In this document: positions 1 to 64,000 of the stretch, one piece after another
Layout: every line of letters begins with the position of its first letter
Numbering within the stretch: the stretch's first letter is position 1
Assembly: GCF_005869845.1 (NCBI RefSeq)
Contig: NZ_VAWF01000002.1
Location: 62,001-126,000 of the forward strand
Direction of reading: 5' to 3'
Length of the DNA: 64,000 bases
Source: Fodinibius saliphilus
GTDB lineage: Bacteria; Bacteroidota; Rhodothermia; Balneolales; Balneolaceae
Position numbers and translations under genes: made by a program
The notes under the pieces: generated by a model
Databases searched by the model: none
Told to the model about the DNA's origin: nothing
Seen by the model: only the letters and a program-made list of their open reading frames with translations

Positions 1-526
1 GCTCTACAGCATTTTCAGACTGTTCACCCGATGATCCCAGAATGGCTTGAGGCACATCAAATAACACTTTGCGTACTTCAATAATCATCTTAACTGATTC
101 ATCGACCTTACCTATCCCAGCCAAGTATTCGCTTTGCTCTCCTGCTCCTACTGATGGTACATCTTCGATGTTACCGGTTTCTATGTCTACCACTTCCGAT
201 ACTTTATCAACCAATACTCCCATCAAGTACTCTTCATCCTGAATAACAATAATACAGGTTTCATCAGTGTCTTCTATCTCGTTTAAACCAAATCTTGTCC
301 GCAGGTTCATTACAGGAACAATTTTCCCTCTTAAGTTTAAGACTCCACGTATATATGAAGGCATTTTAGGAACGGGAGTAATAGACATCAGCCCGATAAT
401 TTCCTGCACCTTAAGAATTTCTATTGCATATTCTTCTTCTCCCAAGAAAAAGGTTAAAAACTTTCCTCCTTTGATCTTAGCATCAGATTCTTGTTGTTCA
501 ACTTGTTCAGTCGTTGTTTCACTCAT
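1..526 (-). CDS. cheW: CheW chemotaxis coupling protein (3' end cut by window)
   Basis: CheW links chemoreceptors to the kinase CheA in cytoplasmic signalling arrays. The minus-strand reading frame starts at ATG 526 and stays open to base 2, giving about 175 residues, so little is missing at the C-terminus. The sequence has the CheW fold signature: a start of fold reading KFLTFFLGEEEYAIEI, then KVQEIIG, then a RGVLNLRGKIVPVMNLR strand pair typical of CheW, then IVIQDEEYLMGVLVDKV. A short acidic N-terminus (about 18 residues) precedes the domain. It is the last visible gene of the leftward chemotaxis cluster. A sigma-28-like promoter lies about 110 bases upstream (636-662), so it may be transcribed apart from the cheY genes before it. 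Family identification is secure; whether the gene ends just outside the window is inferred. Confidence 0.93.
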   Translation of the reverse strand, partial: MSETTTEQVEQQESDAKIKGGKFLTFFLGEEEYAIEILKVQEIIGLMSITPVPKMPSYIRGVLNLRGKIVPVMNLRTRFGLNEIEDTDETCIIVIQDEEYLMGVLVDKVSEVVDIETGNIEDVPSVGAGEQSEYLAGIGKVDESVKMIIEVRKVLFDVPQAILGSSGEQSENAVE

Positions 527-635
527 AGTTACAGAACTTAATTTTCTCAATTATTGTGCAACTGGTTCTACTGCCTCCCAGTTAATCAGCATTTATTACA
601 TTGCCTTTTTCTCAGTGGCAACCTACCTGCTTTTC

Positions 636-662
636 TTATCGGTAGAATTGTTTTTTTCTTAA
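636..662 (-). promoter_or_regulatory. FliA/sigma-28-like promoter upstream of cheW
   Basis: Read on the minus strand this is TTAAGAAA, an 11-base spacer, then ACCGATAA. The known FliA consensus is TAAAGTTT-N11-GCCGATAA, so the -10 octamer matches 7 of 8 and the spacing is exact; the -35 is weaker (4 of 8). The same -35 octamer and spacer length recur at 8188-8214 ahead of the whole cluster, which supports it. It lies in the 176-base gap between cheY and cheW. No other feature is seen in this gap. Confidence 0.5.
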
Positions 663-702
663 ATTTTTAGCTCCTGCCTTTTAAAGATATTTTGCGTGCT
701 AT

Positions 703-1077
703 TTATTGTCTTATAACTTCTAATATATTTTCACCTAAATCTTCGGGGGTAAATGGTTTATGAACAAATACTGCACCCTGGCTGGTAAACTCCTCGATAC
801 GACTCTTATTACTTTCATTTGAAACAATGAGAATGGGAAATGTATCAATACCTTTATTTTGATTAACTACTTTTAGCATTTCTTCACCATCCATCACAGG
901 CATACTAATATCTATAATGAGCAAATCCACCGGATGCTTTTCCATCATATCAAGCCCTTCTTTACCATTACCAGCCTCATAGATTTGCACATCCTCGATT
1001 TCACAAATATTGATAGTTTTTTCAATAACCTTGCGCATCATTGCGCTATCATCAACAATCAGAATATGAGTTGCCAT
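703..1077 (-). CDS. cheY: CheY-like single-domain response regulator
   Basis: Single receiver domain of 124 residues, the usual CheY length. Visible landmarks are the acidic pair in IVDDSAMMRK (Asp9, Asp10), the phospho-acceptor Asp in LLIIDISMPVMDG, a Ser (not Thr) at the switch position in ILIVSNES, and the invariant Lys in FVHKPF. It has no output domain, so it should act by binding a partner (flagellar switch, phosphatase or CheA as phosphate sink). It is a close paralogue of the gene just upstream (1145-1531): both share MRK..I.KTIN, the EAG.GKEGL helix and the HKPFTPE end, suggesting tandem duplication. The gap between them is 67 bases, with no promoter that I can recognise. Confidence 0.93.
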   Translation of the reverse strand: MATHILIVDDSAMMRKVIEKTINICEIEDVQIYEAGNGKEGLDMMEKHPVDLLIIDISMPVMDGEEMLKVVNQNKGIDTFPILIVSNESNKSRIEEFTSQGAVFVHKPFTPEDLGENILEVIRQ

Positions 1078-1144
1078 TATGTCTAAAGATTTTGAATTAG
1101 AAACCGATTATTACTGTGCATTCAAAAACCACTATGCAGCTTTA

Positions 1145-1531
1145 TTATTTTATTTTCCGATTTTGGATAATCCCCATAATTTTTTCTCGTAAAACTTCTG
1201 GAGTAAAAGGCTTATGAATAAAAGCGGCCCCCTGTCTGCCTATCTCTTTTATGCGACCTTCATTACTTTCCGTTGAGACAATGAGAACAGGTAGATTCTG
1301 AGAACAGTCACGCTTTCTTACTTCACTAAGCATCTCCATCCCATCCATAACGGGCATATTAATATCGATAAACAGTAAATCTACCAGATGTTCATCCAGC
1401 TTTTTGAGTCCCTCCTTTCCATCTCCGGCCTCATAAAAATCCGAAACATCAAGACCACATAGATTTATTGTCTTTGTGATCATCTTCCTCATTACTGCAC
1501 TATCATCTACAATCAGTACATTTAGTGACAT
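1145..1531 (-). CDS. cheY: CheY-like single-domain response regulator (tandem paralogue)
   Basis: Single receiver domain of 128 residues. Landmarks: VLIVDDSAVMRK with the acidic pair, LLFIDINMPVMDG with the phospho-acceptor Asp, Ser at the switch position in VLIVSTES, and the conserved Lys in FIHKPFTPE. No output domain follows. It sits 35 bases downstream of cheB and is evidently a duplicate of the next cheY. In multi-CheY systems one copy usually drives the motor and the others act as phosphate sinks; which does what cannot be read from the sequence. Confidence 0.93.
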   Translation of the reverse strand: MSLNVLIVDDSAVMRKMITKTINLCGLDVSDFYEAGDGKEGLKKLDEHLVDLLFIDINMPVMDGMEMLSEVRKRDCSQNLPVLIVSTESNEGRIKEIGRQGAAFIHKPFTPEVLREKIMGIIQNRKIK

Positions 1532-1566
1532 TTTTCTAAGTCTTATTTAATTAGTGGTCTGTGAGG

Positions 1567-2619
1567 TTAAACTGCTTTTTCTTTGGTTCGCGATACAATA
1601 GCATCTGATATCTCCGACAGTGGCAATGTTTCTGAAACCGCCCCCACCTCATGTGCTACCTTGGGCATACCATACACCACCGAACTTTTTTCATCCTGCC
1701 CAATTGTATGGGCTCCTTCTTCCTTCATAGCTAATAATCCTTTGGCTCCATCCGATCCCATACCCGTTAATATGACACCTGTAGCATTTATTCCTGCAGC
1801 TTCTGCCACAGAATTAAATAACACATCTACACTCGGGCGGTGGTGATGTACCGGAGGGCCTTGCTTAATCTGGGTATAATACTTTGCTCCTTTTTTTCTG
1901 ATAAGCATATGATAGTTTCCGGGAGCTATAAGTACCTGGCCCGGCCGAACCCAATCACCGTCTTCAGCCTCTTTTACATCTACTGTACAAACTGAATTTA
2001 ATCGTTCTGCAAAACTTTTTGTGAATACCGGGGGCATATGTTGAACAATAACCATCCCCGGCAAATTAGCAGGCAAATGCGGAAGTACAGCTTCCAGTGC
2101 TTTGGTCCCGCCGGTCGAAGCCCCAACGGCAATAATTTTTTTGGTTGTTTTCTTAAGCCGGGCTTTAGGTACATTTTGTCCACCGGTTGCTTTAGGTTTA
2201 GTCTTAGAAACACTAAAATTATTATCAAAACTTGCAACCGAAGCTGCTCGTACTGCTTGGATAATTTCCCGTGAAATATTTTGCGTAGAATAAGCGGACC
2301 CCGGTTTACAAATAACATCTACCGCTCCCAAGCGCAATGCCGTTAAGGCATTTTCACTATTCTTAGGAGTAAGCGAACTCACCACTACAACCGGAATAGG
2401 ATGATGTTTCATCAACTTTGATAAGAATGAAAGCCCATCCATCCGCGGCATTTCAAGATCCAGTGTAATAACATCTGGCTTGAGTTTTGCAATTTGCTCA
2501 CGAGCTATATACGGGTTAAGAGCCGTACCAACGACTTCAATATCTTTCTGTTTATTAAGCTCCTTTTTCAACAATTTCCGTACAAAAGCAGAATCATCGA
2601 CAACTAATACTTTAATCAT
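1567..2619 (-). CDS. cheB: CheB protein-glutamate methylesterase / response regulator
   Basis: CheB removes methyl groups from (and deamidates) chemoreceptors, resetting sensitivity; its activity is switched on by phosphorylation from CheA. From ATG 2619 the protein is 350 residues. Residues 1-120 are a receiver with VVDDSAFVRK and phospho-acceptor Asp54 (TLDLEMPRMDG). After a Lys-rich linker the methylesterase domain shows the catalytic triad: Ser in GASTGG, His in VQHMPP, Asp in GMGSDGAKG. A longer frame opens upstream at 2667, but those 16 residues are not part of the fold and lie inside the preceding gene. ATG 2619 is preferred because it begins directly with the first receiver strand and overlaps the cheX-like stop by 8 bases, a sign of translational coupling. 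Confidence 0.95.
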   Translation of the reverse strand: MIKVLVVDDSAFVRKLLKKELNKQKDIEVVGTALNPYIAREQIAKLKPDVITLDLEMPRMDGLSFLSKLMKHHPIPVVVVSSLTPKNSENALTALRLGAVDVICKPGSAYSTQNISREIIQAVRAASVASFDNNFSVSKTKPKATGGQNVPKARLKKTTKKIIAVGASTGGTKALEAVLPHLPANLPGMVIVQHMPPVFTKSFAERLNSVCTVDVKEAEDGDWVRPGQVLIAPGNYHMLIRKKGAKYYTQIKQGPPVHHHRPSVDVLFNSVAEAAGINATGVILTGMGSDGAKGLLAMKEEGAHTIGQDEKSSVVYGMPKVAHEVGAVSETLPLSEISDAIVSRTKEKAV

Positions 2620-3085
2620 CTTCCCCCTCTTTTGAATAGTGAACGGTAATTTCAGCAGTCCCTTCATCTAAGTAAACCAATACCGTTTCTTCGTGGAGCT
2701 TAGGTTTCCCATTCTCAACCTCTCCTTCTATAATTTCTGGCGGATCGAGGTAGCAAATCTTATCATTATTGGCAAACAGAGGAACCAGATTTCCACAAAT
2801 AATATTTGCAATCTCACCTAGTGCCCCAGACTCCTGCTCCTCAGTGGGAGAATCTTCTCCCAACATATTTGCAGCAATGCCTGTTAACAACTCCTGAGTG
2901 GGTGTAATAACCATTTCTCCTTCTGCAGCTCCATTAAATCCAACTACAGACCGAATCCCATCCTTGGGAACTTCTGTTATAGGGTCATCTTCCATCTCCC
3001 ATTCTTCAAGAGGGAACATGTAACAGGTCACCTCAAAGGTGTTAACGGCTATATCGTAAATTTTATCTTTATAGTTTTCGCTCAT
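2612..3085 (-). CDS. CheX-like CheY-P phosphatase
   Basis: A protein of 157 residues in the CheC/CheX/FliY family, which dephosphorylates CheY-P. It carries the family's active-site pattern once (Ser/Asp, then Glu and Asn on the same helix): SGALGEIANIICGN. A single central site is the CheX arrangement; CheC has two such helices. Start chosen at ATG 3085 because GGAG lies 6 bases upstream; a longer frame from 3124 adds 13 residues with no similarity. The C-terminus ends in an acidic tail. It overlaps cheB by 8 bases. A strong sigma-28-like promoter lies about 66 bases upstream. There is a second family member at 7064-7570. CheX versus CheC-like naming is uncertain. Confidence 0.8.
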   Translation of the reverse strand: MSENYKDKIYDIAVNTFEVTCYMFPLEEWEMEDDPITEVPKDGIRSVVGFNGAAEGEMVITPTQELLTGIAANMLGEDSPTEEQESGALGEIANIICGNLVPLFANNDKICYLDPPEIIEGEVENGKPKLHEETVLVYLDEGTAEITVHYSKEGEDD

Positions 3086-3150
3086 TGTGAACTCCGATCT
3101 ATATGAACATTTAAAACCAGGCATAAACCTATAAACGTCATTCTATTTAG

Positions 3151-3178
3151 TTATCGGCTAAGCCTAACCAGATGTTTA
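3151..3178 (-). promoter_or_regulatory. FliA/sigma-28-like promoter inside the che cluster
   Basis: On the minus strand: TAAA, 16 bases, then a perfect GCCGATAA -10 element. The FliA consensus spacing from TAAA to GCCGATAA is 15, so it is one base long. It lies in the 144-base gap between cheD and the cheX-like gene, 66 bases ahead of the latter's ATG, and would transcribe cheX-cheB-cheY-cheY independently of cheA. Confidence 0.5.
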
Positions 3179-3229
3179 ATACTAATTTCCTATTATGGTT
3201 CATCATTAAATTTTCACTAGAAAACGCCT

Positions 3230-3703
3230 CTATTTCAATAGCTTCTTATTGATAGTAATAGAACCATCAGCAAGATTTAGAGCCATAGTTCGCGCTTTCC
3301 CGCCTCCTACATCTTTCCTTTCTATCATAAATCCATTTTTCCAAAGTAGTTTTCGAAACACTGTGAAGTTACGTTTCCCAATTTTAAAAAAGTCTTTATC
3401 TCCTTTCTTCTTCATGCTTGCTCCACCGGCAACAGAAATTTTCAGATTCTGCTTTTGAGCACCGAGATCATAAAGTCGGTCAAGTATCAGCTTCAGACCA
3501 GTATCAACATACATAGCCGGTTTCGACTTTGCCTTATCAGGATCAGCCTTTGATAAGGGAAGCATCGCATGCAATATACCTCCCACGCTTGCAACCGGAT
3601 CATAAAGTGCTATCCCCAAGCAGCTTCCGAGTGCATAGGTAATAATTACTTCATTAGCATTGGAAGAAACCTTAAGATCACTTACACCTACTACTTTTTT
3701 CAT
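3230..3703 (-). CDS. cheD: CheD chemoreceptor glutamine deamidase
   Basis: CheD converts specific receptor glutamines to glutamates and, in systems with CheC, stimulates CheC's phosphatase activity. The 157-residue protein has the full catalytic set: Cys28 in ALGSCLGIALYD, His45 in GGILHAMLP, and Thr22, matching the Cys-His-Thr triad known for Thermotoga CheD. The gene follows cheR by 14 bases. No CheC with two phosphatase helices is visible nearby; the candidates for a CheD partner are the two CheX-like proteins in this cluster. Confidence 0.93.
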   Translation of the reverse strand: MKKVVGVSDLKVSSNANEVIITYALGSCLGIALYDPVASVGGILHAMLPLSKADPDKAKSKPAMYVDTGLKLILDRLYDLGAQKQNLKISVAGGASMKKKGDKDFFKIGKRNFTVFRKLLWKNGFMIERKDVGGGKARTMALNLADGSITINKKLLK

Positions 3704-3717
3704 GAAAAATTATCCTC

Positions 3718-4506
3718 CTATATCTTTTTATAAACAGCCGGGCACACATTTTTGAGTCCTTTATTCTCAGAAGATACACTTTCAGAGTGCCCAATAAACA
3801 GGTAACCGCCGGGTTTAAGCATATCTCGAAATCTAGAAACCAACTTTTGCTGCGTTTCCCTGTTAAAATAGATCATTACATTGCGGCACATGATAATATG
3901 GAACGGTCCATTCATCGGCCATTTCTTCTTTAGATTTAGTCGCCCGTAGGTAATCATTTTTCGTATTTCACCAGAAACCTGAAATTGATTTTCACTAATG
4001 CGCTGAAAGTATTTCTTACGTACTTTTGGAGGAATATCAGCCACTTTTTTAGCCGTATATACTCCCCTTTTCCCAATTTGCAGTACCTCTCTGGATAAGT
4101 CAGTTGCTAATATTTTTACTTTCCCGGGCGGCACCCCTTCTTCTTGCAATACCATTGAACATGTAACGGGTTCTTCTCCTGTAGAGCATCCGGCAGACCA
4201 CCACTTTACATTTCGACCATTAATCTGAGGTATTACTTCTTTCCTGATAAATTCAAAATGCTGATCTTCTCTGAAAAAACTTGTTTTATTTGTCGTAAGT
4301 ACATCTACTAGAGCTAGGAATTCATTACCAGTCCCATCCTTCTCCAGGTAGTTGATGTACTGAGCAAAGTTTGACATCCCCAGCTTTCTTATTCTTTTCA
4401 ACACCCGAGACCTTACTAAAGCCTGTTTTCCTTCATGTAAATTAATACCACAATACTGATAAATCTTGTCACGTATTGTGGTAAATTCTGATTCCTTTAG
4501 CTTCAT
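3718..4506 (-). CDS. cheR: CheR chemoreceptor methyltransferase
   Basis: Methylates receptor glutamates using S-adenosylmethionine. The 262-residue protein has the usual two parts: an N-terminal helical domain (about residues 1-75, with positively charged RSRVLKRIRKLG that contacts receptors) and a Rossmann methyltransferase domain with NKTSFFRE, the SAM-binding WSAGCSTGEEP, ATDLSREVL and the late motif CRNVMIYFN. Length is typical. No C-terminal TPR or pentapeptide-binding extension is present. It lies 97 bases downstream of cheA and 14 ahead of cheD. Confidence 0.95.
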   Translation of the reverse strand: MKLKESEFTTIRDKIYQYCGINLHEGKQALVRSRVLKRIRKLGMSNFAQYINYLEKDGTGNEFLALVDVLTTNKTSFFREDQHFEFIRKEVIPQINGRNVKWWSAGCSTGEEPVTCSMVLQEEGVPPGKVKILATDLSREVLQIGKRGVYTAKKVADIPPKVRKKYFQRISENQFQVSGEIRKMITYGRLNLKKKWPMNGPFHIIMCRNVMIYFNRETQQKLVSRFRDMLKPGGYLFIGHSESVSSENKGLKNVCPAVYKKI

Positions 4507-4603
4507 TTTCCAACACTATTATCCAGCCAATTTATCAGCAATAAGATATACCAAAGCCATCCCATTCTTTTAAAGAGCTGTTTGTTTATTAAAAATCCTT
4601 GCG

Positions 4604-7051
4604 TTAATTCATCATCAATGCAGCGGTATCCAGAATCAATCCCACAGTACCATCTCCCAGGATTGCCCCGCCAGAAATGTGATTCATATCTTCAACCATA
4701 TTAATCGACTTACCCACAAGCTGCTGCTGCCCAATCACTTCATCGACTAAAAGGGCATACTTCTTATTGGCATTTCTGATCGCCAATAATGTGCCATCCG
4801 TTAATGATTTTTTACCCTCATCAATGTTAAAGTGATCATGCAACCTAATAACAGGTACTGTTTCACCTCGAATAGAAACTTTTTCGGAGTTCCCCATCAC
4901 AGTAAACACATCATCTTTTTGTGCCCTGAAAGCCCGATCAATATTAAGCGTAGGTACGATAAATCGTTGTTCACCCACACGAACTAACATTCCATCAGTA
5001 ATGGCAAGCGTAAACGGCAGTTCAATGGTAATTTTGGTGCCTTCCCCAATTTCTGAAGCGACATCAACCTTACCTTTGAGCTCTTCAATCGATTTACGAA
5101 CAACATCCATTCCTACCCCTCGTCCTGATAAATCAGTCACCTCATCAGTTGAAGAAAAACCAGGCAAGAAAATAAGATTATAAATCTCTTTATCTGTCAG
5201 ATTCTGATCAGGCTCTACCAATCCTTTATTAATTGCTTTCTCCAGAACCTTTTCTTTATTAATACCCTTTCCATCATCTTCAATCTCAATAACAACCTTT
5301 CCGCCTTCTTGAGATGCACGCAACCAAACAGTAGCCTGCTCCGGCTTATCTGTTTTAGCACGTTCTTCTGGTGTTTCAATACCATGATCAATAGCATTAC
5401 GAACCATATGCACCAACGGCTCATTAATAATATCAACCATATTACGATCAATCTCGGTATCTTCACCGAAGGTTTTCAACTTTACATCCTTACTCGCTTT
5501 ACGAGCTAAATCCCGAACCAACCGATTCATCTTATGGAATGTCGCCTTGAGAGGGACCATCCTCAACGTAAGACTTGTATCTTGTAGCTCACGTAAAATT
5601 TTACTGGTATGATTAATCTTTTTCTGAAGATTAGAATGGTCAGGAATACTTTCATCTTGGGCCACTACTGAATGTGCAATAACCAACTCACCAATCATAT
5701 CAATAAGTTGATCCAAGCGGCTTACATTGACTCGTACAGAAGATTCTGTTTGCGATTCTTCTGAAGAGTTAGGCGCCATTTTTGCACCCGATCCATTTTC
5801 AGCAGCGTCTATATCGCCTTCCGTTTCAACTTCTGTAGGAACTTCATACTGTATTCCGCCTGCATCTTCCAGTGCTTTTTCAGGGGCAACTTCTGCCTCC
5901 GCAATATGCTCTAGTACATTTGTTAATCGCTCATAATTCAGAGGTTTGGGGAATGTCTCACCGCCTTCAGAAACTTCAATCACATCGAGCATGCTATTAA
6001 TAATATCAATAGCTTCTAATGAGATGTCAGCACAAGCCGTATCAAAATCGATATCCCCATCGCGAACCATACTCAGCACCGTTTCCAGATGGTGAGTAAA
6101 CTCCGAAATAGGCTGCAAACCCATGAATGCGGATGTTCCCTTAATAGTATGGAACGCTCGAAATACCTTATTGACGAGTTCAGCATCATTGGGTGATTCC
6201 TCAAGATCGAGCAGAGCCCCTTCAGCCATCTCCAACAACTCAGTACATTCGGTGATAAATTCACCAACCATCGCTTCATCAATATTTTCCGGAATGGTAA
6301 ACATTTCAGAAGTTTCTTCGGCCTCAGGCTCTTGTTCAACCTCTTTTGTAGACTCATTCCATTGTTCATCAGATTCAATCTCAATAGCCTTTTCAGTAAG
6401 GTCAGCCAATTCCGCAAGCCATCCCTCTTCAACATCTCCAGACTGCAGCTGATCAACAATGCCTTGAGCCTCTTTCAAGATAGACGTCACTTCTTCAGGA
6501 GTATTGGCTATGACTCCCCCTAACAGGTTATCCAAACTCTCTAGATATTCCCCAGAAATGTTCTCCTCGTTGAGTCCCAATATATATGAGGCCAAATCGT
6601 TGAGCGTACGGGGCTTGGTTCCCTCATCTTCTTTCTGCTTAGCTTCTCTTGTATGCTCTGCAACCTCCTCCTCATCGATTTCTATAAGAGTATCTGCCGA
6701 CTCTTTTCCGCCGGACAAAGCTTTCTCAAGATCGTTATAAGCCTGTTCAAAAACTGCAACTTCGATATCACCATTCTCAACCAAATATTCACGAATGGTG
6801 TTTACCGCTTGCATCGTTGAGGTTTTAACACTCATGAAGAATTCATCTTCTTCATAAAGATATCGTAACCCCTTCCAAGCAATATCTATTAGCTTTTGTA
6901 GTTGTCCAGGATCATCATCAAATGTAGAAATAAATTCTTCAAATTGGGCTCCAGCTACTGCTACATTTTCCCTGTCAGCAGGCCAAACATCTGCCAGAGC
7001 ACGAATAATTTTTTCCAGATCCTCTATTCTTTCCTCTTTTATGCTACTCAT
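4604..7051 (-). CDS. cheA: CheA chemotaxis histidine kinase with long N-terminal extension
   Basis: CheA autophosphorylates in response to receptors and passes phosphate to CheY and CheB. The 815-residue protein contains an HPt (P1) domain at about 258-360 with phospho-acceptor His301 in FHTIKGTSAF, a P3 dimerisation segment near 438-500, a P4 ATPase domain (N-box RNAIDHG near 551, G1 EDDGKG near 591, G2 GRGVGMDVV near 643), and a P5 CheW-like domain from about 685 to the end. The linker between P1 and P3 is only about 75 residues, so a P2 CheY-docking domain seems absent. Unusually, about 255 acidic, helical residues precede P1; I do not recognise a domain there. It lies 12 bases after the cheX-like gene. 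Confidence 0.95.
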   Translation of the reverse strand: MSSIKEERIEDLEKIIRALADVWPADRENVAVAGAQFEEFISTFDDDPGQLQKLIDIAWKGLRYLYEEDEFFMSVKTSTMQAVNTIREYLVENGDIEVAVFEQAYNDLEKALSGGKESADTLIEIDEEEVAEHTREAKQKEDEGTKPRTLNDLASYILGLNEENISGEYLESLDNLLGGVIANTPEEVTSILKEAQGIVDQLQSGDVEEGWLAELADLTEKAIEIESDEQWNESTKEVEQEPEAEETSEMFTIPENIDEAMVGEFITECTELLEMAEGALLDLEESPNDAELVNKVFRAFHTIKGTSAFMGLQPISEFTHHLETVLSMVRDGDIDFDTACADISLEAIDIINSMLDVIEVSEGGETFPKPLNYERLTNVLEHIAEAEVAPEKALEDAGGIQYEVPTEVETEGDIDAAENGSGAKMAPNSSEESQTESSVRVNVSRLDQLIDMIGELVIAHSVVAQDESIPDHSNLQKKINHTSKILRELQDTSLTLRMVPLKATFHKMNRLVRDLARKASKDVKLKTFGEDTEIDRNMVDIINEPLVHMVRNAIDHGIETPEERAKTDKPEQATVWLRASQEGGKVVIEIEDDGKGINKEKVLEKAINKGLVEPDQNLTDKEIYNLIFLPGFSSTDEVTDLSGRGVGMDVVRKSIEELKGKVDVASEIGEGTKITIELPFTLAITDGMLVRVGEQRFIVPTLNIDRAFRAQKDDVFTVMGNSEKVSIRGETVPVIRLHDHFNIDEGKKSLTDGTLLAIRNANKKYALLVDEVIGQQQLVGKSINMVEDMNHISGGAILGDGTVGLILDTAALMMN

Positions 7052-7063
7052 CGTTATCTGCTT

Positions 7064-7570
7064 TTATTTAGATTCACTCAATACCATTGTTAGCCAGAAC
7101 TCTGAGTTTGCACTTGCAAACTTCATCTTTTTTGTCGGCGGCTTATTAGGCATAAAAAGGGTTAAATCACTACCTCTGGTTGCAGTAGGAAGTGAAGACT
7201 GACCCCGAAAACCAACTTTTTCTACATTCGCAGCGACATCACCTGCTAAAATATTCGAAATTTCACCTATAAGATCTCCCATATCATCACTTTCAAATGG
7301 CAGAGGCATTCCAATAAACACCTCAGAAAAATATACAGCTGTTTCTTTCGGAATAGCCAACATCAGTGAAAGCGTATGCTCCGAATTAAAAACTGTAACA
7401 TTACCTATAATACCATTTAGAGCACCGTCACCATTTGCTTCATCTATATAGGAGAGCTCTTCCCCAATAATGGAACCAAATGTATTAATTACGGACTCCT
7501 GTACTTTTTCTGCTATTTCAACAGGAATTTCATCTAGATTCTCTATCCTATCTATAGTTTTTATACTCAT
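7064..7570 (-). CDS. CheX-like CheY-P phosphatase
   Basis: A 168-residue CheC/CheX-family protein. The active-site helix reads DLIGEISNILAGD, with the Asp-x3-Glu-x2-Asn pattern used to remove phosphate from CheY-P. Only one such helix is visible, as in CheX. It is the second gene of the leftward cluster, 11 bases after a cheY and 12 bases before cheA. It is only distantly similar to the other family member (2612-3085). Possible roles are phosphatase for one of the three CheYs, or partner of CheD. The family call is good; the exact subfamily is uncertain. Confidence 0.78.
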   Translation of the reverse strand: MSIKTIDRIENLDEIPVEIAEKVQESVINTFGSIIGEELSYIDEANGDGALNGIIGNVTVFNSEHTLSLMLAIPKETAVYFSEVFIGMPLPFESDDMGDLIGEISNILAGDVAANVEKVGFRGQSSLPTATRGSDLTLFMPNKPPTKKMKFASANSEFWLTMVLSESK

Positions 7571-7581
7571 TTATCTTTTAT

Positions 7582-8031
7582 TTAAGAGTTGAGAATTCCT
7601 TGGAAAAAACTTTTGTCTTCTTCCTCGTCTTCACCTTCCGTTGCAATATTGCCATCATCATCAAAATAATCGCTGATTGCTTTATGCATTTTATCTGCAG
7701 TAAAAGGCTTTGTGATATATTCGTTTGCCCCTCCTTCGTTTAGGGCCTTATCAACTTTACCCATAGATTTTTCGGCAGTTACCATAATAATAGGGATACT
7801 TTCATTCCCCTCGGCACGTACTGCCTGAGAAAACTCCACCCCTGTCATGTTGGGCATATTCCAATCAACAAACATGATTTGGATCTCTTCATTGTACTTA
7901 CCTAAAGCATCCTCGCCGTCCTTAGCCTCTACATATTCAAATTCAGCTATCATTAGTTGATTTAGAGCCCGCTTAACGGCACTTCTCATTATTTTTGAAT
8001 CATCAACAACCAGCGCTTTTATTTTAGCCAT
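7582..8031 (-). CDS. cheY: CheY-type response regulator with acidic C-terminal tail
   Basis: First gene of the leftward chemotaxis cluster. The receiver (residues 1-122) has VVDDSKIMRSA, phospho-acceptor Asp in MFVDWNMPNMTG, Thr at the switch position in IIMVTAE, and Lys in ITKPFTADK. Unlike the two other CheYs in the cluster it keeps Thr at the switch. It ends with an extra acidic stretch (ATEGEDEEEDK) and a short hydrophobic tip (SFFQGILNS), about 25 residues more than a usual CheY. The tail could be a docking peptide; that is inference. It is the best candidate for the main motor-binding CheY of the operon because it is first and closest to canonical. Confidence 0.92.
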   Translation of the reverse strand: MAKIKALVVDDSKIMRSAVKRALNQLMIAEFEYVEAKDGEDALGKYNEEIQIMFVDWNMPNMTGVEFSQAVRAEGNESIPIIMVTAEKSMGKVDKALNEGGANEYITKPFTADKMHKAISDYFDDDGNIATEGEDEEEDKSFFQGILNS

Positions 8032-8187
8032 TACTTACTCCGATCTTCTTTATTTATGTGATGAAATGTGAACAATGGTGGAGCGCACCACATCATTTTT
8101 ACTGCAAAACTTTAAAAAGCCTAAAACAACTCACCATTAGTTCCATTATCACGAACTATCTTGTCATGATGCGCCTGACCGATTTAC

Positions 8188-8214
8188 TTATCGTCACGAA
8201 TAACTATTTCTTAA
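8188..8214 (-). promoter_or_regulatory. FliA/sigma-28-like promoter for the che operon
   Basis: On the minus strand: TTAAGAAA, an 11-base spacer, GACGATAA. The -10 matches FliA consensus GCCGATAA at 7 of 8; the -35 is weak. The identical -35 octamer and spacer are found at 636-662. It lies 157 bases ahead of the first cheY ATG (8031) in the 489-base gap 8032-8520. Apart from this and the plus-strand element at 8445-8471 I see nothing else in the gap. Confidence 0.42.
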
Positions 8215-8444
8215 ACCCCTGAATCAATTTTTTAGATTGTATCTACGTTGTAACGAGAATAGCTGCCTATCAAACACTCTCTACCCATTAGCATATGGGC
8301 TGTTTACACATCTTGCCATGACTCAAACAAATAAAGAATGGTATTATATAATCTTAAGGGCAACCGATATTTTTTCCGTTTACTAGCAGATAATATCTAA
8401 GTTCAAGTAAAGAGAAGCATATATACAGAGAAACGAATAGGCAC

Positions 8445-8471
8445 TAAAGTTTACCTTGTTAAAACCGATAA
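8445..8471 (+). promoter_or_regulatory. Near-consensus FliA/sigma-28 promoter for the 151-residue unknown protein
   Basis: The sequence is TAAAGTTT, 11 bases (ACCTTGTTAAA), ACCGATAA. This matches the enterobacterial FliA consensus TAAAGTTT-N11-GCCGATAA at 15 of 16 positions with exact spacing. It ends 49 bases ahead of ATG 8521. It is the best of four similar elements in this region. Confidence 0.62.
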
Positions 8472-8520
8472 ATATTATAGCAGATAATTTTCATGGCATC
8501 ATGCCATAGCTCATAACAAT

Positions 8521-8976
8521 ATGTTACCGCGTTCATCGCAAACAAATATCGAAACCGGCGTTACTCCTGCTGAAAGTATACGTCATATCCAGGAGTATGG
8601 GCCAGAAGCTTCTTCGGAAAACACTAAGTTTCCCGATATTGATAAGGATGGAGCTGGTAACAAAGAAGAGGATCAAACAAAAAGGACTGACTACCAATCA
8701 ATTGAGGGGGGGGACAACAATAGTTCCGCCTTTACTGCCTTACTTCCCAAAAGTGAATTTGATGAAATACTGGGCGAACTATTTGTAGCAGGCCACAAAC
8801 AACTTTTTGGAACTCAACATGAAATCCGAAACAGTAGGGAAGAAACCAAGCATTCTACAACTGCATTAACAAAGGCCAATACTGATAAAATACAATCTCT
8901 GCGTAAACACCACTATCAACTCCAAGTGGTTTTTCATACCACACCAAAAGGTGAACAATATGATATGGTTCTTTAG
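8521..8976 (+). CDS. Unknown 151-residue protein under a flagellar-type promoter
   Basis: I do not recognise this protein. It is hydrophilic, with no signal peptide or membrane segment. The N-terminal 75 residues are rich in Asp, Glu, Asn, Thr and Ser and probably disordered. Residues about 76-100 (FTALLPKSEFDEILGELF) look like an amphipathic helix, and the C-terminal 30 residues (HHYQLQVVFHTTPKGEQYDMVL includes two likely strands) may be folded. It sits divergent from the chemotaxis operon, directly behind a near-consensus sigma-28 promoter, and ends 30 bases before the convergent DHp-like gene. Context suggests a motility or chemotaxis accessory role, but no function can be read from the sequence itself. 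Confidence 0.65.
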   Translation: MLPRSSQTNIETGVTPAESIRHIQEYGPEASSENTKFPDIDKDGAGNKEEDQTKRTDYQSIEGGDNNSSAFTALLPKSEFDEILGELFVAGHKQLFGTQHEIRNSREETKHSTTALTKANTDKIQSLRKHHYQLQVVFHTTPKGEQYDMVL

Positions 8977-9006
8977 ATTTTAAAAAACCGTTACACTATT
9001 GGCCTG

Positions 9007-9429
9007 TTAGCTTGCACGACGGCTTTCTTTTACTTCTTCCAAGAGGTGTTCATCGAGATCACTTTGCGCAGGATCCTCTTCAAATGCTTCATACAGATCT
9101 TCAATAATTTCACTTAACTCACCTACCCCTTCTTCGATCTTTGATCGATATTTTTCAAGTTTCTCAACCTCACCTCCCTTTTCCAGAAAAAGCTTCATAA
9201 GCTCTAAATACCCAGAAATTGCACTTATTGGCGACATTGCTTTATGCATATTCTTTTGAACTAGTCGTTTTTGCAATTTATAAACTGCTTCAAGCTTTTT
9301 CTTCCCCCCCTTATTTTCCTCGGGTGAAAGAACCGGATACATATTACTACCCTTATCTCCTAAGCCCTTTTTATATATGTCAATCTTCTCCTCTATCGCT
9401 ATAACTGAATCGCTGTTTGTACTTCCCAT
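9007..9429 (-). CDS. Stand-alone histidine-kinase DHp-like protein
   Basis: A 140-residue cytoplasmic protein. Residues about 50-115 resemble the dimerisation/phospho-acceptor (HisKA) helices of sensor kinases: His62 lies in NMHKAMSPISAISGYLELM, where kinases typically show H-E/D-L-R-x-P-L-x-x-I-x-G-x, followed by a second helix (EGVGELSEIIEDLYEAFEE). No ATPase domain follows and the usual Glu/Asp after His is Lys. It could be a phosphotransfer protein, an inhibitor that pairs with a kinase, or an adaptor in the chemotaxis or hybrid-kinase pathway next door. AGAAGG lies 8 bases ahead of ATG 9429. The upstream 335 bases (9430-9764) are AT-rich and show no other feature I can name. Confidence 0.65.
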   Translation of the reverse strand: MGSTNSDSVIAIEEKIDIYKKGLGDKGSNMYPVLSPEENKGGKKKLEAVYKLQKRLVQKNMHKAMSPISAISGYLELMKLFLEKGGEVEKLEKYRSKIEEGVGELSEIIEDLYEAFEEDPAQSDLDEHLLEEVKESRRAS

Positions 9430-9764
9430 GAGTCCAACCTTCTTTAAAATAAATGAACAATTCCTATCCCTGGATTAAAATGATAATGAGTAAGCTTTTT
9501 ACTTTCACTAGCTTTTTGATCCCCGAGCCGTCAAAACCAATATATTAAATATCTATAATATTAAAAAATCTTAATATTTATATTGACTCCTTCAGACTCA
9601 CACCTTATTCTTCTCTAAAATGAAAGACTTTATTAAGTTATTTTTTAGGTTGACTGTATTTAGGGCGAGAAATGCCTGTGGCTAATTTATTGTTATACCA
9701 ACGCTTATTTTTCTGTATTGTACAAACGGGACAAATTAGATAGCTAAGTAGGGGATCTTCTTCT

Positions 9765-11780
9765 ATGTGTGGGACACTTCAACTGCTTAACATTAATATC
9801 GAAGATCAGTACCTCGCTTCAATTGCGGAGGTACTCAGCAGTGCAGAATTCAATCCTGTTTACCACACAGTTTATGAGGAGGAGGATATAAACCAAGCAT
9901 TAAACTCGGAATACTCCTGGGATCTCATCATTCTTTCAGACTTTGACGCCAAGAACAATTATCCCACGCTAACATCAATTGCAGACAAGTTCCCTAGAAT
10001 TCCAATTATATTTTTCACGAAGGAAGATATTGCGGAAGTAGCCAAAACAGTTATGGTTCAGGGAGCGACAGATTGTGTGTCTCCCAGAGATATCGGGCGA
10101 CTAGCACCTATTATTAAACGAGAAATCACCAGGAGAAGAATGCATGAAAACTATAATCATGCTATAGAGAAGAAAGAAATTCTCTCTTCTATCACCGAAT
10201 CGAGTACAGAAGAAGTATTCCTTTTTAATTATGAGACCTTGCTGTGTTATTACGCCAATAGCAGGGCAATACAAAAAAGTGGCTATTCTGAACAGGATAT
10301 TTACAGACTCACTCCTGCTGACCTATACGCAGAGTACTCTTTAAATCATTTTAAAGAACTGGTATTACCCCTACTGGAAAAACGGCAAGAATCTATTTCA
10401 ATTTGCACAAATATAAAACGAAAAACGGGTGTTGTATATCCTGCAGAAATTCATTTGAGACTTATAGAAAAAGCAGAAACCAAGTTTATACTCTCAACCA
10501 ATAAAGATATCAGTGGGTTATGGTATAAAATTCAAAAATTAAAGCGACAACGAAATCTCACTGAAAAATATATCAGAAAAAATACTCGAAAAGCGAACTT
10601 CCTTGCCGATGCAGCCCATGATATGCGAACCAGTATTAATTCAATAATTCTCTCCAATAAGTTACTGGCGAAACATAGTAATGAATACCCCGACAAGGGA
10701 ATTGATAGATTTATTAACGCTATATATCACTCAGGCAGCCACCTGCTAAATTATATTGATGAGTTTTTTGACTCACCTAATGAAGAATCAGATGACAGCG
10801 AAGTAAAAAAAGAACCGATTAATATTCCCTCATTCAGTAATAATGTATATCAGACTTTTGCTGCTATTGCGGACAAAAAAGAAATAAACTTTAACTATCA
10901 GGTTTCAGATTTTAATCATGAAAAGCTCCATACCAATCCTACTTATCTAAAAAGAATCATAAAAAATTTACTATCAAATGCATTTAAATATACCCAAAAA
11001 GGTAGTGTAAGCTTCAAAGTATATGCTCCAAAACCACAAGAGCTTGAAGAAATAGATTTTGGATCTGAAAATGCCATCGCTTTTCAAATAAAGGATACCG
11101 GTATTGGCATTCCAAAATCACAGCAAGATCAAATTTTTGAACGTCATAATAGAGTAGATCATCCAAATGCGCCCGAGATATCGGATGGCTCCGGGCTGGG
11201 GTTAAATATCTGTAAAGAACTTACCGAGGCCCTCGATGGAAACATACATATAGAGAGTAAAGTGGGCATCGGAAGTACTTTCACACTCTATCTGCCTGTT
11301 GAGAAGTCATTATTCAAAGACAAAATTGTTGATTATCCGGGCAAGAAAAGTCCTCCTTCGGAAACACCCGACTTTTTCACTAATGGGAAAAAGTCTGATA
11401 AGACCATACTCATTATTGACGATAGTATGGTGCATAACCTTGCCATTAAAGAGCTATTAAGCTTTACCTTTAATAATTGCATTACAACAACTTCAAAAAC
11501 CAAGGGCTATCAAATATTAAAACGTGAATCTATCGACTGTATCATACTCGATTATATACTCGTTGATTCCGATAGCATCAAAATGGCTAAATATCTTAAA
11601 AACCATAAGTTATACTCTCATATCCCCATTATTATCTATACCGGAAAAATATTACGGGGCAAAGAACTCGAGAGAATACAACAGTATACCGATGCCGTAG
11701 TCAAAAAGAATACTGAAAGCCATAAAAAACTTATTACTACCATTCATTCCTGCCTTAGATCTAATACCTCAATTAGCTAA
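9765..11780 (+). CDS. Hybrid histidine kinase: receiver-PAS-HisKA-ATPase-receiver
   Basis: A 671-residue soluble sensor kinase; no membrane segment is visible. Order: degenerate receiver-like domain 1-120 (Asp59 in IILSDFD); PAS domain about 137-250; HisKA with His285 in AAHDMRTSINSI; ATPase domain with N-box IIKNLLSNAFKYT (about 398-410), G1 DTGIGIP (444-450), G2 GSGLGL (475-480); C-terminal receiver 546-650 with IIDDS, phospho-acceptor Asp596 (IILDYILV) and Lys in VVKKN. It would pass phosphate from His285 to Asp596 or onwards. It lies after the DHp-like gene and the chemotaxis cluster but is transcribed the other way from both. The N-terminal receiver lacks the usual acidic pair near its start, so it may be a non-phosphorylated protein-binding module. 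The input signal is unknown. Confidence 0.9.
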   Translation: MCGTLQLLNINIEDQYLASIAEVLSSAEFNPVYHTVYEEEDINQALNSEYSWDLIILSDFDAKNNYPTLTSIADKFPRIPIIFFTKEDIAEVAKTVMVQGATDCVSPRDIGRLAPIIKREITRRRMHENYNHAIEKKEILSSITESSTEEVFLFNYETLLCYYANSRAIQKSGYSEQDIYRLTPADLYAEYSLNHFKELVLPLLEKRQESISICTNIKRKTGVVYPAEIHLRLIEKAETKFILSTNKDISGLWYKIQKLKRQRNLTEKYIRKNTRKANFLADAAHDMRTSINSIILSNKLLAKHSNEYPDKGIDRFINAIYHSGSHLLNYIDEFFDSPNEESDDSEVKKEPINIPSFSNNVYQTFAAIADKKEINFNYQVSDFNHEKLHTNPTYLKRIIKNLLSNAFKYTQKGSVSFKVYAPKPQELEEIDFGSENAIAFQIKDTGIGIPKSQQDQIFERHNRVDHPNAPEISDGSGLGLNICKELTEALDGNIHIESKVGIGSTFTLYLPVEKSLFKDKIVDYPGKKSPPSETPDFFTNGKKSDKTILIIDDSMVHNLAIKELLSFTFNNCITTTSKTKGYQILKRESIDCIILDYILVDSDSIKMAKYLKNHKLYSHIPIIIYTGKILRGKELERIQQYTDAVVKKNTESHKKLITTIHSCLRSNTSIS

Positions 11781-11968
11781 CCCTTCTGCTAGTAGTGTTA
11801 CTATTTAATATTTACCCCCCCCTTCAACTTGCTTCTACAAATATATTTTTACTTAATAAACACCTCTTTATTTAAAAAAGCGTTTTTACATTTATCCTAT
11901 TCATGCTAATTATTGCGCCCGATGTTGGTAATCTTTTTCTTTAAGGGCATTACAATTATTTACTATGA

Positions 11969-12526
11969 ATGCCCACTATGAACAAAGCTTTCTTTCTTGA
12001 TCGCGACGGTACACTAAATGTTGATTACAATTTTGTGCACAAACCAGAAGAATGGACCTGGTGTGACGGTGCCCTTCAAGCACTTACATGGATGAATAAA
12101 CATAATTTTAAAATTATTGTTGTTACCAACCAATCAGGTATTGCTCGCCAACGATATAGTGAATCTCAAGTACAAAAGCTCCATAGCTGGGTAGATTCTA
12201 ACCTCGCAGATAAAAATATTCATATTGATGATTGGTATTATGCTCCGCACCATCCTGAATATGATCTGGAGCATGAATTTAACCCTCGCGACCGAAAACC
12301 GGCTACGGGAATGTTTGAAAAAGCTGCTGAAAAACACAATATCGATTTCAATAAATCTTATATGGCGGGGGATAAAATCAGCGACCTTAAGCCTGCTGTT
12401 AAACTTGGAATTACTCCCTTTTTTATTCGGTCGCGGCATGAAGCCGACCAAGACAAAAAATGGCTAGCCCAACATAATATTCCTACATTGAACAATGTTG
12501 GTGAAATTATTAATTCGCTGGAATAA
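11969..12526 (+). CDS. GmhB-like HAD phosphatase lacking the zinc-binding cysteines
   Basis: HAD-superfamily phosphatase of 185 residues, closest in pattern to GmhB (heptose 1,7-bisphosphate 7-phosphatase) and the HisB N-terminal phosphatase. Visible: nucleophile motif FFLDRDGTLN, VVTNQSGIAR, the GmhB-like APHHPE segment, RDRKPATGM, and the metal-binding Asp pair in MAGDKISDL. In GmhB a Cys-x-His ... Cys-x-Cys loop binds zinc; here only the His remains (the Cys positions are Ala, Pro and Asp). Alternative start ATG 11978 (residue 4) is possible; no clear ribosome-binding site separates them. The next HAD gene starts 10 bases after its stop, so the two are probably co-transcribed. Substrate is uncertain. 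Confidence 0.82.
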   Translation: MPTMNKAFFLDRDGTLNVDYNFVHKPEEWTWCDGALQALTWMNKHNFKIIVVTNQSGIARQRYSESQVQKLHSWVDSNLADKNIHIDDWYYAPHHPEYDLEHEFNPRDRKPATGMFEKAAEKHNIDFNKSYMAGDKISDLKPAVKLGITPFFIRSRHEADQDKKWLAQHNIPTLNNVGEIINSLE

Positions 12527-12536
12527 TTAGATTATT

Positions 12537-13250
12537 ATGATCTCAATTGATTTTTGGAATACATTGGTACAAGCTGAAACGGGTGGCACTAAGCGGAACA
12601 AAGTACGCATTAACGCTCTTCGAGAAGTTGCTCAAAAATATACTGATAGGCTTAACCCTAAATCTTTTGATGAAGCAAAAAGGGCGGCTACAAAAGAGTT
12701 TGATCGCATTTGGCTTAACCAACAACGCACCCCAACAACCGATGAGCTGGTTGCTAACATTCTCAAATACCTTGAAATTCCTGCGACTGAAAAGGAACAC
12801 CAGTATCTAACAAGAAAATTTGAAGAATCTCTGTGGCAAGGTCCGCCCAATCTGGCTAGGGGGGCTCAAGATATTATTCCGAGCCTTGCCAAACGATACC
12901 CCTTAACTCTTATTTCAGATACAATGTATTCACCCGGCCGGGTTCTGCGCACCTACTTAAAAGAGCAGGGCCTCTTCTCCTATTTCGATCACTTTGTCTT
13001 TAGCGATGAAACAGGATTTAGCAAACCTAATCCAAAAGCCTTTATTCAAGCTCTCGAAACAACAAAAAGCACACCTTCTAAATCTTGGCACATTGGCGAC
13101 TTGTTAGAAACAGATATAACGGGAGCCAAAGAAGTAGGTATGCAAGCTATTCTTTTCACCAGCTTCAAGAAATATGAGGATACCTCTTTTCAACCCCAAC
13201 CGGATTATATTTGCGAAAACTGGGAGGATGTAGCCCAAACCCTTTTATAA
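12537..13250 (+). CDS. HAD-family hydrolase with Asp-to-Trp change in motif I
   Basis: A 237-residue HAD-like hydrolase with a helical cap inserted after motif I. Motif I is IDFWNTLV: Asp5 is the nucleophile, but the second Asp of the DxD pair used as acid/base in phosphatases is Trp7. Motif II is TLISDTMYS, motif III Lys in FSKPNPKAF, motif [15 protein letters not shown]. Loss of the second Asp is known in 2-haloacid dehalogenases and some non-phosphatase HADs, so phosphatase activity should not be assumed. It follows the GmhB-like gene by 10 bases. The substrate cannot be told. Confidence 0.8.
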
Positions 13251-13343
13251 AAACCCGGTTAAAGACCAACCCTTATTATAGGTATGCGATAATCCCAAAA
13301 ATTGATTACTCTTAAAATGTAATCATAAGAAAGGGAGGACATT

Positions 13344-14357
13344 ATGAGATGGACTTTAGCAGTATTCCTGTCGGTATGTTTTTATGGTATAGCCCATGCC
13401 CAATCTGCTAAAACAGATACAGCAACATACCTTCACCCTTACTGGTCTCCAGACGGCGACTATATTGCTTTTGCTTCTTCTCTTAACGGCAATTTTGATA
13501 TTTACGCTTTTAATCTCAACACCTTTGAGATTGAAAATATGAGCCAACATCCGGCTAATGACTATTACCCAGCTTGGTCACCCCGCGGAAGATATGTTGC
13601 TTTTTACTCGGAGCGAGAACGCCAACACCACTATGATATGAGGTATACTGGCAAAGATGGGAAAGAGTTCCCTCTCAGTTCTGCCCGCAGCAGCGACCTT
13701 CCTTCTTGGTCTCCAGATGGCCAAAATATTCTTTACCATTCAAGTGAGGATGGTGATATGGATATTTACTTACGCCATCATTTTAGTAATGAGATGCGCA
13801 AACTCACCTTCAATGATTCAACAGATGTCTATCCTTTTTTTTCGCCTAATGGAGACAAGATTCTATTTCTTTCTGATCGTGATGGAAATATGGAGATATA
13901 TGCGATGGCCCCTGATGGACGAAATCAAAAACGACTTACCTATTCTCCTCATTCTTATGAAGTAGACCCCATCTGGTCTCCAGATGGTAATAAAATTGCT
14001 TTTTCTTCTGATCGATACAGAAACTTCGACCTTTACATAATGAATGCAGACGGAACAAACCAACGTCGGCTAACTACCGATCCACATTTCGACCTTGGCC
14101 CTCAATGGTCTCCCGATGGTGAATGGTTGGTTTTTACGTCTGATCGTGAAGCAGACTTTAATATATACACCATTAAAAAAGACGGCACAGAATTAACTCA
14201 GTTAACTTACCATTCGGGCAAAGATTTTTATCCCACCTGGTCACCCGATGGAAATAAAATTGCCTTTTGCTCTGATCGATCTGGCACCAGTAAAGTCTAT
14301 ATCATGGATAAAAATGGGAAAAATATGCGGCAGCTACAGATAATACGACAACAATAA
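13344..14357 (+). CDS. Secreted TolB-like beta-propeller (PD40 repeats)
   Basis: A 337-residue exported protein. Residues 1-20 form a signal peptide ending in AHAQS. The rest is a series of about seven WD40-like PD40 repeats with the pattern W-S-P-D-G-x-x-I-A-F-x-S-D-R (for example PYWSPDGDYIAF, PIWSPDGNKIAF, PTWSPDGNKIAF), as in TolB propellers. The N-terminal TolB domain is absent, so it is TolB-like rather than TolB. It likely binds a partner in the periplasm or cell surface. GGGAGG lies 5 bases before ATG 13344. No Tol-Pal genes are nearby. Confidence 0.85.
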   Translation: MRWTLAVFLSVCFYGIAHAQSAKTDTATYLHPYWSPDGDYIAFASSLNGNFDIYAFNLNTFEIENMSQHPANDYYPAWSPRGRYVAFYSERERQHHYDMRYTGKDGKEFPLSSARSSDLPSWSPDGQNILYHSSEDGDMDIYLRHHFSNEMRKLTFNDSTDVYPFFSPNGDKILFLSDRDGNMEIYAMAPDGRNQKRLTYSPHSYEVDPIWSPDGNKIAFSSDRYRNFDLYIMNADGTNQRRLTTDPHFDLGPQWSPDGEWLVFTSDREADFNIYTIKKDGTELTQLTYHSGKDFYPTWSPDGNKIAFCSDRSGTSKVYIMDKNGKNMRQLQIIRQQ

Positions 14358-14358
14358 C

Positions 14359-14381
14359 GGCTCTCAGCATCTCTCTGAGCC
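14359..14381 (+). terminator. Possible terminator after the propeller gene
   Basis: A bulged hairpin (GG/CC plus CTCAG/CTGAG around a 7-base loop) directly after the stop codon, followed by T-rich sequence. The stem is short, so it is only a candidate. Confidence 0.35.
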
Positions 14382-14466
14382 ATTTTAACTATCTTTTTAA
14401 CAAATATTTCTTCGCTTGTAATAAAATGGGGATACATTGGTACTAATAGGGTAAACAACCCATACA

Positions 14467-14979
14467 ATGACTGAACAAAAACAGGAAGAAATATTTAACT
14501 GCTGGCTGCACAAGCATAAAGCCCTGCTCTTTAAAGTAGTACGGACATATGCTTTTAGTCCAAAAGATCATGATGATCTTTTTCAAGAAATCGCCATCCA
14601 GGTTTGGAGATCGATCCCCAACTTTAGAGAAGAATCTGCTGTCACTACCTGGCTATATCGCGTATCCCTAAATACGGCTATAAAATGGACACGAAAAGAG
14701 ACAAAACATCAAAACGGCCATTCTTCATTCGAAGATTTAGACCATTTACTCTACGAAAAAGAAACCTCTAACGATCCCCGGCTCGACTGGCTGTATAAAC
14801 AGATTTCAAAACTTGATAAAGTCGACCGTTCAATAACATTACTGATGCTCGATGGCTTTAGTTACAAAGAAATCAGTAATATTCTGGGATTAACTGTTTC
14901 CAACATCGGCGTTAAAATCCATCGAATCAAAAAGCATTTAACTAGTCTATCGGAGGAATTTGAACACCATGAAATTTAA
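14467..14979 (+). CDS. ECF-type RNA polymerase sigma factor
   Basis: A 170-residue sigma-70-family factor with region 2 (DHDDLFQEIAIQVWRSIPNF, then TWLYRVSLNTAI) and region 4 (DRSITLLMLDGFSYKEISNILGLTVSNIGVKIHRIKK region, helix-turn-helix), and no region 3, as in extracytoplasmic-function sigma factors. Its stop overlaps the downstream membrane protein by 11 bases, suggesting translational coupling and a sigma/anti-sigma pair. The regulon is unknown. It is unrelated in detail to the SigZ-like factor at 33703-34317. Confidence 0.9.
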   Translation: MTEQKQEEIFNCWLHKHKALLFKVVRTYAFSPKDHDDLFQEIAIQVWRSIPNFREESAVTTWLYRVSLNTAIKWTRKETKHQNGHSSFEDLDHLLYEKETSNDPRLDWLYKQISKLDKVDRSITLLMLDGFSYKEISNILGLTVSNIGVKIHRIKKHLTSLSEEFEHHEI

Positions 14980-15559
14980 AAAATTACAACAGATCTGGGA
15001 CCAACAAAACGAGGAACCTATGTACACCATCAACCAAGAAGCCCTACACGACATAATAATTTCGAAAAAAAATAAAGGACGACATATTTTAAATTTTAGT
15101 GAATGGGCTAATGTAATAGCTAACCTGACAGCTGGTGGATTCTTGCTATATTCCACGCTCACAGCCCAACAACTTAATATCTCTTTTTTTATTCTTGGAG
15201 GCCTTATGATCGGAGTGGGGCTATTCGTATTTATCGGCAGACTTAAAAGATATAGCCAACCGCACAACTACGACCAAACAATAGTTGGCGACTTGAAAGA
15301 AGCCTTGGCCGACAGCCAGTTCCAGGTTTATTTATCGCAACTTTTGCGATGGTACCTTCTTCCTATTAGCATTCTTGTGCTTGGGGGACTTGGTCTTGAT
15401 GATAGTTCCAGCATTCTTTTCCTCTCATTAGCTATAATCTTCTTTGCTGCTATATATTGGTTCTCCCAGTGGGAACATCGCTACTATGTAAATCGTCGTG
15501 ATGAACTTAAAAATCTAATGGATACTCTGAAAAAAAACGATACCTCACCCCAAAACTAA
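14969..15559 (+). CDS. Membrane protein, possible partner/anti-sigma of the ECF factor
   Basis: About 196 residues from ATG 14969. An N-terminal cytoplasmic part (LQQIWDQQ..., about 50 residues) is followed by two membrane helices near 55-95 and two more near 130-170, and a charged C-terminal tail. It overlaps the sigma gene by 11 bases. GGAGG at 14952-14956 supports translation; a TTG at 14960 is too close to it, so ATG 14969 is preferred. It has no recognisable zinc anti-sigma motif (HxxxCxxC), so an anti-sigma role is only inferred from coupling. Similar membrane proteins of unknown function follow ECF sigma genes in other Bacteroidota-related genomes. Confidence 0.65.
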   Translation: MKFKKLQQIWDQQNEEPMYTINQEALHDIIISKKNKGRHILNFSEWANVIANLTAGGFLLYSTLTAQQLNISFFILGGLMIGVGLFVFIGRLKRYSQPHNYDQTIVGDLKEALADSQFQVYLSQLLRWYLLPISILVLGGLGLDDSSSILFLSLAIIFFAAIYWFSQWEHRYYVNRRDELKNLMDTLKKNDTSPQN

Positions 15560-16131
15560 CTACACCAAAAAAACAGGTCAGGCCCCTTATTTCGTCTTTC
15601 TTCTTGCTTTTTTAAACCTCATACTTTGTTAATGGGTAAGATTTATCTCTACCATATATTGCCCCCTATTCGTGAACCAGAACAAAGTAACAGCCCCGGC
15701 TTTGAAGTTAATATAATACCAGGGCTCATCAAGAAGTTTCCAAAAAATGGAACTGGCTCCGTCAATGAATTTCATAATATTGAGCAAATGATTGCCCCGG
15801 ATCATTGCAAATGATGCCAACTAGATAACAAAATTCCCAAATAGATCCTCCCTATATAAAATCCCCGAAACCATGGGCAACCGAAGCACCCAAAACACCT
15901 CATACAATCAATACACTTAATCCTTTTATAAATTAAAAACCATAGTGGTTATCTAAGGCCATAATAGGCTTATAAATAATTCAGGCAATAGACTGAATTT
16001 GTTGCCATTGATTTGTTATATTAAGCGCTCAAATTAGGAAGTACTTCAGAACTTTTTCCGGGCCACATTTTGTAACGCCCTGAGTTTTACGAGCTTAACT
16101 GTTGTAATTATTAACCACACAGATTGTTGTT
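15560..16131. other. 572-base gap with no convincing gene
   Basis: Between the ECF partner gene and sucC. Both strands contain only short frames of about 60 codons. One, on the minus strand at 15629-15820, would give a Trp/Phe-rich 63-residue product that I cannot place. The right part (about 15840-16131) is AT-rich and should hold the sucC promoter, but no element is clear enough to call. No tRNA fold or known RNA seen. Confidence 0.4.
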
Positions 16132-17337
16132 ATGAAAATCCACGAGTTTCAAGCGAAAGAAATTTTAAAAGAGTATAACGTAGCCGTACCGGCCGGCGTT
16201 GCAGCAACAGAAGTTGATGAAGCTGTAGAAGCGGCTGAAGAGATGAAAGATAACGGTGCCAGCCTTTTTGTAGTGAAAGCCCAAATCCACGCCGGTGGAC
16301 GCGGTAAAGGCAAAACAAAAGAAAGTGGCGTTAGCGGTGTTATCCTCTGTGATACTATTGAGGAAGTTCGCGAAGCGGCTGAATCGCTGCTCGGTGATAC
16401 ACTTGTTACAGTGCAAACCGGTGAAGAAGGTCAAAAAGTTCAGCGCATCTACGTAACCGACGGTGTGGACATTGAACAGGAATTTTATCTCGGTATTCTG
16501 CTCGATCGCTCTCGAAGCCAGAACGTAATTATGGTATCCACGGAAGGTGGAGTTGAAATTGAAAAAGTAGCAGAAGAAACACCCGAAAAAATTGTTAAAG
16601 AATGGGTTGAACCAGGCATGGACCTGCAACACAACCAAGCACGTCATCTGGCTTTTGCTTTAGGCCTTGAAGGTGATGCCTTCAAGAAAGCTGTTAAATT
16701 CATCATGGCGCTCTACAACTGCTATATGGAAACTGACGCCAATATGGTAGAAATCAACCCACTGGTGCTCACCCCCGGAGGTGATGTAATGGCGCTTGAT
16801 GCGAAAATGACTTTTGATGATAACGCACTTTATCGCCACAGTGAAATTGAAGAACTGCGCGATAAGTCCGAAGAAAACCCTGTTGAACTGGAAGCTTCGG
16901 AGTATGGACTTAATTACATTAAGCTCGACGGCAATGTGGGTTGTATGGTCAATGGCGCCGGATTAGCCATGGCCACAATGGATATCATTAAGCTTTCTGG
17001 CGGTGAACCTGCCAATTTCCTCGACGTAGGCGGTAGTGCAAATGTCGAAACGGTTAAAAACGGCTTCCGCATTATCTTGGAAGATGAAAACGTAAAAGCC
17101 ATTCTCATTAACATCTTCGGCGGCATTGTCCGTTGTGATCGCGTTGCCAATGGTGTTATTGAAGCTGTTAAAGATCCTGAAATTGCTGAGAAAGTTGAGA
17201 ATGTACCTATTATTGTCCGACTACAAGGTACCAATGCTGAAGAAGCAAAAGAGATTATTGATAACTCGAATCTTAATGTGATCTCTGCTGTGCTACTCAA
17301 AGAAGCAGCTGATGAAGTTTCTAAAGTACTAGCTTAA
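16132..17337 (+). CDS. sucC: Succinyl-CoA synthetase (ADP-forming) beta subunit
   Basis: SucC binds ADP/GDP and, with SucD, interconverts succinyl-CoA and succinate in the TCA cycle with substrate-level phosphorylation. The 401-residue protein is full length: an N-terminal ATP-grasp domain starting MKIHEFQAKEILKEY, with KAQIHAGGRGKGK and NPLVLT, and a C-terminal ligase domain with MVNGAGLAMATMD, DVGGSA and IFGGIVRCD. No sucD is adjacent; a strong terminator follows 49 bases later, so the gene is probably monocistronic. Confidence 0.97.
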   Translation: MKIHEFQAKEILKEYNVAVPAGVAATEVDEAVEAAEEMKDNGASLFVVKAQIHAGGRGKGKTKESGVSGVILCDTIEEVREAAESLLGDTLVTVQTGEEGQKVQRIYVTDGVDIEQEFYLGILLDRSRSQNVIMVSTEGGVEIEKVAEETPEKIVKEWVEPGMDLQHNQARHLAFALGLEGDAFKKAVKFIMALYNCYMETDANMVEINPLVLTPGGDVMALDAKMTFDDNALYRHSEIEELRDKSEENPVELEASEYGLNYIKLDGNVGCMVNGAGLAMATMDIIKLSGGEPANFLDVGGSANVETVKNGFRIILEDENVKAILINIFGGIVRCDRVANGVIEAVKDPEIAEKVENVPIIVRLQGTNAEEAKEIIDNSNLNVISAVLLKEAADEVSKVLA

Positions 17338-17385
17338 ACTTTGGCTATCCGGGAGAACAACTCCCTCAAAGCAACTTTGATACTC

Positions 17386-17418
17386 AGGCTTCCCAAGTTT
17401 CATAAACTTGGGAAGCCT
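17386..17418. terminator. Strong bidirectional terminator between sucC and the EamA gene
   Basis: A perfect 15-bp stem (AGGCTTCCCAAGTTT and its complement) around a 3-base loop (CAT). The plus strand continues with TTTCTTATTTCTTCTTTT. It lies between two convergent genes and can serve both. Confidence 0.85.
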
Positions 17419-17421
17419 TTC

Positions 17422-18318
17422 TTATTTCTTCTTTTGGGATGAACCAAGATAGATAGCCCCCAGAACAATAGCAGCACCTACATACTCCAGGGCTGTGGTT
17501 GGTCTATCAAAGATGAGGATATCCCACATAAAAGCCAATGCCGGCTGTAGCAATAAAGCCAATCCTGCTACCGAGGCATTAACCTTGGGTAACCCCTTTG
17601 AAATAAATACCCATCCGAGTACCTGTCCCATAATACCCAATGCCAATAATGCACCCCACGTTTGCAGATCTGGAATATTAAAATGAGCACCTGGTTCTAT
17701 GAGCACTGTAATTCCCAAAAACACTGATGCCAACAAACAGATCCAGGTCATATTGGCAAATAAAGAATAGCGTAGTTTCTGTTCCTCAGACTGAGATCTT
17801 CTGAGTGTTAAGATATATAAAGCATAACAAAGAGCTGTGAGTAATCCATATAGCACCCCCAGCTTCACAGCTCCCCCCTGCTCTCCCCATCCAGTTCTTA
17901 CAATCAAAAACAGACCGACAACTGCAAAGGGTATTGCTACCATCAGCCGCCAACCTATATGCTCTTTCAGCAACCATACCGCCAGCAGTGCAACAAAAAA
18001 CACCTGCATATTACCCAAAATGGTAGCCAGGCCAGGCCCAACAAAAAGAATACTCCGATGCCAAAAAAACAGGTCCAAACTGAACAGGAAAGCACAAATA
18101 AGCGGGATGGCAAGGCTTTTCACCCCATACCATAAACGTTCTTTACGGATAAGGGAGATTCCCAACAAAATAACACCGCCAAAAAGCATGCGGTAGAATG
18201 CAGAAACGGTAGGCCCTACATGAGCCAATTCTACCAACACAGATGTAAAACTGACCATTGCTGCACCAAATATAATATAACCGAGGGCAGACAAAGATGG
18301 AGAGTTAGGTAAGGCCAT
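17422..18318 (-). CDS. EamA-family (DMT) inner-membrane transporter
   Basis: A 298-residue protein with ten predicted hydrophobic helices in two EamA repeats of five, as in drug/metabolite exporters (RhaT/YdcZ-like). The first repeat includes FGAAMVSFTSVLVELAHVGP and FYRMLFGGVILL, the second AGLALLLQPALAFMWDIL near the C-terminus, where EamA proteins typically show this pattern. The substrate cannot be predicted. It is 36 bases upstream (on the minus strand, downstream) of bshA and probably co-transcribed with it, which hints at, but does not prove, a link to thiol or amino-acid export. Confidence 0.85.
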   Translation of the reverse strand: MALPNSPSLSALGYIIFGAAMVSFTSVLVELAHVGPTVSAFYRMLFGGVILLGISLIRKERLWYGVKSLAIPLICAFLFSLDLFFWHRSILFVGPGLATILGNMQVFFVALLAVWLLKEHIGWRLMVAIPFAVVGLFLIVRTGWGEQGGAVKLGVLYGLLTALCYALYILTLRRSQSEEQKLRYSLFANMTWICLLASVFLGITVLIEPGAHFNIPDLQTWGALLALGIMGQVLGWVFISKGLPKVNASVAGLALLLQPALAFMWDILIFDRPTTALEYVGAAIVLGAIYLGSSQKKK

Positions 18319-18354
18319 TTAGTATGAGTTAATAAGCATAAAAGATATAGTTGT

Positions 18355-19500
18355 TTATGCTATTTGTTTACGCATCTCTTTTTTACACTGTTGATAATAT
18401 TTCTCATACTCCGTAATAATTTTACTCATCTCAAACTTCTCAGCTTGTTTTCGTGCCTTCAGCGACATCTCTTGGTGCAATTCCTCATCAGATAGAATAT
18501 CAACCGCATAACTACCCATGCAGTCAATATCATCCAGATCACATAGGTAGCCTGTTTCACCGTGCGTATTCACCTCTGGTAAACCTCCAATATTAGAACT
18601 GATCACCGGCACACTACAGCTCATCGCCTCCAGTGCAGCTAAGCCAAACGTTTCCGAACCTGAAGGAATTAAAAACAGATCAGCAATAGAAAGAATATCT
18701 TCAACCTGGTCTTGCTTACCCAAAAAACGGACATGTCCGCAAATACCCAACTCCCTGCAACGTTGCTCCGCACGCTGGCGGTCAGGGCCATCCCCAACAA
18801 GAAGTAATTTAGCCTCAATACCATTTTTTAACACTCGTTCAAAAACACTGACTACTTCTGGCACACGTTTTACTTCTCGGAAGTTTGAAACATGTACAAC
18901 TACCTTTTCACCATTGGGACAGATCGCTTTCTTAAAATGGTTTTTATCAGATTTCTTGAACCGCTCAAGATCAATAAAGTTGGGAATCACTTCTATATCC
19001 TTTTTGATATCAAACCGATCATAAGTTTCATCACGCAAATACTCAGAGACTGCCGTTACCCCGTCACTTTGATTGATAGAAAAATCGACCACACTTTTAT
19101 AACTGGGATCACTTCCTACAATAGTGATGTCAGTTCCGTGCAAAGTGGTAATTAAAGGCACATCAGCAGCTTTCTCACCTAAAATTTGCTTTGCCAAGTA
19201 TGCACTTGTGGCATGAGGAATAGCATAGTGAACATGCAACACATCGATCTTTTCATATTCGATAAGATTTGCCATCTGGTTGGCCAGTGCCAGATCATAG
19301 GGAGGATATTCGAACAATGGATAGGTATTCATGTTCACTTCGTGATACGAAATATTAGTACGAAACGTATCAAGCCGAGCCGGCCTGTCATAACTTAGAA
19401 TGTGAACATTATGCTCGCGCTGTGCTAACCCTTTAGCTAATTCCGTGGCAACCACACCACTACCACCAAAGGTGGGGTAACATACAATTCCTATATTCAT
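18355..19500 (-). CDS. bshA: BshA, N-acetyl-alpha-D-glucosaminyl L-malate synthase
   Basis: First step of bacillithiol synthesis: joins L-malate to UDP-GlcNAc. A GT-B glycosyltransferase (GT4) of 381 residues with the BshA N-terminus MNIGIVCYPTFGGSGVVATE, HVHYAIPHATSAYL, TTLHGTDIT, VHVSNFREVKR, and the GT4 nucleotide-sugar motif SGSETFGLAALEAMSC. This full-length pattern is distinctive for BshA rather than generic GT4 enzymes. The other bacillithiol genes (bshB, bshC) are not in the window. It indicates that the organism uses bacillithiol as its low-molecular-weight thiol. Confidence 0.92.
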   Translation of the reverse strand: MNIGIVCYPTFGGSGVVATELAKGLAQREHNVHILSYDRPARLDTFRTNISYHEVNMNTYPLFEYPPYDLALANQMANLIEYEKIDVLHVHYAIPHATSAYLAKQILGEKAADVPLITTLHGTDITIVGSDPSYKSVVDFSINQSDGVTAVSEYLRDETYDRFDIKKDIEVIPNFIDLERFKKSDKNHFKKAICPNGEKVVVHVSNFREVKRVPEVVSVFERVLKNGIEAKLLLVGDGPDRQRAEQRCRELGICGHVRFLGKQDQVEDILSIADLFLIPSGSETFGLAALEAMSCSVPVISSNIGGLPEVNTHGETGYLCDLDDIDCMGSYAVDILSDEELHQEMSLKARKQAEKFEMSKIITEYEKYYQQCKKEMRKQIA

Positions 19501-19716
19501 GCTTTCTATGTATTTAGATCGTTAAATTCTATAACACTATACAGCTGTGTATATTGCTAGATGTAATGACCAACAAAAATAAAGATTCTCTCATTTCGGA
19601 CCATGCTATAATTAGGTGCAAAGGGAGTTATCTATTATATTATAGACTTTTAAGTATTTGCTTTAAAGTGTACCTATATCAGCTTAGTTAGCATAACCTA
19701 AAAATAGCAATCTACT

Positions 19717-20484
19717 ATGGCAGGTCATTCCAAATGGTCAAATATAAAGCATAAGAAGGCCAAAGAAGACAAAAAACGAAACAAACTTTTTAATAAGCAT
19801 CTGCGTGAAATCTCTGTTGCTGCACGTGAAGGTGGCGGCGATCCAGAAATGAACCCACGTCTGGATACTGCCATCGAAAATGCAAAAAGTGACAACGTCC
19901 CTAAGGACAATATCGAACGCGCAATTAAAAAGGGTACTGGCGAGCTTGATGAAGGCGATGGTGCATATGAAGATGCTACCTATGAAGGCTATGGTCCCGG
20001 GGGGATAGCATATTTTATTGAAGTTACAACAAACAACTACAACCGTACGGTTGGCAGCATTCGTCATATTTTCACTTCTCACGGAGGAAACCTTGGTACG
20101 GATGGTTCTGTAGACTATCTATTTGAACAAAAAGGGATGATCCGCATAAAAAAAGATGAAAACAATGTGGAAGAAGAAGAGTTTATGCTAGAAGCCATTG
20201 ATGCCGGTGCAGAAGATATCGATACTGATGGCGATTTCTTCAATGTAACAACAGGCCGTGAGTCAATGTATGAGGTTCGTGATGCGTTAGAAAATCTGAA
20301 CTACGAAATTGAGTCAGCAGAACTTATTCGTATCCCGATGACCGAAGTCAAAGTTGAACCGGAAGTGGCTAAATCTAACTTTAAACTTATGAATAAGTTT
20401 GAAGATGACGATGATGTCTCAAATGTCTTCACTAATATGAAGATGGATAAAGAAACGTTGGCTATTGCTGAAAATATGGACTAA
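19717..20484 (+). CDS. yebC: YebC/PmpR (TACO1) family protein
   Basis: A 255-residue protein of the YebC family, beginning MAGHSKWSNIKHKKAKEDKK, the family hallmark, followed by AIENAKSDNVPKDNIERAI and GYGPGG..YF.E. The family was described as transcriptional regulators and more recently linked to relief of ribosome stalling on proline-rich sequences. The gene is 63 bases ahead of batC and in the same direction, so they may share a transcript. Confidence 0.95.
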   Translation: MAGHSKWSNIKHKKAKEDKKRNKLFNKHLREISVAAREGGGDPEMNPRLDTAIENAKSDNVPKDNIERAIKKGTGELDEGDGAYEDATYEGYGPGGIAYFIEVTTNNYNRTVGSIRHIFTSHGGNLGTDGSVDYLFEQKGMIRIKKDENNVEEEEFMLEAIDAGAEDIDTDGDFFNVTTGRESMYEVRDALENLNYEIESAELIRIPMTEVKVEPEVAKSNFKLMNKFEDDDDVSNVFTNMKMDKETLAIAENMD

Positions 20485-20547
20485 GTTTTATAATTTTAAT
20501 TGTCTTTTTTTCGTTATGCTATCTAGTCGAAATTAGATAATGGTTTT

Positions 20548-21270
20548 ATGAAGTATTTTATCACATTTGTGCTGACACTATTTCTTATTGGAGCTTCTGT
20601 TGAAGATGCCCGTAAAGCAAATGAAGCCTATGAGAAGGAAAATTATGAAGAGGCTATAACTCTTTATAAAAAGGCTATTGATGCCAGTCCTGAAAATTCA
20701 AAGCTCTACTTTAACCTGGCTAATGCCCAAGCCAAAGCCGGTAAAACGAAAGAAGCTATTCGTACATTTGAGCAGTACAAAAGCATGACTGATACTCCCA
20801 AAGAAAGAGCTAAAGCAAATTACAATATCGGCAATGTACTCTCTAATATGAAGAAGTGGGATAAAGCTGTTGATTATTATAAAAAGTCGCTTCGCCACAT
20901 GAGCGATGATTCTGATGCTAAACATAATTACGAGCTGGCAAAAAAGAAGAAAAAAGAACAAGACAAAAAGAAGGAACAGCAAAAAAAGAAGCAGAATAAT
21001 AACAAAAAGAACCAAGACGAGAACAAAAAGCAACAGGATCAACAGAAGAAGAATAACGATCAAAAGAATAAACAAAATCAACAGCAACAGAATAAGCAGA
21101 AGCAAAACCAAGATCAGCAAAAAAAGAAACAGCAACGGCCCCAGAAAGTCAGTAAAGCCGAGGCCGAAAAGATCCTTAAGGCTTTGGAACAAAAAGAGAA
21201 AGACCTGCTAAAGAAATTCAAGAAAAAGAAAACAGAGTCCAGTAAGAGTAAGAATGAAAAAGATTGGTAA
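20548..21270 (+). CDS. batC: BatC-like TPR protein with Lys/Gln-rich tail
   Basis: A 240-residue protein with a short N-terminal hydrophobic segment (ITFVLTLFLIGAS), three tetratricopeptide repeats at about residues 20-130 (EAYEKENYEEAITLYKKAI, LYFNLANAQAKAGKTKEAI, ANYNIGNVLSNMKKWDKAV), then about 75 residues almost entirely of Lys, Gln, Asn and Asp, and a helical end. TPR protein followed by BatD and another TPR protein is the order of the Bacteroides aerotolerance operon. Bat proteins are proposed to form a membrane complex involved in stress tolerance; their biochemical role is unknown. It overlaps batD by 17 bases. Confidence 0.85.
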   Translation: MKYFITFVLTLFLIGASVEDARKANEAYEKENYEEAITLYKKAIDASPENSKLYFNLANAQAKAGKTKEAIRTFEQYKSMTDTPKERAKANYNIGNVLSNMKKWDKAVDYYKKSLRHMSDDSDAKHNYELAKKKKKEQDKKKEQQKKKQNNNKKNQDENKKQQDQQKKNNDQKNKQNQQQQNKQKQNQDQQKKKQQRPQKVSKAEAEKILKALEQKEKDLLKKFKKKKTESSKSKNEKDW

Positions 21271-23032
21271 GCAAATCGCTGTAATTGTATTTCTGCTTCC
21301 ACTGCTGGGCCTTTCTGCTATTCGGGCCTTCGCTCAATCTGATGTTTCTGTTGATGCAAGCGTTTCGGAAACAACAATTTACACCGGAGAGCGTGTTAGC
21401 TACTCTGTTGAGATAAGCGGCAGCTTTAATAATGTATCCCGACCGAAACTACCAGAGTTTGAAGGATTTCGTCTACTCAGCAACAACCCATCTACTTCTC
21501 GCAGCTACAGTTTTGTCAACGGCAAAAGCAGTACCACATATACTTATAACTATTATTTAATTGCGCAACAAAAAGGGGAACATCAAATCCCTTCTGCTAC
21601 TATTACTATTGATAGCGAAGAGTATAAAACGGATCCTATCAATGTGAAAATTGTAGATCGAAATACTTCAGGTGATTCTTCGGAATCTGAAAAAGCCGAA
21701 ATCTTTTTAAAGCTGGAGGTATCTGATCTAAAACCTGTTACCGGACAACAGATAATAGCGGATGTAGTACTTTTCTTTAAGGATGGTTTGGAAGTGAACT
21801 CATACCAACAAGTTCCTGGTTGGAAAGCGGAAGGGTTCTGGAAAGAACAACTTCAAAACACTCGTCGCCCCAAAGCGACTTCAACAATTATCGATGGCAT
21901 CCGGTACCGTAAAGCTCGATTATTGCAGTTTTCCCTATTTCCTACAAAAGCAGGGGAACTTGAAATCAGTCCCTATAAAATTATTGTCTCTGTCCGGTCC
22001 ACGAAATCGCGCAATGATCCTTTTAGCAGTTTCTTTAGTGGGTTTGGGAATAACCAGCGACAAATAGAACTTACCAGTGACCCCTTGGCTATTGAAGTAG
22101 AATCACTGCCTACAGTTAGCAATAGCGATTACCTTGGTGCTGTAGGCTCTTTTAATATATCGCGCACTATTAAAACTAAAGAGGCTACTGTTGGGGAATC
22201 AATTGAATTAACAACACAAATAGAAGGAACCGGTAATGTACCACTGATTACAAAACCGGAATATGAGCTTCCCGACGGATTGGAAGTATATGATCCTCAA
22301 CAGAACTCTTCTCTGAATCGTAAAAACAGCCGTATCAGCGGTAGTAAAACGTTTACAGACATCTTTGTGGCACGTTCTCCGGGCAATTACACCATTCCCG
22401 CAAAAACAGTATCCTATTTTAATCCTTCTAACAATGATTATGTAACTGAAACACTGCCGGCTCTCAGCATTAATGTAAAAGAGAACCCTAACCAAATAAC
22501 CTCAGCAACAAACGTTCAATCCTTCCCCGTACGTCCTATTACAGGCCTCACCTCATGGGTAACCCCGGCATCTTCCTCATTGATATCTTACTGGTGGTTT
22601 TGGGTTGGTATCTTTTTGCCAATTATCATATTGGGCATTGCATATCAACAAAAATCATACTTGGACAAAATGAATAATGATCAGGCTTTTGCCCGCTCCC
22701 AAAAAGCCACCCACAAAGCAATGGAGCGCCTTGATAAAACAATTGAGCTATCGGAAGAGGGTAATATAAAACAAGCCTATAACATGCTTCAAAAAGCGCT
22801 AACTGGTTTTATTAGTGATCGACTTACACTGCCTGAAGCCGGACTTTCAAATGCCGACTATGTTCAAGCATTACGAGATGAAGATATCGAAGAAAATCTG
22901 GTTAAAAATGTACGAATGTTGCTCGAAAAATGCGCATCTATCAGCTATGCTCCCGACACTACGCATGACTATCTAAAATCACACGTAGGGCTCGCCGAAA
23001 GTACCCTGGAAAAATTGAAAAAAGTATTATAA
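21254..23032 (+). CDS. batD: BatD, aerotolerance operon protein
   Basis: A 592-residue envelope protein with an N-terminal signal peptide (residues 1-27, ending AIRAFAQS), a long extracytoplasmic region of beta-rich Ig-like segments (for example VSVDASVSETTIYTGERVSY), a membrane helix near 440-462 (YWWFWVGIFLPIIILGIAY), and a C-terminal cytoplasmic helical part (LDKTIELSEEGNIKQAYNML). This is the BatD domain order. The start at 21254 lies inside the end of batC (17-base overlap), and batE begins 2 bases after its stop, so the three are one operon. Confidence 0.9.
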   Translation: MKKIGKQIAVIVFLLPLLGLSAIRAFAQSDVSVDASVSETTIYTGERVSYSVEISGSFNNVSRPKLPEFEGFRLLSNNPSTSRSYSFVNGKSSTTYTYNYYLIAQQKGEHQIPSATITIDSEEYKTDPINVKIVDRNTSGDSSESEKAEIFLKLEVSDLKPVTGQQIIADVVLFFKDGLEVNSYQQVPGWKAEGFWKEQLQNTRRPKATSTIIDGIRYRKARLLQFSLFPTKAGELEISPYKIIVSVRSTKSRNDPFSSFFSGFGNNQRQIELTSDPLAIEVESLPTVSNSDYLGAVGSFNISRTIKTKEATVGESIELTTQIEGTGNVPLITKPEYELPDGLEVYDPQQNSSLNRKNSRISGSKTFTDIFVARSPGNYTIPAKTVSYFNPSNNDYVTETLPALSINVKENPNQITSATNVQSFPVRPITGLTSWVTPASSSLISYWWFWVGIFLPIIILGIAYQQKSYLDKMNNDQAFARSQKATHKAMERLDKTIELSEEGNIKQAYNMLQKALTGFISDRLTLPEAGLSNADYVQALRDEDIEENLVKNVRMLLEKCASISYAPDTTHDYLKSHVGLAESTLEKLKKVL

Positions 23033-23034
23033 TT

Positions 23035-23817
23035 GTGCTCACTGGAAATCATCGAATATATATACTGCTTACTTTTTTATTATGCTGTACCTTGCTAGCA
23101 GCCTATGGGCAACAAAGTCCACAAGCAACTTTTGACCAAGCTAATACTGAATTAAAAAGTGGGAACTACTCTGAAGCCCTCTCACTTTATAAAAGCCTGG
23201 AAGATCAAAAAAATCATTCGGGCGCACTTTTCTTAAACATGGGTATAGCATATCAGCGCATCGATTCATTGGGCATGTCTAAATTTTATTTACTTAAAGC
23301 TTTACGATTTGAGGAAACGGAAAACCAAGCCAGCAAAGCCCTCAAATATGTAGAATCACAATTCAGCCGACAATCTGCAGTACTTCCAAAATTCCCTTGG
23401 GATGTTGCAACCGATTGGCTACGCCATAATATTGGCGCATCAAACATTCTACTCATCGGAATCATTTTATTAAACCTGGGGATGCTAACCTTTGTAAGCC
23501 GATGGTTCATTAATTGGTACCCTCATTACCTGCGTATTTCCGGCCTGTCAACAATCATTATTTCACTACTGCTTATTGCCTGTGGCTTCTATACTGATTA
23601 TGTAAGTAATCGCTATAGCAAAGCAGTTATGGTAACCGAAGAAGTACCGGTTGTTGAACGACCCAAAAAAGAAGCACCTTTGGTAAGCCAAGCCTTTGAA
23701 GGATATACTTTCACTGTTGATCACTATCGCAGCCGAAAAAATGAATATTGGTCATATGTACGCATGAGTAACGGCCTCTATGGATGGATTCCCAACAGTG
23801 AGATACGTATACTCTAA
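23035..23817 (+). CDS. batE: BatE-like TPR/SH3 membrane protein
   Basis: 260 residues from a GTG start 2 bases after the batD stop. A signal-like hydrophobic N-terminus (residues 9-25), TPR units at about 30-105 (FDQANTELKSGNYSEALSLY, LFLNMGIAYQRIDSLGMSKF), two membrane helices near 133-155 and 165-188, and a C-terminal SH3-like segment (EGYTFTVDHY...YGWIPNSEIRIL). TPR plus two helices plus SH3 is the BatE layout. It ends the visible bat operon; batA and batB, usually ahead of batC, are not here. Confidence 0.85.
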   Translation: MLTGNHRIYILLTFLLCCTLLAAYGQQSPQATFDQANTELKSGNYSEALSLYKSLEDQKNHSGALFLNMGIAYQRIDSLGMSKFYLLKALRFEETENQASKALKYVESQFSRQSAVLPKFPWDVATDWLRHNIGASNILLIGIILLNLGMLTFVSRWFINWYPHYLRISGLSTIIISLLLIACGFYTDYVSNRYSKAVMVTEEVPVVERPKKEAPLVSQAFEGYTFTVDHYRSRKNEYWSYVRMSNGLYGWIPNSEIRIL

Positions 23818-23910
23818 CCTAGAATAAAAATAGTTCATCGATTACAAGGAGGAAGAGTTTTCAGTAGGCATAACATTAATATGCTAACATTTAAAAATTG
23901 ATATACATCT

Positions 23911-25284
23911 ATGTCTAACGTAGCTGATTACATTGATTACAATAAAGAACAGTTTAAATCAGAATTATTCGATTTTCTTCGCATACCGAGTATCAGTACT
24001 GATACTGAATACAAAAATGACGTCGAGGATGCAGCAAACTATATTCACAATAAATTAAGCTCATTGGAGCTTGATCGTACAGAGATCTTTGAAACAGAGG
24101 GCAATCCCATTGTATATGGAGAGCTGACTACCGATGAATCAAAACCAACGGTATTGGTCTATGGCCACTATGATGTACAACCGCCAGACCCAATGGATTT
24201 GTGGGAAACTCCACCTTTTGAACCAACCGTAAGAGATGGTGATATCTATGCCCGTGGAGCAAGTGATGACAAGGGGCAATCCTTTACGCATGTTAAAGCA
24301 TTAGAGGCATATCAGCAAACCGATACTGATTTCCCTGTAAACATTAAATTCATTTTCGAAGGTGAAGAAGAGATCGGTTCTCCACATTTGGTGCCATTTA
24401 TTGAGGAGCACAAAGATTTGCTGGAGTGTGATATGGTTCTCATTTCTGATACAGCCATGTTTGCTGAAGATACTCCTTCAATAACGTATGGCCTTCGCGG
24501 GCTTGCCTACATGGAAATTCTTGTTCAAGGCCCTAACCGTGACCTTCATTCAGGGGTTTATGGTGGTGCAGTTGATAATCCTGCCAATGTTTTAGCCGAA
24601 ATTATCGCACAGCTGAAAGATGATGACGGGGTAATTCAAATTGACGGCTTCTATGATGATGTTATTGAACTAACTGAAGAGGAGCGTGACACCTACCAAA
24701 AACTTCCTTTTGACAAAGAAGATTACAAAGAGAAACTAGGTCTTAAAGCCTTAAAAGGTGAAAAAGGATATAATACATTAGAACGCACTTCAGCCCGCCC
24801 CACCCTAGACGTTAACGGCCTATGGAGTGGCTACCAAGGTGAAGGTGCTAAAACGGTACTACCTGCTAAAGCCGGTGCCAAAGTAAGTATGAGATTAGTT
24901 CCGGATCAAGATCCAAAAAAAATTGCTAAACTCTTTAAAGAGCAAGTGAAATCACTTGCTCCCGACACCGTTACCGTCGAAGTCGCAGAACATCATGGGG
25001 GGCATCCTGCCATTACCGATTTATCATTTTATGGGCTACAAGCTGCGGCTGATGCTTTTGAGGCTGTTTATGATAAGGAACCACTTTTTACCCGTGAAGG
25101 TGGATCTATCCCAATTGTAGCAGATTTCCAGAAAGTGTTGGGGGCACAGTCTATTTTGATGGGCTTTGGGCTCAACAGTGATGCTATTCACTCTCCTAAT
25201 GAAAAATTTGCCCTCAAAGATTTCTACCGAGGCATTCACACCTCCGCTAAATTCTTCGAATTACTGCCGAAACATACTTCATAA
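23911..25284 (+). CDS. M20-family dipeptidase/carboxypeptidase
   Basis: A 457-residue zinc metallopeptidase of the M20 family (dipeptidase-like). Metal ligands and catalytic residues are seen in VYGHYDVQP (His and catalytic Asp), YARGASDDKGQ (bridging Asp), FEGEEEIGS (catalytic Glu and ligand Glu), ISDTAMF (ligand Asp) and, near the C-terminus, a dimerisation region with DLHSGVYGG and the last His in SDAIHSPNE. No signal peptide, so cytoplasmic. It probably trims dipeptides or acylated amino acids. A bidirectional terminator follows. Confidence 0.92.
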   Translation: MSNVADYIDYNKEQFKSELFDFLRIPSISTDTEYKNDVEDAANYIHNKLSSLELDRTEIFETEGNPIVYGELTTDESKPTVLVYGHYDVQPPDPMDLWETPPFEPTVRDGDIYARGASDDKGQSFTHVKALEAYQQTDTDFPVNIKFIFEGEEEIGSPHLVPFIEEHKDLLECDMVLISDTAMFAEDTPSITYGLRGLAYMEILVQGPNRDLHSGVYGGAVDNPANVLAEIIAQLKDDDGVIQIDGFYDDVIELTEEERDTYQKLPFDKEDYKEKLGLKALKGEKGYNTLERTSARPTLDVNGLWSGYQGEGAKTVLPAKAGAKVSMRLVPDQDPKKIAKLFKEQVKSLAPDTVTVEVAEHHGGHPAITDLSFYGLQAAADAFEAVYDKEPLFTREGGSIPIVADFQKVLGAQSILMGFGLNSDAIHSPNEKFALKDFYRGIHTSAKFFELLPKHTS

Positions 25285-25307
25285 AATACTTTTCGAAAAA
25301 AGCTTTT

Positions 25308-25345
25308 AAAAGTGTCGCAGAGCAAATGCTCTTCGGCACTTTTTT
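25308..25345. terminator. Bidirectional terminator between the M20 peptidase and the SLC12-like gene
   Basis: A long stem (AAAAGTG.CG.AGAGC with one mismatch and one G-T pair) around an AAAT loop, ending in six T on the plus strand and flanked by T-rich sequence on the minus strand too. It lies between two convergent genes. Confidence 0.75.
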
Positions 25346-25346
25346 A

Positions 25347-27593
25347 TTAATCCTCTTGAAACTCATCTTGCTGTAGAAGTACCTCTCCAAATGAAATTTC
25401 TTCAGCCGCCAATACCATAACAGTAGTTGGGAGACCACTAAGACGGTCATGCAGATTTTCATAGTATTGTTTAAAATCATTTTCCATTTCATTGGGTTCT
25501 GCCAATCCCATCAGAATTAAGTCTGCCCCTTCAGATGACTCATGAAGTATATCATCAAATGACTTACCATTAGATAAAAGTACTTCTGCATTTGCGTCAA
25601 TGCGGATTTTATTCATAATACGTGTCAAGTTGCGCTGGGCATCTTCGGCCCCCTTCTCTCCTTCGACAACCATCTTGATATTAACTTTGGCATCCCACCA
25701 CTTTCGGCTGCTTTGCAACAGGTAAGCCAATATCATCATCAACCCTCCATTGCCGCGCAATCCTCCCCACCAAACATCAATACGTTTCCGCTCTCCAAAT
25801 CCAATCTCTTCGTTATCATGGACAATAACAATATTTCTCTTTTGGGCGTGAAAGCTATTGATCATATTGCAGTATTTATCTCGCATTCCCTCGTTTTCAC
25901 TATCGCCCAAAATAATTGTATTAGGTACCAGCGCTCCCAAACCATAAGCCTGAACCATATCCTTGGCTCCCTGAAAAGGATCCTCACCAGTCGTAACTCT
26001 TACCAATCCCTGAATACTTCTCTTAGCAAGAAAATCACGAATATTTTGCTCCAGTACCTGTTTCCGATCCGTTGTTACATTATCACTGGTCATCACGGTT
26101 GCAATCGTTAAAATTCCCCGATTGTGGGTTAGGGAAGAGGCTAAATCGATAAGATGCCAACGCTTTGTAGGAGCCCCTGACAAAACCAGCGGGTGCGGCC
26201 GCCATGTTTTCTCTTCTACTGAAGAACCCAACCGCATTAAGCCCGCACGGGTCAAAGCCATCCAAATACCCCGGCGCACATCGCCCCACGCCGACTCAAG
26301 TTCGCGACGCTCCAACCAAATAAAAATAACCAATACAAAAACAGCTGCAATGATTGTGGCCAATGTATTAATCAAAAACATTACTGCAATACAGCCTATG
26401 GCCCCTAATAATGAAAGTATCCAATGGACTTTAAATTTTGGTCTGAATGATGGGCTACCAAGCATATTTTCGATACCGGCAGTTACATTTAGCACACCAT
26501 AGGTTGTTAAGAAGAACATTGTTAGAATGGGCGCAATGATATTCAAGTCCCCCATCCAAACAGCAATAAGGGCTACTCCCAGCGTTACCATTGTCCCAAT
26601 ACGAGGCGTATCTTCTTCGCCCTCTCCTTTGCCAAGCCAACGAAGCCAGCGCGGCAATACCCCATCACGTGCCAAAGCCTGCAATACACGAGGTGCTCCC
26701 AAAATACTACCCATCGCACTTGATAAAGTAGCTCCCCAAACACCAATCAAAATTGCATCCCCCCAGTATGATAATTTTCGCATAATCAAGGGATCTTCGA
26801 TAAGAGTAATAGCATCAGCCCGGGTTGCCAACAAAATTGGCAACCCCATATAAATCACATACCCCACCCCAATAGCCCAAAACGTTCCTTTTGGAATGGC
26901 AGTACCCGGATCTTTTAAATCGCCCGACATATTTACACCTGCCATTATACCCGTTACAGCGGGAAAAAAAACGGCAAAAACGGTCCAAAATCCAGCAGAG
27001 TGTTCACTTGCAGCCCCCCACATTTCTATGCTGGATTGTTCAATGGGACTACCGAAAATCAGAGAAAGCAATGATAAAGCGATCCCAAACATAATAAAAT
27101 ACTGAGCTCTTATTGCTGCTTTGGCTGAAATAAGAGCAAGTATGGCTACAATAATAGTTGTTACAATTCCAACTACCTTAAAATCAGCACCCGGAAAAAC
27201 TCCTACTACACTTTCTGCAAAGCCGACCGTATAAAGGGCTACTGAAAGAGCTTGGGCAATATATAGAGGAATACCAATAGCACCACCCGATTCAATCCCC
27301 AGAGACCGGCTAATCATATAGTAAGCTCCTCCAATACGAACACGCTGGTCTGTTGCAATAGCAGCAATTGAAAGAGCTGTTAAAAAGGTAATAGCTACTG
27401 ATAGGGTAACAATCAACAGGGTACCAAGCAGTCCTACATTACCTACGACCCATCCAAAGCGCAAATACATGATAACACCTAGAATCGTGAGAATAGAAGG
27501 AGTAAAAACTCCGCCAAAGGCACTTAAGCCTTCTGGGGATGAAGGAATAACCTGTTCTTCCTCAGGAGATCTGTTTTTAAAACTAAATTTCAT
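25347..27593 (-). CDS. SLC12-type (APC superfamily) cation-chloride cotransporter-like permease
   Basis: A 748-residue membrane protein. Residues about 25-420 give 11-12 hydrophobic helices of the APC fold, starting FGGVFTPSILTILGVIMYLR, a pattern shared with eukaryotic Na-K-Cl and K-Cl cotransporters, with IGGAYYMISRSLG in helix 3. Residues about 450-748 form a soluble domain with universal-stress-protein-like features (RNIVIVHDNEEIGFG, GADLILMGLAEPNE), like the SLC12 C-terminal domain. It probably carries potassium/sodium with chloride, or amino acids; the ion specificity cannot be read. No partner genes adjoin it. Confidence 0.82.
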   Translation of the reverse strand: MKFSFKNRSPEEEQVIPSSPEGLSAFGGVFTPSILTILGVIMYLRFGWVVGNVGLLGTLLIVTLSVAITFLTALSIAAIATDQRVRIGGAYYMISRSLGIESGGAIGIPLYIAQALSVALYTVGFAESVVGVFPGADFKVVGIVTTIIVAILALISAKAAIRAQYFIMFGIALSLLSLIFGSPIEQSSIEMWGAASEHSAGFWTVFAVFFPAVTGIMAGVNMSGDLKDPGTAIPKGTFWAIGVGYVIYMGLPILLATRADAITLIEDPLIMRKLSYWGDAILIGVWGATLSSAMGSILGAPRVLQALARDGVLPRWLRWLGKGEGEEDTPRIGTMVTLGVALIAVWMGDLNIIAPILTMFFLTTYGVLNVTAGIENMLGSPSFRPKFKVHWILSLLGAIGCIAVMFLINTLATIIAAVFVLVIFIWLERRELESAWGDVRRGIWMALTRAGLMRLGSSVEEKTWRPHPLVLSGAPTKRWHLIDLASSLTHNRGILTIATVMTSDNVTTDRKQVLEQNIRDFLAKRSIQGLVRVTTGEDPFQGAKDMVQAYGLGALVPNTIILGDSENEGMRDKYCNMINSFHAQKRNIVIVHDNEEIGFGERKRIDVWWGGLRGNGGLMMILAYLLQSSRKWWDAKVNIKMVVEGEKGAEDAQRNLTRIMNKIRIDANAEVLLSNGKSFDDILHESSEGADLILMGLAEPNEMENDFKQYYENLHDRLSGLPTTVMVLAAEEISFGEVLLQQDEFQED

Positions 27594-27926
27594 TTGAAAG
27601 GCTAAAAACCGATCGTTCTATTATAAAAACATAGTTAGTCTAGAAAATACAGCCAAACTAAACAGTTTATTTATTTAGAAACAACTTAGATTTTATAATC
27701 TAATAGCTGATCAGTTCATTTTGATAAAAAAATTAGAGATGAGATAAATTAGTTAAATACATTTTAAATCAACTTCTCCCCAGCTATAAAGCCATCCCAC
27801 TTCATCGTATTAATATAGTAGTATTACCCAGCTAATAAATTGTAGGCATATTAACTGTCAAATAATTTTCTTGATGTTTTATTGCAAACTTTTTTTGAAA
27901 TGCTTTTAACAAATAGCCAACAGTAT
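27594..27926. other. 333-base intergenic gap, no feature seen
   Basis: Very AT-rich sequence between two leftward genes. It must contain the promoter of the SLC12-like gene or of nothing at all; I see no clear hairpin, repeat, RNA or reading frame. Confidence 0.4.
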
Positions 27927-28364
27927 TTAATCGCTATCTGTCTCCTTGATCACTGTATTGTCCACTATCCCAGTTTCTAGATCATACTTAGTGGCATATC
28001 CTGTCTCATCAACCACCGTTTTAGGATCATTATTTTCATCCACAATAACAACGGTCGGCTTAAAATCTTCAGCTTCTTCAGGAGCCATCTCTGCATAAGA
28101 GATAATAATTACGCGATCGCCGATCTCAGTTTTACGTGCAGCTGCCCCATTTAAACAGCAAACGCGAGATCCCGCTTCACCAGGAATAGTATAGGTTTCG
28201 AGACGCTCTCCATTGGTAATATTAACGACCTGAACTTTCTCGTAGGGAAGCAGATTGGCCTTATCTAACAGCTCTGTATCAATGGTTATACTTCCCTCAT
28301 AATGAAGGTTTGCCTCTGTTACCTTCATCTGGTGTAGTTTTGACTTGAACATCGTTAGCTTCAT
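27927..28364 (-). CDS. panD: Aspartate 1-decarboxylase (PanD)
   Basis: Makes beta-alanine for pantothenate and coenzyme A. It is a pyruvoyl enzyme made as a proenzyme; the self-cleavage site is Gly24-Ser25 in HYEGSITID, and Lys9 and the GAAARKTEIGDRVIIISY segment are as expected. At 145 residues it is about 20 longer than many homologues, with an acidic C-terminal tail. It starts 8 bases after panC ends, so the two form an operon. Confidence 0.95.
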   Translation of the reverse strand: MKLTMFKSKLHQMKVTEANLHYEGSITIDTELLDKANLLPYEKVQVVNITNGERLETYTIPGEAGSRVCCLNGAAARKTEIGDRVIIISYAEMAPEEAEDFKPTVVIVDENNDPKTVVDETGYATKYDLETGIVDNTVIKETDSD

Positions 28365-28372
28365 GGTCGTAT

Positions 28373-29221
28373 CTATTTTTCAATAATGCAGTTATCTATT
28401 AAACGTGTCTCGCCCAGGTAAACGGCTCCGGCTAATAAATATTTATTATCGTATTCTATCTCTTCGACGGGTGCCATTGTACCGAATGAAAACAGGTTAA
28501 GATAATCAATTTTAAACCCTTTTTCTTCTAATTCACTTTTCTGGTGGTCTAGCAGCAGCTGGATGTTTTTTGCCCCTTCCTCAATCTGTTTACTTACATA
28601 CTGCAGAGAACGGTACAGGCCGGGAGCCAACTTACGCTGCTCCGCATCCAGATACGCATTTCTACTACTTAGTGCCAGCCCATCATTCGCCCTTTTTATA
28701 GGGCCCATTACCAGTTGCACATCATGATTAAACTCTTTAACCATCTGCTGTAAAATACGGAATTGCTGTATATCTTTTTGCCCAAAAACGGCTATATCTG
28801 GCTCTATAATGTTGAATAACTTATTTACGATAAGTAAAATTCCTTCAAAAAAACCGGGACGTGATCCCCCATCCATATATTTATTAAGCTCATCAACTTC
28901 TATGCTCAAATATTGCCGGCCTGAATACATAATATTATCAGAGGGAGCAAAGACAGCTGCAACTCCCTCCTCTTTACACTTGGCGAGATCATCATCCAAT
29001 TCGCGGGGATACTCTTCAAAATCCTCGCCAGGGGCAAACTGTTCAGGATTCACATAGATAGAAGCAACAACCTCATCGGCATGTTGTTGTGCAAGACGAA
29101 ACAGCGAAAGATGCCCCTCATGCAGGGCTCCCATAGTGGGGACAAAACCTATAGTTTTACCATCTTCTCTTAGGGATTTCACCCTCTTTCGTATGTCATC
29201 AATACTTTTTATTGCTTTCAT
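28373..29221 (-). CDS. panC: Pantothenate synthetase (PanC)
   Basis: Condenses pantoate with beta-alanine using ATP. The 282-residue protein has the nucleotidyl-transfer HIGH-like motif in PTMGALHEGHLSL (His34, His37), the SIYVNPEQF segment, FGQKDIQQF, and the GLALSSRNAYL (KMSKS-like) loop. Length is typical. It is followed by panD 8 bases later; panB is not in the window. A terminator lies just upstream, between the E2 gene and panC. Confidence 0.96.
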   Translation of the reverse strand: MKAIKSIDDIRKRVKSLREDGKTIGFVPTMGALHEGHLSLFRLAQQHADEVVASIYVNPEQFAPGEDFEEYPRELDDDLAKCKEEGVAAVFAPSDNIMYSGRQYLSIEVDELNKYMDGGSRPGFFEGILLIVNKLFNIIEPDIAVFGQKDIQQFRILQQMVKEFNHDVQLVMGPIKRANDGLALSSRNAYLDAEQRKLAPGLYRSLQYVSKQIEEGAKNIQLLLDHQKSELEEKGFKIDYLNLFSFGTMAPVEEIEYDNKYLLAGAVYLGETRLIDNCIIEK

Positions 29222-29233
29222 AATAGCCCAAAA

Positions 29234-29263
29234 AATAAGGGTTTAGCGAACTAAACCCTTATT
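29234..29263 (-). terminator. Terminator after the E2 acyltransferase gene
   Basis: Perfect 13-bp stem (AATAAGGGTTTAG and complement) with a 4-base loop. On the minus strand it is followed by TTTTT. It lies 31-61 bases downstream of the E2 stop and only 12 bases before the panC ATG, so the panC start must be separately transcribed or the hairpin acts as an attenuator. Confidence 0.8.
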
Positions 29264-29294
29264 CATAATCATTCATAATTATATCTCGGCTGTA

Positions 29295-31028
29295 CTATAC
29301 TGCCCTGTTAGGATCAAAGTTTTCGAGCAGTTCTTTGACGCGATTCAGGAATGCACCACCGTGGGCGCCATCAACAATACGGTGATCATAACTCATAGAG
29401 AGATACATCATATGGCGAATTGCGATAACATCACCTTCTTCCGTTTCGCGGACAACAGGGCGTTTTTCGATGGCTCCTGTTCCCATAATAGCAACCTGTG
29501 GTTGGTTAATAATAGGTGTACCCATAAGGTTACCTACACTACCGTAATTTGTTAGTGTAATAGTACCACCAACCAAGTCATCTGGACTTAGATTCTTATT
29601 ACGAGCCTTAAGAGCCAAGTCATTTACAGATCTAGCCAAACCTACCAGATTCTTTTCTTGGGCATGCTTAATCACAGGAACAATAAGTCCACCCTTGCCA
29701 CCTTCGCCCAGCGCTACTGCCAGTCCAAAGTTGATATCTCGCTTCAATATAATCTCATCATTCTCATCATCAACAGAACTGTTGATGAGCGGGAATTCCC
29801 GAATTGCCTGGATTATCTTCTCAATAAAGAGCGGTGTATAGGTCAACTTTACACCGGCTCGATCCTGGAACTTATGCTTATTGGCTTCTCTCCAGCGAAC
29901 TAAGTTTGTTACATCAACTTCAGAGAAGGTTGTTACGTGTGCCGAAGTCTGCTTAGATCGAACCATATGCTCAGCAATCATCTTACGCATACGATCCATC
30001 TTGATACGTTCCACATTTTCTGCTGGACGCTGAATATCGAGCTCCCCGGCAGAGATTGAACGCTGTTCGCCTTGAGAAGGCGTTTTCTTTGTACTTGGCT
30101 TACTAAGACCAGTTGTTGCTTTCTGAGATGCAGCAGGTTGTGCTTTACCGGCTTTGCGATCTTCCAGATAGCTCATCACATCTTCTTTGGATACGCGGCC
30201 GCCTTGTCCAGACCCATCAATACTTTCAAGCTCTTCCTGAGTGATACCTTCCTCTTTAGCAATAGAACGAACTAGCGGTGAGTAGAATCGACCGTCACTG
30301 CCAATACGTTGCGGTTCAGTTCCTCCCGATGGGACACCATCTGAAGAAGTAGAAACAGGTTCAGGTTGAGAGGTCGTTTCAGGCGTTTCTTGCTTGTCTT
30401 CCTTGCTCGTATCTTCTGTTGATACAGAAGCCGAAGAACCAGACGCGGCCTTACCTGTTGCAATAACAGCAATCGCCTGTCCCACTTCAATAGTATCACC
30501 TTCATCAGCCAATTTCTCTACAAGTGTTCCGGCTTGGGGTGAGGGCACTTCAGAGTCCACTTTATCAGTAGAAATTTCAAGAAGGGTTTCATCCTCTTCT
30601 ACCTCATCGCCAATTTCCTTGGCCCATTCAATAATGGTACCTTCCATGACCGACTCGCCCATCTGTGGCATCTCTACCTCGATACGTTCGCCATCTTCTT
30701 CAGAACTATCGTCACCAGTGGTTTCTTCGATAGGCTCATCATTGGTTTGCTCCGAATCACCTGCCCCTGATGTATCGGCAGCCTCAGCATCAGTTTCAAT
30801 AATTGCAATTGTTTGTCCTACTTCAATAGTGTCACCTTCTTCGGCTAACTTTTCTACAAGCGTACCAGCTTGGGGCGAAGGCACTTCAGAATCAACCTTG
30901 TCGGTTGAAATTTCCAGAAGGGTCTCATCTTCCTCTACATTATCACCGATATCTTTCGACCATTCGATGACAGTTCCTTCCATTACCGATTCACCCATTT
31001 GGGGCATTTCTACTTCAACTCTGGCCAT
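29295..31028 (-). CDS. Dihydrolipoyl acyltransferase (E2) of a 2-oxo acid dehydrogenase, two lipoyl domains
   Basis: Core subunit of a 2-oxo acid dehydrogenase complex, moving acyl groups to CoA on a lipoyl arm. The 577-residue protein has two lipoyl domains (about 3-78 and 116-190) with lipoyl lysines Lys44 and Lys156 in EISTDKVDSE, a peripheral-subunit-binding domain (about 247-288, FYSPLVRSIAKEEGI), and a catalytic domain from 338 with His549 and Asp553 in SYDHRIVDG. The two lipoyl domains are almost identical in protein sequence. Whether it serves pyruvate, 2-oxoglutarate or branched-chain acids cannot be said; no E1 or E3 gene adjoins. Confidence 0.92.
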   Translation of the reverse strand: MARVEVEMPQMGESVMEGTVIEWSKDIGDNVEEDETLLEISTDKVDSEVPSPQAGTLVEKLAEEGDTIEVGQTIAIIETDAEAADTSGAGDSEQTNDEPIEETTGDDSSEEDGERIEVEMPQMGESVMEGTIIEWAKEIGDEVEEDETLLEISTDKVDSEVPSPQAGTLVEKLADEGDTIEVGQAIAVIATGKAASGSSASVSTEDTSKEDKQETPETTSQPEPVSTSSDGVPSGGTEPQRIGSDGRFYSPLVRSIAKEEGITQEELESIDGSGQGGRVSKEDVMSYLEDRKAGKAQPAASQKATTGLSKPSTKKTPSQGEQRSISAGELDIQRPAENVERIKMDRMRKMIAEHMVRSKQTSAHVTTFSEVDVTNLVRWREANKHKFQDRAGVKLTYTPLFIEKIIQAIREFPLINSSVDDENDEIILKRDINFGLAVALGEGGKGGLIVPVIKHAQEKNLVGLARSVNDLALKARNKNLSPDDLVGGTITLTNYGSVGNLMGTPIINQPQVAIMGTGAIEKRPVVRETEEGDVIAIRHMMYLSMSYDHRIVDGAHGGAFLNRVKELLENFDPNRAV

Positions 31029-31222
31029 CGTTACTCAGATTAAATCATTAAAATTTGTAGGATCTTATATCCTTATCAAGGTAAAGCGCTTTTTAGCTGC
31101 ATAAAACAGCCCTCAAAGATCACAATAAATGGGATTAGATCAAAATGATTAGCAGACCTAAATGACAATTTAAATAACCAGTTAGTTAATATATTTTACT
31201 TCTTGATATAAAAGAGAAGGGC

Positions 31223-31555
31223 TTAGAACAAAATTCGCCAAGCTAACAGGATAGATGCGATGCCAAACAGAATGCTGAAAATTTGAAAAATATGATCTGC
31301 CAACCGATCCGGCAAAAACATATCAGCAACAGAACCAACCTCCGCTCCCTGATTCTCTGCCAGTACCGTTAAGGGGCAGCGCCAGTTATTAAAGATAAGT
31401 ATCAGAATCTCAATAACTGCAACACCAGATGCAATCCATGTCAGCATATTAATGCGATCCAGTATTGCAGTCATTAACACATAAATAGTGCTGATGGCAA
31501 TCAGGAAGAAGAGCAAAGAGTGAATAAATTTTATGTAGAACACTGACTTTGACAT
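31223..31555 (-). CDS. Small membrane protein, DUF2784-like
   Basis: A 110-residue protein with three predicted membrane helices (about 10-32, 36-56 and 85-108). The central segment NNWRCPLTVLAENQGA resembles the CPLT region of DUF2784-type membrane proteins of unknown function. It lies 40 bases downstream of the trans-sulfuration gene (31596-32714) in the same direction and is probably co-transcribed with it. Function unknown. Confidence 0.6.
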   Translation of the reverse strand: MSKSVFYIKFIHSLLFFLIAISTIYVLMTAILDRINMLTWIASGVAVIEILILIFNNWRCPLTVLAENQGAEVGSVADMFLPDRLADHIFQIFSILFGIASILLAWRILF

Positions 31556-31595
31556 TATGGAATTACCAGCTATTTATTTTTAATAACACTTACAC

Positions 31596-32714
31596 CTATC
31601 CCAATGCCCGTTCCAAATCTTCCAGCAGATCATCAGCGTGTTCCAACCCAACACTAATACGAATTAGATTTTGCGGCGTAATAGAACCTTCACCTTCACT
31701 GCTGTGCCGATGCTCCCAGGTACTTTCCACACCTCCCAAACTTGTAGCACGACCGATAAGCTTTGATTGCCCGACAATACCAATAGCATCTTCAGCATCA
31801 CCATCAATCAGAAATGAAATCATGCCACCATATCCTGACATCTGCTTCTCAGCGACTTCATGTCCTGCGTGGGTCGCAAGTCCCGGATAAAACACCTTTT
31901 CAACCTTCGGATGATTTTGCAGGAATCGAACTAATAATTCTGCATTTTCATTATGTCCGCGCATACGGTAAGGAAGCGTTCGCGTACTGCGGGCCAGCAT
32001 CCAGCAATCGTCCGGGGACGGTACTGCACCACCTATCCGTTGAACCATTCTTATTTTTTCAAAAATACCGTCTTCCTTCGCACTCACAATAGCACCTCCC
32101 AGAATATCACTATGACCGCCAAAATATTTTGTCGTGGAATGTAATACAAGGTCGGCACCCAGATCGATCGGTTTCTGATTGATAGGCGTGGGCCAGGTAT
32201 TATCAACACAAACTAATACTCCATTTGCATCCCCCAGGCTGGCTATAGCACTGATATCCATAATATTCATCAACGGATTTGAGGGCGTTTCTACCCAAAT
32301 GAGTGATGTATCATCAGTAATATGATCTTCTATATTTTGCAGATCCGTCATATCAATAAAGTCTGCTTTTAGTCCCCACGGCTGCATCAATTCTTTGACC
32401 AGCTTCCGATTGCCGGCATATACATCTTCGGGAATAATAATATGATTGCCCGGTTCAAGGGATTGAAATACTGCCGATGCTGCAGCTACACCTGATGAAA
32501 ATGCCGCTGCCGCTTCGCCATCTTCCATTATTTTTAATACATGCTCCCACTGCACCCTATTGGGATTTTCGAGCCGAGTATAATGCCAATCGCCCTCAGA
32601 CCGCCCCTTTTTATCAAGTTCATAAACAGTAGAACGATGGACAGGCGGTACAATATCCACCGAACTATCTTCTACATCCATTGCTGCATGAATTGCTTTT
32701 GTTTCTGTCCGCAT
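31596..32714 (-). CDS. Trans-sulfuration family PLP enzyme (cystathionine gamma-synthase/lyase-like)
   Basis: A 372-residue pyridoxal-phosphate enzyme. The cofactor lysine lies in LHSTTKYFGGHSDILGG; the N-terminal region has STVYELD..GRSEGDWHYTRLENPN and the AAAAFSSGVAA loop that binds phosphate. It acts in the interconversion of cysteine, homocysteine and methionine, or in cysteine desulfhydration; the exact member (MetB, MetC, MetZ or lyase) is not clear. It lies 144 bases from the ArsI/CadI-like gene (32859-33254) with a terminator between. Confidence 0.88.
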   Translation of the reverse strand: MRTETKAIHAAMDVEDSSVDIVPPVHRSTVYELDKKGRSEGDWHYTRLENPNRVQWEHVLKIMEDGEAAAAFSSGVAAASAVFQSLEPGNHIIIPEDVYAGNRKLVKELMQPWGLKADFIDMTDLQNIEDHITDDTSLIWVETPSNPLMNIMDISAIASLGDANGVLVCVDNTWPTPINQKPIDLGADLVLHSTTKYFGGHSDILGGAIVSAKEDGIFEKIRMVQRIGGAVPSPDDCWMLARSTRTLPYRMRGHNENAELLVRFLQNHPKVEKVFYPGLATHAGHEVAEKQMSGYGGMISFLIDGDAEDAIGIVGQSKLIGRATSLGGVESTWEHRHSSEGEGSITPQNLIRISVGLEHADDLLEDLERALG

Positions 32715-32818
32715 AATAATCTTAATCCTTTTTATTTGGGATAGGTTGAAAGTCGTACTGCTATAACGTTAAATATTGTCAATCAAGAAACAAAGTCGTA
32801 AAGTTCTGGCAAATTAGA

Positions 32819-32853
32819 AAAGCCCAATTCCAGCTACACCGGAACCGGGCTTT
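32819..32853 (-). terminator. Terminator after the ArsI/CadI-like gene
   Basis: Stem AAAGCCC/GGGCTTT with an inner CCGGAA-type pairing and an interior mismatch; on the minus strand it is followed by a T-rich stretch. It lies just past the stop of the 32859-33254 gene. Confidence 0.6.
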
Positions 32854-32858
32854 GCATG

Positions 32859-33254
32859 TTAGCAACAAGCTGTTTCTTGCGTGCTGTAGTCTTCACTTTC
32901 GCCAAAGGTGTAGAATGCTTCCCACTCAACCCCTTGCGGATCAGTGATCCAGCTTTTGTCAGAATTGGCATAGCAACAGGTAGTATCACCTTCGTTACGT
33001 GCTAGTCCATGAGTACGATCTATTTTTGTCCGTAACTCCCCCAACTCCTTTTCGTTCTCTGCTTGAATACCCAAGTGTTCAATGCCTTTATCGCCCTCAC
33101 GCTGTGCAATTGAGAAGTTAACTCGCGGATCATCCAGCATCCATTTGGCATAATCATCTTTTTGCTTGGTAGGAGCTACTCCAAAGAGTGTGCTGTAAAA
33201 CTCAACAGATTCCTCGAGGTCATTTACTTTTAACATTACGTGCATACGTTTCAT
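32859..33254 (-). CDS. ArsI/CadI-like vicinal-oxygen-chelate protein
   Basis: A 131-residue glyoxalase-fold protein. It begins MKRMHVMLKVNDLEESVEFY and contains the vicinal cysteine pair in DTTCCYANSDKSWITDP, then EWEAFYTF, and ends in TACC. This pattern (His, paired Cys, Glu) is that of ArsI, which cleaves the carbon-arsenic bond of trivalent organoarsenicals, and of cadmium-induced CadI. It has the C-terminal Cys pair typical of the group. No arsR or other ars gene adjoins, so the natural substrate is uncertain. It is 448 bases from sigZ (33703). Confidence 0.75.
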   Translation of the reverse strand: MKRMHVMLKVNDLEESVEFYSTLFGVAPTKQKDDYAKWMLDDPRVNFSIAQREGDKGIEHLGIQAENEKELGELRTKIDRTHGLARNEGDTTCCYANSDKSWITDPQGVEWEAFYTFGESEDYSTQETACC

Positions 33255-33702
33255 AATAGGTCACCTTTTTAGGTCTTAATTAGTGGTTTTTGTCAACCGT
33301 TCACCTATGTAGTCGTGCCCCAACTCAAAAAGACGCAAAATTAATTTAGATTTTTATCTCATCATCTTGATGAACTTACAGAGAATGCGCAATACTATTT
33401 AGCAACTTGCAGCTGTAATATTTCCAACCCTTAGAACCTTATGAACTGTATATGGCGAACAGAGAACGATACGTATTCAAAGTTTTAAAACCTTTTTACC
33501 CTCTTCTATAGATACAAAAGGGACACTCCATAAGATTGGTTACAAAAAATAAATGCAGTAACAATAACCATCTAAGGGAAATCGGCTGACAAAATCACTG
33601 ATGCTATAAACTATATGTTGATCCTGTTACCCCCCCCTTAAAGCAGCGAAAATGAATTCGGCCACAGCCGAAGAAAGGGGCATAATCTCCTTTTAATCCA
33701 TT
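33255..33702. other. 448-base gap, one candidate hairpin only
   Basis: Between the ArsI/CadI-like gene and sigZ. Except for a TTCGGC/GCCGAA hairpin at 33657-33672 I see no gene, RNA or repeat. It should hold the promoter of the ArsI/CadI-like gene. Confidence 0.4.
33657..33672 (-). terminator. Candidate terminator after sigZ
   Basis: A six-bp stem TTCGGC/GCCGAA with a 4-base loop, followed on the minus strand by TTCATTTTC. It lies 31 bases downstream of the sigZ stop. Short T run, so moderate confidence. Confidence 0.45.
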
Positions 33703-34317
33703 TTAACAATCTTCACAGTTGCTTTCTCCATTCTCATCTTTAATTTTATGATAAGCAACTGCACGTCCCTCTTCTCCGAACTCTACCTGGCAACAAGCTG
33801 CCAATACCTCTCCCAGCTTTTGACGTGCTCGTTGCACTCTGGATTTAGCTCCTGACAAAGAGAGCCCTAATTCATCCGCTATCTCTTTCTGCCTTACACC
33901 TTTTATATCAGCCATTCTCAAAGGAACCGCATATTTTTGTGGCAACTCATCAATCATCGGAATGAGCCAAGACATCACTTCTTCATGTACATCATGAGGA
34001 CCTTCAAAATCATTGAGATCCATTACAGGATCTTCCACATACTCTCCAGCTATATCCTCATGTGAAGAGTGCTCTCTATCTCTTCCACTTTTCCTGTAGT
34101 AATCGACCAAAGCCCGGCGAGCAATCCCAAACACCCAAGATTGCACCCTACCTTTATGCCTTAGTCCATCAATCCCTTTGTGGATACGGATAAAAATATC
34201 CTGCAGTACATCTTCGGCCTCTTGTTTGTCCGATACACGAGAGCGAATAAAGCCTCGAAGCTGATCACTAAACTTCTGCCAAAGCATTTTAGTATCAATA
34301 TTATCTTGAGGCATCAC
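33703..34317 (-). CDS. sigZ: SigZ-type ECF sigma factor with C-terminal cysteines
   Basis: A 204-residue sigma factor with region 2 (EAEDVLQDIFIRIHKGIDGL, VQSWVFGIARRALVDYYRK) and region 4 (KYAVPLRMADIKGVRQKEIA, LGLSLSGAKSRVQRARQKL). The C-terminal 35 residues carry a Cys-Cys pair (LAACCQVEFG) and two more cysteines at the end (NCEDC). That tail matches the SigZ family, where the cysteines suggest metal or thiol sensing by the sigma factor itself. No anti-sigma gene follows. Whether it controls the nearby ArsI/CadI-like gene is inference from proximity. Confidence 0.85.
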   Translation of the reverse strand: MMPQDNIDTKMLWQKFSDQLRGFIRSRVSDKQEAEDVLQDIFIRIHKGIDGLRHKGRVQSWVFGIARRALVDYYRKSGRDREHSSHEDIAGEYVEDPVMDLNDFEGPHDVHEEVMSWLIPMIDELPQKYAVPLRMADIKGVRQKEIADELGLSLSGAKSRVQRARQKLGEVLAACCQVEFGEEGRAVAYHKIKDENGESNCEDC

Positions 34318-34626
34318 AACATTTATTATGGATTCGTCCGTTCATATAACAGAACTACGAAATGATATTTTAAATAAAATAAGACTTGGAATTACTACAA
34401 AAAAAATAGGTCATTAATTAACAAACTGCATTTCACAAAGTAGCAAATTCAGAACTGTTTGCACAAGTTACTTAACCTAAACTACCTCTTGAAGCCGTGA
34501 CCGACTGCCGTCCGTAATCGAGATTTAGGGAGATTGATTATATGTGCATTAAAACTCCCCCCTTCTCTAACGAAGGACTAATTGTTAAAATCGAGTGCTA
34601 AAATCTTAAAAAGCAGAGATGGCTTT
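34318..34626. other. 309-base gap, no feature seen
   Basis: AT-rich sequence between sigZ and the Ste24 protease gene, both leftward. No open reading frame of length, no hairpin with a T run, no RNA seen. Confidence 0.4.
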
Positions 34627-35859
34627 TCAGTTTGTATCCTTGATCGTTTTAATACGCTCCAGCACAGGAGGATGCGAATAGTTTAGGAAAACATAAAAAG
34701 AATGGGGCGTCAGATTAGAAAGATTATCTTTCGACAGCTTCTTCAGGGCTGCTACCATCGGCTCTTTTTGAAAAGTATTTGCCGCAAAAGCATCAGCTTC
34801 AAATTCATATTTACGAGAAAGAACCTGCATAAATATCGACACAATCATATCGATAGGGGCATACAACATCCCAAAGAAAATAAGCCCCGTATACACCGAT
34901 ATCTGCTCCATATAAAATGCATCATACAATCCCTGTGAGTTAAGAAAGACAGAAAGCAGGAAGAACATAATTCCTGTTTGGGCAATGCTAATTATCATAT
35001 TCTTAATAATATGCTTTTTCTTGTAGTGTCCAATCTCATGAGCCAAGACCGCAACTAACTCCTCATCAGTATGATTCTCAATGAGAGTATCATAGAGTGC
35101 AATACGCTTGTTTTTGCCAAAGCCCGTAAAAAATGCATTGGATTTACTGCTGCGCTTTGAGCCATCCATGACATATACACCCTCGAGTGCAAAATTCACT
35201 TTGTCTGCATACTCCCGAATCTTCTTACGTAGCTCGCCCTCTTCAAGAGGTTCAAAATCATTAAACAGCGGCATAATCCAAGTTGGAGCTACAAACTGAA
35301 TAAACAGGGTAAAAACCGTAACAGCACCCCATGCATAAAGCCAGGCAAAATGTTCTATGAAAGTAAAGAATGCTAAAATACCGGCAAGCAGCGGACCGCC
35401 AAGAAGAACACCTAAGCCCAGTCCTTTTAAAAGATCCAACACAAACGTTTTAGGTGTTGTTTTGTTAAAACCGAAACGCTCTTCAATCACAAACGTTGAA
35501 TACAAACTAAAGGGGAGTGACAAAATGCTTTTAGCCAACAGCAAAATCCCGACATAAGCTAACCCCGTCCATATAGTGCCTAATTCCCAACTGCGAACAA
35601 TTTGGTCTAACCAATTAAAACCGCCCGCGAACCAGAACCCCAGTAATAAAAGCAGGTTAAAAGCTGAGATCAATATCCCAAATTTTGTTTTCACCTTCGT
35701 ATACTTCTGTGACTTCTCATACGTCTCCTCATCATATACGTCACTGAACTCTTCAGGCAAACTTTTTTCCAGTGATTTCAGGTTATAAAAGTCCGCTGCA
35801 AGTTTAAGTATAAAATCTAGCAGTAACGTTACTAATATGATGATTGCAAAAATGTTCAT
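34627..35859 (-). CDS. M48 (Ste24/CAAX prenyl protease type) membrane metalloprotease
   Basis: A 410-residue integral membrane zinc protease. It has about seven hydrophobic helices and the zinc site HEIGH in LVAVLAHEIGHYKKKH, with the third ligand Glu downstream in EFEADAFA. This is the Ste24/HtpX-like M48A architecture at full length. In bacteria it is thought to take part in membrane protein quality control; prenylation-linked work is not expected here. It stands alone between sigZ and a divergent SDR gene. Confidence 0.92.
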   Translation of the reverse strand: MNIFAIIILVTLLLDFILKLAADFYNLKSLEKSLPEEFSDVYDEETYEKSQKYTKVKTKFGILISAFNLLLLLGFWFAGGFNWLDQIVRSWELGTIWTGLAYVGILLLAKSILSLPFSLYSTFVIEERFGFNKTTPKTFVLDLLKGLGLGVLLGGPLLAGILAFFTFIEHFAWLYAWGAVTVFTLFIQFVAPTWIMPLFNDFEPLEEGELRKKIREYADKVNFALEGVYVMDGSKRSSKSNAFFTGFGKNKRIALYDTLIENHTDEELVAVLAHEIGHYKKKHIIKNMIISIAQTGIMFFLLSVFLNSQGLYDAFYMEQISVYTGLIFFGMLYAPIDMIVSIFMQVLSRKYEFEADAFAANTFQKEPMVAALKKLSKDNLSNLTPHSFYVFLNYSHPPVLERIKTIKDTN

Positions 35860-36019
35860 CTTAGATATAATATGGTCTGATCAAAAATTCTGTGTATTTA
35901 CAATTAACAAAAGTACAAATTATTATTAGGCTATGTAAGATTAACGAATAACTGATTTTCTTCTAGTTATGTTCGTCTATAACTAATGGTCCTTTTAACC
36001 CTAAACCATCTGCCTTGCT

Positions 36020-36742
36020 ATGAATACTAATTTAAATAAACTACACACAATTATTACAGGCGGAGCAGGCGCATTGGGTTCTGCTGTGGTAGAACTACTC
36101 ATTGATGCAGGAGCAAAGTGTAGCGTCCCCTACTACAACGAGACAGAAGAAAAAACTTTTGAGTTAGGTAATCATACCAATGTCTTTACAAAGGCAGGAG
36201 TCGATCTTACCAGCGAAGAACAAACTCAGGCTTTTTATGAAAATGCCATAGATCAACAAGGCCCCCTTTGGGCGTCTATTCATATTGCAGGAGGCTTTGG
36301 AATGGGGAATATTGAAAATACCCCGATAGCTGATTTTAATAAGCAACTTCAACTAAACACAGCCACCTGCTATAACTCATGCCGCGCCGCAGTGCAATGG
36401 ATGAGAGGATCAGATTTCGAAGGAGGACGCATTGTCAACATTGCTGCCCGTCCTGCCCTCGAACCACGACAAGGAAAAGGGATGACCGCCTATACCGTCT
36501 CTAAAGCCGGTGTTGCTGCACTTACCGAATCGCTGGCCGCCGAAGTAATAGAAGATGACATTTTGGTAAATGCCATTGCACCTTCGATTATTGATACTCC
36601 ACAAAATCGCAATAGCATGACTAATGCAAATTATGAAAAATGGCCTAAGCCACACCAGCTAGCCGAACAGATTCTTTACCTGGTGTCGCCAGAAAATGAA
36701 GTTACACGCGGAGGGATTATCCCAGTTTACGGTAAGAGCTAA
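36020..36742 (+). CDS. Short-chain dehydrogenase/reductase (SDR)
   Basis: A 240-residue classical SDR. NAD(P) is bound by TGGAGALG (residues 13-20), IAGGFG follows at about 89, and the active-site Tyr158 and Lys162 are in YTVSK. The Ser usually 13 residues before the Tyr is not obvious (IAARPAL at that place), which may lower or alter activity. No substrate can be inferred. Its last four bases overlap the end of the convergent patatin gene. Confidence 0.88.
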   Translation: MNTNLNKLHTIITGGAGALGSAVVELLIDAGAKCSVPYYNETEEKTFELGNHTNVFTKAGVDLTSEEQTQAFYENAIDQQGPLWASIHIAGGFGMGNIENTPIADFNKQLQLNTATCYNSCRAAVQWMRGSDFEGGRIVNIAARPALEPRQGKGMTAYTVSKAGVAALTESLAAEVIEDDILVNAIAPSIIDTPQNRNSMTNANYEKWPKPHQLAEQILYLVSPENEVTRGGIIPVYGKS

Positions 36743-37512
36743 CGCACATTATCGTTTACTTTACTCATAGCTTTTTTTGCAGATTGATACCCAATTTCAA
36801 TCATATCTGCTATACGCTCGGTATTAGTCCGGCTAAACTTTCCCAACTGAGGCTGAATCAGAAGGTCAATATCCAAGGGGTTTACATGTGCCAGGTGCGT
36901 AAGAGCAATCTCAAGCGTGTTATTCAGTATTGCTAAAATATTATCTGGTTCTTCATATTCACGGCTAGCACCTAAATCTACCCCGATAATCTTATCGGCT
37001 TCAAAATCTTGTATAGCAGATACCGGCACACTCTCTTTTAAACCCCCATCAACCAACAGCCGCCCTTGATACTGAACCGGTTCGAACAGTACCGGAATAC
37101 AGGTACTTGCCTTTACAGCATCTGAAACGTCTCCTTTATCAATAATTACCTTTTCTCCTGTTGCTATATCTGTAGCAACAACAGCAAGGGGAATAGTAGC
37201 CTCTTCAAAAGTAACATCTCCCAAATTGTTATCAAGCAGCATTCCCAACTCATGGTTGGTCAACAACCCTCTTTTTGATAGTGCAATAGCTGAAATATCG
37301 GGCCAATCCAAATCCAGCGCAATGCTTTCAATCTCATCTACCGACATACCAAACGCATAAAAAGCACCAACCATAGCCCCTATACTTGTACCTGCCAAGT
37401 AATCAATAGGTATCTCATACTCTTCCAACGCTCGTAGCACTCCAACATGTGCAGCTCCCAAGGCCGCCCCTCCTCCCAGAGCCAGCCCAATCGATACATC
37501 CTTCTCAACCAT
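36739..37512 (-). CDS. Patatin-like phospholipase (RssA-type)
   Basis: A 257-residue patatin-fold lipid acyl hydrolase. It shows the oxyanion GGGAALG (residues 13-19), nucleophile Ser43 in GTSIG, and the catalytic Asp in LLVDGGLKES, giving the Ser-Asp dyad. No signal peptide or membrane segment is present, so it is cytoplasmic or peripheral. Its 3' end overlaps the convergent SDR gene by 4 bases; its start faces the mhq-like cluster. Confidence 0.9.
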   Translation of the reverse strand: MVEKDVSIGLALGGGAALGAAHVGVLRALEEYEIPIDYLAGTSIGAMVGAFYAFGMSVDEIESIALDLDWPDISAIALSKRGLLTNHELGMLLDNNLGDVTFEEATIPLAVVATDIATGEKVIIDKGDVSDAVKASTCIPVLFEPVQYQGRLLVDGGLKESVPVSAIQDFEADKIIGVDLGASREYEEPDNILAILNNTLEIALTHLAHVNPLDIDLLIQPQLGKFSRTNTERIADMIEIGYQSAKKAMSKVNDNVR

Positions 37513-37603
37513 AAAGTTATTCTCTTATTTTGAAATATTTTTAGTCGTAATACTGTTGCTAATTCAAGATGATAACTTTCAATATTACACTTACTTTAAG
37601 GTA

Positions 37604-37634
37604 TATAATTTCAGGAGTACAACTAAGCTGAAAT
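37604..37634 (+). promoter_or_regulatory. Candidate promoter -10 and operator ahead of the ring-cleaving dioxygenases
   Basis: A TATAAT hexamer at 37604-37609 is overlapped by an inverted repeat ATTTCAG (37608-37614), 13 bases, CTGAAAT (37628-37634). It lies 46 bases ahead of the first dioxygenase ATG. Centre-to-centre spacing of two helical turns suits a dimeric MarR-family repressor; no good -35 is seen. Function is inferred. Confidence 0.35.
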
Positions 37635-37679
37635 ACTCTAATTTTCGTTTTAAAACTAAAGATAAATTGACCTTTCTCT

Positions 37680-38606
37680 ATGTCTCACCAAGGCATCCAT
37701 CACATTACTGCCGTTGCCGGCGATCCCAAAGAAAACTATGAATTTTATACTCAGGTGCTCGGACTGCGCATGGTAAAAAAAACGGTAAACTTTGATGACC
37801 CCTCAGTTTATCACCTGTACTATGGCAATGAACTGGGCGAACCCGGTACCATCCTATCGTTTTTTCCCTGGGAGCACCTTAAAGAAGGAGAACCGGATGT
37901 AGGGCAGGTCGTAGCGGTATCATTTTCTGTACCTACCGCTTCAAAATCATTTTGGCTACATCATCTCAACGAACAGAAAATCGATTTTGAAGATCCATTT
38001 GAACGATTTGGAAAGGAGGTCATCGGGCTACAAGATCCGCACGGCCTCCACTTGGAACTAGTATTCGATCCAGTAGCAGACAAAGCCAAAGGTTGGGGCG
38101 ATGGTCCTTTACCGGCACGCCATGCTATTCGGGGCATCCATGGCGCTACCCTTGCCGAAGAGAACTATGCCGGGACCGGCAGGTTGCTGGAAGAAGATCT
38201 TGGTTTTGAACTTACCAACCAGTTTGAAAACCGATATCTGTATGAATCAAAAGCTGAATTTGGATCAACAATTGAAATTATTGATCAGTTTCCTCTCAAC
38301 GGCAAGCCGGGCAAAGGAACCGTTCATCATATCGCCTTTCGTTCCAAGGACGAAGAAGAACAAGAGATGTATCGCCAAAAGTTATTGAACAAAGGATACT
38401 ATCTTACGGAAGTAAAAGACCGCGATTACTTTAAGTCGGTCTATTTCCATGAGCCCGGTGGTATCCTTTTTGAAATTGCCACAGATCCACCTGGCTTTAA
38501 CCGCGATGAAGATATTGCCAAGCTGGGGCAATCACTCCAGCTACCCGATTGGCTGGAACATGAGCGATATGATATTGAGCAAAACCTACCCTCTTTAACT
38601 GCTTAA
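37680..38606 (+). CDS. mhqO: Ring-cleaving dioxygenase / VOC protein (MhqO-like)
   Basis: A 308-residue protein of two vicinal-oxygen-chelate domains. The first starts GIHHITAVAGDPKENYEFYT; the second includes KGTVHHIAFRS and ends in GILFEIATDPPGF. The two His and one Glu (IHHI, VHHIA, FEIA) form a metal site as in extradiol dioxygenases and the Bacillus MhqO/MhqE quinone-response proteins. It is the first gene of a cluster with a second copy, an MhqD-like hydrolase and a MarR regulator. It probably opens or detoxifies hydroquinone-type rings. Confidence 0.85.
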   Translation: MSHQGIHHITAVAGDPKENYEFYTQVLGLRMVKKTVNFDDPSVYHLYYGNELGEPGTILSFFPWEHLKEGEPDVGQVVAVSFSVPTASKSFWLHHLNEQKIDFEDPFERFGKEVIGLQDPHGLHLELVFDPVADKAKGWGDGPLPARHAIRGIHGATLAEENYAGTGRLLEEDLGFELTNQFENRYLYESKAEFGSTIEIIDQFPLNGKPGKGTVHHIAFRSKDEEEQEMYRQKLLNKGYYLTEVKDRDYFKSVYFHEPGGILFEIATDPPGFNRDEDIAKLGQSLQLPDWLEHERYDIEQNLPSLTA

Positions 38607-38618
38607 GGTTTTTTTATT

Positions 38619-39551
38619 ATGACTGAACACCGAGGAATTCATCATATTTCTGTAACGGCAAGTAATCCCCAAGATAACTATGACTTCTATGTAAAAAAGC
38701 TGGGGATGCGGATGGTTAAAAAAACAGTAAACCAAGATGACCCCACAAAGTATCACTTATTCTATGCCAATGCCGAGGGAAGCCCGGGCTCGAGCCTCAC
38801 CTTCTTCCCATGGCCAAATGCCCGTGAAGGTGTTTCCGGCACCGGTGAAGCTACCGCTGTGTCACTGGCTGTACCCCAACACTCTTTATCCTATTGGCAA
38901 GAGCGTCTTAAGGAACAGAAAATTCCTTATAGTGGACCTATAACACGCTATAATAAACAACATCTTTCTTTTAAAGATCCTGATGACTTACAGCTTCACC
39001 TGGTTTTTGATAATCTGTTTTCTGAGCCTCAAAGCTGGAAACAATCCCTGGTACCTGCGGAACATCAAATTCAGGGATTTTGGAGTACCACTTTGGAACT
39101 GTACGATTCTGAACATGCTGAAAATATTTTAACTTCCATTCTAGGATTTGAAAAGCATAGCACAAATGCTAATACAACGCTTTATAGGTCCGATAGTACC
39201 ATTGGTAATACCATCGTTATCAAACAAAAACCTGTAAAGCAGGGGCAAAACGGAGCAGGTATCGTGCACCACGTGGCATTTCAAGCCAATGATAAAAAAG
39301 ACTTAAAAAAATTACGGCATGAAGTATTACGGTATGGACTCCAACCAACAGAAATCATTGATCGCCACTACTTCAAATCGGTCTATTTTCGTCTGCCTAG
39401 CGGACTGCTCTTTGAAATAGCTACAAATGGTCCGGGCTACTTTGTTAATTCTGATTCTGCCGAAGACCAAGCCAAAGAACTGGAGCTCCCCCCATGGTAT
39501 CGTTCTCGGCGAGATGAGATAGAAACAGCACTGCCAACACTTAATACCTAA
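38619..39551 (+). CDS. Ring-cleaving dioxygenase / VOC protein, tandem paralogue
   Basis: A 310-residue paralogue of the preceding gene, 12 bases after its stop. Same layout: GIHHISVTASNPQDNYDFYV, AGIVHHVAFQA, GLLFEIATNGPGY, retaining the metal-binding His, His, Glu. It diverges most in the middle of domain 1. It is in the same operon as the first copy and probably has a different ring substrate. Confidence 0.85.
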   Translation: MTEHRGIHHISVTASNPQDNYDFYVKKLGMRMVKKTVNQDDPTKYHLFYANAEGSPGSSLTFFPWPNAREGVSGTGEATAVSLAVPQHSLSYWQERLKEQKIPYSGPITRYNKQHLSFKDPDDLQLHLVFDNLFSEPQSWKQSLVPAEHQIQGFWSTTLELYDSEHAENILTSILGFEKHSTNANTTLYRSDSTIGNTIVIKQKPVKQGQNGAGIVHHVAFQANDKKDLKKLRHEVLRYGLQPTEIIDRHYFKSVYFRLPSGLLFEIATNGPGYFVNSDSAEDQAKELELPPWYRSRRDEIETALPTLNT

Positions 39552-39642
39552 AACGGGAACACCTTCAACCGTCCTGCCCCCTTTACAAGAATAATTTTAA
39601 GCAGGTCGGCTTCCAGAATTTACGAACTAACTATTTTTAATT

Positions 39643-40311
39643 ATGTCCCTTTTCCGCATAGATCCCGATAAACCATTTGATGGTCCTCACCAACAAAACA
39701 TGCAGGTGGTAACGGGTGGAGTATCAACCGAAAAGGCTTCCCTGGCCATGATACTGACCCACGGCCGTGGAGCATCAGCTCAAAGCATGATGCTCTTTGC
39801 TGATGAATTTGAACGGGATGATATTCACTATCGAGCCATACAAGCAAGGCGACACACTTGGTACCCGCGGTCTTTTCTGGCTCCTAGAGAAAATAATCAG
39901 CCTGGAATCTCCAGTGGCTTACAAGCTATCTATAACCAAATTTCAGAACTCAATAAGAGCGGAATAGCCACAGATCATATCGCTCTACTTGGTTTTTCCC
40001 AAGGGGCTTGCCTTACTACTGAATTTGCAGCTCGACATCCCCAACGCTATGGTGCGGTTGTTGGATTTAGTGGCGGACTCATTGGAGACATGATTGACGA
40101 GAGTGCTTATGAGGGAGACTTAGACAAAACACCTGTATTCTTGGGGTGCAGCAACAGAGATCCACATATTCCCCAAGAAAGAGTAGAGTGTACTGCTCGT
40201 ATTTTACAACAGCTAAACGCGGATGTAACAAAGAAGATCTACAAAGGAATGGGCCATACGGTTAATGAGGATGAAATCAGTGAAGTCAACAAAATATTAG
40301 AGACTATCTAA
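39643..40311 (+). CDS. mhqD: Alpha/beta hydrolase, MhqD-like carboxylesterase
   Basis: A 222-residue serine hydrolase of the phospholipase/carboxylesterase family. Nucleophile Ser lies in LLGFSQGACL; the catalytic His is in KGMGHTV near the C-terminus; an early MILTHGRGAS gives the oxyanion region. In Bacillus the corresponding MhqD lies in a quinone-response operon with a ring-cleaving dioxygenase, as here. It lies 91 bases after the second dioxygenase and faces the MarR gene tail to tail. Confidence 0.82.
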   Translation: MSLFRIDPDKPFDGPHQQNMQVVTGGVSTEKASLAMILTHGRGASAQSMMLFADEFERDDIHYRAIQARRHTWYPRSFLAPRENNQPGISSGLQAIYNQISELNKSGIATDHIALLGFSQGACLTTEFAARHPQRYGAVVGFSGGLIGDMIDESAYEGDLDKTPVFLGCSNRDPHIPQERVECTARILQQLNADVTKKIYKGMGHTVNEDEISEVNKILETI

Positions 40312-40371
40312 CGCAGGAAAACATGCAGGCTTTTGTAACGCATACTTCTTTTACAAAGAGTATCGAAAAGT

Positions 40372-40800
40372 CTAATCCATTGCATCCAGCGCTTTGGCAA
40401 TCATCTCTGAAAGCACCGTCACATAGCGATCGCCCAATTGCTCACTTCCAAGACTATTGAGCTCTTGCCATTTACTTCTGATCTGCTTGGCAACCCGTGC
40501 CCCTTTTGCAGTAGAGACAACGGATGTTGTTCGTCCCTCTGACTCTCGTTCGACAAGTTCACGCCGCTCTAGTTTCTGCACTAATCGTGTAATAGTAGAG
40601 GGCTTTAGATAGAGGCGTTCTGCCAACACACTGGGCTGGATACCCGGATCATTTTGAACCAGTAACAAGAGCAGGGCGTGCGATGAGGATAAACCTACCG
40701 ACGCAAAAACCTCATCAGCCTGCCGAGAGAGTTTTCGGGAAAAAGCTGCTGCTAAGAAAAAAAGATTCCCTTCAAGAACATCATCGTTATTTTCTGCCAT
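40372..40800 (-). CDS. MarR-family regulator, MhqR-like
   Basis: A 142-residue winged-helix regulator. The DNA-binding part reads GIQPSVLAERLYLKPSTITRL and LERRELVERESEGRTTSVVS (wing), with an N-terminal and C-terminal helix forming the dimer interface. MhqR of Bacillus represses ring-cleaving dioxygenase and MhqD genes and is inactivated by quinones; position next to the same gene set suggests the same job. It is convergent with the mhqD-like gene and starts 117 bases from the glgP stop (both leftward). Confidence 0.82.
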   Translation of the reverse strand: MAENNDDVLEGNLFFLAAAFSRKLSRQADEVFASVGLSSSHALLLLLVQNDPGIQPSVLAERLYLKPSTITRLVQKLERRELVERESEGRTTSVVSTAKGARVAKQIRSKWQELNSLGSEQLGDRYVTVLSEMIAKALDAMD

Positions 40801-40917
40801 AGTATTTATTTTGGCTGTGCATGCAAACCAATATAGTGATCAAAGCGAATTTAAAAAACAAATCTCAATACAAGCAGATTTCTATTAAAAATAATTATAT
40901 CTCCAAAATTCTCACTG

Positions 40918-43398
40918 CTATCTGTCGATATCAATATCCCAAATTCGTTCACAATAGTCTCGTATTGAACGATCAGAAGAGAAATGCCCCATATTAGCGA
41001 CATTGAGAATGGCCTTCCTATTCCAATCAAAGGTATTGCGATAATTCTCTTCGACCTCTTTCTGCTTGTCAATATATCGTCGAAAATCAGCCAGTACCAT
41101 AAAGTAATCTCCCTGGTTAAGTAAAGCATTAGTAATAGGATGAAAAAGATCCGGGGCATCAGGATTGAAATATCCTGAATGTATCTGGTCTATTACTTTC
41201 TTCAGTTCTTTATCATTCTCACAAATCTCTTTCGGATGATAGCCTTTATTCCGTACCTCTTCGATCTCATCTACCGTATGACCAAAAATAAATATATTCT
41301 CATCCCCTACCTGCTCCCGAATTTCAATATTAGCCCCGTCCAAGGTTCCTATTGTCAGTGCACCATTTAGTGCAAATTTCATATTACCCGTGCCCGAAGC
41401 TTCCATTCCTGCAGTTGAGATCTGCTCAGACAAGTTAGCAGCCGGAATCATCTTTTCGGCCAGCGATACGCTGTAATCCGGAAGAAATAAAACTTTTAGC
41501 TTGGGGGCCACCTCCGGATCATTATTAATGACCTCTGCGACACTATTAATCAACTTAATTTGCAATTTTGCCATCGTATACCCCGGAGCTGCCTTACCTG
41601 CAAATAGGAGCGTACGAGGTTCTATATCAGCTTTGGGATTTTCTTTCAAACGATTATACAAGGTCATAGCATGCATAATAGCCATTAACTGACGCTTGTA
41701 CTCATGAATTCTCTTGATTTGAATATCAAATATTGAATGAGGATCTACCTGCACACCCATCGTCTTTTTAATGTATACTGCTAGCTGCTTCTTATTATGA
41801 AGCTTAATTTCTTTAAACTGCTCTTGGAAATATTCATCTTTGGCAAACTGCTCAAGCTGCTGCAGCTGCTCTAAATTTGTCACCCAATCACTGCCTATAT
41901 GATCAGAAATAAGCTCTGACAACGTTCGATTACACTGGCGTAGCCACCGCCGGGGCGTAATACCATTTGTTACGTTGGTAAACTTTTCCGGGAAATGGTC
42001 ACTAAATTCACTGAATATGGTCTGCTTCATCAGCTTACTGTGTAGCTTCGATACCCCGTTTACCTTTTTGGCTCCAACAATACCCAGGTGCCCCATTCGC
42101 ACACGTGATTCCATCTCATTACTGATGATACGCATATCATTCTTTTTACTGGTGATATTGCGCTCACCTTTTACCGAAATAGTATTTAAGAAACGGCGAT
42201 CAATTTCTCGAATAATCTGTGTATGTCGTGGCAATAGATGTGACATCAGCGAAAGCGGCCACTTCTCCAGGGCCTCCGGCATTAAGGTATGATTGGTATA
42301 GTTGATTGTCTTAGTTGTTATATCCCAAGCCGGCATCCACTCTAAGCCTTCCTCATCCATCAGCATCCGCATTAACTCCGGAATTGCCAAATTCGGGTGC
42401 GTATCGTTACACTGAATCGCCATCTGGTTGGGGATCTTGTTCAAATCATCAAACTGCTTCTTAAAACGATTCATCGCATCCTGTAGCGAGGCTGATACTA
42501 AAAAGTATTCCTGCTTCAAACGCAATTCCTGCCCCTTAAACACCTTATCATTCGGATATAACACCCGTGAAATGTTCTCCTCCAGCAGGTTATTCCGTAC
42601 CGCATCAATATAATCTCCTTGGTTAAAACTTTTTAGATCAAAACCCTCATCAGAAGTTGCTTTCCAAAGGCGAAGGTGATTAACCACATCATTTTCATAA
42701 CCGGGGATAGGAGTATCATAGGCCAGAGCCGTCACATTGTGTGTATCCACCCAATCAAAGTGCAGGCGCCCGTTCCTATCTTCGTTGACTGTAGTTTTTC
42801 CGTAAAAGCGTACTGAATATTTTTTCTTGGGACGTACTACACTCCACGGGTATCCATACTGTAGCCATAAATCAGGTTTCTCAACCTGCCAACCGTCTTC
42901 AATATCCTGATCAAAAATCCCATAGTCGTACCGAATACCATATCCTAATGCAGGTACTCCCAGAGTAGCCATTGAATCCAAGAAACAAGCAGCTAATCGG
43001 CCAAGACCTCCATTGCCGAGACCCGCATCCGCTTCAGCCTCACGCACCTTATGATAATCAAGGCCAAGCTCTTCAATAGCATCTGCCACCACATCTTGCA
43101 CTCCCAAATTGATAAGCATATTATCCATTAATCGTCCAATAAGATACTCCATCGATAAGTAGTACACCCGTTTCGACTTTTGAGCATAATAGCTTTGCTG
43201 GGTATTGATCCAGCGGTCATGCAGGCGATCCATTACAGCCATTACTACACTCCTGTAATGATCCCACTCTGTGGATGAAAACTTATCTTTTGCCAGTGTA
43301 TAATGCAGATGCTGATGAATATCTTCGCGAAATGCATCCACATCCATACCCGTGCGGGGATTATGCGAGGTGTCTGAAGGCATTATCTGTAAACCCAA
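40918..43398 (-). CDS. glgP: Glycogen/starch phosphorylase
   Basis: Removes glucose-1-phosphate from glycogen or maltodextrin ends. The 826-residue enzyme has the PLP site Lys674 in SGTGNMKFALNG, and family motifs YYLSMEYLIGR, GNGGLGRLAACF, ATVGY-type region replaced here by YGIRYDYGIFDQ, and IQCNDTHP. Full length for the family. The start at 43398 adds five residues ahead of a second ATG at 43383 (MPSDTSHN); either is possible. No other glycogen genes adjoin it. Confidence 0.94.
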   Translation of the reverse strand: MGLQIMPSDTSHNPRTGMDVDAFREDIHQHLHYTLAKDKFSSTEWDHYRSVVMAVMDRLHDRWINTQQSYYAQKSKRVYYLSMEYLIGRLMDNMLINLGVQDVVADAIEELGLDYHKVREAEADAGLGNGGLGRLAACFLDSMATLGVPALGYGIRYDYGIFDQDIEDGWQVEKPDLWLQYGYPWSVVRPKKKYSVRFYGKTTVNEDRNGRLHFDWVDTHNVTALAYDTPIPGYENDVVNHLRLWKATSDEGFDLKSFNQGDYIDAVRNNLLEENISRVLYPNDKVFKGQELRLKQEYFLVSASLQDAMNRFKKQFDDLNKIPNQMAIQCNDTHPNLAIPELMRMLMDEEGLEWMPAWDITTKTINYTNHTLMPEALEKWPLSLMSHLLPRHTQIIREIDRRFLNTISVKGERNITSKKNDMRIISNEMESRVRMGHLGIVGAKKVNGVSKLHSKLMKQTIFSEFSDHFPEKFTNVTNGITPRRWLRQCNRTLSELISDHIGSDWVTNLEQLQQLEQFAKDEYFQEQFKEIKLHNKKQLAVYIKKTMGVQVDPHSIFDIQIKRIHEYKRQLMAIMHAMTLYNRLKENPKADIEPRTLLFAGKAAPGYTMAKLQIKLINSVAEVINNDPEVAPKLKVLFLPDYSVSLAEKMIPAANLSEQISTAGMEASGTGNMKFALNGALTIGTLDGANIEIREQVGDENIFIFGHTVDEIEEVRNKGYHPKEICENDKELKKVIDQIHSGYFNPDAPDLFHPITNALLNQGDYFMVLADFRRYIDKQKEVEENYRNTFDWNRKAILNVANMGHFSSDRSIRDYCERIWDIDIDR

Positions 43399-43629
43399 TT
43401 ATTCTTTTGTGTTAATTGGATAATTAAATGCGAAAATAGAAGAATTAAAAACCAAGACCCCATTTTTTTGCTTTCATTCCGTCAAATGATATCTCAAGGT
43501 GATTATAACGCATGCCCAACTCCCTTTGATCTTGCATAAGATACAATAAAGAATTCCATCAGGAGACCTGCTTAATACCACAAAATCGTCAACACGTAAA
43601 AGTCTCATTAATAGCAATACTGCTACCTC

Positions 43630-43835
43630 GACCGGCAATTGTAATTGTATAACCATCAGAATCTTGGTCATCGGCGCTGGTTGAAGTTGTTCCTTCTACA
43701 GTTCCGATAGATCAATTGCCCCCTCCATTATCGCCATCACCGAAAACATTATCGGGCCCGGTGCTGGAATCGCTACTTGAGTTAAATCCGATAAAAATAG
43801 GAGTAATAGTTTTTTATAACACACTATTGATGATA
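43630..43835 (-). pseudogene. Decayed lipoprotein-type gene with DxDSDGYT repeat motif
   Basis: On the minus strand the 620-base gap between ispE and glgP holds the remains of a secreted protein. One frame begins like a signal peptide (KKLLLLFLS, from about 43820), then a shift is needed to continue as NSSSDSSTGPDNVFGDGDN, and after an in-frame TGA the text resumes as GTVEGTTSTSADDQDSDGYT and ITIAGRGSSIAIN before a stop near 43628. Signal peptide, Ser-rich linker and TTST..DxDSDGYT segment match the N-terminus of lipoproteins of this bacterial group. No start codon, one frameshift and two stops make it a pseudogene. The rest of the gap shows nothing else. Confidence 0.65.
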
Positions 43836-44018
43836 TTATTCGAATTCCAACCTAGTATGAAAAGTACACAAATGGTGTATTGCGAAATACTAATCGGTAG
43901 GGGAAATATAAAACCGATAATGTGACTAAAAAGGTAGGGTCAAGGAAAAAGTATGATAACTTAAACTCTTTCATCCTTTCAAAAAAGAGTATATAAATTA
44001 AAGCTCAAATAAATGCTT

Positions 44019-44894
44019 TTACCCTTTCCTATAGATCCCATAGTCGGGCTCAAACCCGGGACGAGTAAGACTACTAGGCAGATCAAGTTCCAAGAAACCT
44101 TGATAGGCATTGGTTGCAACAAAATCTTGTTCAAAGATCCCATAGACTGCAGAACCACTGCCCGTCATGGAAGCATATAAAGCACCAAACTCATACATTT
44201 GGTCCTTGAGGTTTCCAGATACATGGATCCGGGGAAAAACAGCCTGCTCCAAGTCATTAAACAGCGTATACTGCCATTCATCGATGGGTTCTTTGGTAAG
44301 CGTCTTTTTTAGGTCAAAATCGGGATCCGGGTTCGGCACGCAATATTTGTAGGCCTCAGCTGTACTGCTCTGTTTATTGGGATAACATGCCACAATCCAG
44401 TGATCAGGCTGAATATCCAGTTCTTCAATTTCATGCCCAATACCTTTTCCGATACCTGTCTTACCTTTAATAAAAAAGGGTACATCTGCCCCAATATTTC
44501 GGCTTAAGTCAATAAGCTCATCATCGCTGAGCCCCATTTCCTCAATTTTGTTAAGCATCCGCAGAGTTAAAGCAGCATTACTGCTTCCACCACCGAGACC
44601 TGCCCCCGTCGGGATACGTTTATCAACCCGGATCAGATAATTATTTTTAAGCCCCACATACCGATCTAATGCTGCTATAGCTTTATTTATAAGATTACTT
44701 CCATCGGTTGGTATCTCTTCATCACTGAGCTCCAGCTTCATCTCTCGTGCCTGGCGAACTTCAAAACGATCGCGCCATTCCAAGAAACAGAAACCTGTTT
44801 CAATTGCATGATATCCTGTTGGCAAGCGATCCAGCACATGCAGACCCAAATTAATTTTGGCGTATGAATCTGCAATCCAAGTATCGTTGGACAT
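44019..44894 (-). CDS. ispE: 4-diphosphocytidyl-2-C-methyl-D-erythritol kinase (IspE)
   Basis: Fourth step of the MEP isoprenoid pathway, phosphorylating CDP-methylerythritol. A GHMP kinase of 291 residues: SYAKINLGLHVLDR at the start with the catalytic Lys, ATP loop PTGAGLGGGSSNAAL, the DVPFFIKGK segment, and GALYASMTGSGSAVYGIF at the end. Full length. It lies 65 bases downstream (leftward) of the pcn/cca-like gene, probably in one transcript. Confidence 0.95.
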   Translation of the reverse strand: MSNDTWIADSYAKINLGLHVLDRLPTGYHAIETGFCFLEWRDRFEVRQAREMKLELSDEEIPTDGSNLINKAIAALDRYVGLKNNYLIRVDKRIPTGAGLGGGSSNAALTLRMLNKIEEMGLSDDELIDLSRNIGADVPFFIKGKTGIGKGIGHEIEELDIQPDHWIVACYPNKQSSTAEAYKYCVPNPDPDFDLKKTLTKEPIDEWQYTLFNDLEQAVFPRIHVSGNLKDQMYEFGALYASMTGSGSAVYGIFEQDFVATNAYQGFLELDLPSSLTRPGFEPDYGIYRKG

Positions 44895-44959
44895 ATTGTT
44901 AACTCTTTATTCTAAATAATAATTTATCTAATAGTTCTTAGCACCCACAATCAGAAAAG

Positions 44960-46378
44960 CTATTCATCATTCACAAACTCATCCTTAATCTCTAGCATGA
45001 AGTCATAGGCCGCATCATGTTCATTTGGGATCTCCCCGTCTAAAATTGCCTCTTTAATCGCATCTTTAATATCCCCGATAACTGGCCCTGGAGAGATATC
45101 CAATGCGTCCATAATTTCATCACCGCTTATAGGGTTGGTCCAGTTACGCATACGATCTTTAGCTTCAACCCGTTTAATTTTTTCTTCAACACGGTCAAAG
45201 TTCTGGTTATAGCGTTTTACCTTGTAATCATTTTTACTGGTTATATCTGCACGACAAAGAAGCATTAAATCCTCAATGTCATCCCCGGCCTCATAGATCA
45301 GGCGTCGAACGGCACTATCTGTTACTTCATCAGAAACCAACGCTATAGGTCTCAGGTGCAAACGTACTAATTTTCGAACGTAACGCATACGCTCATCCAA
45401 AGGCAGCCCCAATCTTCGGAAGATTCCCTTTACCCAATTGGCACCCAACGCATCGTGTCCGTGGAAGGTCCATCCGGTTCCGGGTTCAAACTTTTGAGTA
45501 GCCGGCTTAGCAATATCGTGCATTATAGCTGCCCAACGCAACCATAGGTCACCTCCCTTTTTGGCAACATTATCAAGCACTTTAAGAGTGTGCCAGAAAT
45601 TATCTTTGTGACGCACACCCCGCACCTCTTTTACGCCATGCAGCTTAACCAGCTCAGGGAAAAAATGATGCAACAAGCCTGTCTTAAAAAGATGCGCAAA
45701 ACCGATAGAAGGTTTGGGAGCCATCACAACCTTGTTGAGCTCTTCAATGATTCGCTCCTTCGAAATAATCTCAATTCGTTCAGCCATCTCTTCGATACCC
45801 TCATACGTCTGAGGTTCAATATCGAATTGTAGCTCGGTAGCAAAACGAATCGCCCGCATCATGCGCAACGGATCATCGTCAAACGTTTTGAGTGGATCTA
45901 CCGGCGTTCGAACAAGCTGCTTTTTTAAATCCTGTATTCCTTCAAAAGGATCAATAAGCTGCCCGTAATTATCTTTGTTGAGCGACCATGACAGAGCATT
46001 AATTGTAAAATCGCGACGCAGTTGATCATCTTTTAGCGTGCCATCTTCCACAATTGGTTTTCGGGAGTCGCGGCTATAACTTTCCTTGCGCGCACCAACA
46101 AACTCCAGATCCATATTCTCATATTTAATATGCGCCGTCCCGAACTGCTTAAAAACAGAAAGGTTATCAACGCCCAGCTGTTTAGAAATTTCTTTTGCCA
46201 GCTTAATACCCGAACCTATCGTCACAAAATCGATATCCTGCTCATCAGCATCTTTGGTTCTGTTCAGATAAAAATCACGCACATAACCACCTACCACATA
46301 TACATCCTGCCCTACAGCTTCTCCGGCCTCGGATATAACTTCAAATACTTCTTTGTGTTGCTTAGGGATATCTTCCAC
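44960..46378 (-). CDS. tRNA nucleotidyltransferase / poly(A) polymerase family protein with HD domain
   Basis: A 472-residue class II nucleotidyltransferase. N-terminal catalytic part: VVGGYVRDFYL, DIDFVTIGSG (metal-binding Asp pair), RRDFTINALSW, DDPLRMMRAIRFA. A second part carries an HD domain (HDNFWHTLKVLDN, IMHDIAKP). This is the combination annotated as CCA-adding enzyme in many bacteria, repairing tRNA 3' ends; a poly(A) polymerase role cannot be excluded. A divergent cation efflux gene starts 121 bases away. Confidence 0.9.
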   Translation of the reverse strand: MEDIPKQHKEVFEVISEAGEAVGQDVYVVGGYVRDFYLNRTKDADEQDIDFVTIGSGIKLAKEISKQLGVDNLSVFKQFGTAHIKYENMDLEFVGARKESYSRDSRKPIVEDGTLKDDQLRRDFTINALSWSLNKDNYGQLIDPFEGIQDLKKQLVRTPVDPLKTFDDDPLRMMRAIRFATELQFDIEPQTYEGIEEMAERIEIISKERIIEELNKVVMAPKPSIGFAHLFKTGLLHHFFPELVKLHGVKEVRGVRHKDNFWHTLKVLDNVAKKGGDLWLRWAAIMHDIAKPATQKFEPGTGWTFHGHDALGANWVKGIFRRLGLPLDERMRYVRKLVRLHLRPIALVSDEVTDSAVRRLIYEAGDDIEDLMLLCRADITSKNDYKVKRYNQNFDRVEEKIKRVEAKDRMRNWTNPISGDEIMDALDISPGPVIGDIKDAIKEAILDGEIPNEHDAAYDFMLEIKDEFVNDE

Positions 46379-46499
46379 GTGCCCTTTCTTTGTTCAAAAA
46401 TTACCAATCTGAAAACGAGCGTAAAAATAAGAACAAAAACGCTTGCTTTCAGGTATTCTTTGCTTAATCTTTTAAGCAACCAATCATCAACATATTATC

Positions 46500-47432
46500 G
46501 TGAAAAGTTCACCGGCCAAAAAAGCATTACTAATTAGTTTAGTGGTATCTGTTGTGTCGCTGGGGTTAAAGATCAGTGGCTTCTGGATCACCGGTTCTAC
46601 CACTGCCCTTTCTGATGCTGCTGAATCTATCATACATGTTCTTGCCGTCTCTTTCGTCTTTTATGGGCTGCTATTGAGCAATAAGCCAGCCGATGAAAAG
46701 CACTTATATGGACACGAACGTGTTGAGTTTCTATCTGTGGGAGTGGAAGGAACAGTCATTACTTTAGCAGGTATCACCATTATCTACCAATCAGTAGAAA
46801 ATTATCTCCATGGATATGAACTCAAAGAATTAATGAGTGGAATATACCTTATTGGAGGTGCTGGGATTATCAATCTTGTGCTCGGAACCTACTTGGTAAA
46901 AGTAGGCCGGCGGGAAGATAATATGATGGTGATCAGTAATGGCAAACATACCCTTACTGATGTTTGGACCAGCGCCGGGGCAGTAGCTACACTTCTCATT
47001 ATCAAATTCACAAACTTCACTATACTAGATTCGCTGGTAGCTATTCTGTTGGCGCTATACATCATGTATGAGGGCGGGAAATTACTTAAATATTCGATAG
47101 ACGGCCTGATGGATTCCCGTAATCCTGCTACTGATACTGCTATTAGAAACGAGTTGGCAAATGATCTGCCCGGTTCCATGATTGATGTGCATAACCTGCG
47201 ACACCGTACTACCGGAAATACCACATGGATTGAGCTTCATGCCATATTCAAGGAAAAAGTGAGCCTTAAACAAGCTCACGATGATGCTACGATACTTGAA
47301 AAAAAGCTGATCAATGCCATAAATAGCGATGTGATCGTAACAATACACTTAGAACCGGAAGGACATCATGAAGAGGTGCACGATACGCTACGAGATGCAG
47401 ATCAACAGCGACCACTCGAAGACTTTATTTAA
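46500..47432 (+). CDS. Cation diffusion facilitator (CDF) efflux transporter
   Basis: A 310-residue metal/proton antiporter from a GTG start at 46500. Six membrane helices are followed by a cytoplasmic C-terminal domain (TTWIELHAIFKEKVSLKQAH, VIVTIHLEPEGHHEE). Metal-site residues are seen in helix 2 (LSDAAESIIHV) and helix 5 (HTLTDVWTSAG). The HxxxD in helix 5 suggests zinc or iron/zinc transport but the specificity is not certain. Divergent from the tRNA nucleotidyltransferase gene. Confidence 0.88.
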   Translation: MKSSPAKKALLISLVVSVVSLGLKISGFWITGSTTALSDAAESIIHVLAVSFVFYGLLLSNKPADEKHLYGHERVEFLSVGVEGTVITLAGITIIYQSVENYLHGYELKELMSGIYLIGGAGIINLVLGTYLVKVGRREDNMMVISNGKHTLTDVWTSAGAVATLLIIKFTNFTILDSLVAILLALYIMYEGGKLLKYSIDGLMDSRNPATDTAIRNELANDLPGSMIDVHNLRHRTTGNTTWIELHAIFKEKVSLKQAHDDATILEKKLINAINSDVIVTIHLEPEGHHEEVHDTLRDADQQRPLEDFI

Positions 47433-47457
47433 GAGAGACCTCTAAGAATAGTATTGA

Positions 47458-47498
47458 GATATGAGTATTCCAATAAAATGCCAGCAAATACTCATATC
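47458..47498. repeat. Inverted repeat between convergent genes
   Basis: Perfect 12-bp arms GATATGAGTATT and AATACTCATATC around a 17-base loop, between the CDF gene and the convergent nucleotidyltransferase gene. There is no T run after either arm, so it is not a clear intrinsic terminator; it may protect transcript ends or bind a protein. Confidence 0.55.
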
Positions 47499-47519
47499 CC
47501 AGATCTTACTACTCAGTAG

Positions 47520-48536
47520 TTAAACCTCTATTCCAATCTTTGTATGGTCACCCAGATGTACTTCCTGATCCACATCTTTTAACTCAGTATACCGACCTAT
47601 GGTTGAGTCTTCGATGGTACAATCTTCGAGGGAAGCATGTTCCTGGATAAGACTATTTTTAACAGTACACTTTTTAAGTGTAGATCCTTCAGCAATACTG
47701 GCCTTGGGCCCGATGATACAATTATTGAGATCCACATCATCCCCAATATACACCGGAGGAATAATCTTGGTATCAGGGAAACGATCTTCATCGATCTCCT
47801 CGTATTCCTTCTCCACGAGAATTCCCGAAGTCTCGCGCCATGCCGGCAAGGTCCCGCAATCTAACCATTGATCGACCGTCGCTTTACGGAAAATTTTATC
47901 ATCCTTAAGCAGGCGATCCAGTGCATCGGTAAGCTGGAACTCCCCACCATGACCACGCACATCATGTTCAAGCAAGTACTCAATTTCTTTTTTAAGCTGC
48001 TTGCCTTCTTTGAAATAATACACCCCAATAATAGCCAAATTAGAAATAGGCTCGTCGGGTTTCTCTACAAAATCAGTAATCTTACCATCTTGTTCTACTG
48101 CAACACCAAAACGGGAGGGATCTTCTACCTCTTTAAGCCAAATAACGCTGTCAGCATCCTCAATAGATACAGAACCTTCCATATCGAAAATAGTATCAGC
48201 AAAAACGATGATACACTCCCCGCTCAGATCTTCCTCGGCGCAATAGACAGCATGGGCTGTGCCCTGGGCAGTCTCCTGGACACGAAAGGTTGCCTTCGCC
48301 CCTTGGCGGTCGCTCATCGCCTTCAATGCATCCTTAATCTCTTGTCCAAAGTCAGGACCCAGAATAAACACAATTTCATTAATATCACGATCTAATGTTC
48401 GCGCAAACGTCTCCACAATACGTTCTACAATCATTTTTCCAGCCACAGGTAAGAGTGGTTTTGGAACAGTATGTGAATGGGGCCGGACTCTTGTTCCTCG
48501 ACCTGCCATTGGGATTATTAATTTCATATATTTCAA
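47520..48536 (-). CDS. Sugar-1-phosphate nucleotidyltransferase with hexapeptide tail
   Basis: A 338-residue enzyme (335 from ATG 48527). The N-terminal nucleotidyltransferase domain has LIIPMAGRGTRVRP and KPLLPVAGK for nucleotide and phosphate binding. From about residue 250 a left-handed beta-helix follows (VYIGDDVDLNNCIIGPKASI, ...LKKCTVKNSLI), as in GlmU and mannose-1-phosphate or glucose-1-phosphate transferases. It makes an activated sugar for envelope polysaccharides; the sugar is not clear. No acetyltransferase motif is evident. ATG 48527 fits the fold better than 48536. Confidence 0.85.
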   Translation of the reverse strand: MKYMKLIIPMAGRGTRVRPHSHTVPKPLLPVAGKMIVERIVETFARTLDRDINEIVFILGPDFGQEIKDALKAMSDRQGAKATFRVQETAQGTAHAVYCAEEDLSGECIIVFADTIFDMEGSVSIEDADSVIWLKEVEDPSRFGVAVEQDGKITDFVEKPDEPISNLAIIGVYYFKEGKQLKKEIEYLLEHDVRGHGGEFQLTDALDRLLKDDKIFRKATVDQWLDCGTLPAWRETSGILVEKEYEEIDEDRFPDTKIIPPVYIGDDVDLNNCIIGPKASIAEGSTLKKCTVKNSLIQEHASLEDCTIEDSTIGRYTELKDVDQEVHLGDHTKIGIEV

Positions 48537-48646
48537 CGAATTTTAGATGAAAGATTATCTAATTTGTTTAGCGCGTTAATATAACGGAAGTTCCATACTT
48601 TAGCGACCGTTCATCACTTATTAATTCTTTAACAAACGGCTTCAAT

Positions 48647-50320
48647 TTGAATTGGTATTTACATTTTCTTGATCTCCTTATATTGGCCTTCGTTATTGTA
48701 TTAACCCGGCATACCTTTCTAAGGGGACGCTATTTCTTACATATCTTTCAACAGCACGGCTATAAATTTAATGAGTATTGGCACTGGCTTTTTGAAAACT
48801 GGAATAGGCGTGTAGTAACACCGGAACATATACTGTACAACATTGTTATCGTTGTTTTGCTGTTTTTTATGTCGAACACGGTAACAGGAAGTACGGCAAT
48901 TGTTATATTAAGTTTGTTTGGCATTTTCTGGTTTACCCCCTTCAAATACTATGGAAATAAAGAACCCAAGAAACCGCTTGTTTTTACCGCACGGATGGTT
49001 CGCTTAACCATCCCTTTTGTACTTCTTTCATCACTGCTGCCAATAGCAGTCACCTATATTTCATATAGTGGTTTTATCCCCTTTACCGGATATGGACTCA
49101 AAAACCAAGGGCTTTATGCTGCCGACATGTATCTTTTGGGATTTGGTTGGATCTTGGCCAACGCATTAATTCCCTTTTTTATTTTTATTGCCGGCACATT
49201 AACAAAACCAATAGAAGCATATATACACCGGCATTTTATAAAGCTGGCCCGTAAAAAGCTTAAGCAGATGCCCGACCTTACCGTTATTGCCATTACAGGC
49301 AGCTATGGCAAAACGAGTACTAAGTTTATGATTCGTGACCTGCTAAGCGAACGCTTTGCTGTCTGCTCTACCCCGGGCAGCTATAATACCCCCATGGGCA
49401 TATGCAAGGTTATCAATAATGATTTAGAAGCCCATCACCAAGTATTGATACTTGAAATGGGAGCACGCTATGAAGGTAATATCGATGAACTCTGCGATAT
49501 CGCCGAACCGGATATTTCGGTTGTTACGAATGTAGGGGTCGCACACCTAGAAACGTTTGGGTCTCAAGATGCTATTGCGCGCACGAAATCTACTATAGTA
49601 AGCAGAACCAAACCCAACGGAAAGACCGTACTTAACGCAGATGATAAACGCGTGAGTGTTATGGCTGAGCTCCGAGATGATTTAAAAGTCATCAAAGCTG
49701 GATTAACACAAGGAGATGTTCGAGGCGACAATATTCAATACGGTTCGGATGGAATGCAGTTTACTGTCACTGTTGATGAAGATAGCGAAACTTTCAAAAT
49801 GAAATTACTGGGGGCACACAATGTCCAAAATATGCTGCTGGCTGTTGGGGTATCTCACCTTTTGGGCCTTCGCCTAACAACCATGGCAATCGCAGCAACC
49901 AGGATGGAGCCGGTTGAGCATCGTTTGGAACTCAAAAAACAGGCAGATCTTACTATCATTGATGACGCTTTCAATTCCAATCCCGTAGGAGCTCGCAACG
50001 CTGTTGAAACCCTCTCTGAATTTAACACCGGCAGACGTATTATTATCACACCGGGCATGATAGAACTGGGTGATCTTCAAGATGAAAAAAACTATCAATT
50101 CGGAATCCAAATTGGTAAAGCAGATTTAGATCTGGTCATCCTTGTGGGAGCGCAACAAACTCAGCCAATTAAAAAGGGCATTGCAAGCACTGACTTCGAT
50201 ATGCAAAAGGTAGTAACTGTAGGCAGCCTATACGAAGCAAACAATAAAATGCAACGTTTTGCCCAAAATGGAGATGTCGTGCTTTATGAAAACGACCTTC
50301 CAGATAGTTTTAATGAATAG
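48647..50320 (+). CDS. MurF-like Mur ligase with N-terminal membrane domain
   Basis: A 557-residue protein from a TTG start. Residues 1-185 hold about five hydrophobic helices (LHFLDLLILAFVIVLT, NIVIVVLLFFMSNT, IPFVLLSSLLPIAVTYIS, LLGFGWILANALIPFFIF). Then a Mur ligase follows: P-loop ITGSYGKTSTKF, EMGARYEGNIDELCDI, TNVGVAHLETFGS, NADD, and VEHRLELKK with DDAFNSNPVGARNAV. These are MurF-type signatures (D-Ala-D-Ala addition in peptidoglycan synthesis). Ordinary MurF is soluble and about 450 residues. A terminator follows. It may be a second, membrane-bound MurF-like enzyme. Confidence 0.82.
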   Translation: MNWYLHFLDLLILAFVIVLTRHTFLRGRYFLHIFQQHGYKFNEYWHWLFENWNRRVVTPEHILYNIVIVVLLFFMSNTVTGSTAIVILSLFGIFWFTPFKYYGNKEPKKPLVFTARMVRLTIPFVLLSSLLPIAVTYISYSGFIPFTGYGLKNQGLYAADMYLLGFGWILANALIPFFIFIAGTLTKPIEAYIHRHFIKLARKKLKQMPDLTVIAITGSYGKTSTKFMIRDLLSERFAVCSTPGSYNTPMGICKVINNDLEAHHQVLILEMGARYEGNIDELCDIAEPDISVVTNVGVAHLETFGSQDAIARTKSTIVSRTKPNGKTVLNADDKRVSVMAELRDDLKVIKAGLTQGDVRGDNIQYGSDGMQFTVTVDEDSETFKMKLLGAHNVQNMLLAVGVSHLLGLRLTTMAIAATRMEPVEHRLELKKQADLTIIDDAFNSNPVGARNAVETLSEFNTGRRIIITPGMIELGDLQDEKNYQFGIQIGKADLDLVILVGAQQTQPIKKGIASTDFDMQKVVTVGSLYEANNKMQRFAQNGDVVLYENDLPDSFNE

Positions 50321-50348
50321 GTTGGTTTAGCAAAAGTAAAATAGAAAA

Positions 50349-50377
50349 GGGTTCCTTTGCTCGAAGCAATGGAACCC
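50349..50377. terminator. Terminator between the Mur ligase and a small outer-membrane protein gene
   Basis: Stem GGGTTCC/GGAACCC plus TTGC/GCAA with a T-T mismatch and a 5-base loop. On the minus strand it is followed by TTTT, so it best serves the leftward gene at 50400-50903; it may also stop the Mur ligase transcript. Confidence 0.65.
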
Positions 50378-50379
50378 AT

Positions 50380-50395
50380 ATTATTTGCAAATAAT
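50380..50395. repeat. 16-base perfect palindrome
   Basis: ATTATTTGCAAATAAT lies between the hairpin and the stop of the 50400-50903 gene. It could be a protein-binding site or part of the AT-rich terminator tail. Confidence 0.4.
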
Positions 50396-50399
50396 AATA

Positions 50400-50903
50400 T
50401 TACCAACTCACTTCTATTCCCAACCCTGAGTTAATCATCCCAAAACTTCTAAAGCTACTGTCATCAACAATAAAAACATTCAGCCCTGCTTCACCAAAAA
50501 TAGCGAAATGCTTGCTCATGCTGTACGATGTCCCAAAAAGTGCCCCGGGACCAATAACCGTATCATCAAATTGGAGATGCAGATTTATGCCCCAATAGGT
50601 GTCTAAACTTTCTACATCCGACAAGTTAAAATTTCTGAGATAACTTAAATCCAACACAAAGCTATCGTTTATTCCGGAAGAGTTAGCCGAGAAGAAACCA
50701 AGTGTTCGGATGGTATTACCACCTCCAAAATTGAAGTTGGTCCCAACCATAGGAGAGACTCCGCTTACCTTCATAACACCAGAAATATCTATATCATCGG
50801 TTTGCTGAGCATATGCTGTTGGAGCTATCATTAATACACAAATAAGAAAAGCAGAATGTATTAATAGTTTACTTATAGATATGTTTTTATCTTTATTCAT
50901 CAT
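50400..50903 (-). CDS. Exported beta-barrel-like small protein, unknown
   Basis: A 167-residue protein with a signal peptide (hydrophobic residues about 10-30, cleavage after YAQ). The remainder has alternating hydrophobic/polar strands and ends GLGIEVSW, with an aromatic last residue as in outer-membrane beta-barrels. It is consistent with a small outer-membrane barrel of the OmpW/OmpX-like kind, but I cannot name the family. Its start may be either of the first two Met codons. No other gene shares its transcript. Confidence 0.65.
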   Translation of the reverse strand: MMNKDKNISISKLLIHSAFLICVLMIAPTAYAQQTDDIDISGVMKVSGVSPMVGTNFNFGGGNTIRTLGFFSANSSGINDSFVLDLSYLRNFNLSDVESLDTYWGINLHLQFDDTVIGPGALFGTSYSMSKHFAIFGEAGLNVFIVDDSSFRSFGMINSGLGIEVSW

Positions 50904-51080
50904 GAAATATAGTTATTGAATAATGGTTTAGATGGAAAAACCAAGCTGATCTCTCCATTCGATATAAACTAGACGGATAAAACGAGGTAAATGTTTTACC
51001 GAATACTACTCTAATAATAATTTAATTTTTTAAGTTGCAGCCCCATTTACTGAAGACTGCAAGTCTTAAAAAAAGAACCA

Positions 51081-52415
51081 TTACTCAGCCATTATTTTTT
51101 CAATTTCATCTCGCTCTTTGGGTACATCAGTCATATTTTCAAAGCCATCCTCAGTAATAATAAGATTATCTTCAATGCGCACACCACCAAAGTCCATCAT
51201 ATCATTAAGCTTAGATGCATTCAGAAATTTAGATGCCTTATCATCTTCCAGGGCAGGCTTAAGCAGAGCCGGCACAAAGTAGAGACCGGGCTCAATAGTC
51301 AACACCATGCCAGACTGCAATGTTCGGCGCATCCGAAGGTATTTAATACCCGGCCGCTCAATACGATCAACTCCTTTCGGATACCCTCCCACGTCATGTG
51401 TATCTAGGCCCAGAAAATGTCCCAGTCCGTGGGGAAAGAAAAGAGCAAAAATATCCTCTTCCATCAGGTCATCAATAGAACCACTAACAATATCCGCATC
51501 CTTCAGTCCCTGCATCATTACTCGTGCTGCTAAAATATGCAGGTCTTCCATCTTCACATCCGGTTTTGAAGCTTCAATAACCTGCTTCTGGGCTTCCAGT
51601 ACCGCTTCATAAATTTCTGCCTGCGTGCTGCTAAATTTGCCGTTGGCCGGATAAGTTCGCGTATAGTCCGATGCATAGCCATTACACTCGTAACCAGCAT
51701 CTATCAAGAAAAGATCTCCATCTTTTACTTCCCGGTCATTCTCCACATAATGCAAAATAGCGCTGTTTTCTCCCGCAGCAAAAATACCGTTGTAAGCATC
51801 CTGCATCAACCCATTCTTAATCTGATGGTAGTCAAAAACAGCTTTGAGCTCGTGCTCATATTTACCGGGCTCCAGGGCGTCAAGTACTGCCCGGTGTGAA
51901 ATATTATTTACGCGTGCTGCCTCTCGCATCTGGTCGAGTTCCCAATCAGTTTTAAATACCCTGCAGTGGGTTATGGCATCATCCAAAGCATCCAGATCGA
52001 TAGGTAATTCACGCTCAAACTCCTCAATAAACTCTGCCTGTTCTTCGTCGACGCAGTATATCTTATCGGGATTAATTTCTTTAAGCACCTGTGGCAACTT
52101 ATTCTCAAAATGCAAGTAATCAGGCTGATACTCCTCTTGCAGCTGCTCTTTGGATTTTACACGCCCATGCCAAACCGCATATTGCGCATCTCGCTTTGGA
52201 GCAAAAAGGTGATATTCCTGCTTTTGAAGATCCAAGACAAGGTGAAAGTCAGGCTCATTTACTCCCGTCAGATACCAAAAATTGGATTCTTGACGAAAAG
52301 GGAACTCGTAATCGGTATCATACCGGTACATAAGATCAGCCCCCTTCATATAAACAATAGAAGATTCTTCATCGTCGAGTAGAGAAAATAGTTTTTCGCG
52401 GTGTAAATGATGCAT
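51081..52415 (-). CDS. Xaa-Pro aminopeptidase (M24B, PepP-like)
   Basis: A 444-residue metallopeptidase that removes an N-terminal residue preceding proline. It has an N-terminal AMP_N creatinase-like domain (HREKLFSLLDDEESSIVYMK) and a pita-bread domain with all five metal ligands: Asp, Asp in FLIDAGYECNGYASDYTR, His in HGLGHFLGLDTHD, Glu in TIEPGLYF, Glu in GGVRIEDN. No signal peptide. It stands alone between two leftward genes. Confidence 0.93.
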   Translation of the reverse strand: MHHLHREKLFSLLDDEESSIVYMKGADLMYRYDTDYEFPFRQESNFWYLTGVNEPDFHLVLDLQKQEYHLFAPKRDAQYAVWHGRVKSKEQLQEEYQPDYLHFENKLPQVLKEINPDKIYCVDEEQAEFIEEFERELPIDLDALDDAITHCRVFKTDWELDQMREAARVNNISHRAVLDALEPGKYEHELKAVFDYHQIKNGLMQDAYNGIFAAGENSAILHYVENDREVKDGDLFLIDAGYECNGYASDYTRTYPANGKFSSTQAEIYEAVLEAQKQVIEASKPDVKMEDLHILAARVMMQGLKDADIVSGSIDDLMEEDIFALFFPHGLGHFLGLDTHDVGGYPKGVDRIERPGIKYLRMRRTLQSGMVLTIEPGLYFVPALLKPALEDDKASKFLNASKLNDMMDFGGVRIEDNLIITEDGFENMTDVPKERDEIEKIMAE

Positions 52416-52490
52416 AAGAAATTGTTTAATGAAAATGGAATCTGGAACTTACGAGAAAAATAGTATCTAAGAAACTACAACAGCTTATAT

Positions 52491-53411
52491 TTAGGGTAGG
52501 TGTTCAGCAAAAATATGGTCTGCTTGTGCAACAATTTCTGCCAACTCATCTTGCTGCCAAAGATTCCAGTAATCACCAATATTAAAGGTGCTAATACCGG
52601 CTTTCGAATATAATGCACTGTTTCCTTCTCGCTCTTCATTCAGAAGATCAATATTAATCTCCAGGACCGCCTTATTATCATCTTCTACATTTAGAATAAT
52701 GATCATCCTATTGCCTCCATATGCCGTATTAAGAGTTGTGAAAGCTATACGTCGCTCTTCAGTAATCGCGTGAATTTGATAATAATGACTTAAATCTATA
52801 TCTGAAGGCCCTTCTCCAAAACTCAAATATTGAATGTTCTGATCTCCCGAAAGCCAAAATCCTGGATACCTCGTTGTTATCCACTCTTTGAGTTTCGGCG
52901 AGGTATTACTCCCTGCAAACCCACGACTTTTCCAGTGATCAAAATTGACTGCCCACTCTTTTTCTTTATCCGTTATAAATGGCGGTGTCTGAGTAAGAGA
53001 CTCAACATTTTCCGATTTCCTATCAATAGCATACCAGAAGTCATTCACCCCATTTGTAAGTAGCAAATACGGAGCCTTCACCTTCCGGTTATAGCGGCCC
53101 ACTTGCGCTGCTGTTTTTTCAGAAATCGGGATATACTCAGCTTTACATTCTACCAATAACTTTGGTTCAAATTGCTGATCATAACATATAATATCAGTTC
53201 GCATTGCTTTATCACCGATTTTTCCAATAGCTTCTTCTGTAGAGATGCGATTTTTTGACCAACCAAACTTCATAAGAGCCTCAATTACACGCAGGCGTAC
53301 TCGTTCTTCAGGCAGGTTTTTCAATACTTTTTTATGGATAGGATTCCATAACTTCTTTTCACGATTCCGCCACACAACCCGAGGATAAACATGTTCAACT
53401 ATACTAGGCAT
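52491..53411 (-). CDS. HSDR_N-type nuclease-fold protein, orphan
   Basis: A 306-residue protein. Residues about 25-125 resemble the N-terminal endonuclease-like domain of type I restriction HsdR: RVIEALMKFGW, then TDIICYDQQFEPKLLVECKAE, in which Asp, Glu and Lys form a PD-(D/E)xK site, then LTNGVNDFWYAID. The remainder is not recognised and no helicase domain, methylase or specificity gene is present, so it is not a restriction system. Such solo genes are common in Bacteroidota-related genomes and their role is unknown. Confidence 0.75.
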   Translation of the reverse strand: MPSIVEHVYPRVVWRNREKKLWNPIHKKVLKNLPEERVRLRVIEALMKFGWSKNRISTEEAIGKIGDKAMRTDIICYDQQFEPKLLVECKAEYIPISEKTAAQVGRYNRKVKAPYLLLTNGVNDFWYAIDRKSENVESLTQTPPFITDKEKEWAVNFDHWKSRGFAGSNTSPKLKEWITTRYPGFWLSGDQNIQYLSFGEGPSDIDLSHYYQIHAITEERRIAFTTLNTAYGGNRMIIILNVEDDNKAVLEINIDLLNEEREGNSALYSKAGISTFNIGDYWNLWQQDELAEIVAQADHIFAEHLP

Positions 53412-53603
53412 AGCTACAAATATATAATTTTTCGAAAATAACTTATGCGTCCTATAATAATATTCTTAACAGTTGTCGTATTTGTATTGCTAAGATACCT
53501 TGCAAATCCTTAAACCTTGTTAAGGGATCTGGTTCTACCGTCACTGCTTTTTTTAAAGGGAGCCCCCCTTCGGGCTTATGGTTTGCAATAACCTCCACCA
53601 AAC

Positions 53604-53634
53604 AAAAAAAGGCCCCGAACTTCGGAGCCTTTTT
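53604..53634 (-). terminator. Terminator after yidC
   Basis: Stem AAAAAGGC with CCGAA/TTCGG around a short loop and one mismatch. On the minus strand it is followed by seven T. It lies 22 bases downstream of the yidC stop. Confidence 0.8.
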
Positions 53635-53655
53635 GCTTTATAAATTTCTGCCTAT

Positions 53656-55479
53656 CTATGCGTTTGCCATCTCCTTCTCTTTGTCCATCTGTCTGTAGAT
53701 AATTAACTGCTGCCCGATAGATACTACATTATAAATGAGATAGTAGAGACTTAATCCCGCAGCAAAGTTATTAAAGATAAACAGTAGCATGAAGGGGAAT
53801 ATATATTGCAGAGCCTTCATATTTGGTCCGCCGGCAGCACCTCCACCGCCGCCACCGGGTCCCATACCACCGGTTAGTTTGCTTTGCGCCATCATAGCGG
53901 CAGTCATGAGCAATACAAAACCAGCCAGCTGGTCACCCAGGAAGGGCACTTCAAAAGGCAGACTTAATATATAATCAGGAGCTGAAAGGTCTCCGGCCCA
54001 CATGAATTCCTGCTGTCGAATTAAGATCGAGTTCTGGAAGAAGCGCCAAAGTGTAATTAAAATAGGTAACTGTAAAAGATTCGGCAGACATCCGCCCAGC
54101 GGATTAACCCCCTCATCTTTATACAACTTCATTGTTTCTTTCTGCTGCTTCTCAGGATCATCCTCATACTTTTCCTTAATCTCCTGCATCTTAGGCTGTA
54201 ACTCCTTCATTGCCGCCATGCTTCGGTAACTCTTCTTTGTAAGCGGGTACAGGACCATCTTAATCAGTATAGCAAAGAGGATAATCGCGAATCCGATACT
54301 CATGTAATTTTCGGCAGCATCGAAATATGGGATAATAATGTACTCTACAAGAGGATCAGACATCCAGCTCAACCAAGAATAACCAGTATCAACCATACCA
54401 TATGCCTGTGCATCATATGAAGCCAGAGCATGGTAGGCCATAGGACCTACAAAAAGATTGAACGAGGTGTTTCCTTGTTGAGAGATATTTGTAGTGACGT
54501 ACGACTTATAATTATGTTCGGTATTCAGCTTTCCTGTTTCACCTGTCTGTTCACCTATAAGGTGGGCACCCTGTGTGGTGTTTGGAGTTTTAATAATCTG
54601 GGTAAAGAACTTTGTTCGTGTTGCCACCCAATCAATAGCCCCATTATAGTCTTGGGTATTTCGTCCTGCCTCATCCAGTTTCAGCCGTTCCATCTCTCCG
54701 CCGGTATAGACATAAGCAGATGAATACGTTGCCTCCAGCGTGGGATCTTTCTCTGTAAATTTTAGCGGCGACGTCCATCCGAAGTCTACGGTCCCGCCAA
54801 TAATATCTCGTTCTAACCCTTCAAATGAGACATCAAGCCCAAATTGATGAGAATTTCCTCTCAGTGTATAGGTATAAACAATACGTTTATTTTCACTGAT
54901 ATTTAATGCATACCGAAGCTGTACCGAATCGCCCTCTGCTACGGTAAGTGAATCGGCATTGGTAAGAGATTCAAAAACCAGCTCATCAGTTTCCACATTA
55001 TAATTTTCACTGGTTAGGAAACCCATCGCATACGCCGAATGCGTAGTATCTTTAATCATGTCCACGGGCTTATGGTCCCATGTCTCATAATCTTTGAGTG
55101 TTATTTGTGAAGGACCTGCACCAACATTCGTAAAAGTGGCACGATAAAGTGGAGTTTTTACAACTGTTTCAGAAGTGTCAGAGATACTGGCAGCCGAAAA
55201 CATCCCCATATCTTGGGGAGCTTCCTGTTCAGAACGCAATGATTGAGGTTGTGTTTCTGAGGGGGATTGTACCTCTTCTTCGTTCTGTTGGTTTTGGGTA
55301 TCCTTATTTTGTGCCATTGCCCTAGCACGCTGGCTATCAGCTTGGGCAGCAGCGATACTGTCTTGCCGCGCCTGGGCCTTACGTTCGCGAAGTTCCTGTT
55401 CTGATGGCATGCTAAAATAGGCCCATGCAACCATCACAATGAATATTAAGATTAAGCCGGTTACGGTATTACGATCCAA
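53656..55479 (-). CDS. yidC: YidC membrane protein insertase
   Basis: Inserts and folds inner-membrane proteins, alone or with SecYEG. The 607-residue protein begins with a membrane helix (TGLILIFIVMVAWAYFSM), then a Gln-rich linker and a periplasmic beta domain (residues about 100-350), then the conserved insertase core of five helices (LVEYIIIPYF, YMSIGFAIILFAILIKMVLYP, NLLQLPILITLWRFFQNSI, YIFPFMLLFIFNNFAAGLSLYY). A Gly-rich stretch (GGMGPGGGGGGAAGG) separates late helices. It follows yidD by 18 bases and ends in a terminator. Confidence 0.97.
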   Translation of the reverse strand: MDRNTVTGLILIFIVMVAWAYFSMPSEQELRERKAQARQDSIAAAQADSQRARAMAQNKDTQNQQNEEEVQSPSETQPQSLRSEQEAPQDMGMFSAASISDTSETVVKTPLYRATFTNVGAGPSQITLKDYETWDHKPVDMIKDTTHSAYAMGFLTSENYNVETDELVFESLTNADSLTVAEGDSVQLRYALNISENKRIVYTYTLRGNSHQFGLDVSFEGLERDIIGGTVDFGWTSPLKFTEKDPTLEATYSSAYVYTGGEMERLKLDEAGRNTQDYNGAIDWVATRTKFFTQIIKTPNTTQGAHLIGEQTGETGKLNTEHNYKSYVTTNISQQGNTSFNLFVGPMAYHALASYDAQAYGMVDTGYSWLSWMSDPLVEYIIIPYFDAAENYMSIGFAIILFAILIKMVLYPLTKKSYRSMAAMKELQPKMQEIKEKYEDDPEKQQKETMKLYKDEGVNPLGGCLPNLLQLPILITLWRFFQNSILIRQQEFMWAGDLSAPDYILSLPFEVPFLGDQLAGFVLLMTAAMMAQSKLTGGMGPGGGGGGAAGGPNMKALQYIFPFMLLFIFNNFAAGLSLYYLIYNVVSIGQQLIIYRQMDKEKEMANA

Positions 55480-55497
55480 GAGAAATCCTCAGTTAAA

Positions 55498-55731
55498 TTA
55501 AGTTTTTGAATTCGTTTTGTGCTCGGGTACGGGATCATGCCCCCCTTCACTCCAGGGATGACAGCGAGCGATACGCTTCACTGTAAGCCAAAACCCTTTA
55601 ATAGCCCCATGTCTTCGAAAAGCTTCTAAACTATATTGGCTACATGTGGGATGATACCTGCAACTGCTTGGTATCCACGGAGAAATAACAAGCTGATAAA
55701 AACGGACAAGTCCAATAAACAGGTATTTCAT
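55498..55731 (-). CDS. yidD: YidD membrane protein insertion efficiency factor
   Basis: A 77-residue small protein with the family text [41 protein letters not shown] and [16 protein letters not shown]. It helps YidC-dependent insertion of membrane proteins. Its ATG overlaps the end of rnpA by 4 bases (translational coupling), the usual arrangement in the rpmH-rnpA-yidD-yidC operon. Confidence 0.95.
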
Positions 55732-56162
55732 GGATTGGCAGACGAAATGGCAGGGAGTTGATCGCGCACTTGTTCGAGCAATGCTACTACATCGTGCTCA
55801 ACATCTTTAAAAGGCACATCAACAGCATTGGCCATAAGCGCTCCATGAAAAGCAAGTTCCTTTTCTCGAAGGAAGGCCGACAATGTATGTTGATGAAGCC
55901 GATAAGCTTCTTTGAGAAGCCGTTTCATTCTATTTCGTTTATTTGCTTTACCCAAATTTTTCCTTACAATAAATCCCATAAGGCAGCCGAAAGATGTATT
56001 GTCAACAATTTGAAACCGTATATTTACATACTTCTTACGGTAAATATAAGCATCCTGTTCAAAAAGACGCTTAAAATTCTTTCGGCCCCTCAGGATCTTA
56101 GCTTTGGATAAGCTTAAATCTTTATCAGAGCTCGAAGAGTGGTTACTTCGGCCCTTGCTCAT
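55728..56162 (-). CDS. rnpA: Ribonuclease P protein component
   Basis: Protein subunit of RNase P, which matures tRNA 5' ends. 144 residues from ATG 56162 (a GTG at 56165 is also in frame). The RNR signature is [18 protein letters not shown], with FKRLFEQ and [12 protein letters not shown] before it. The N-terminal 20 residues ([20 protein letters not shown]) are extra and their coding sequence overlaps the end of rpmH by 20 bases in a different frame. Overlap by yidD at its other end is 4 bases. Confidence 0.93.
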
Positions 56163-56298
56163 CACTAATAGTGATACTGTGGCGTCCTTTTTGACGACGC
56201 TTCTTCAGCACTTTTTTTCCGTTTTTGCTACTGTTACGCTTACGGAAACCATGCTTATTTTTTCGTTTACGACTGCTTGGTTGATACGTACGTTTCAT
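56143..56298 (-). CDS. rpmH: Ribosomal protein L34
   Basis: A 51-residue protein. Translating the minus strand from ATG 56298 gives [20 protein letters not shown], continuing [19 protein letters not shown], the universal L34 sequence, then an additional [11 protein letters not shown] tail before TAA at 56143. It is too short for the usual length cut-offs and is easily missed. Its last 20 bases overlap rnpA. It heads the rpmH-rnpA-yidD-yidC operon and diverges from secA across 217 bases. Confidence 0.95.
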
Positions 56299-56515
56299 GA
56301 CTATAAATCGATTTATGAAAATTCGCTTCTAAGAGAGACCCCTAAAATAAAAATAAATTTAGACAATAAGAACCATAATTTATCGGTTACATTTAATGCA
56401 TACACAGAGGCACCCTAATAAAAATGCGAAATTATACTGTTAAATAATTTGAACAGGCTCTGTGTAAACTGTAACTTTCACAAATCATATTAATTGCACG
56501 AGACAAAACTTTTCT

Positions 56516-59500
56516 ATGTTCGACACATTAGGTGATAAAGTTGGTGATCTTTTAACGAGTATTTTTGGATCTAAGAGCGAGCGCGACCTCAAAAAGATCT
56601 GGCCCATAGTGGAAGAAATCAATGAACACTATGAGGAGATGGAAGACCTTACGGATGAGGAGCTCAAACAAAAGACCGAATCCTTTAGGCAAAAAATTAG
56701 TAATGCTACGGCGGAAGTAGAGGAAGAGATTACTGCTATTAAGGATACCCTAAATAGCAGTGATGAACTTTCGGTATACCGTCGTCGCGAACTAGCCGAA
56801 GAACTTGAAGAGCTTGAACAGGAACAGACAGATATCATTGAAGATGTACTGGATGAATTACTTCCAGAAGCCTTTGCCGTAATGAAGGACACTTGTCGGC
56901 GCTTCCTAGGCGAGAAGTGGATGGTTGGCGGCAGCATGAACGAATGGGGTATGGTACCCTATGACGTACAGCTGGCCGGGGCTGTTGCTATGCACCAAGG
57001 GAAAATTGCTGAAATGAAAACGGGTGAAGGTAAAACACTGGCAGCTATTATGCCGGCCTACCTAAATGCGTTAAGTGGGCGAGGTGTTCATGTAGTAACC
57101 GTTAATAATTACTTAGCGAAACGTGATGCCGAGTGGAATGAACCGTTGTTTAACTTCCACGGACTCGAAGTTGATTGTGTTGATCTCTATGATCCCAACT
57201 CTGAACCCCGAAAACAGGCCTATCAAGCTGATATCACCTACGGAACAAATAATGAATTCGGCTTTGATTACCTACGCGATAATATGGTCATCAACTCCGA
57301 CCAACTTGTACAACGTGATCACAACTTTGCCATCATTGATGAGATTGACTCTATTCTTATTGATGAGGCCCGAACACCACTTATTATTTCTGGTCCGGTA
57401 CCCGAAGATACCCGTTCCGAAAAGTATGAAGAACTTAAACCCCGGGTAGAGTCACTGGTAAAAGCCCAGAAAAAGCTTGTTGCCTCTCTTGTTAAAGAAG
57501 CTCAACAAGAATTGGAAAAAGGCAATAGAGAGAGCGCGGGGCTGGCCCTGTATCGTGCACAACGCGGATTCCCTAAGAACAAGAAGTTCCGGAAAATGAT
57601 GCAGATTCCGGAAAACCAAAAGCTCGTCCAAGAGACCGAAGCTTTTTACCTACAGGATAATGCCAGCCGACTTCCCGAAGTTGATGAAGAGCTCTACTAC
57701 TCAGTAGATATGAAGATGAATAATCTTGAGATGACCGAAAAAGGGCGACAGTTTATTCTGAAAGATGATGAAGATGAGGAGTTTTTCGTTATCCCTGATC
57801 TGGGTACCGAAACTACTATTATAGATGAAGAAATTGATGAGCTTCGCGAAGAAAAGATCGAAGAGATCAAACAAAACGATGACTTTAGCGAAGAGTATAA
57901 AGAGGAAAAGATTGAAGAAGCCAAAAAGGAAGTAGCACAGGAACGCGAACGACGTTTCAACGAGCTACATCGCCTGTTTGCTGAACGTAGCGACCGTATC
58001 CACACTATTAACCAGCTGCTTAAAGCCTATACTCTTTTTGAACGAGAAGAAGAATACATTGTTCAAGAAGGCAAAGTCCAAATTGTAGACGAACATACGG
58101 GCCGTGTACTATCAGGACGACGATATTCTGACGGTCTCCACCAGGCTATTGAAGCTAAAGAAAATGTGAGTGTTGAAGCTTCTACCCAGACTTATGCTAC
58201 TATTACGCTGCAGAACTACTTCCGGATGTACAATAAACTATCCGGAATGACCGGTACTGCTGCAACGGAGGAGGGAGAATTCAATGAAATATATGACCTT
58301 GATGTCGTAATTATCCCCACCAATGAACCGGTTATCCGGGATGATAAAGAGGATCTCGTATTCCGTACGAAGCGTGAAAAATATAATGCGGCAATTGAAA
58401 GAATCCGGGAGTACCATGAAAAAGGGCAACCCGTACTCGTAGGTACTACCAGCGTTGATGTGTCTGAAACCATCAGCCGAATGCTCAAACGAGCCAGCAT
58501 ACCTCATAACGTATTGAACGCCAAACACCACGCACGTGAAAGTGAGATTGTAGAAAATGCCGGTCAGCCCGGAGCCGTTACCGTGGCTACCAACATGGCA
58601 GGACGTGGTACCGATATTAAATTAGCCCCTGGCGTAAAAGAAAAAGGCGGACTTGCCATCCTTGGTACCGCCCGCCATGAATCACGACGTATTGACCTAC
58701 AGCTTCGTGGGCGTGCCGGTCGTCAGGGAGATCCCGGCGAATCTCAATTTTTTGTATCCCTGGAAGATGATCTGATGCAGCTATTTGGCTCTGATCGTGT
58801 TGCCAGCGTTATGGACCGCCTCAACTTTGAAGAAGGCGAAGTCATTACCCATTCCTGGATTACCAAATCGCTGGCCCGTGCCCAATCAAAGGTTGAGCAA
58901 AACAACTTCAGCATACGTAAGAAACAGCTGGAATATGATGATGTACTCAACAACCAGCGTGAAGTTATTTACAAACGCCGTAAGCACGCACTTGAAGGCG
59001 ATGAGCTTCGCAGCGATCTCTATGACATGCTTGAGGAGCTTGTCGAAAATGTAGTTGAAGAACATTACCCCGAAGGGGAGCTCGACGAAATTCAGGATAC
59101 TATCCTGCGGTTCTTAGCTGTAGATATCGATCTTGACCGTGAAGAGATGGGACAAATGGGACCTGATGTACTCATTGATCATATCATTGAACGTGCCTAT
59201 GAGGTTTACGACCAAAAGGAACAGATGATCTCTGAACCAATCTATGAAGTAATCAAAAATATTGAAGCCTCTGATGCAGAAGAAAAGCCCAGCAAAGTGC
59301 AGGTTATCTTTACTGATGGAATTCGGCGCATGAGAGTGGTAGTTGATGTAGAGCAAGCTCTTGAAAACGAGGGACATGAAATTGCCCGTGCTCTTGAGCG
59401 TACTGCAGTTCTATCAACCATTGATAATAAATGGATGGATCACCTTCGCGAACTTGATGCTGTAAAAGAGGGTATTGGGCTTCGAGCCTATGGTAAAAAA

Positions 59501-59911
59501 GATCCTCTCTTGGAATACAAACGCGAAGCATTTGAAATGTTTAAGCAACTTCTTGATGAAATAAACCAAGAGGCTATTTCACTAATTTGGAAAGCTATTC
59601 CCGAAATGCAGGCCGACCAACAAAAATTACAGCAGGCCCCAAAAGAGCGTGCTAAAGTGGATATGAACCGAGCCAAAACCAAGCACTCAGATGCTACAAA
59701 CATGGGCTTTAAGTCCGGCCAAGCACAGCAGGATGGTGGACAACAACAGCGTAGTGATCAAAAGCCAGAACCGGTGACCGTTGAAGAAGAGCCCGGGCGT
59801 AATGACTATGTCAAAATCCAAAATATGAGCAGTGGCGAGGTTATTGACATTAAATGGAAAAAAGCCAAGCGAATGGTTGAACAAGACGGCTGGGTTCTTA
59901 TTGAAAAATAG
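56516..59911 (+). CDS. secA: SecA preprotein translocase ATPase
   Basis: Motor of the Sec export pathway. 1131 residues, longer than the roughly 900 of Escherichia coli. Walker A is MKTGEGKT (167-174), the Walker B region is AIIDEIDSILIDEARTPLII, and helicase motifs MTGTAATE, NMAGRGTDI and QLRGRAGRQGD are present. An acidic insertion at about 65-115 and another at about 300-420 (VKAQKKLVASLVKEAQQEL...) resemble those of Bacteroidota-type SecA. The usual C-terminal Cys-rich zinc segment is missing; the end is KRMVEQDGWVLIEK. Divergent from rpmH. Confidence 0.97.
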   Translation: MFDTLGDKVGDLLTSIFGSKSERDLKKIWPIVEEINEHYEEMEDLTDEELKQKTESFRQKISNATAEVEEEITAIKDTLNSSDELSVYRRRELAEELEELEQEQTDIIEDVLDELLPEAFAVMKDTCRRFLGEKWMVGGSMNEWGMVPYDVQLAGAVAMHQGKIAEMKTGEGKTLAAIMPAYLNALSGRGVHVVTVNNYLAKRDAEWNEPLFNFHGLEVDCVDLYDPNSEPRKQAYQADITYGTNNEFGFDYLRDNMVINSDQLVQRDHNFAIIDEIDSILIDEARTPLIISGPVPEDTRSEKYEELKPRVESLVKAQKKLVASLVKEAQQELEKGNRESAGLALYRAQRGFPKNKKFRKMMQIPENQKLVQETEAFYLQDNASRLPEVDEELYYSVDMKMNNLEMTEKGRQFILKDDEDEEFFVIPDLGTETTIIDEEIDELREEKIEEIKQNDDFSEEYKEEKIEEAKKEVAQERERRFNELHRLFAERSDRIHTINQLLKAYTLFEREEEYIVQEGKVQIVDEHTGRVLSGRRYSDGLHQAIEAKENVSVEASTQTYATITLQNYFRMYNKLSGMTGTAATEEGEFNEIYDLDVVIIPTNEPVIRDDKEDLVFRTKREKYNAAIERIREYHEKGQPVLVGTTSVDVSETISRMLKRASIPHNVLNAKHHARESEIVENAGQPGAVTVATNMAGRGTDIKLAPGVKEKGGLAILGTARHESRRIDLQLRGRAGRQGDPGESQFFVSLEDDLMQLFGSDRVASVMDRLNFEEGEVITHSWITKSLARAQSKVEQNNFSIRKKQLEYDDVLNNQREVIYKRRKHALEGDELRSDLYDMLEELVENVVEEHYPEGELDEIQDTILRFLAVDIDLDREEMGQMGPDVLIDHIIERAYEVYDQKEQMISEPIYEVIKNIEASDAEEKPSKVQVIFTDGIRRMRVVVDVEQALENEGHEIARALERTAVLSTIDNKWMDHLRELDAVKEGIGLRAYGKKDPLLEYKREAFEMFKQLLDEINQEAISLIWKAIPEMQADQQKLQQAPKERAKVDMNRAKTKHSDATNMGFKSGQAQQDGGQQQRSDQKPEPVTVEEEPGRNDYVKIQNMSSGEVIDIKWKKAKRMVEQDGWVLIEK

Positions 59912-59974
59912 CTTATCGTTATTGGTTAATGGATACCATACAACCAATAACTTTAACCATTAACCTGTAACAGT

Positions 59975-60733
59975 ATGGAAGTATTAGGACTTGATATCGG
60001 AAGCTATGGTATCAAAGGCTGTATTGTTGATACTGAAAAAGGCGAAATAATTTCGGAGTACAAAAGTACTCCCCCGCTCGAGGATAGTACACCACACAAA
60101 GTATTAGCAAAGGTGTACCATTTGGTACACAAAGAATTCGAGTGGGATGGCCCCGTAGGATGTGCCTTTCCTGCCCCCGTTAATAACGGCATTGTTTTAT
60201 CTGCCAAACGTATCGACGATTCTTGGGTAGATGCTAATGCCGAACAACTTCTCTCTGATATTACTGATAATATCGTCACTGTTATCAACGATACCGACGC
60301 CACCGGACTGGCCGAAATGCGTTTCGGAGCAGGAATTAACCAAAACGGGCTTACAATAGTACTAACTGTAGGCACCGGTATCGGCTCATCCCTTTTTATG
60401 GATGGCAACCTAATACCCAATACTGAACTCGGGCTACTCGAAATTGACGGTACTATTGTTGAGAATCATGCCTCCAATAAAATCAGGAAAGAGGAAAATC
60501 TTCGAAAAAAAATCTGGGCTAAACGATTGGAATTGGTACTTGAGCATTTTGAAAAGGTGTTCCATCCCGACTTGTTTATCCTCGGTGGACAACTAAGTAA
60601 AAAGACCCAAAAGACCTTTCCATATATCAAAATAAACACAACCTTTAAACCAGCCGAATACCAAAATGAGGCAAGCATTATTGGCGCGGCGATGGTTGCC
60701 AGTAATAAAGGAAACGAAGTATTTTATCGCTAG
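59975..60733 (+). CDS. ROK-family kinase, polyphosphate glucokinase-like
   Basis: A 252-residue sugar kinase: N-terminal LGLDIGSYGIKGCIVD (phosphate binding), the sugar-binding and catalytic Asp in VINDTDATGLAE, GTGIGSSLFMDG, and C-terminal FILGGQLSKK and GAAMVAS. This pattern is that of polyphosphate/ATP glucokinases (PpgK) and related ROK kinases. It lacks the zinc motif of other ROK repressor-kinases. It lies 63 bases after secA and 62 before mtgA. Confidence 0.85.
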   Translation: MEVLGLDIGSYGIKGCIVDTEKGEIISEYKSTPPLEDSTPHKVLAKVYHLVHKEFEWDGPVGCAFPAPVNNGIVLSAKRIDDSWVDANAEQLLSDITDNIVTVINDTDATGLAEMRFGAGINQNGLTIVLTVGTGIGSSLFMDGNLIPNTELGLLEIDGTIVENHASNKIRKEENLRKKIWAKRLELVLEHFEKVFHPDLFILGGQLSKKTQKTFPYIKINTTFKPAEYQNEASIIGAAMVASNKGNEVFYR

Positions 60734-60795
60734 GTTATTATATTGGTATAATAAAACTGCCATGCCGCAAGTAGCCGTCGTCTTCAAATTTCCCT

Positions 60796-61566
60796 ATGGT
60801 GGACTATTATAATTTTCGGCAGCTTCCAAACCAGATTGAAGAAAAAAAGCTGTTCAAATACCGATCTTATGCTGCACAATCGGCTCACTATCTGCTTCGA
60901 ACAGTTATAACTATATTCTTCTTATCCATATTTATCGTCCTGCTTCTTCGCTGGATTACCCCGCCTTCAACATCCTTTATAGTACAACGACAGTATAAAG
61001 CCTGGCAAAACGGTCACCCCCTGGAACTACAACATCAATGGGTTTCAATGGAAAACATCTCTCCTCATCTTAAGATGGCCGCCATCTCATCAGAAGACCA
61101 ACGTTTTTCTGACCATTGGGGTCTTGATATCAACTCTATTCAAAAAGCGATAAAAGAACAAAAAAATGGAGAAGATCTTCGGGGAGCCAGCACTATCACA
61201 CAACAAGTTGCCAAAAACCTTTTTCTATGGTCAGATCGATCATACCTGAGAAAAAGTATTGAAGCCTATCTGGCCATTGTTATTGAATTGCTTTGGCCCA
61301 AAAAACGGATTCTCGAAGTCTATTTAAACATTGTAGAGTTTGGAGATGGTATATACGGAGCCGAAGCTGCTGCCAAACGCTATTTTAATAAACCTGCAGC
61401 ACAACTTTCTAAATGGGAAAGTGCTTATATGGTAACAGCCCTGCCCGCCCCCAAACGCTACAACTTGGATTATCCCTCAGACTATATGCTTTCTCGCAGC
61501 GCTTGGGTAATGCGGTATATGGACTTCCTAGGCAATGCTTCTTACTTAGAAAAGATAGATTCTTGA
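60796..61566 (+). CDS. mtgA: Monofunctional peptidoglycan transglycosylase (MtgA)
   Basis: A 256-residue GT51 enzyme that polymerises lipid II into glycan strands. One membrane helix (about 34-55, TVITIFFLSIFIVLLLRW) anchors it, and the GT51 domain shows SSEDQRFSDHWG with the catalytic Glu, GASTITQQVAKNLFL with its second-site Gln region, and NIVEFGDGIYGAEAAA. No transpeptidase domain follows, so it is monofunctional. Full length. Confidence 0.95.
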   Translation: MVDYYNFRQLPNQIEEKKLFKYRSYAAQSAHYLLRTVITIFFLSIFIVLLLRWITPPSTSFIVQRQYKAWQNGHPLELQHQWVSMENISPHLKMAAISSEDQRFSDHWGLDINSIQKAIKEQKNGEDLRGASTITQQVAKNLFLWSDRSYLRKSIEAYLAIVIELLWPKKRILEVYLNIVEFGDGIYGAEAAAKRYFNKPAAQLSKWESAYMVTALPAPKRYNLDYPSDYMLSRSAWVMRYMDFLGNASYLEKIDS

Positions 61567-61660
61567 TGACCACCAAAGACGTAAAAAGATGTACTGCTCT
61601 TGCCCCTCTCAGGAATCCTTCATTTATTGCCATCAGAAAATAAAAACGTATTTAGCTATA

Positions 61661-63742
61661 ATGAAACAACTACTTACCCTTTTCAGCTTACTACTCTTGC
61701 TGCCCGGATTTGCACAGGCCCAGACGTCTCTGGATACACTCAGTCTTAAATCTATCTTTTATGAACCGCTGTTGGCCGGTAATCGCCCTGACTTTAACAC
61801 CTTTTCTCCCGATGGAGAATATATCTACTATCAGGCTAACGACTCGGCCATGGCTAAAGAAGAGCTATTCCAAGTAGACCTCAATGGTACAAAGCGAAAA
61901 CCTGCACCTAAAAATATCCAAAGACGATTTACTGTTTCGCCCAGCGGCAAAAAGCTTTTATATAATAAAAAGGGAGATCTGTGGATCGCCAACATTGATT
62001 TCGAAAACAAAAAACAACTTACTGATTCTGAGATCCCTGAATACAGCCCCAGTTGGTCTCCTAATGGTAACCGTATCGCTTTTGTGATGGAAGGGGATGT
62101 GTGGATTCTGGATATTAATAGCAGTCAACTAAAACAGGTGACGAATACCTCAAAAGAAGAGCTAAGATATAATATTACTAGCTGGGCCGGTGAGGATAAA
62201 CTTATCTTATCGCAATACGATACCTCTGATTATGAAGAATACTATTTCCCCGACTACGTAGGTCACTATGTTGAAACCGGTGCTACTCGAAGAGGCATTG
62301 CTAAAAGAACCTATTCCGTAGCTTATCTTGACTCCAGCAAAATTGATCTTCTCTTTGAACAGAAGGGCTATGTAAGTTCCAGTGTTAGCTCTGGTGGTCA
62401 ATATCTTGCTCTTGATATCATGGATGCTGCTATGAAAAATCGCAAAATAAAAGTATACGACCTTACTGAAGCATCTTCGGAAACTGTTTTTGAAGATTCT
62501 ACGAAAGGATGGTTATACGGTACCGATATGGAGTTTTCCCCAGAAGGGAAAAAACTAATGTTCCAGTCAGAGCAAGATGGATGGAATCATATCTACACGG
62601 TAAACCCTGATGGAAGTAACCTGAACCAACATACCACGGGTACTTTTGAAATCCCTTGGGCAGAATGGACCGGTAAAGAAACAATAGTTTTCACCTCAAC
62701 CAAAGTAGACCCCGGTGAACGACATATTTATACCCTCGATATCACCAGTAACAAAACCAAAAAGCTTACAAATAAAAGAGGGTACCGTAAAAACTTTCGA
62801 CTAAGCCCTAACAAACAACAGCTGGTATATAGTTACAGTTACTTCAATCAGCCATTTGAGCTTTACAGTCTCAACCTGGAAAATCCCCAAAAAGAAGTTC
62901 AATTAACTGAAACCGTTCCAAATCGTTTCCATAAAATTGATTGGCAAAAAGAAGATTATATACGTTTTACTGGGCGTGATGGAGAAACGAACCTCTCGAT
63001 GTCAGTACTTGAACCACTCAACAAGCAAACTAAAAAGAAACATCCCGTGGTAGTCTTTGTTCATGGAGCCGGTTCACTACAAAATGTTTACAAAGGATGG
63101 TCATCCAGTTACTATCGAGAATATATGTTCCACCAGTACCTAACGACCCAGGGATATTATGTGATTGAGGTAGACTATCGGCATAGCACAGGATATGGAC
63201 GTGAATTCCGTGAAGATGTAACAAACTGGATGGGTAAATACGAAACTCAAGATATCATAGACGGTATTAATTACCTGGCAGAAAACTATGCTCAAGCTGA
63301 CACCAGCAACGTAGGCATCTATGGTGGTAGCTACGGTGGTTTTATGGCCCTGTATGCTACCAGTGTAGCTCCTGATTATTTTGATGCGGCAGCAGCTTTG
63401 CGAGCCGTTACAAACTGGGATAATTATTATCACACGAACCCCTGGTACACCCTGCCACGACTCGGCAAACCCAAAGCCGACTCTGCCAACTATGCCCGAA
63501 GTTCTCCCATTACCTATGTTGATGAGCTAGAACAACCTGTACTTATCCTGCACGGTCTCATAGACAATAATGTGGGGTTCCAGGATGCTGCCCAATATAT
63601 CGAAGAGCTGGTTCAGGCAGGGGACAAAGAGTTTGATATGATGATGTATCCCTCGGAGCGGCATAGCTTTAAAGACCCTGATGCCTGGTACGATGAATAC
63701 AGTCGAATCTACGATTTTTTCGAAGAAGAACTAGATGAATAG
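61661..63742 (+). CDS. Secreted S9-family prolyl oligopeptidase-type peptidase
   Basis: 693 residues from ATG 61661, chosen because it opens directly into a signal peptide (MKQLLTLFSLLLLLPGFAQA, cleaved before QTS); a longer frame from 61589 adds 24 residues that are not signal-like. An N-terminal beta-propeller with PD40 repeats (TFSPDGEYIYY, PSWSPNGNRIAFV) is followed by the alpha/beta hydrolase domain with the nucleophile Ser in GGSYGGFMALY, the Asp in LILHGLIDNNV, and His in SERHSFKDPD. It belongs to the DPP IV/acylaminoacyl peptidase group and is likely periplasmic. Confidence 0.92.
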   Translation: MKQLLTLFSLLLLLPGFAQAQTSLDTLSLKSIFYEPLLAGNRPDFNTFSPDGEYIYYQANDSAMAKEELFQVDLNGTKRKPAPKNIQRRFTVSPSGKKLLYNKKGDLWIANIDFENKKQLTDSEIPEYSPSWSPNGNRIAFVMEGDVWILDINSSQLKQVTNTSKEELRYNITSWAGEDKLILSQYDTSDYEEYYFPDYVGHYVETGATRRGIAKRTYSVAYLDSSKIDLLFEQKGYVSSSVSSGGQYLALDIMDAAMKNRKIKVYDLTEASSETVFEDSTKGWLYGTDMEFSPEGKKLMFQSEQDGWNHIYTVNPDGSNLNQHTTGTFEIPWAEWTGKETIVFTSTKVDPGERHIYTLDITSNKTKKLTNKRGYRKNFRLSPNKQQLVYSYSYFNQPFELYSLNLENPQKEVQLTETVPNRFHKIDWQKEDYIRFTGRDGETNLSMSVLEPLNKQTKKKHPVVVFVHGAGSLQNVYKGWSSSYYREYMFHQYLTTQGYYVIEVDYRHSTGYGREFREDVTNWMGKYETQDIIDGINYLAENYAQADTSNVGIYGGSYGGFMALYATSVAPDYFDAAAALRAVTNWDNYYHTNPWYTLPRLGKPKADSANYARSSPITYVDELEQPVLILHGLIDNNVGFQDAAQYIEELVQAGDKEFDMMMYPSERHSFKDPDAWYDEYSRIYDFFEEELDE

Positions 63743-63954
63743 AAAACTAAACCACTAAACTCTTGAATAATACCTATTGAAGATTTATCGGGTGTTATTC
63801 CAAGAAGTGAATTTTTATTCTATAAAAAATCACAACAGTTGGTTTATATACCTGAAAAAGATTAAGTCAGTAATATTTATCGAAATATTCTTTTTTTTCT
63901 TAGGTTCTTATCTTTTTGAGAAAAGACTCCAATAATCATAATTCGTGACATTTT

Positions 63955-64000
63955 ATGGCTTGGATTGTTGTTGCCATAACCACATTAATAGTTGCCCTTT
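63955..64000 (+). CDS. Possible start of a membrane protein (cut by window)
   Basis: ATG 63955 opens into MAWIVVAITTLIVAL, a hydrophobic start, still open at the window end. With only 15 codons it may be chance. The 212 bases before it (63743-63954) show no feature. Confidence 0.2.
   Translation, partial: MAWIVVAITTLIVAL

Follow-up and report, generated by a model that had tools for sequence, protein, structure and literature searches.

Most of what is known about how flagellar genes are controlled comes from a small number of model bacteria. FlgM is a small, late-class protein with a disordered N-terminus and a helical C-terminus, and fliS and flgN-flgK-flgL are classical late genes. The phosphotransferases Spo0B and ChpT consist of a DHp domain alone, or of a DHp domain and a degenerate ATPase domain. 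Flagellum-associated two-component kinases, namely FlgS, FlrB and FleS, are described in the accessible part of PMC7064773, and the consensus for FliA (sigma28) promoters is given as TAAAGTTT-n11-GCCGATAA in that of PMC2859248. In the genus Fodinibius, cells are described as non-motile and the flagellar route as incomplete, according to the available portion of PMC9909488. In the literature open to us, we found nothing on FliA in Balneolaceae, on flagellin in Balneolales, or on motility together with flagellar genes in Balneolaceae.

We analysed a 64,000-nucleotide stretch of Fodinibius saliphilus DNA (G000:C2:62001-126000), which as a whole is called the window. It contains a 151-codon ORF that is the founding member of a protein family. 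The encoded protein, which this salt-loving bacterium shares with many flagellated relatives, probably serves as a new regulatory component of their swimming machinery. The relevant features of the window are as follows:

7582-8031, minus strand: cheY, which opens the divergent che operon (receiver domain by Pfam)
8188-8214, minus strand: a weaker sigma28-like site before the che operon, TTAAGAAA-N11-GACGATAA, 11/16 to consensus
8445-8471, plus strand: a sigma28 (FliA) promoter-like site, TAAAGTTT-N11-ACCGATAA, 15/16 to consensus
8521-8976, plus strand: the 151-codon ORF, the family's founding member (ORF call, profiles, AlphaFold2, dN/dS about 0.16)
9007-9429, minus strand: the convergent partner, a 140-codon histidine-kinase DHp (HisKA) gene without an ATPase domain (motif HKAMSPISAISGYL)

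On the same contig, a flagellar cluster extends from fliS to flgB, and the che operon starts next to the ORF (names other than fliA are mostly by eye). The flagellar gene set at G000:C2:15500-62000 looks complete by eye. Fragments of flagellin occur at two contig ends (G000:C2:2-130 and G000:C3:9-182), and probably reflect an assembly break in the flagellin genes. An earlier note on this DNA had described the ORF as divergent from the che operon, which agrees with the opposite strands of the ORF and cheY. The operon has the order CheY-CheX-CheA-CheR-CheD-CheX/C-CheB-REC-REC, in which names after CheY were assigned by eye from translations.

The earlier note could not assign the 151-residue protein to any family, and the same is true of our searches, in which no Pfam model scored above its cut-off and NCBIfam gave no match. 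The best Pfam match of the window protein, CFAP54_N (E 0.076), was taken as chance. For the family more broadly, Pfam (19 members) and NCBIfam (27 members) gave nothing convincing, sequence-profile searches of the PDB reached E-values of 0.27 and 0.67 at best, and the best E-value in PHROGs was 0.024 (two members scanned). A plasmid search left the window protein unmatched. The reading frame, whose lack of conservation would have counted against the view taken in the earlier note, is under purifying selection, with a dN of 0.20 versus a dS of 1.23 when the ORF is paired with its ortholog in F. halophilus (G004; 146 codons). In the same comparison, the neighboring DHp gene has a dN of 0.14 and a dS of 1.26, and cheY has a dN of 0.02 and a dS of 0.86. 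The ORF evolves fast, but as a protein.

Members of the family are about 150 residues long. Acidic residues outnumber basic ones in 20 of 27 members, and a strong hydrophobic stretch was found in none of the 27 checked; the location of the window protein is probably cytoplasmic. AlphaFold2 models the C-terminal part as helices, to which the G027 member adds a beta hairpin, with modest confidence (mean pLDDT 57 for the whole window protein and 70 for the C-terminal domain of the G027 member). A Foldseek search of the PDB with the latter model gave a best E-value of 4.1. The N-terminal half exhibits a conserved pattern, yet the modelling gives it no secondary structure. Within it, residues 39-50 (DIDKDGAGNKEE, 8635-8670) look by eye like an EF-hand loop, a pattern that is not kept in aligned relatives.

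A search of 38 relatives with the single window sequence found the protein in eight congeners (E < 1e-9). Stepwise profiles, with matches at E > 0.001 discarded before counting, extended the family to 28 of 128 Balneolales genomes (E up to 1e-3). The weakest first detections are in G059 (5e-4), G110 (4e-4), G026 (5e-5) and G001 (3e-8). In G059, G110 and G001, a kinase adjoins the gene in a flagellar or regulator neighborhood; in G026, the pair is near the che operon. The half of the family found in Fodinibius and G012 aligns to the rest at 99% probability. Outside Balneolales, nothing passed 1e-3 in a search of the class (244 genomes), and all 11 matches in a sample of the phylum (395 genomes) are inside this order.

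One further ORF was left out of the 28. Located in G020 (L074:11405-11812, minus strand; 135 codons), it is divergent from cheY, convergent with a kinase and has ACCGATAA upstream. It weakly matches the C-terminal motif of the family, with an E-value of 0.0045 in a one-sequence search, and is possibly a highly diverged member.

The family follows the distribution of flagellar genes, where flagellated status is judged by gene content alone. We used Flagellin_N (PF00669) as a marker; because this model also matches FlgL, a positive genome has flagellin or FlgL. The idea that the gene occurs only in flagellated species held for 27 of the 28 member genomes; the exception is G126, an assembly of about 220 contigs in which no Flagellin_N gene was found. 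Nor was the gene seen in relatives that would be non-motile by this measure within the genus, in that all ten genomes with Flagellin_N have the family, and G007 and G009 lack both. Among Balneolales genomes, the family occurs in 27/52 with Flagellin_N versus 1/76 without (p 3e-12, ignoring kinship), and in 26/54 with FliA versus 2/74 without (p 4e-10, likewise ignoring kinship). Since the remaining 25 of the 52 Flagellin_N-positive genomes have no recognised copy, the family is not a core motility gene. In seven genomes of the genus g22 (G038-G042, G044 and G045), a sigma factor resembling FliA is retained (E 7e-68 to 3e-74), although a search for Flagellin_N with an E-value limit of 1e-5 gave nothing there.

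Upstream of the ORF, positions 8445-8471 read TAAAGTTT-ACCTTGTTAAA-ACCGATAA. As previously claimed, this site agrees with TAAAGTTT-n11-GCCGATAA at 15 of 16 positions, and 49 bases separate its end from the ATG at 8521. We scanned 126 kb of the contig (the window and 62 kb upstream) for the consensus with a spacer of 11. No site scored higher, and one at the start of motA ties with it. Three further sites, at 14/16, are located before fliS, before flgN-flgK-flgL and inside a flagellar gene. Twenty first-order Markov sequences of equal length contained a mean of 0.25 sites at 14/16, and none at 15/16. When the window was searched with the exact promoter string, allowing up to 3 mismatches, there were 2 matches versus 1.2 expected, a number equalled in 31 of 100 shuffles; the sole exact match is the site itself. 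Between the site and the start codon is an inverted repeat, ATGGCA-TCA-TGCCAT (8493-8507). The repeat is common to the window and G004, is absent from the other two leaders that were folded, and is barely more stable than shuffled sequences (z -0.2 and -1.0).

The core of the sigma28 -10 element, CGATAA, is present at most 200 bp upstream in all 28 members. Of these, 27 were scanned together, and the last, G059, has the site TAAGCTTT-N11-TTCGATAA. The core is upstream of 27/27 members versus 62/200 control ORFs, namely others in the same loci with intergenic starts (Fisher p 6e-13, with members that are not independent of one another). The nine che-linked Fodinibius members also have a clear -35 half (TAAAGTTT, TAAAGCTT, TAAAGAAA or TAAGGAAA).

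We considered whether the promoter match is due to chance, or whether another sigma factor drives the gene. Such an explanation would account for the -35 half being weak outside the nine che-linked Fodinibius (e.g., TTAAAAAA or TTTAAAAA; G110, with TTAAGTTT, and G059 are exceptions). It would also suit G012 and G026, whose only core is 148 and 129 bases upstream, respectively, and G126, which has the gene although neither Flagellin_N nor FliA was found. However, the core is present in every member, and in 25 of 27 the octamer containing it begins at a distance of 18 to 81 bases from the start codon. Moreover, 26 of the 28 members are in genomes with FliA; the two misses are G122, which is 67% complete, and G126. 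The window's own genome encodes FliA (G000:C2:33856-34629; TIGR02479 215 bits, cut-off 189.6). A chance match or another sigma factor is thus a very improbable explanation. From the promoter motif and the distribution across genomes, we take the ORF at 8521-8976 to be, very likely, a late-class gene whose transcription is predicted to depend on FliA.

On the other side of the intergenic region, 14 of the 15 loci that we scanned have CGATAA ahead of cheY, where the che operon starts, a count made without a control. Late-class control may therefore apply to both divergent transcripts. The nine Fodinibius che sites share the form TTAAGxxx-N11-(G/A)(A/C)CGATAA.

The earlier note proposed to check whether the gene is always near che genes. 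It is not: the che operon is adjacent or close by in only 14 of the 28 members. In twelve (nine Fodinibius, G012, G083 and G091) it is divergent from cheY, and in G026 and G029 it is near the che genes with an MCP gene between. In the stretches fetched for the other 14, some of which come from short contigs, there are no che genes. The gene is instead near flagellin genes with a kinase gene between (G027, G122, G024, G110 and G059), by flgB genes, by a gene for an NtrC-type regulator (G001), or in a setting with no reference-gene match.

A more constant neighbor is a histidine kinase gene convergent with the ORF, which occurs in 23 of the 28 members and in the che, flagellin, flgB-side and sigma54-regulator settings alike. 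No neighboring kinase was recognised by BLAST in G011, G030, G123, G124 and G023. Conversely, the kinase occurs in G028, where no copy of the ORF protein was recognised. In eight Fodinibius genomes, including that of the window, the partner is a DHp domain alone (130-142 codons). Across the DHp part, the window DHp protein shares 44% identity with the G068 partner (E 2e-18). It scores 22.6 bits with PF00512 versus a cut-off of 26.9, which 5 of 12 partners scanned exceed. HATPase_c is absent from both DHp-only partners scanned (window and G004) and is above its cut-off in 8 of 10 longer ones, with G012 and G068 just below. The phospho-acceptor histidine is present in all 22 aligned partners, including the eight DHp-only proteins. 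The residue following it is K or N in these eight, N in G012 and G091, and D in the other twelve. In 21 of 22 partners, hydropathy indicates no clear transmembrane segment.

The partners also tend to be one another's closest relatives. When the 14 longer partners were compared by BLAST with kinases in other groups (n=112), the best relatives were partners in 71 cases, the same-position kinases of G020 or G028 in 15, and other kinases in 26. Of these 26, 20 fall in groups with a truncated or reduced partner (Fodinibius or G012). The other six come from the partners of G001 and G110, whose best relatives are other kinases in three further groups each. For the eight DHp-only partners (n=64), the corresponding numbers are 45, 16 and 3. 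In a phylogenetic tree, 15 partners and the G020 and G028 kinases split from 15 other kinases of the loci with support of 84/76, and none of 500 label shuffles was as clustered. This tree is unrooted, its separating branch is not starred, and it leaves out short ORFs, all eight DHp-only partners and the kinases from five congeners. A quicker tree placed the G110 kinase among the others. These data give moderate support to a grouping of the partner kinases. A second kinase gene (332 codons), near flgB, could encode the main flagellar kinase.

Linkage to the kinase is the main lead to function, and we favor a reading in which the ORF product is a regulatory partner of the convergent histidine kinase or DHp protein. 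We hold this reading tentatively, at somewhat less than even confidence. The coupling is deduced from gene order; adjacency is not interaction, and che and flagellar clusters often contain kinases. Also against this reading are the five members with no recognised neighboring kinase, the reverse case of G028, the 25 Flagellin_N-positive genomes that lack the family, the position of the G110 kinase in the quicker tree, the weakness of the structure models and the second kinase gene near flgB. Another explanation is that the protein is an accessory of chemotaxis or the motor, acting on CheY, CheA or the switch and unrelated to the neighboring kinase, and that late expression just matches that of the che genes. 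The 12 members divergent from cheY and the two others near the che operon fit this idea, as does CGATAA upstream of the che operon (again, counted without a control). On the other hand, 10 of the 14 members without che genes in the stretch fetched retain the kinase neighbor, and no che family is among the Pfam matches of 19 members. We consider a chemotaxis or motor accessory a minor possibility. It is unlikely that the protein is instead a flagellar export substrate, a filament-associated protein or the chaperone of one. In that case, the disordered N-terminus would be an export signal preceding the helical C-terminus, which could explain why the N-terminal pattern is conserved where the model has no secondary structure, and why flagellin genes are near in five members, albeit beyond the kinase gene. 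However, no flagellar chaperone, cap or flagellin family was found by Pfam (19 members) or NCBIfam (27 members), and the cluster has other candidates for these roles, namely a FliS identified by eye, and a FliT and a FlgN that Pfam matches below the cut-off.

We regard it as quite unlikely that the ORF encodes a second, divergent anti-sigma28 factor resembling FlgM, or some other FliA-binding regulator. Like FlgM, the protein is small and late-class, with a probably disordered N-terminus and a helical C-terminus, and its C-terminal KIQxLR recalls FlgM helix sequences by eye. Against this, PF04316 does not appear among the matches of 19 members even with E-values up to 1 allowed, 28 of the 54 FliA-bearing genomes have no member of the family, and 18 of 38 genomes, including the window's own, have a separate FlgM-like gene, whose family aligns to that of the ORF with a probability of 0.1% when profiles are compared. 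The absence of a PF04316 match, the separate gene and the low profile probability led us to reject the identity of the ORF with FlgM itself. The FlgM-like gene (G000:C2:17738-18091, L066; 117 codons) is located between a fliT-like gene and one for a sigma54 regulator. Pfam does not recognise it, but it is probably the FlgM of this lineage. Its G001 version is FlgM-like by eye, and the Pfam FlgM model matches one of ten members of its family, weakly (E 0.024). We also rejected mimicry of sigma-70 region 4. Only one of 27 members (G026) matches sigma models (best E 5.5e-4), and hhalign comparisons of the family with FliA and RpoD profiles gave at most 0.4%, little above column-shuffled controls (0.1-0.2%; positive control 100%), so we call the G026 match chance.

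If the ORF product is a regulatory partner of the kinase, the pair might work as follows. With the hook finished and FliA released, the ORF protein would be made. Its helical C-terminal domain would bind the DHp domain of the kinase, and this binding would adjust the flow of phosphate to flagellar or chemotaxis response regulators. Flagellar completion would thereby feed back into signalling. In the eight Fodinibius with a DHp-only kinase, the step affected would be one of phosphotransfer or phosphatase activity, because the kinase has lost its ATPase domain and keeps the acceptor histidine. Such a remnant would fit a role for DHp as the contact surface or as a phosphotransfer step.

A more specific version is a lineage-specific checkpoint, in which the FliA-dependent protein would attach to a dedicated kinase at its DHp domain and so report flagellar completion to the signalling network. 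In Fodinibius, the kinase would have been reduced to a DHp domain that was kept for its continued use by the late protein and by a donor or acceptor of phosphate. We view this version as possible, though doubtful. To our knowledge, no model flagellum has a histidine protein that is controlled by a flagellar late-gene product.

If the favored reading is true, a family confined to one order is tied to sigma28 and to one lineage of kinases. Late flagellar genes could then feed back on two-component signalling, and not just on sigma28 through FlgM. The ORF and the kinase are a small gene pair that is open to testing, and the earlier suggestion that the protein is something new in flagellar assembly or chemotaxis is plausible. 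The finding also bears on the broken flagellar pathway published for Fodinibius, as presented in the part of PMC9909488 cited above, because selection still keeps a late gene and its promoter.

These features allow a comparison with the known systems. The ORF protein resembles FlgM in being small, late-class and flagellar, with a probably disordered N-terminus, but its family has no sequence or profile match to FlgM (PF04316), for which another gene is the candidate. The partner resembles FlgS, FlrB and FleS in that it is a HisKA-type kinase of flagellated bacteria, mostly without a clear transmembrane segment. In G001, the partner gene directly follows that of an NtrC-type sigma54 regulator. 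By contrast, the partner is elsewhere by che or flagellin genes, and lacks the ATPase domain in eight Fodinibius. We know of no FlgS, FlrB or FleS system that is paired with a small late-class protein. Spo0B and ChpT differ from the partners in that the Pfam models HPTransfase and SPOB_a match below their cut-offs, in one partner each. Nevertheless, the partners of G012 and G068 score just below the cut-off of the ATPase model, and the eight Fodinibius partners resemble Spo0B and ChpT, as judged from their sequences, in that they keep the acceptor histidine within a DHp domain but lack an ATPase domain.
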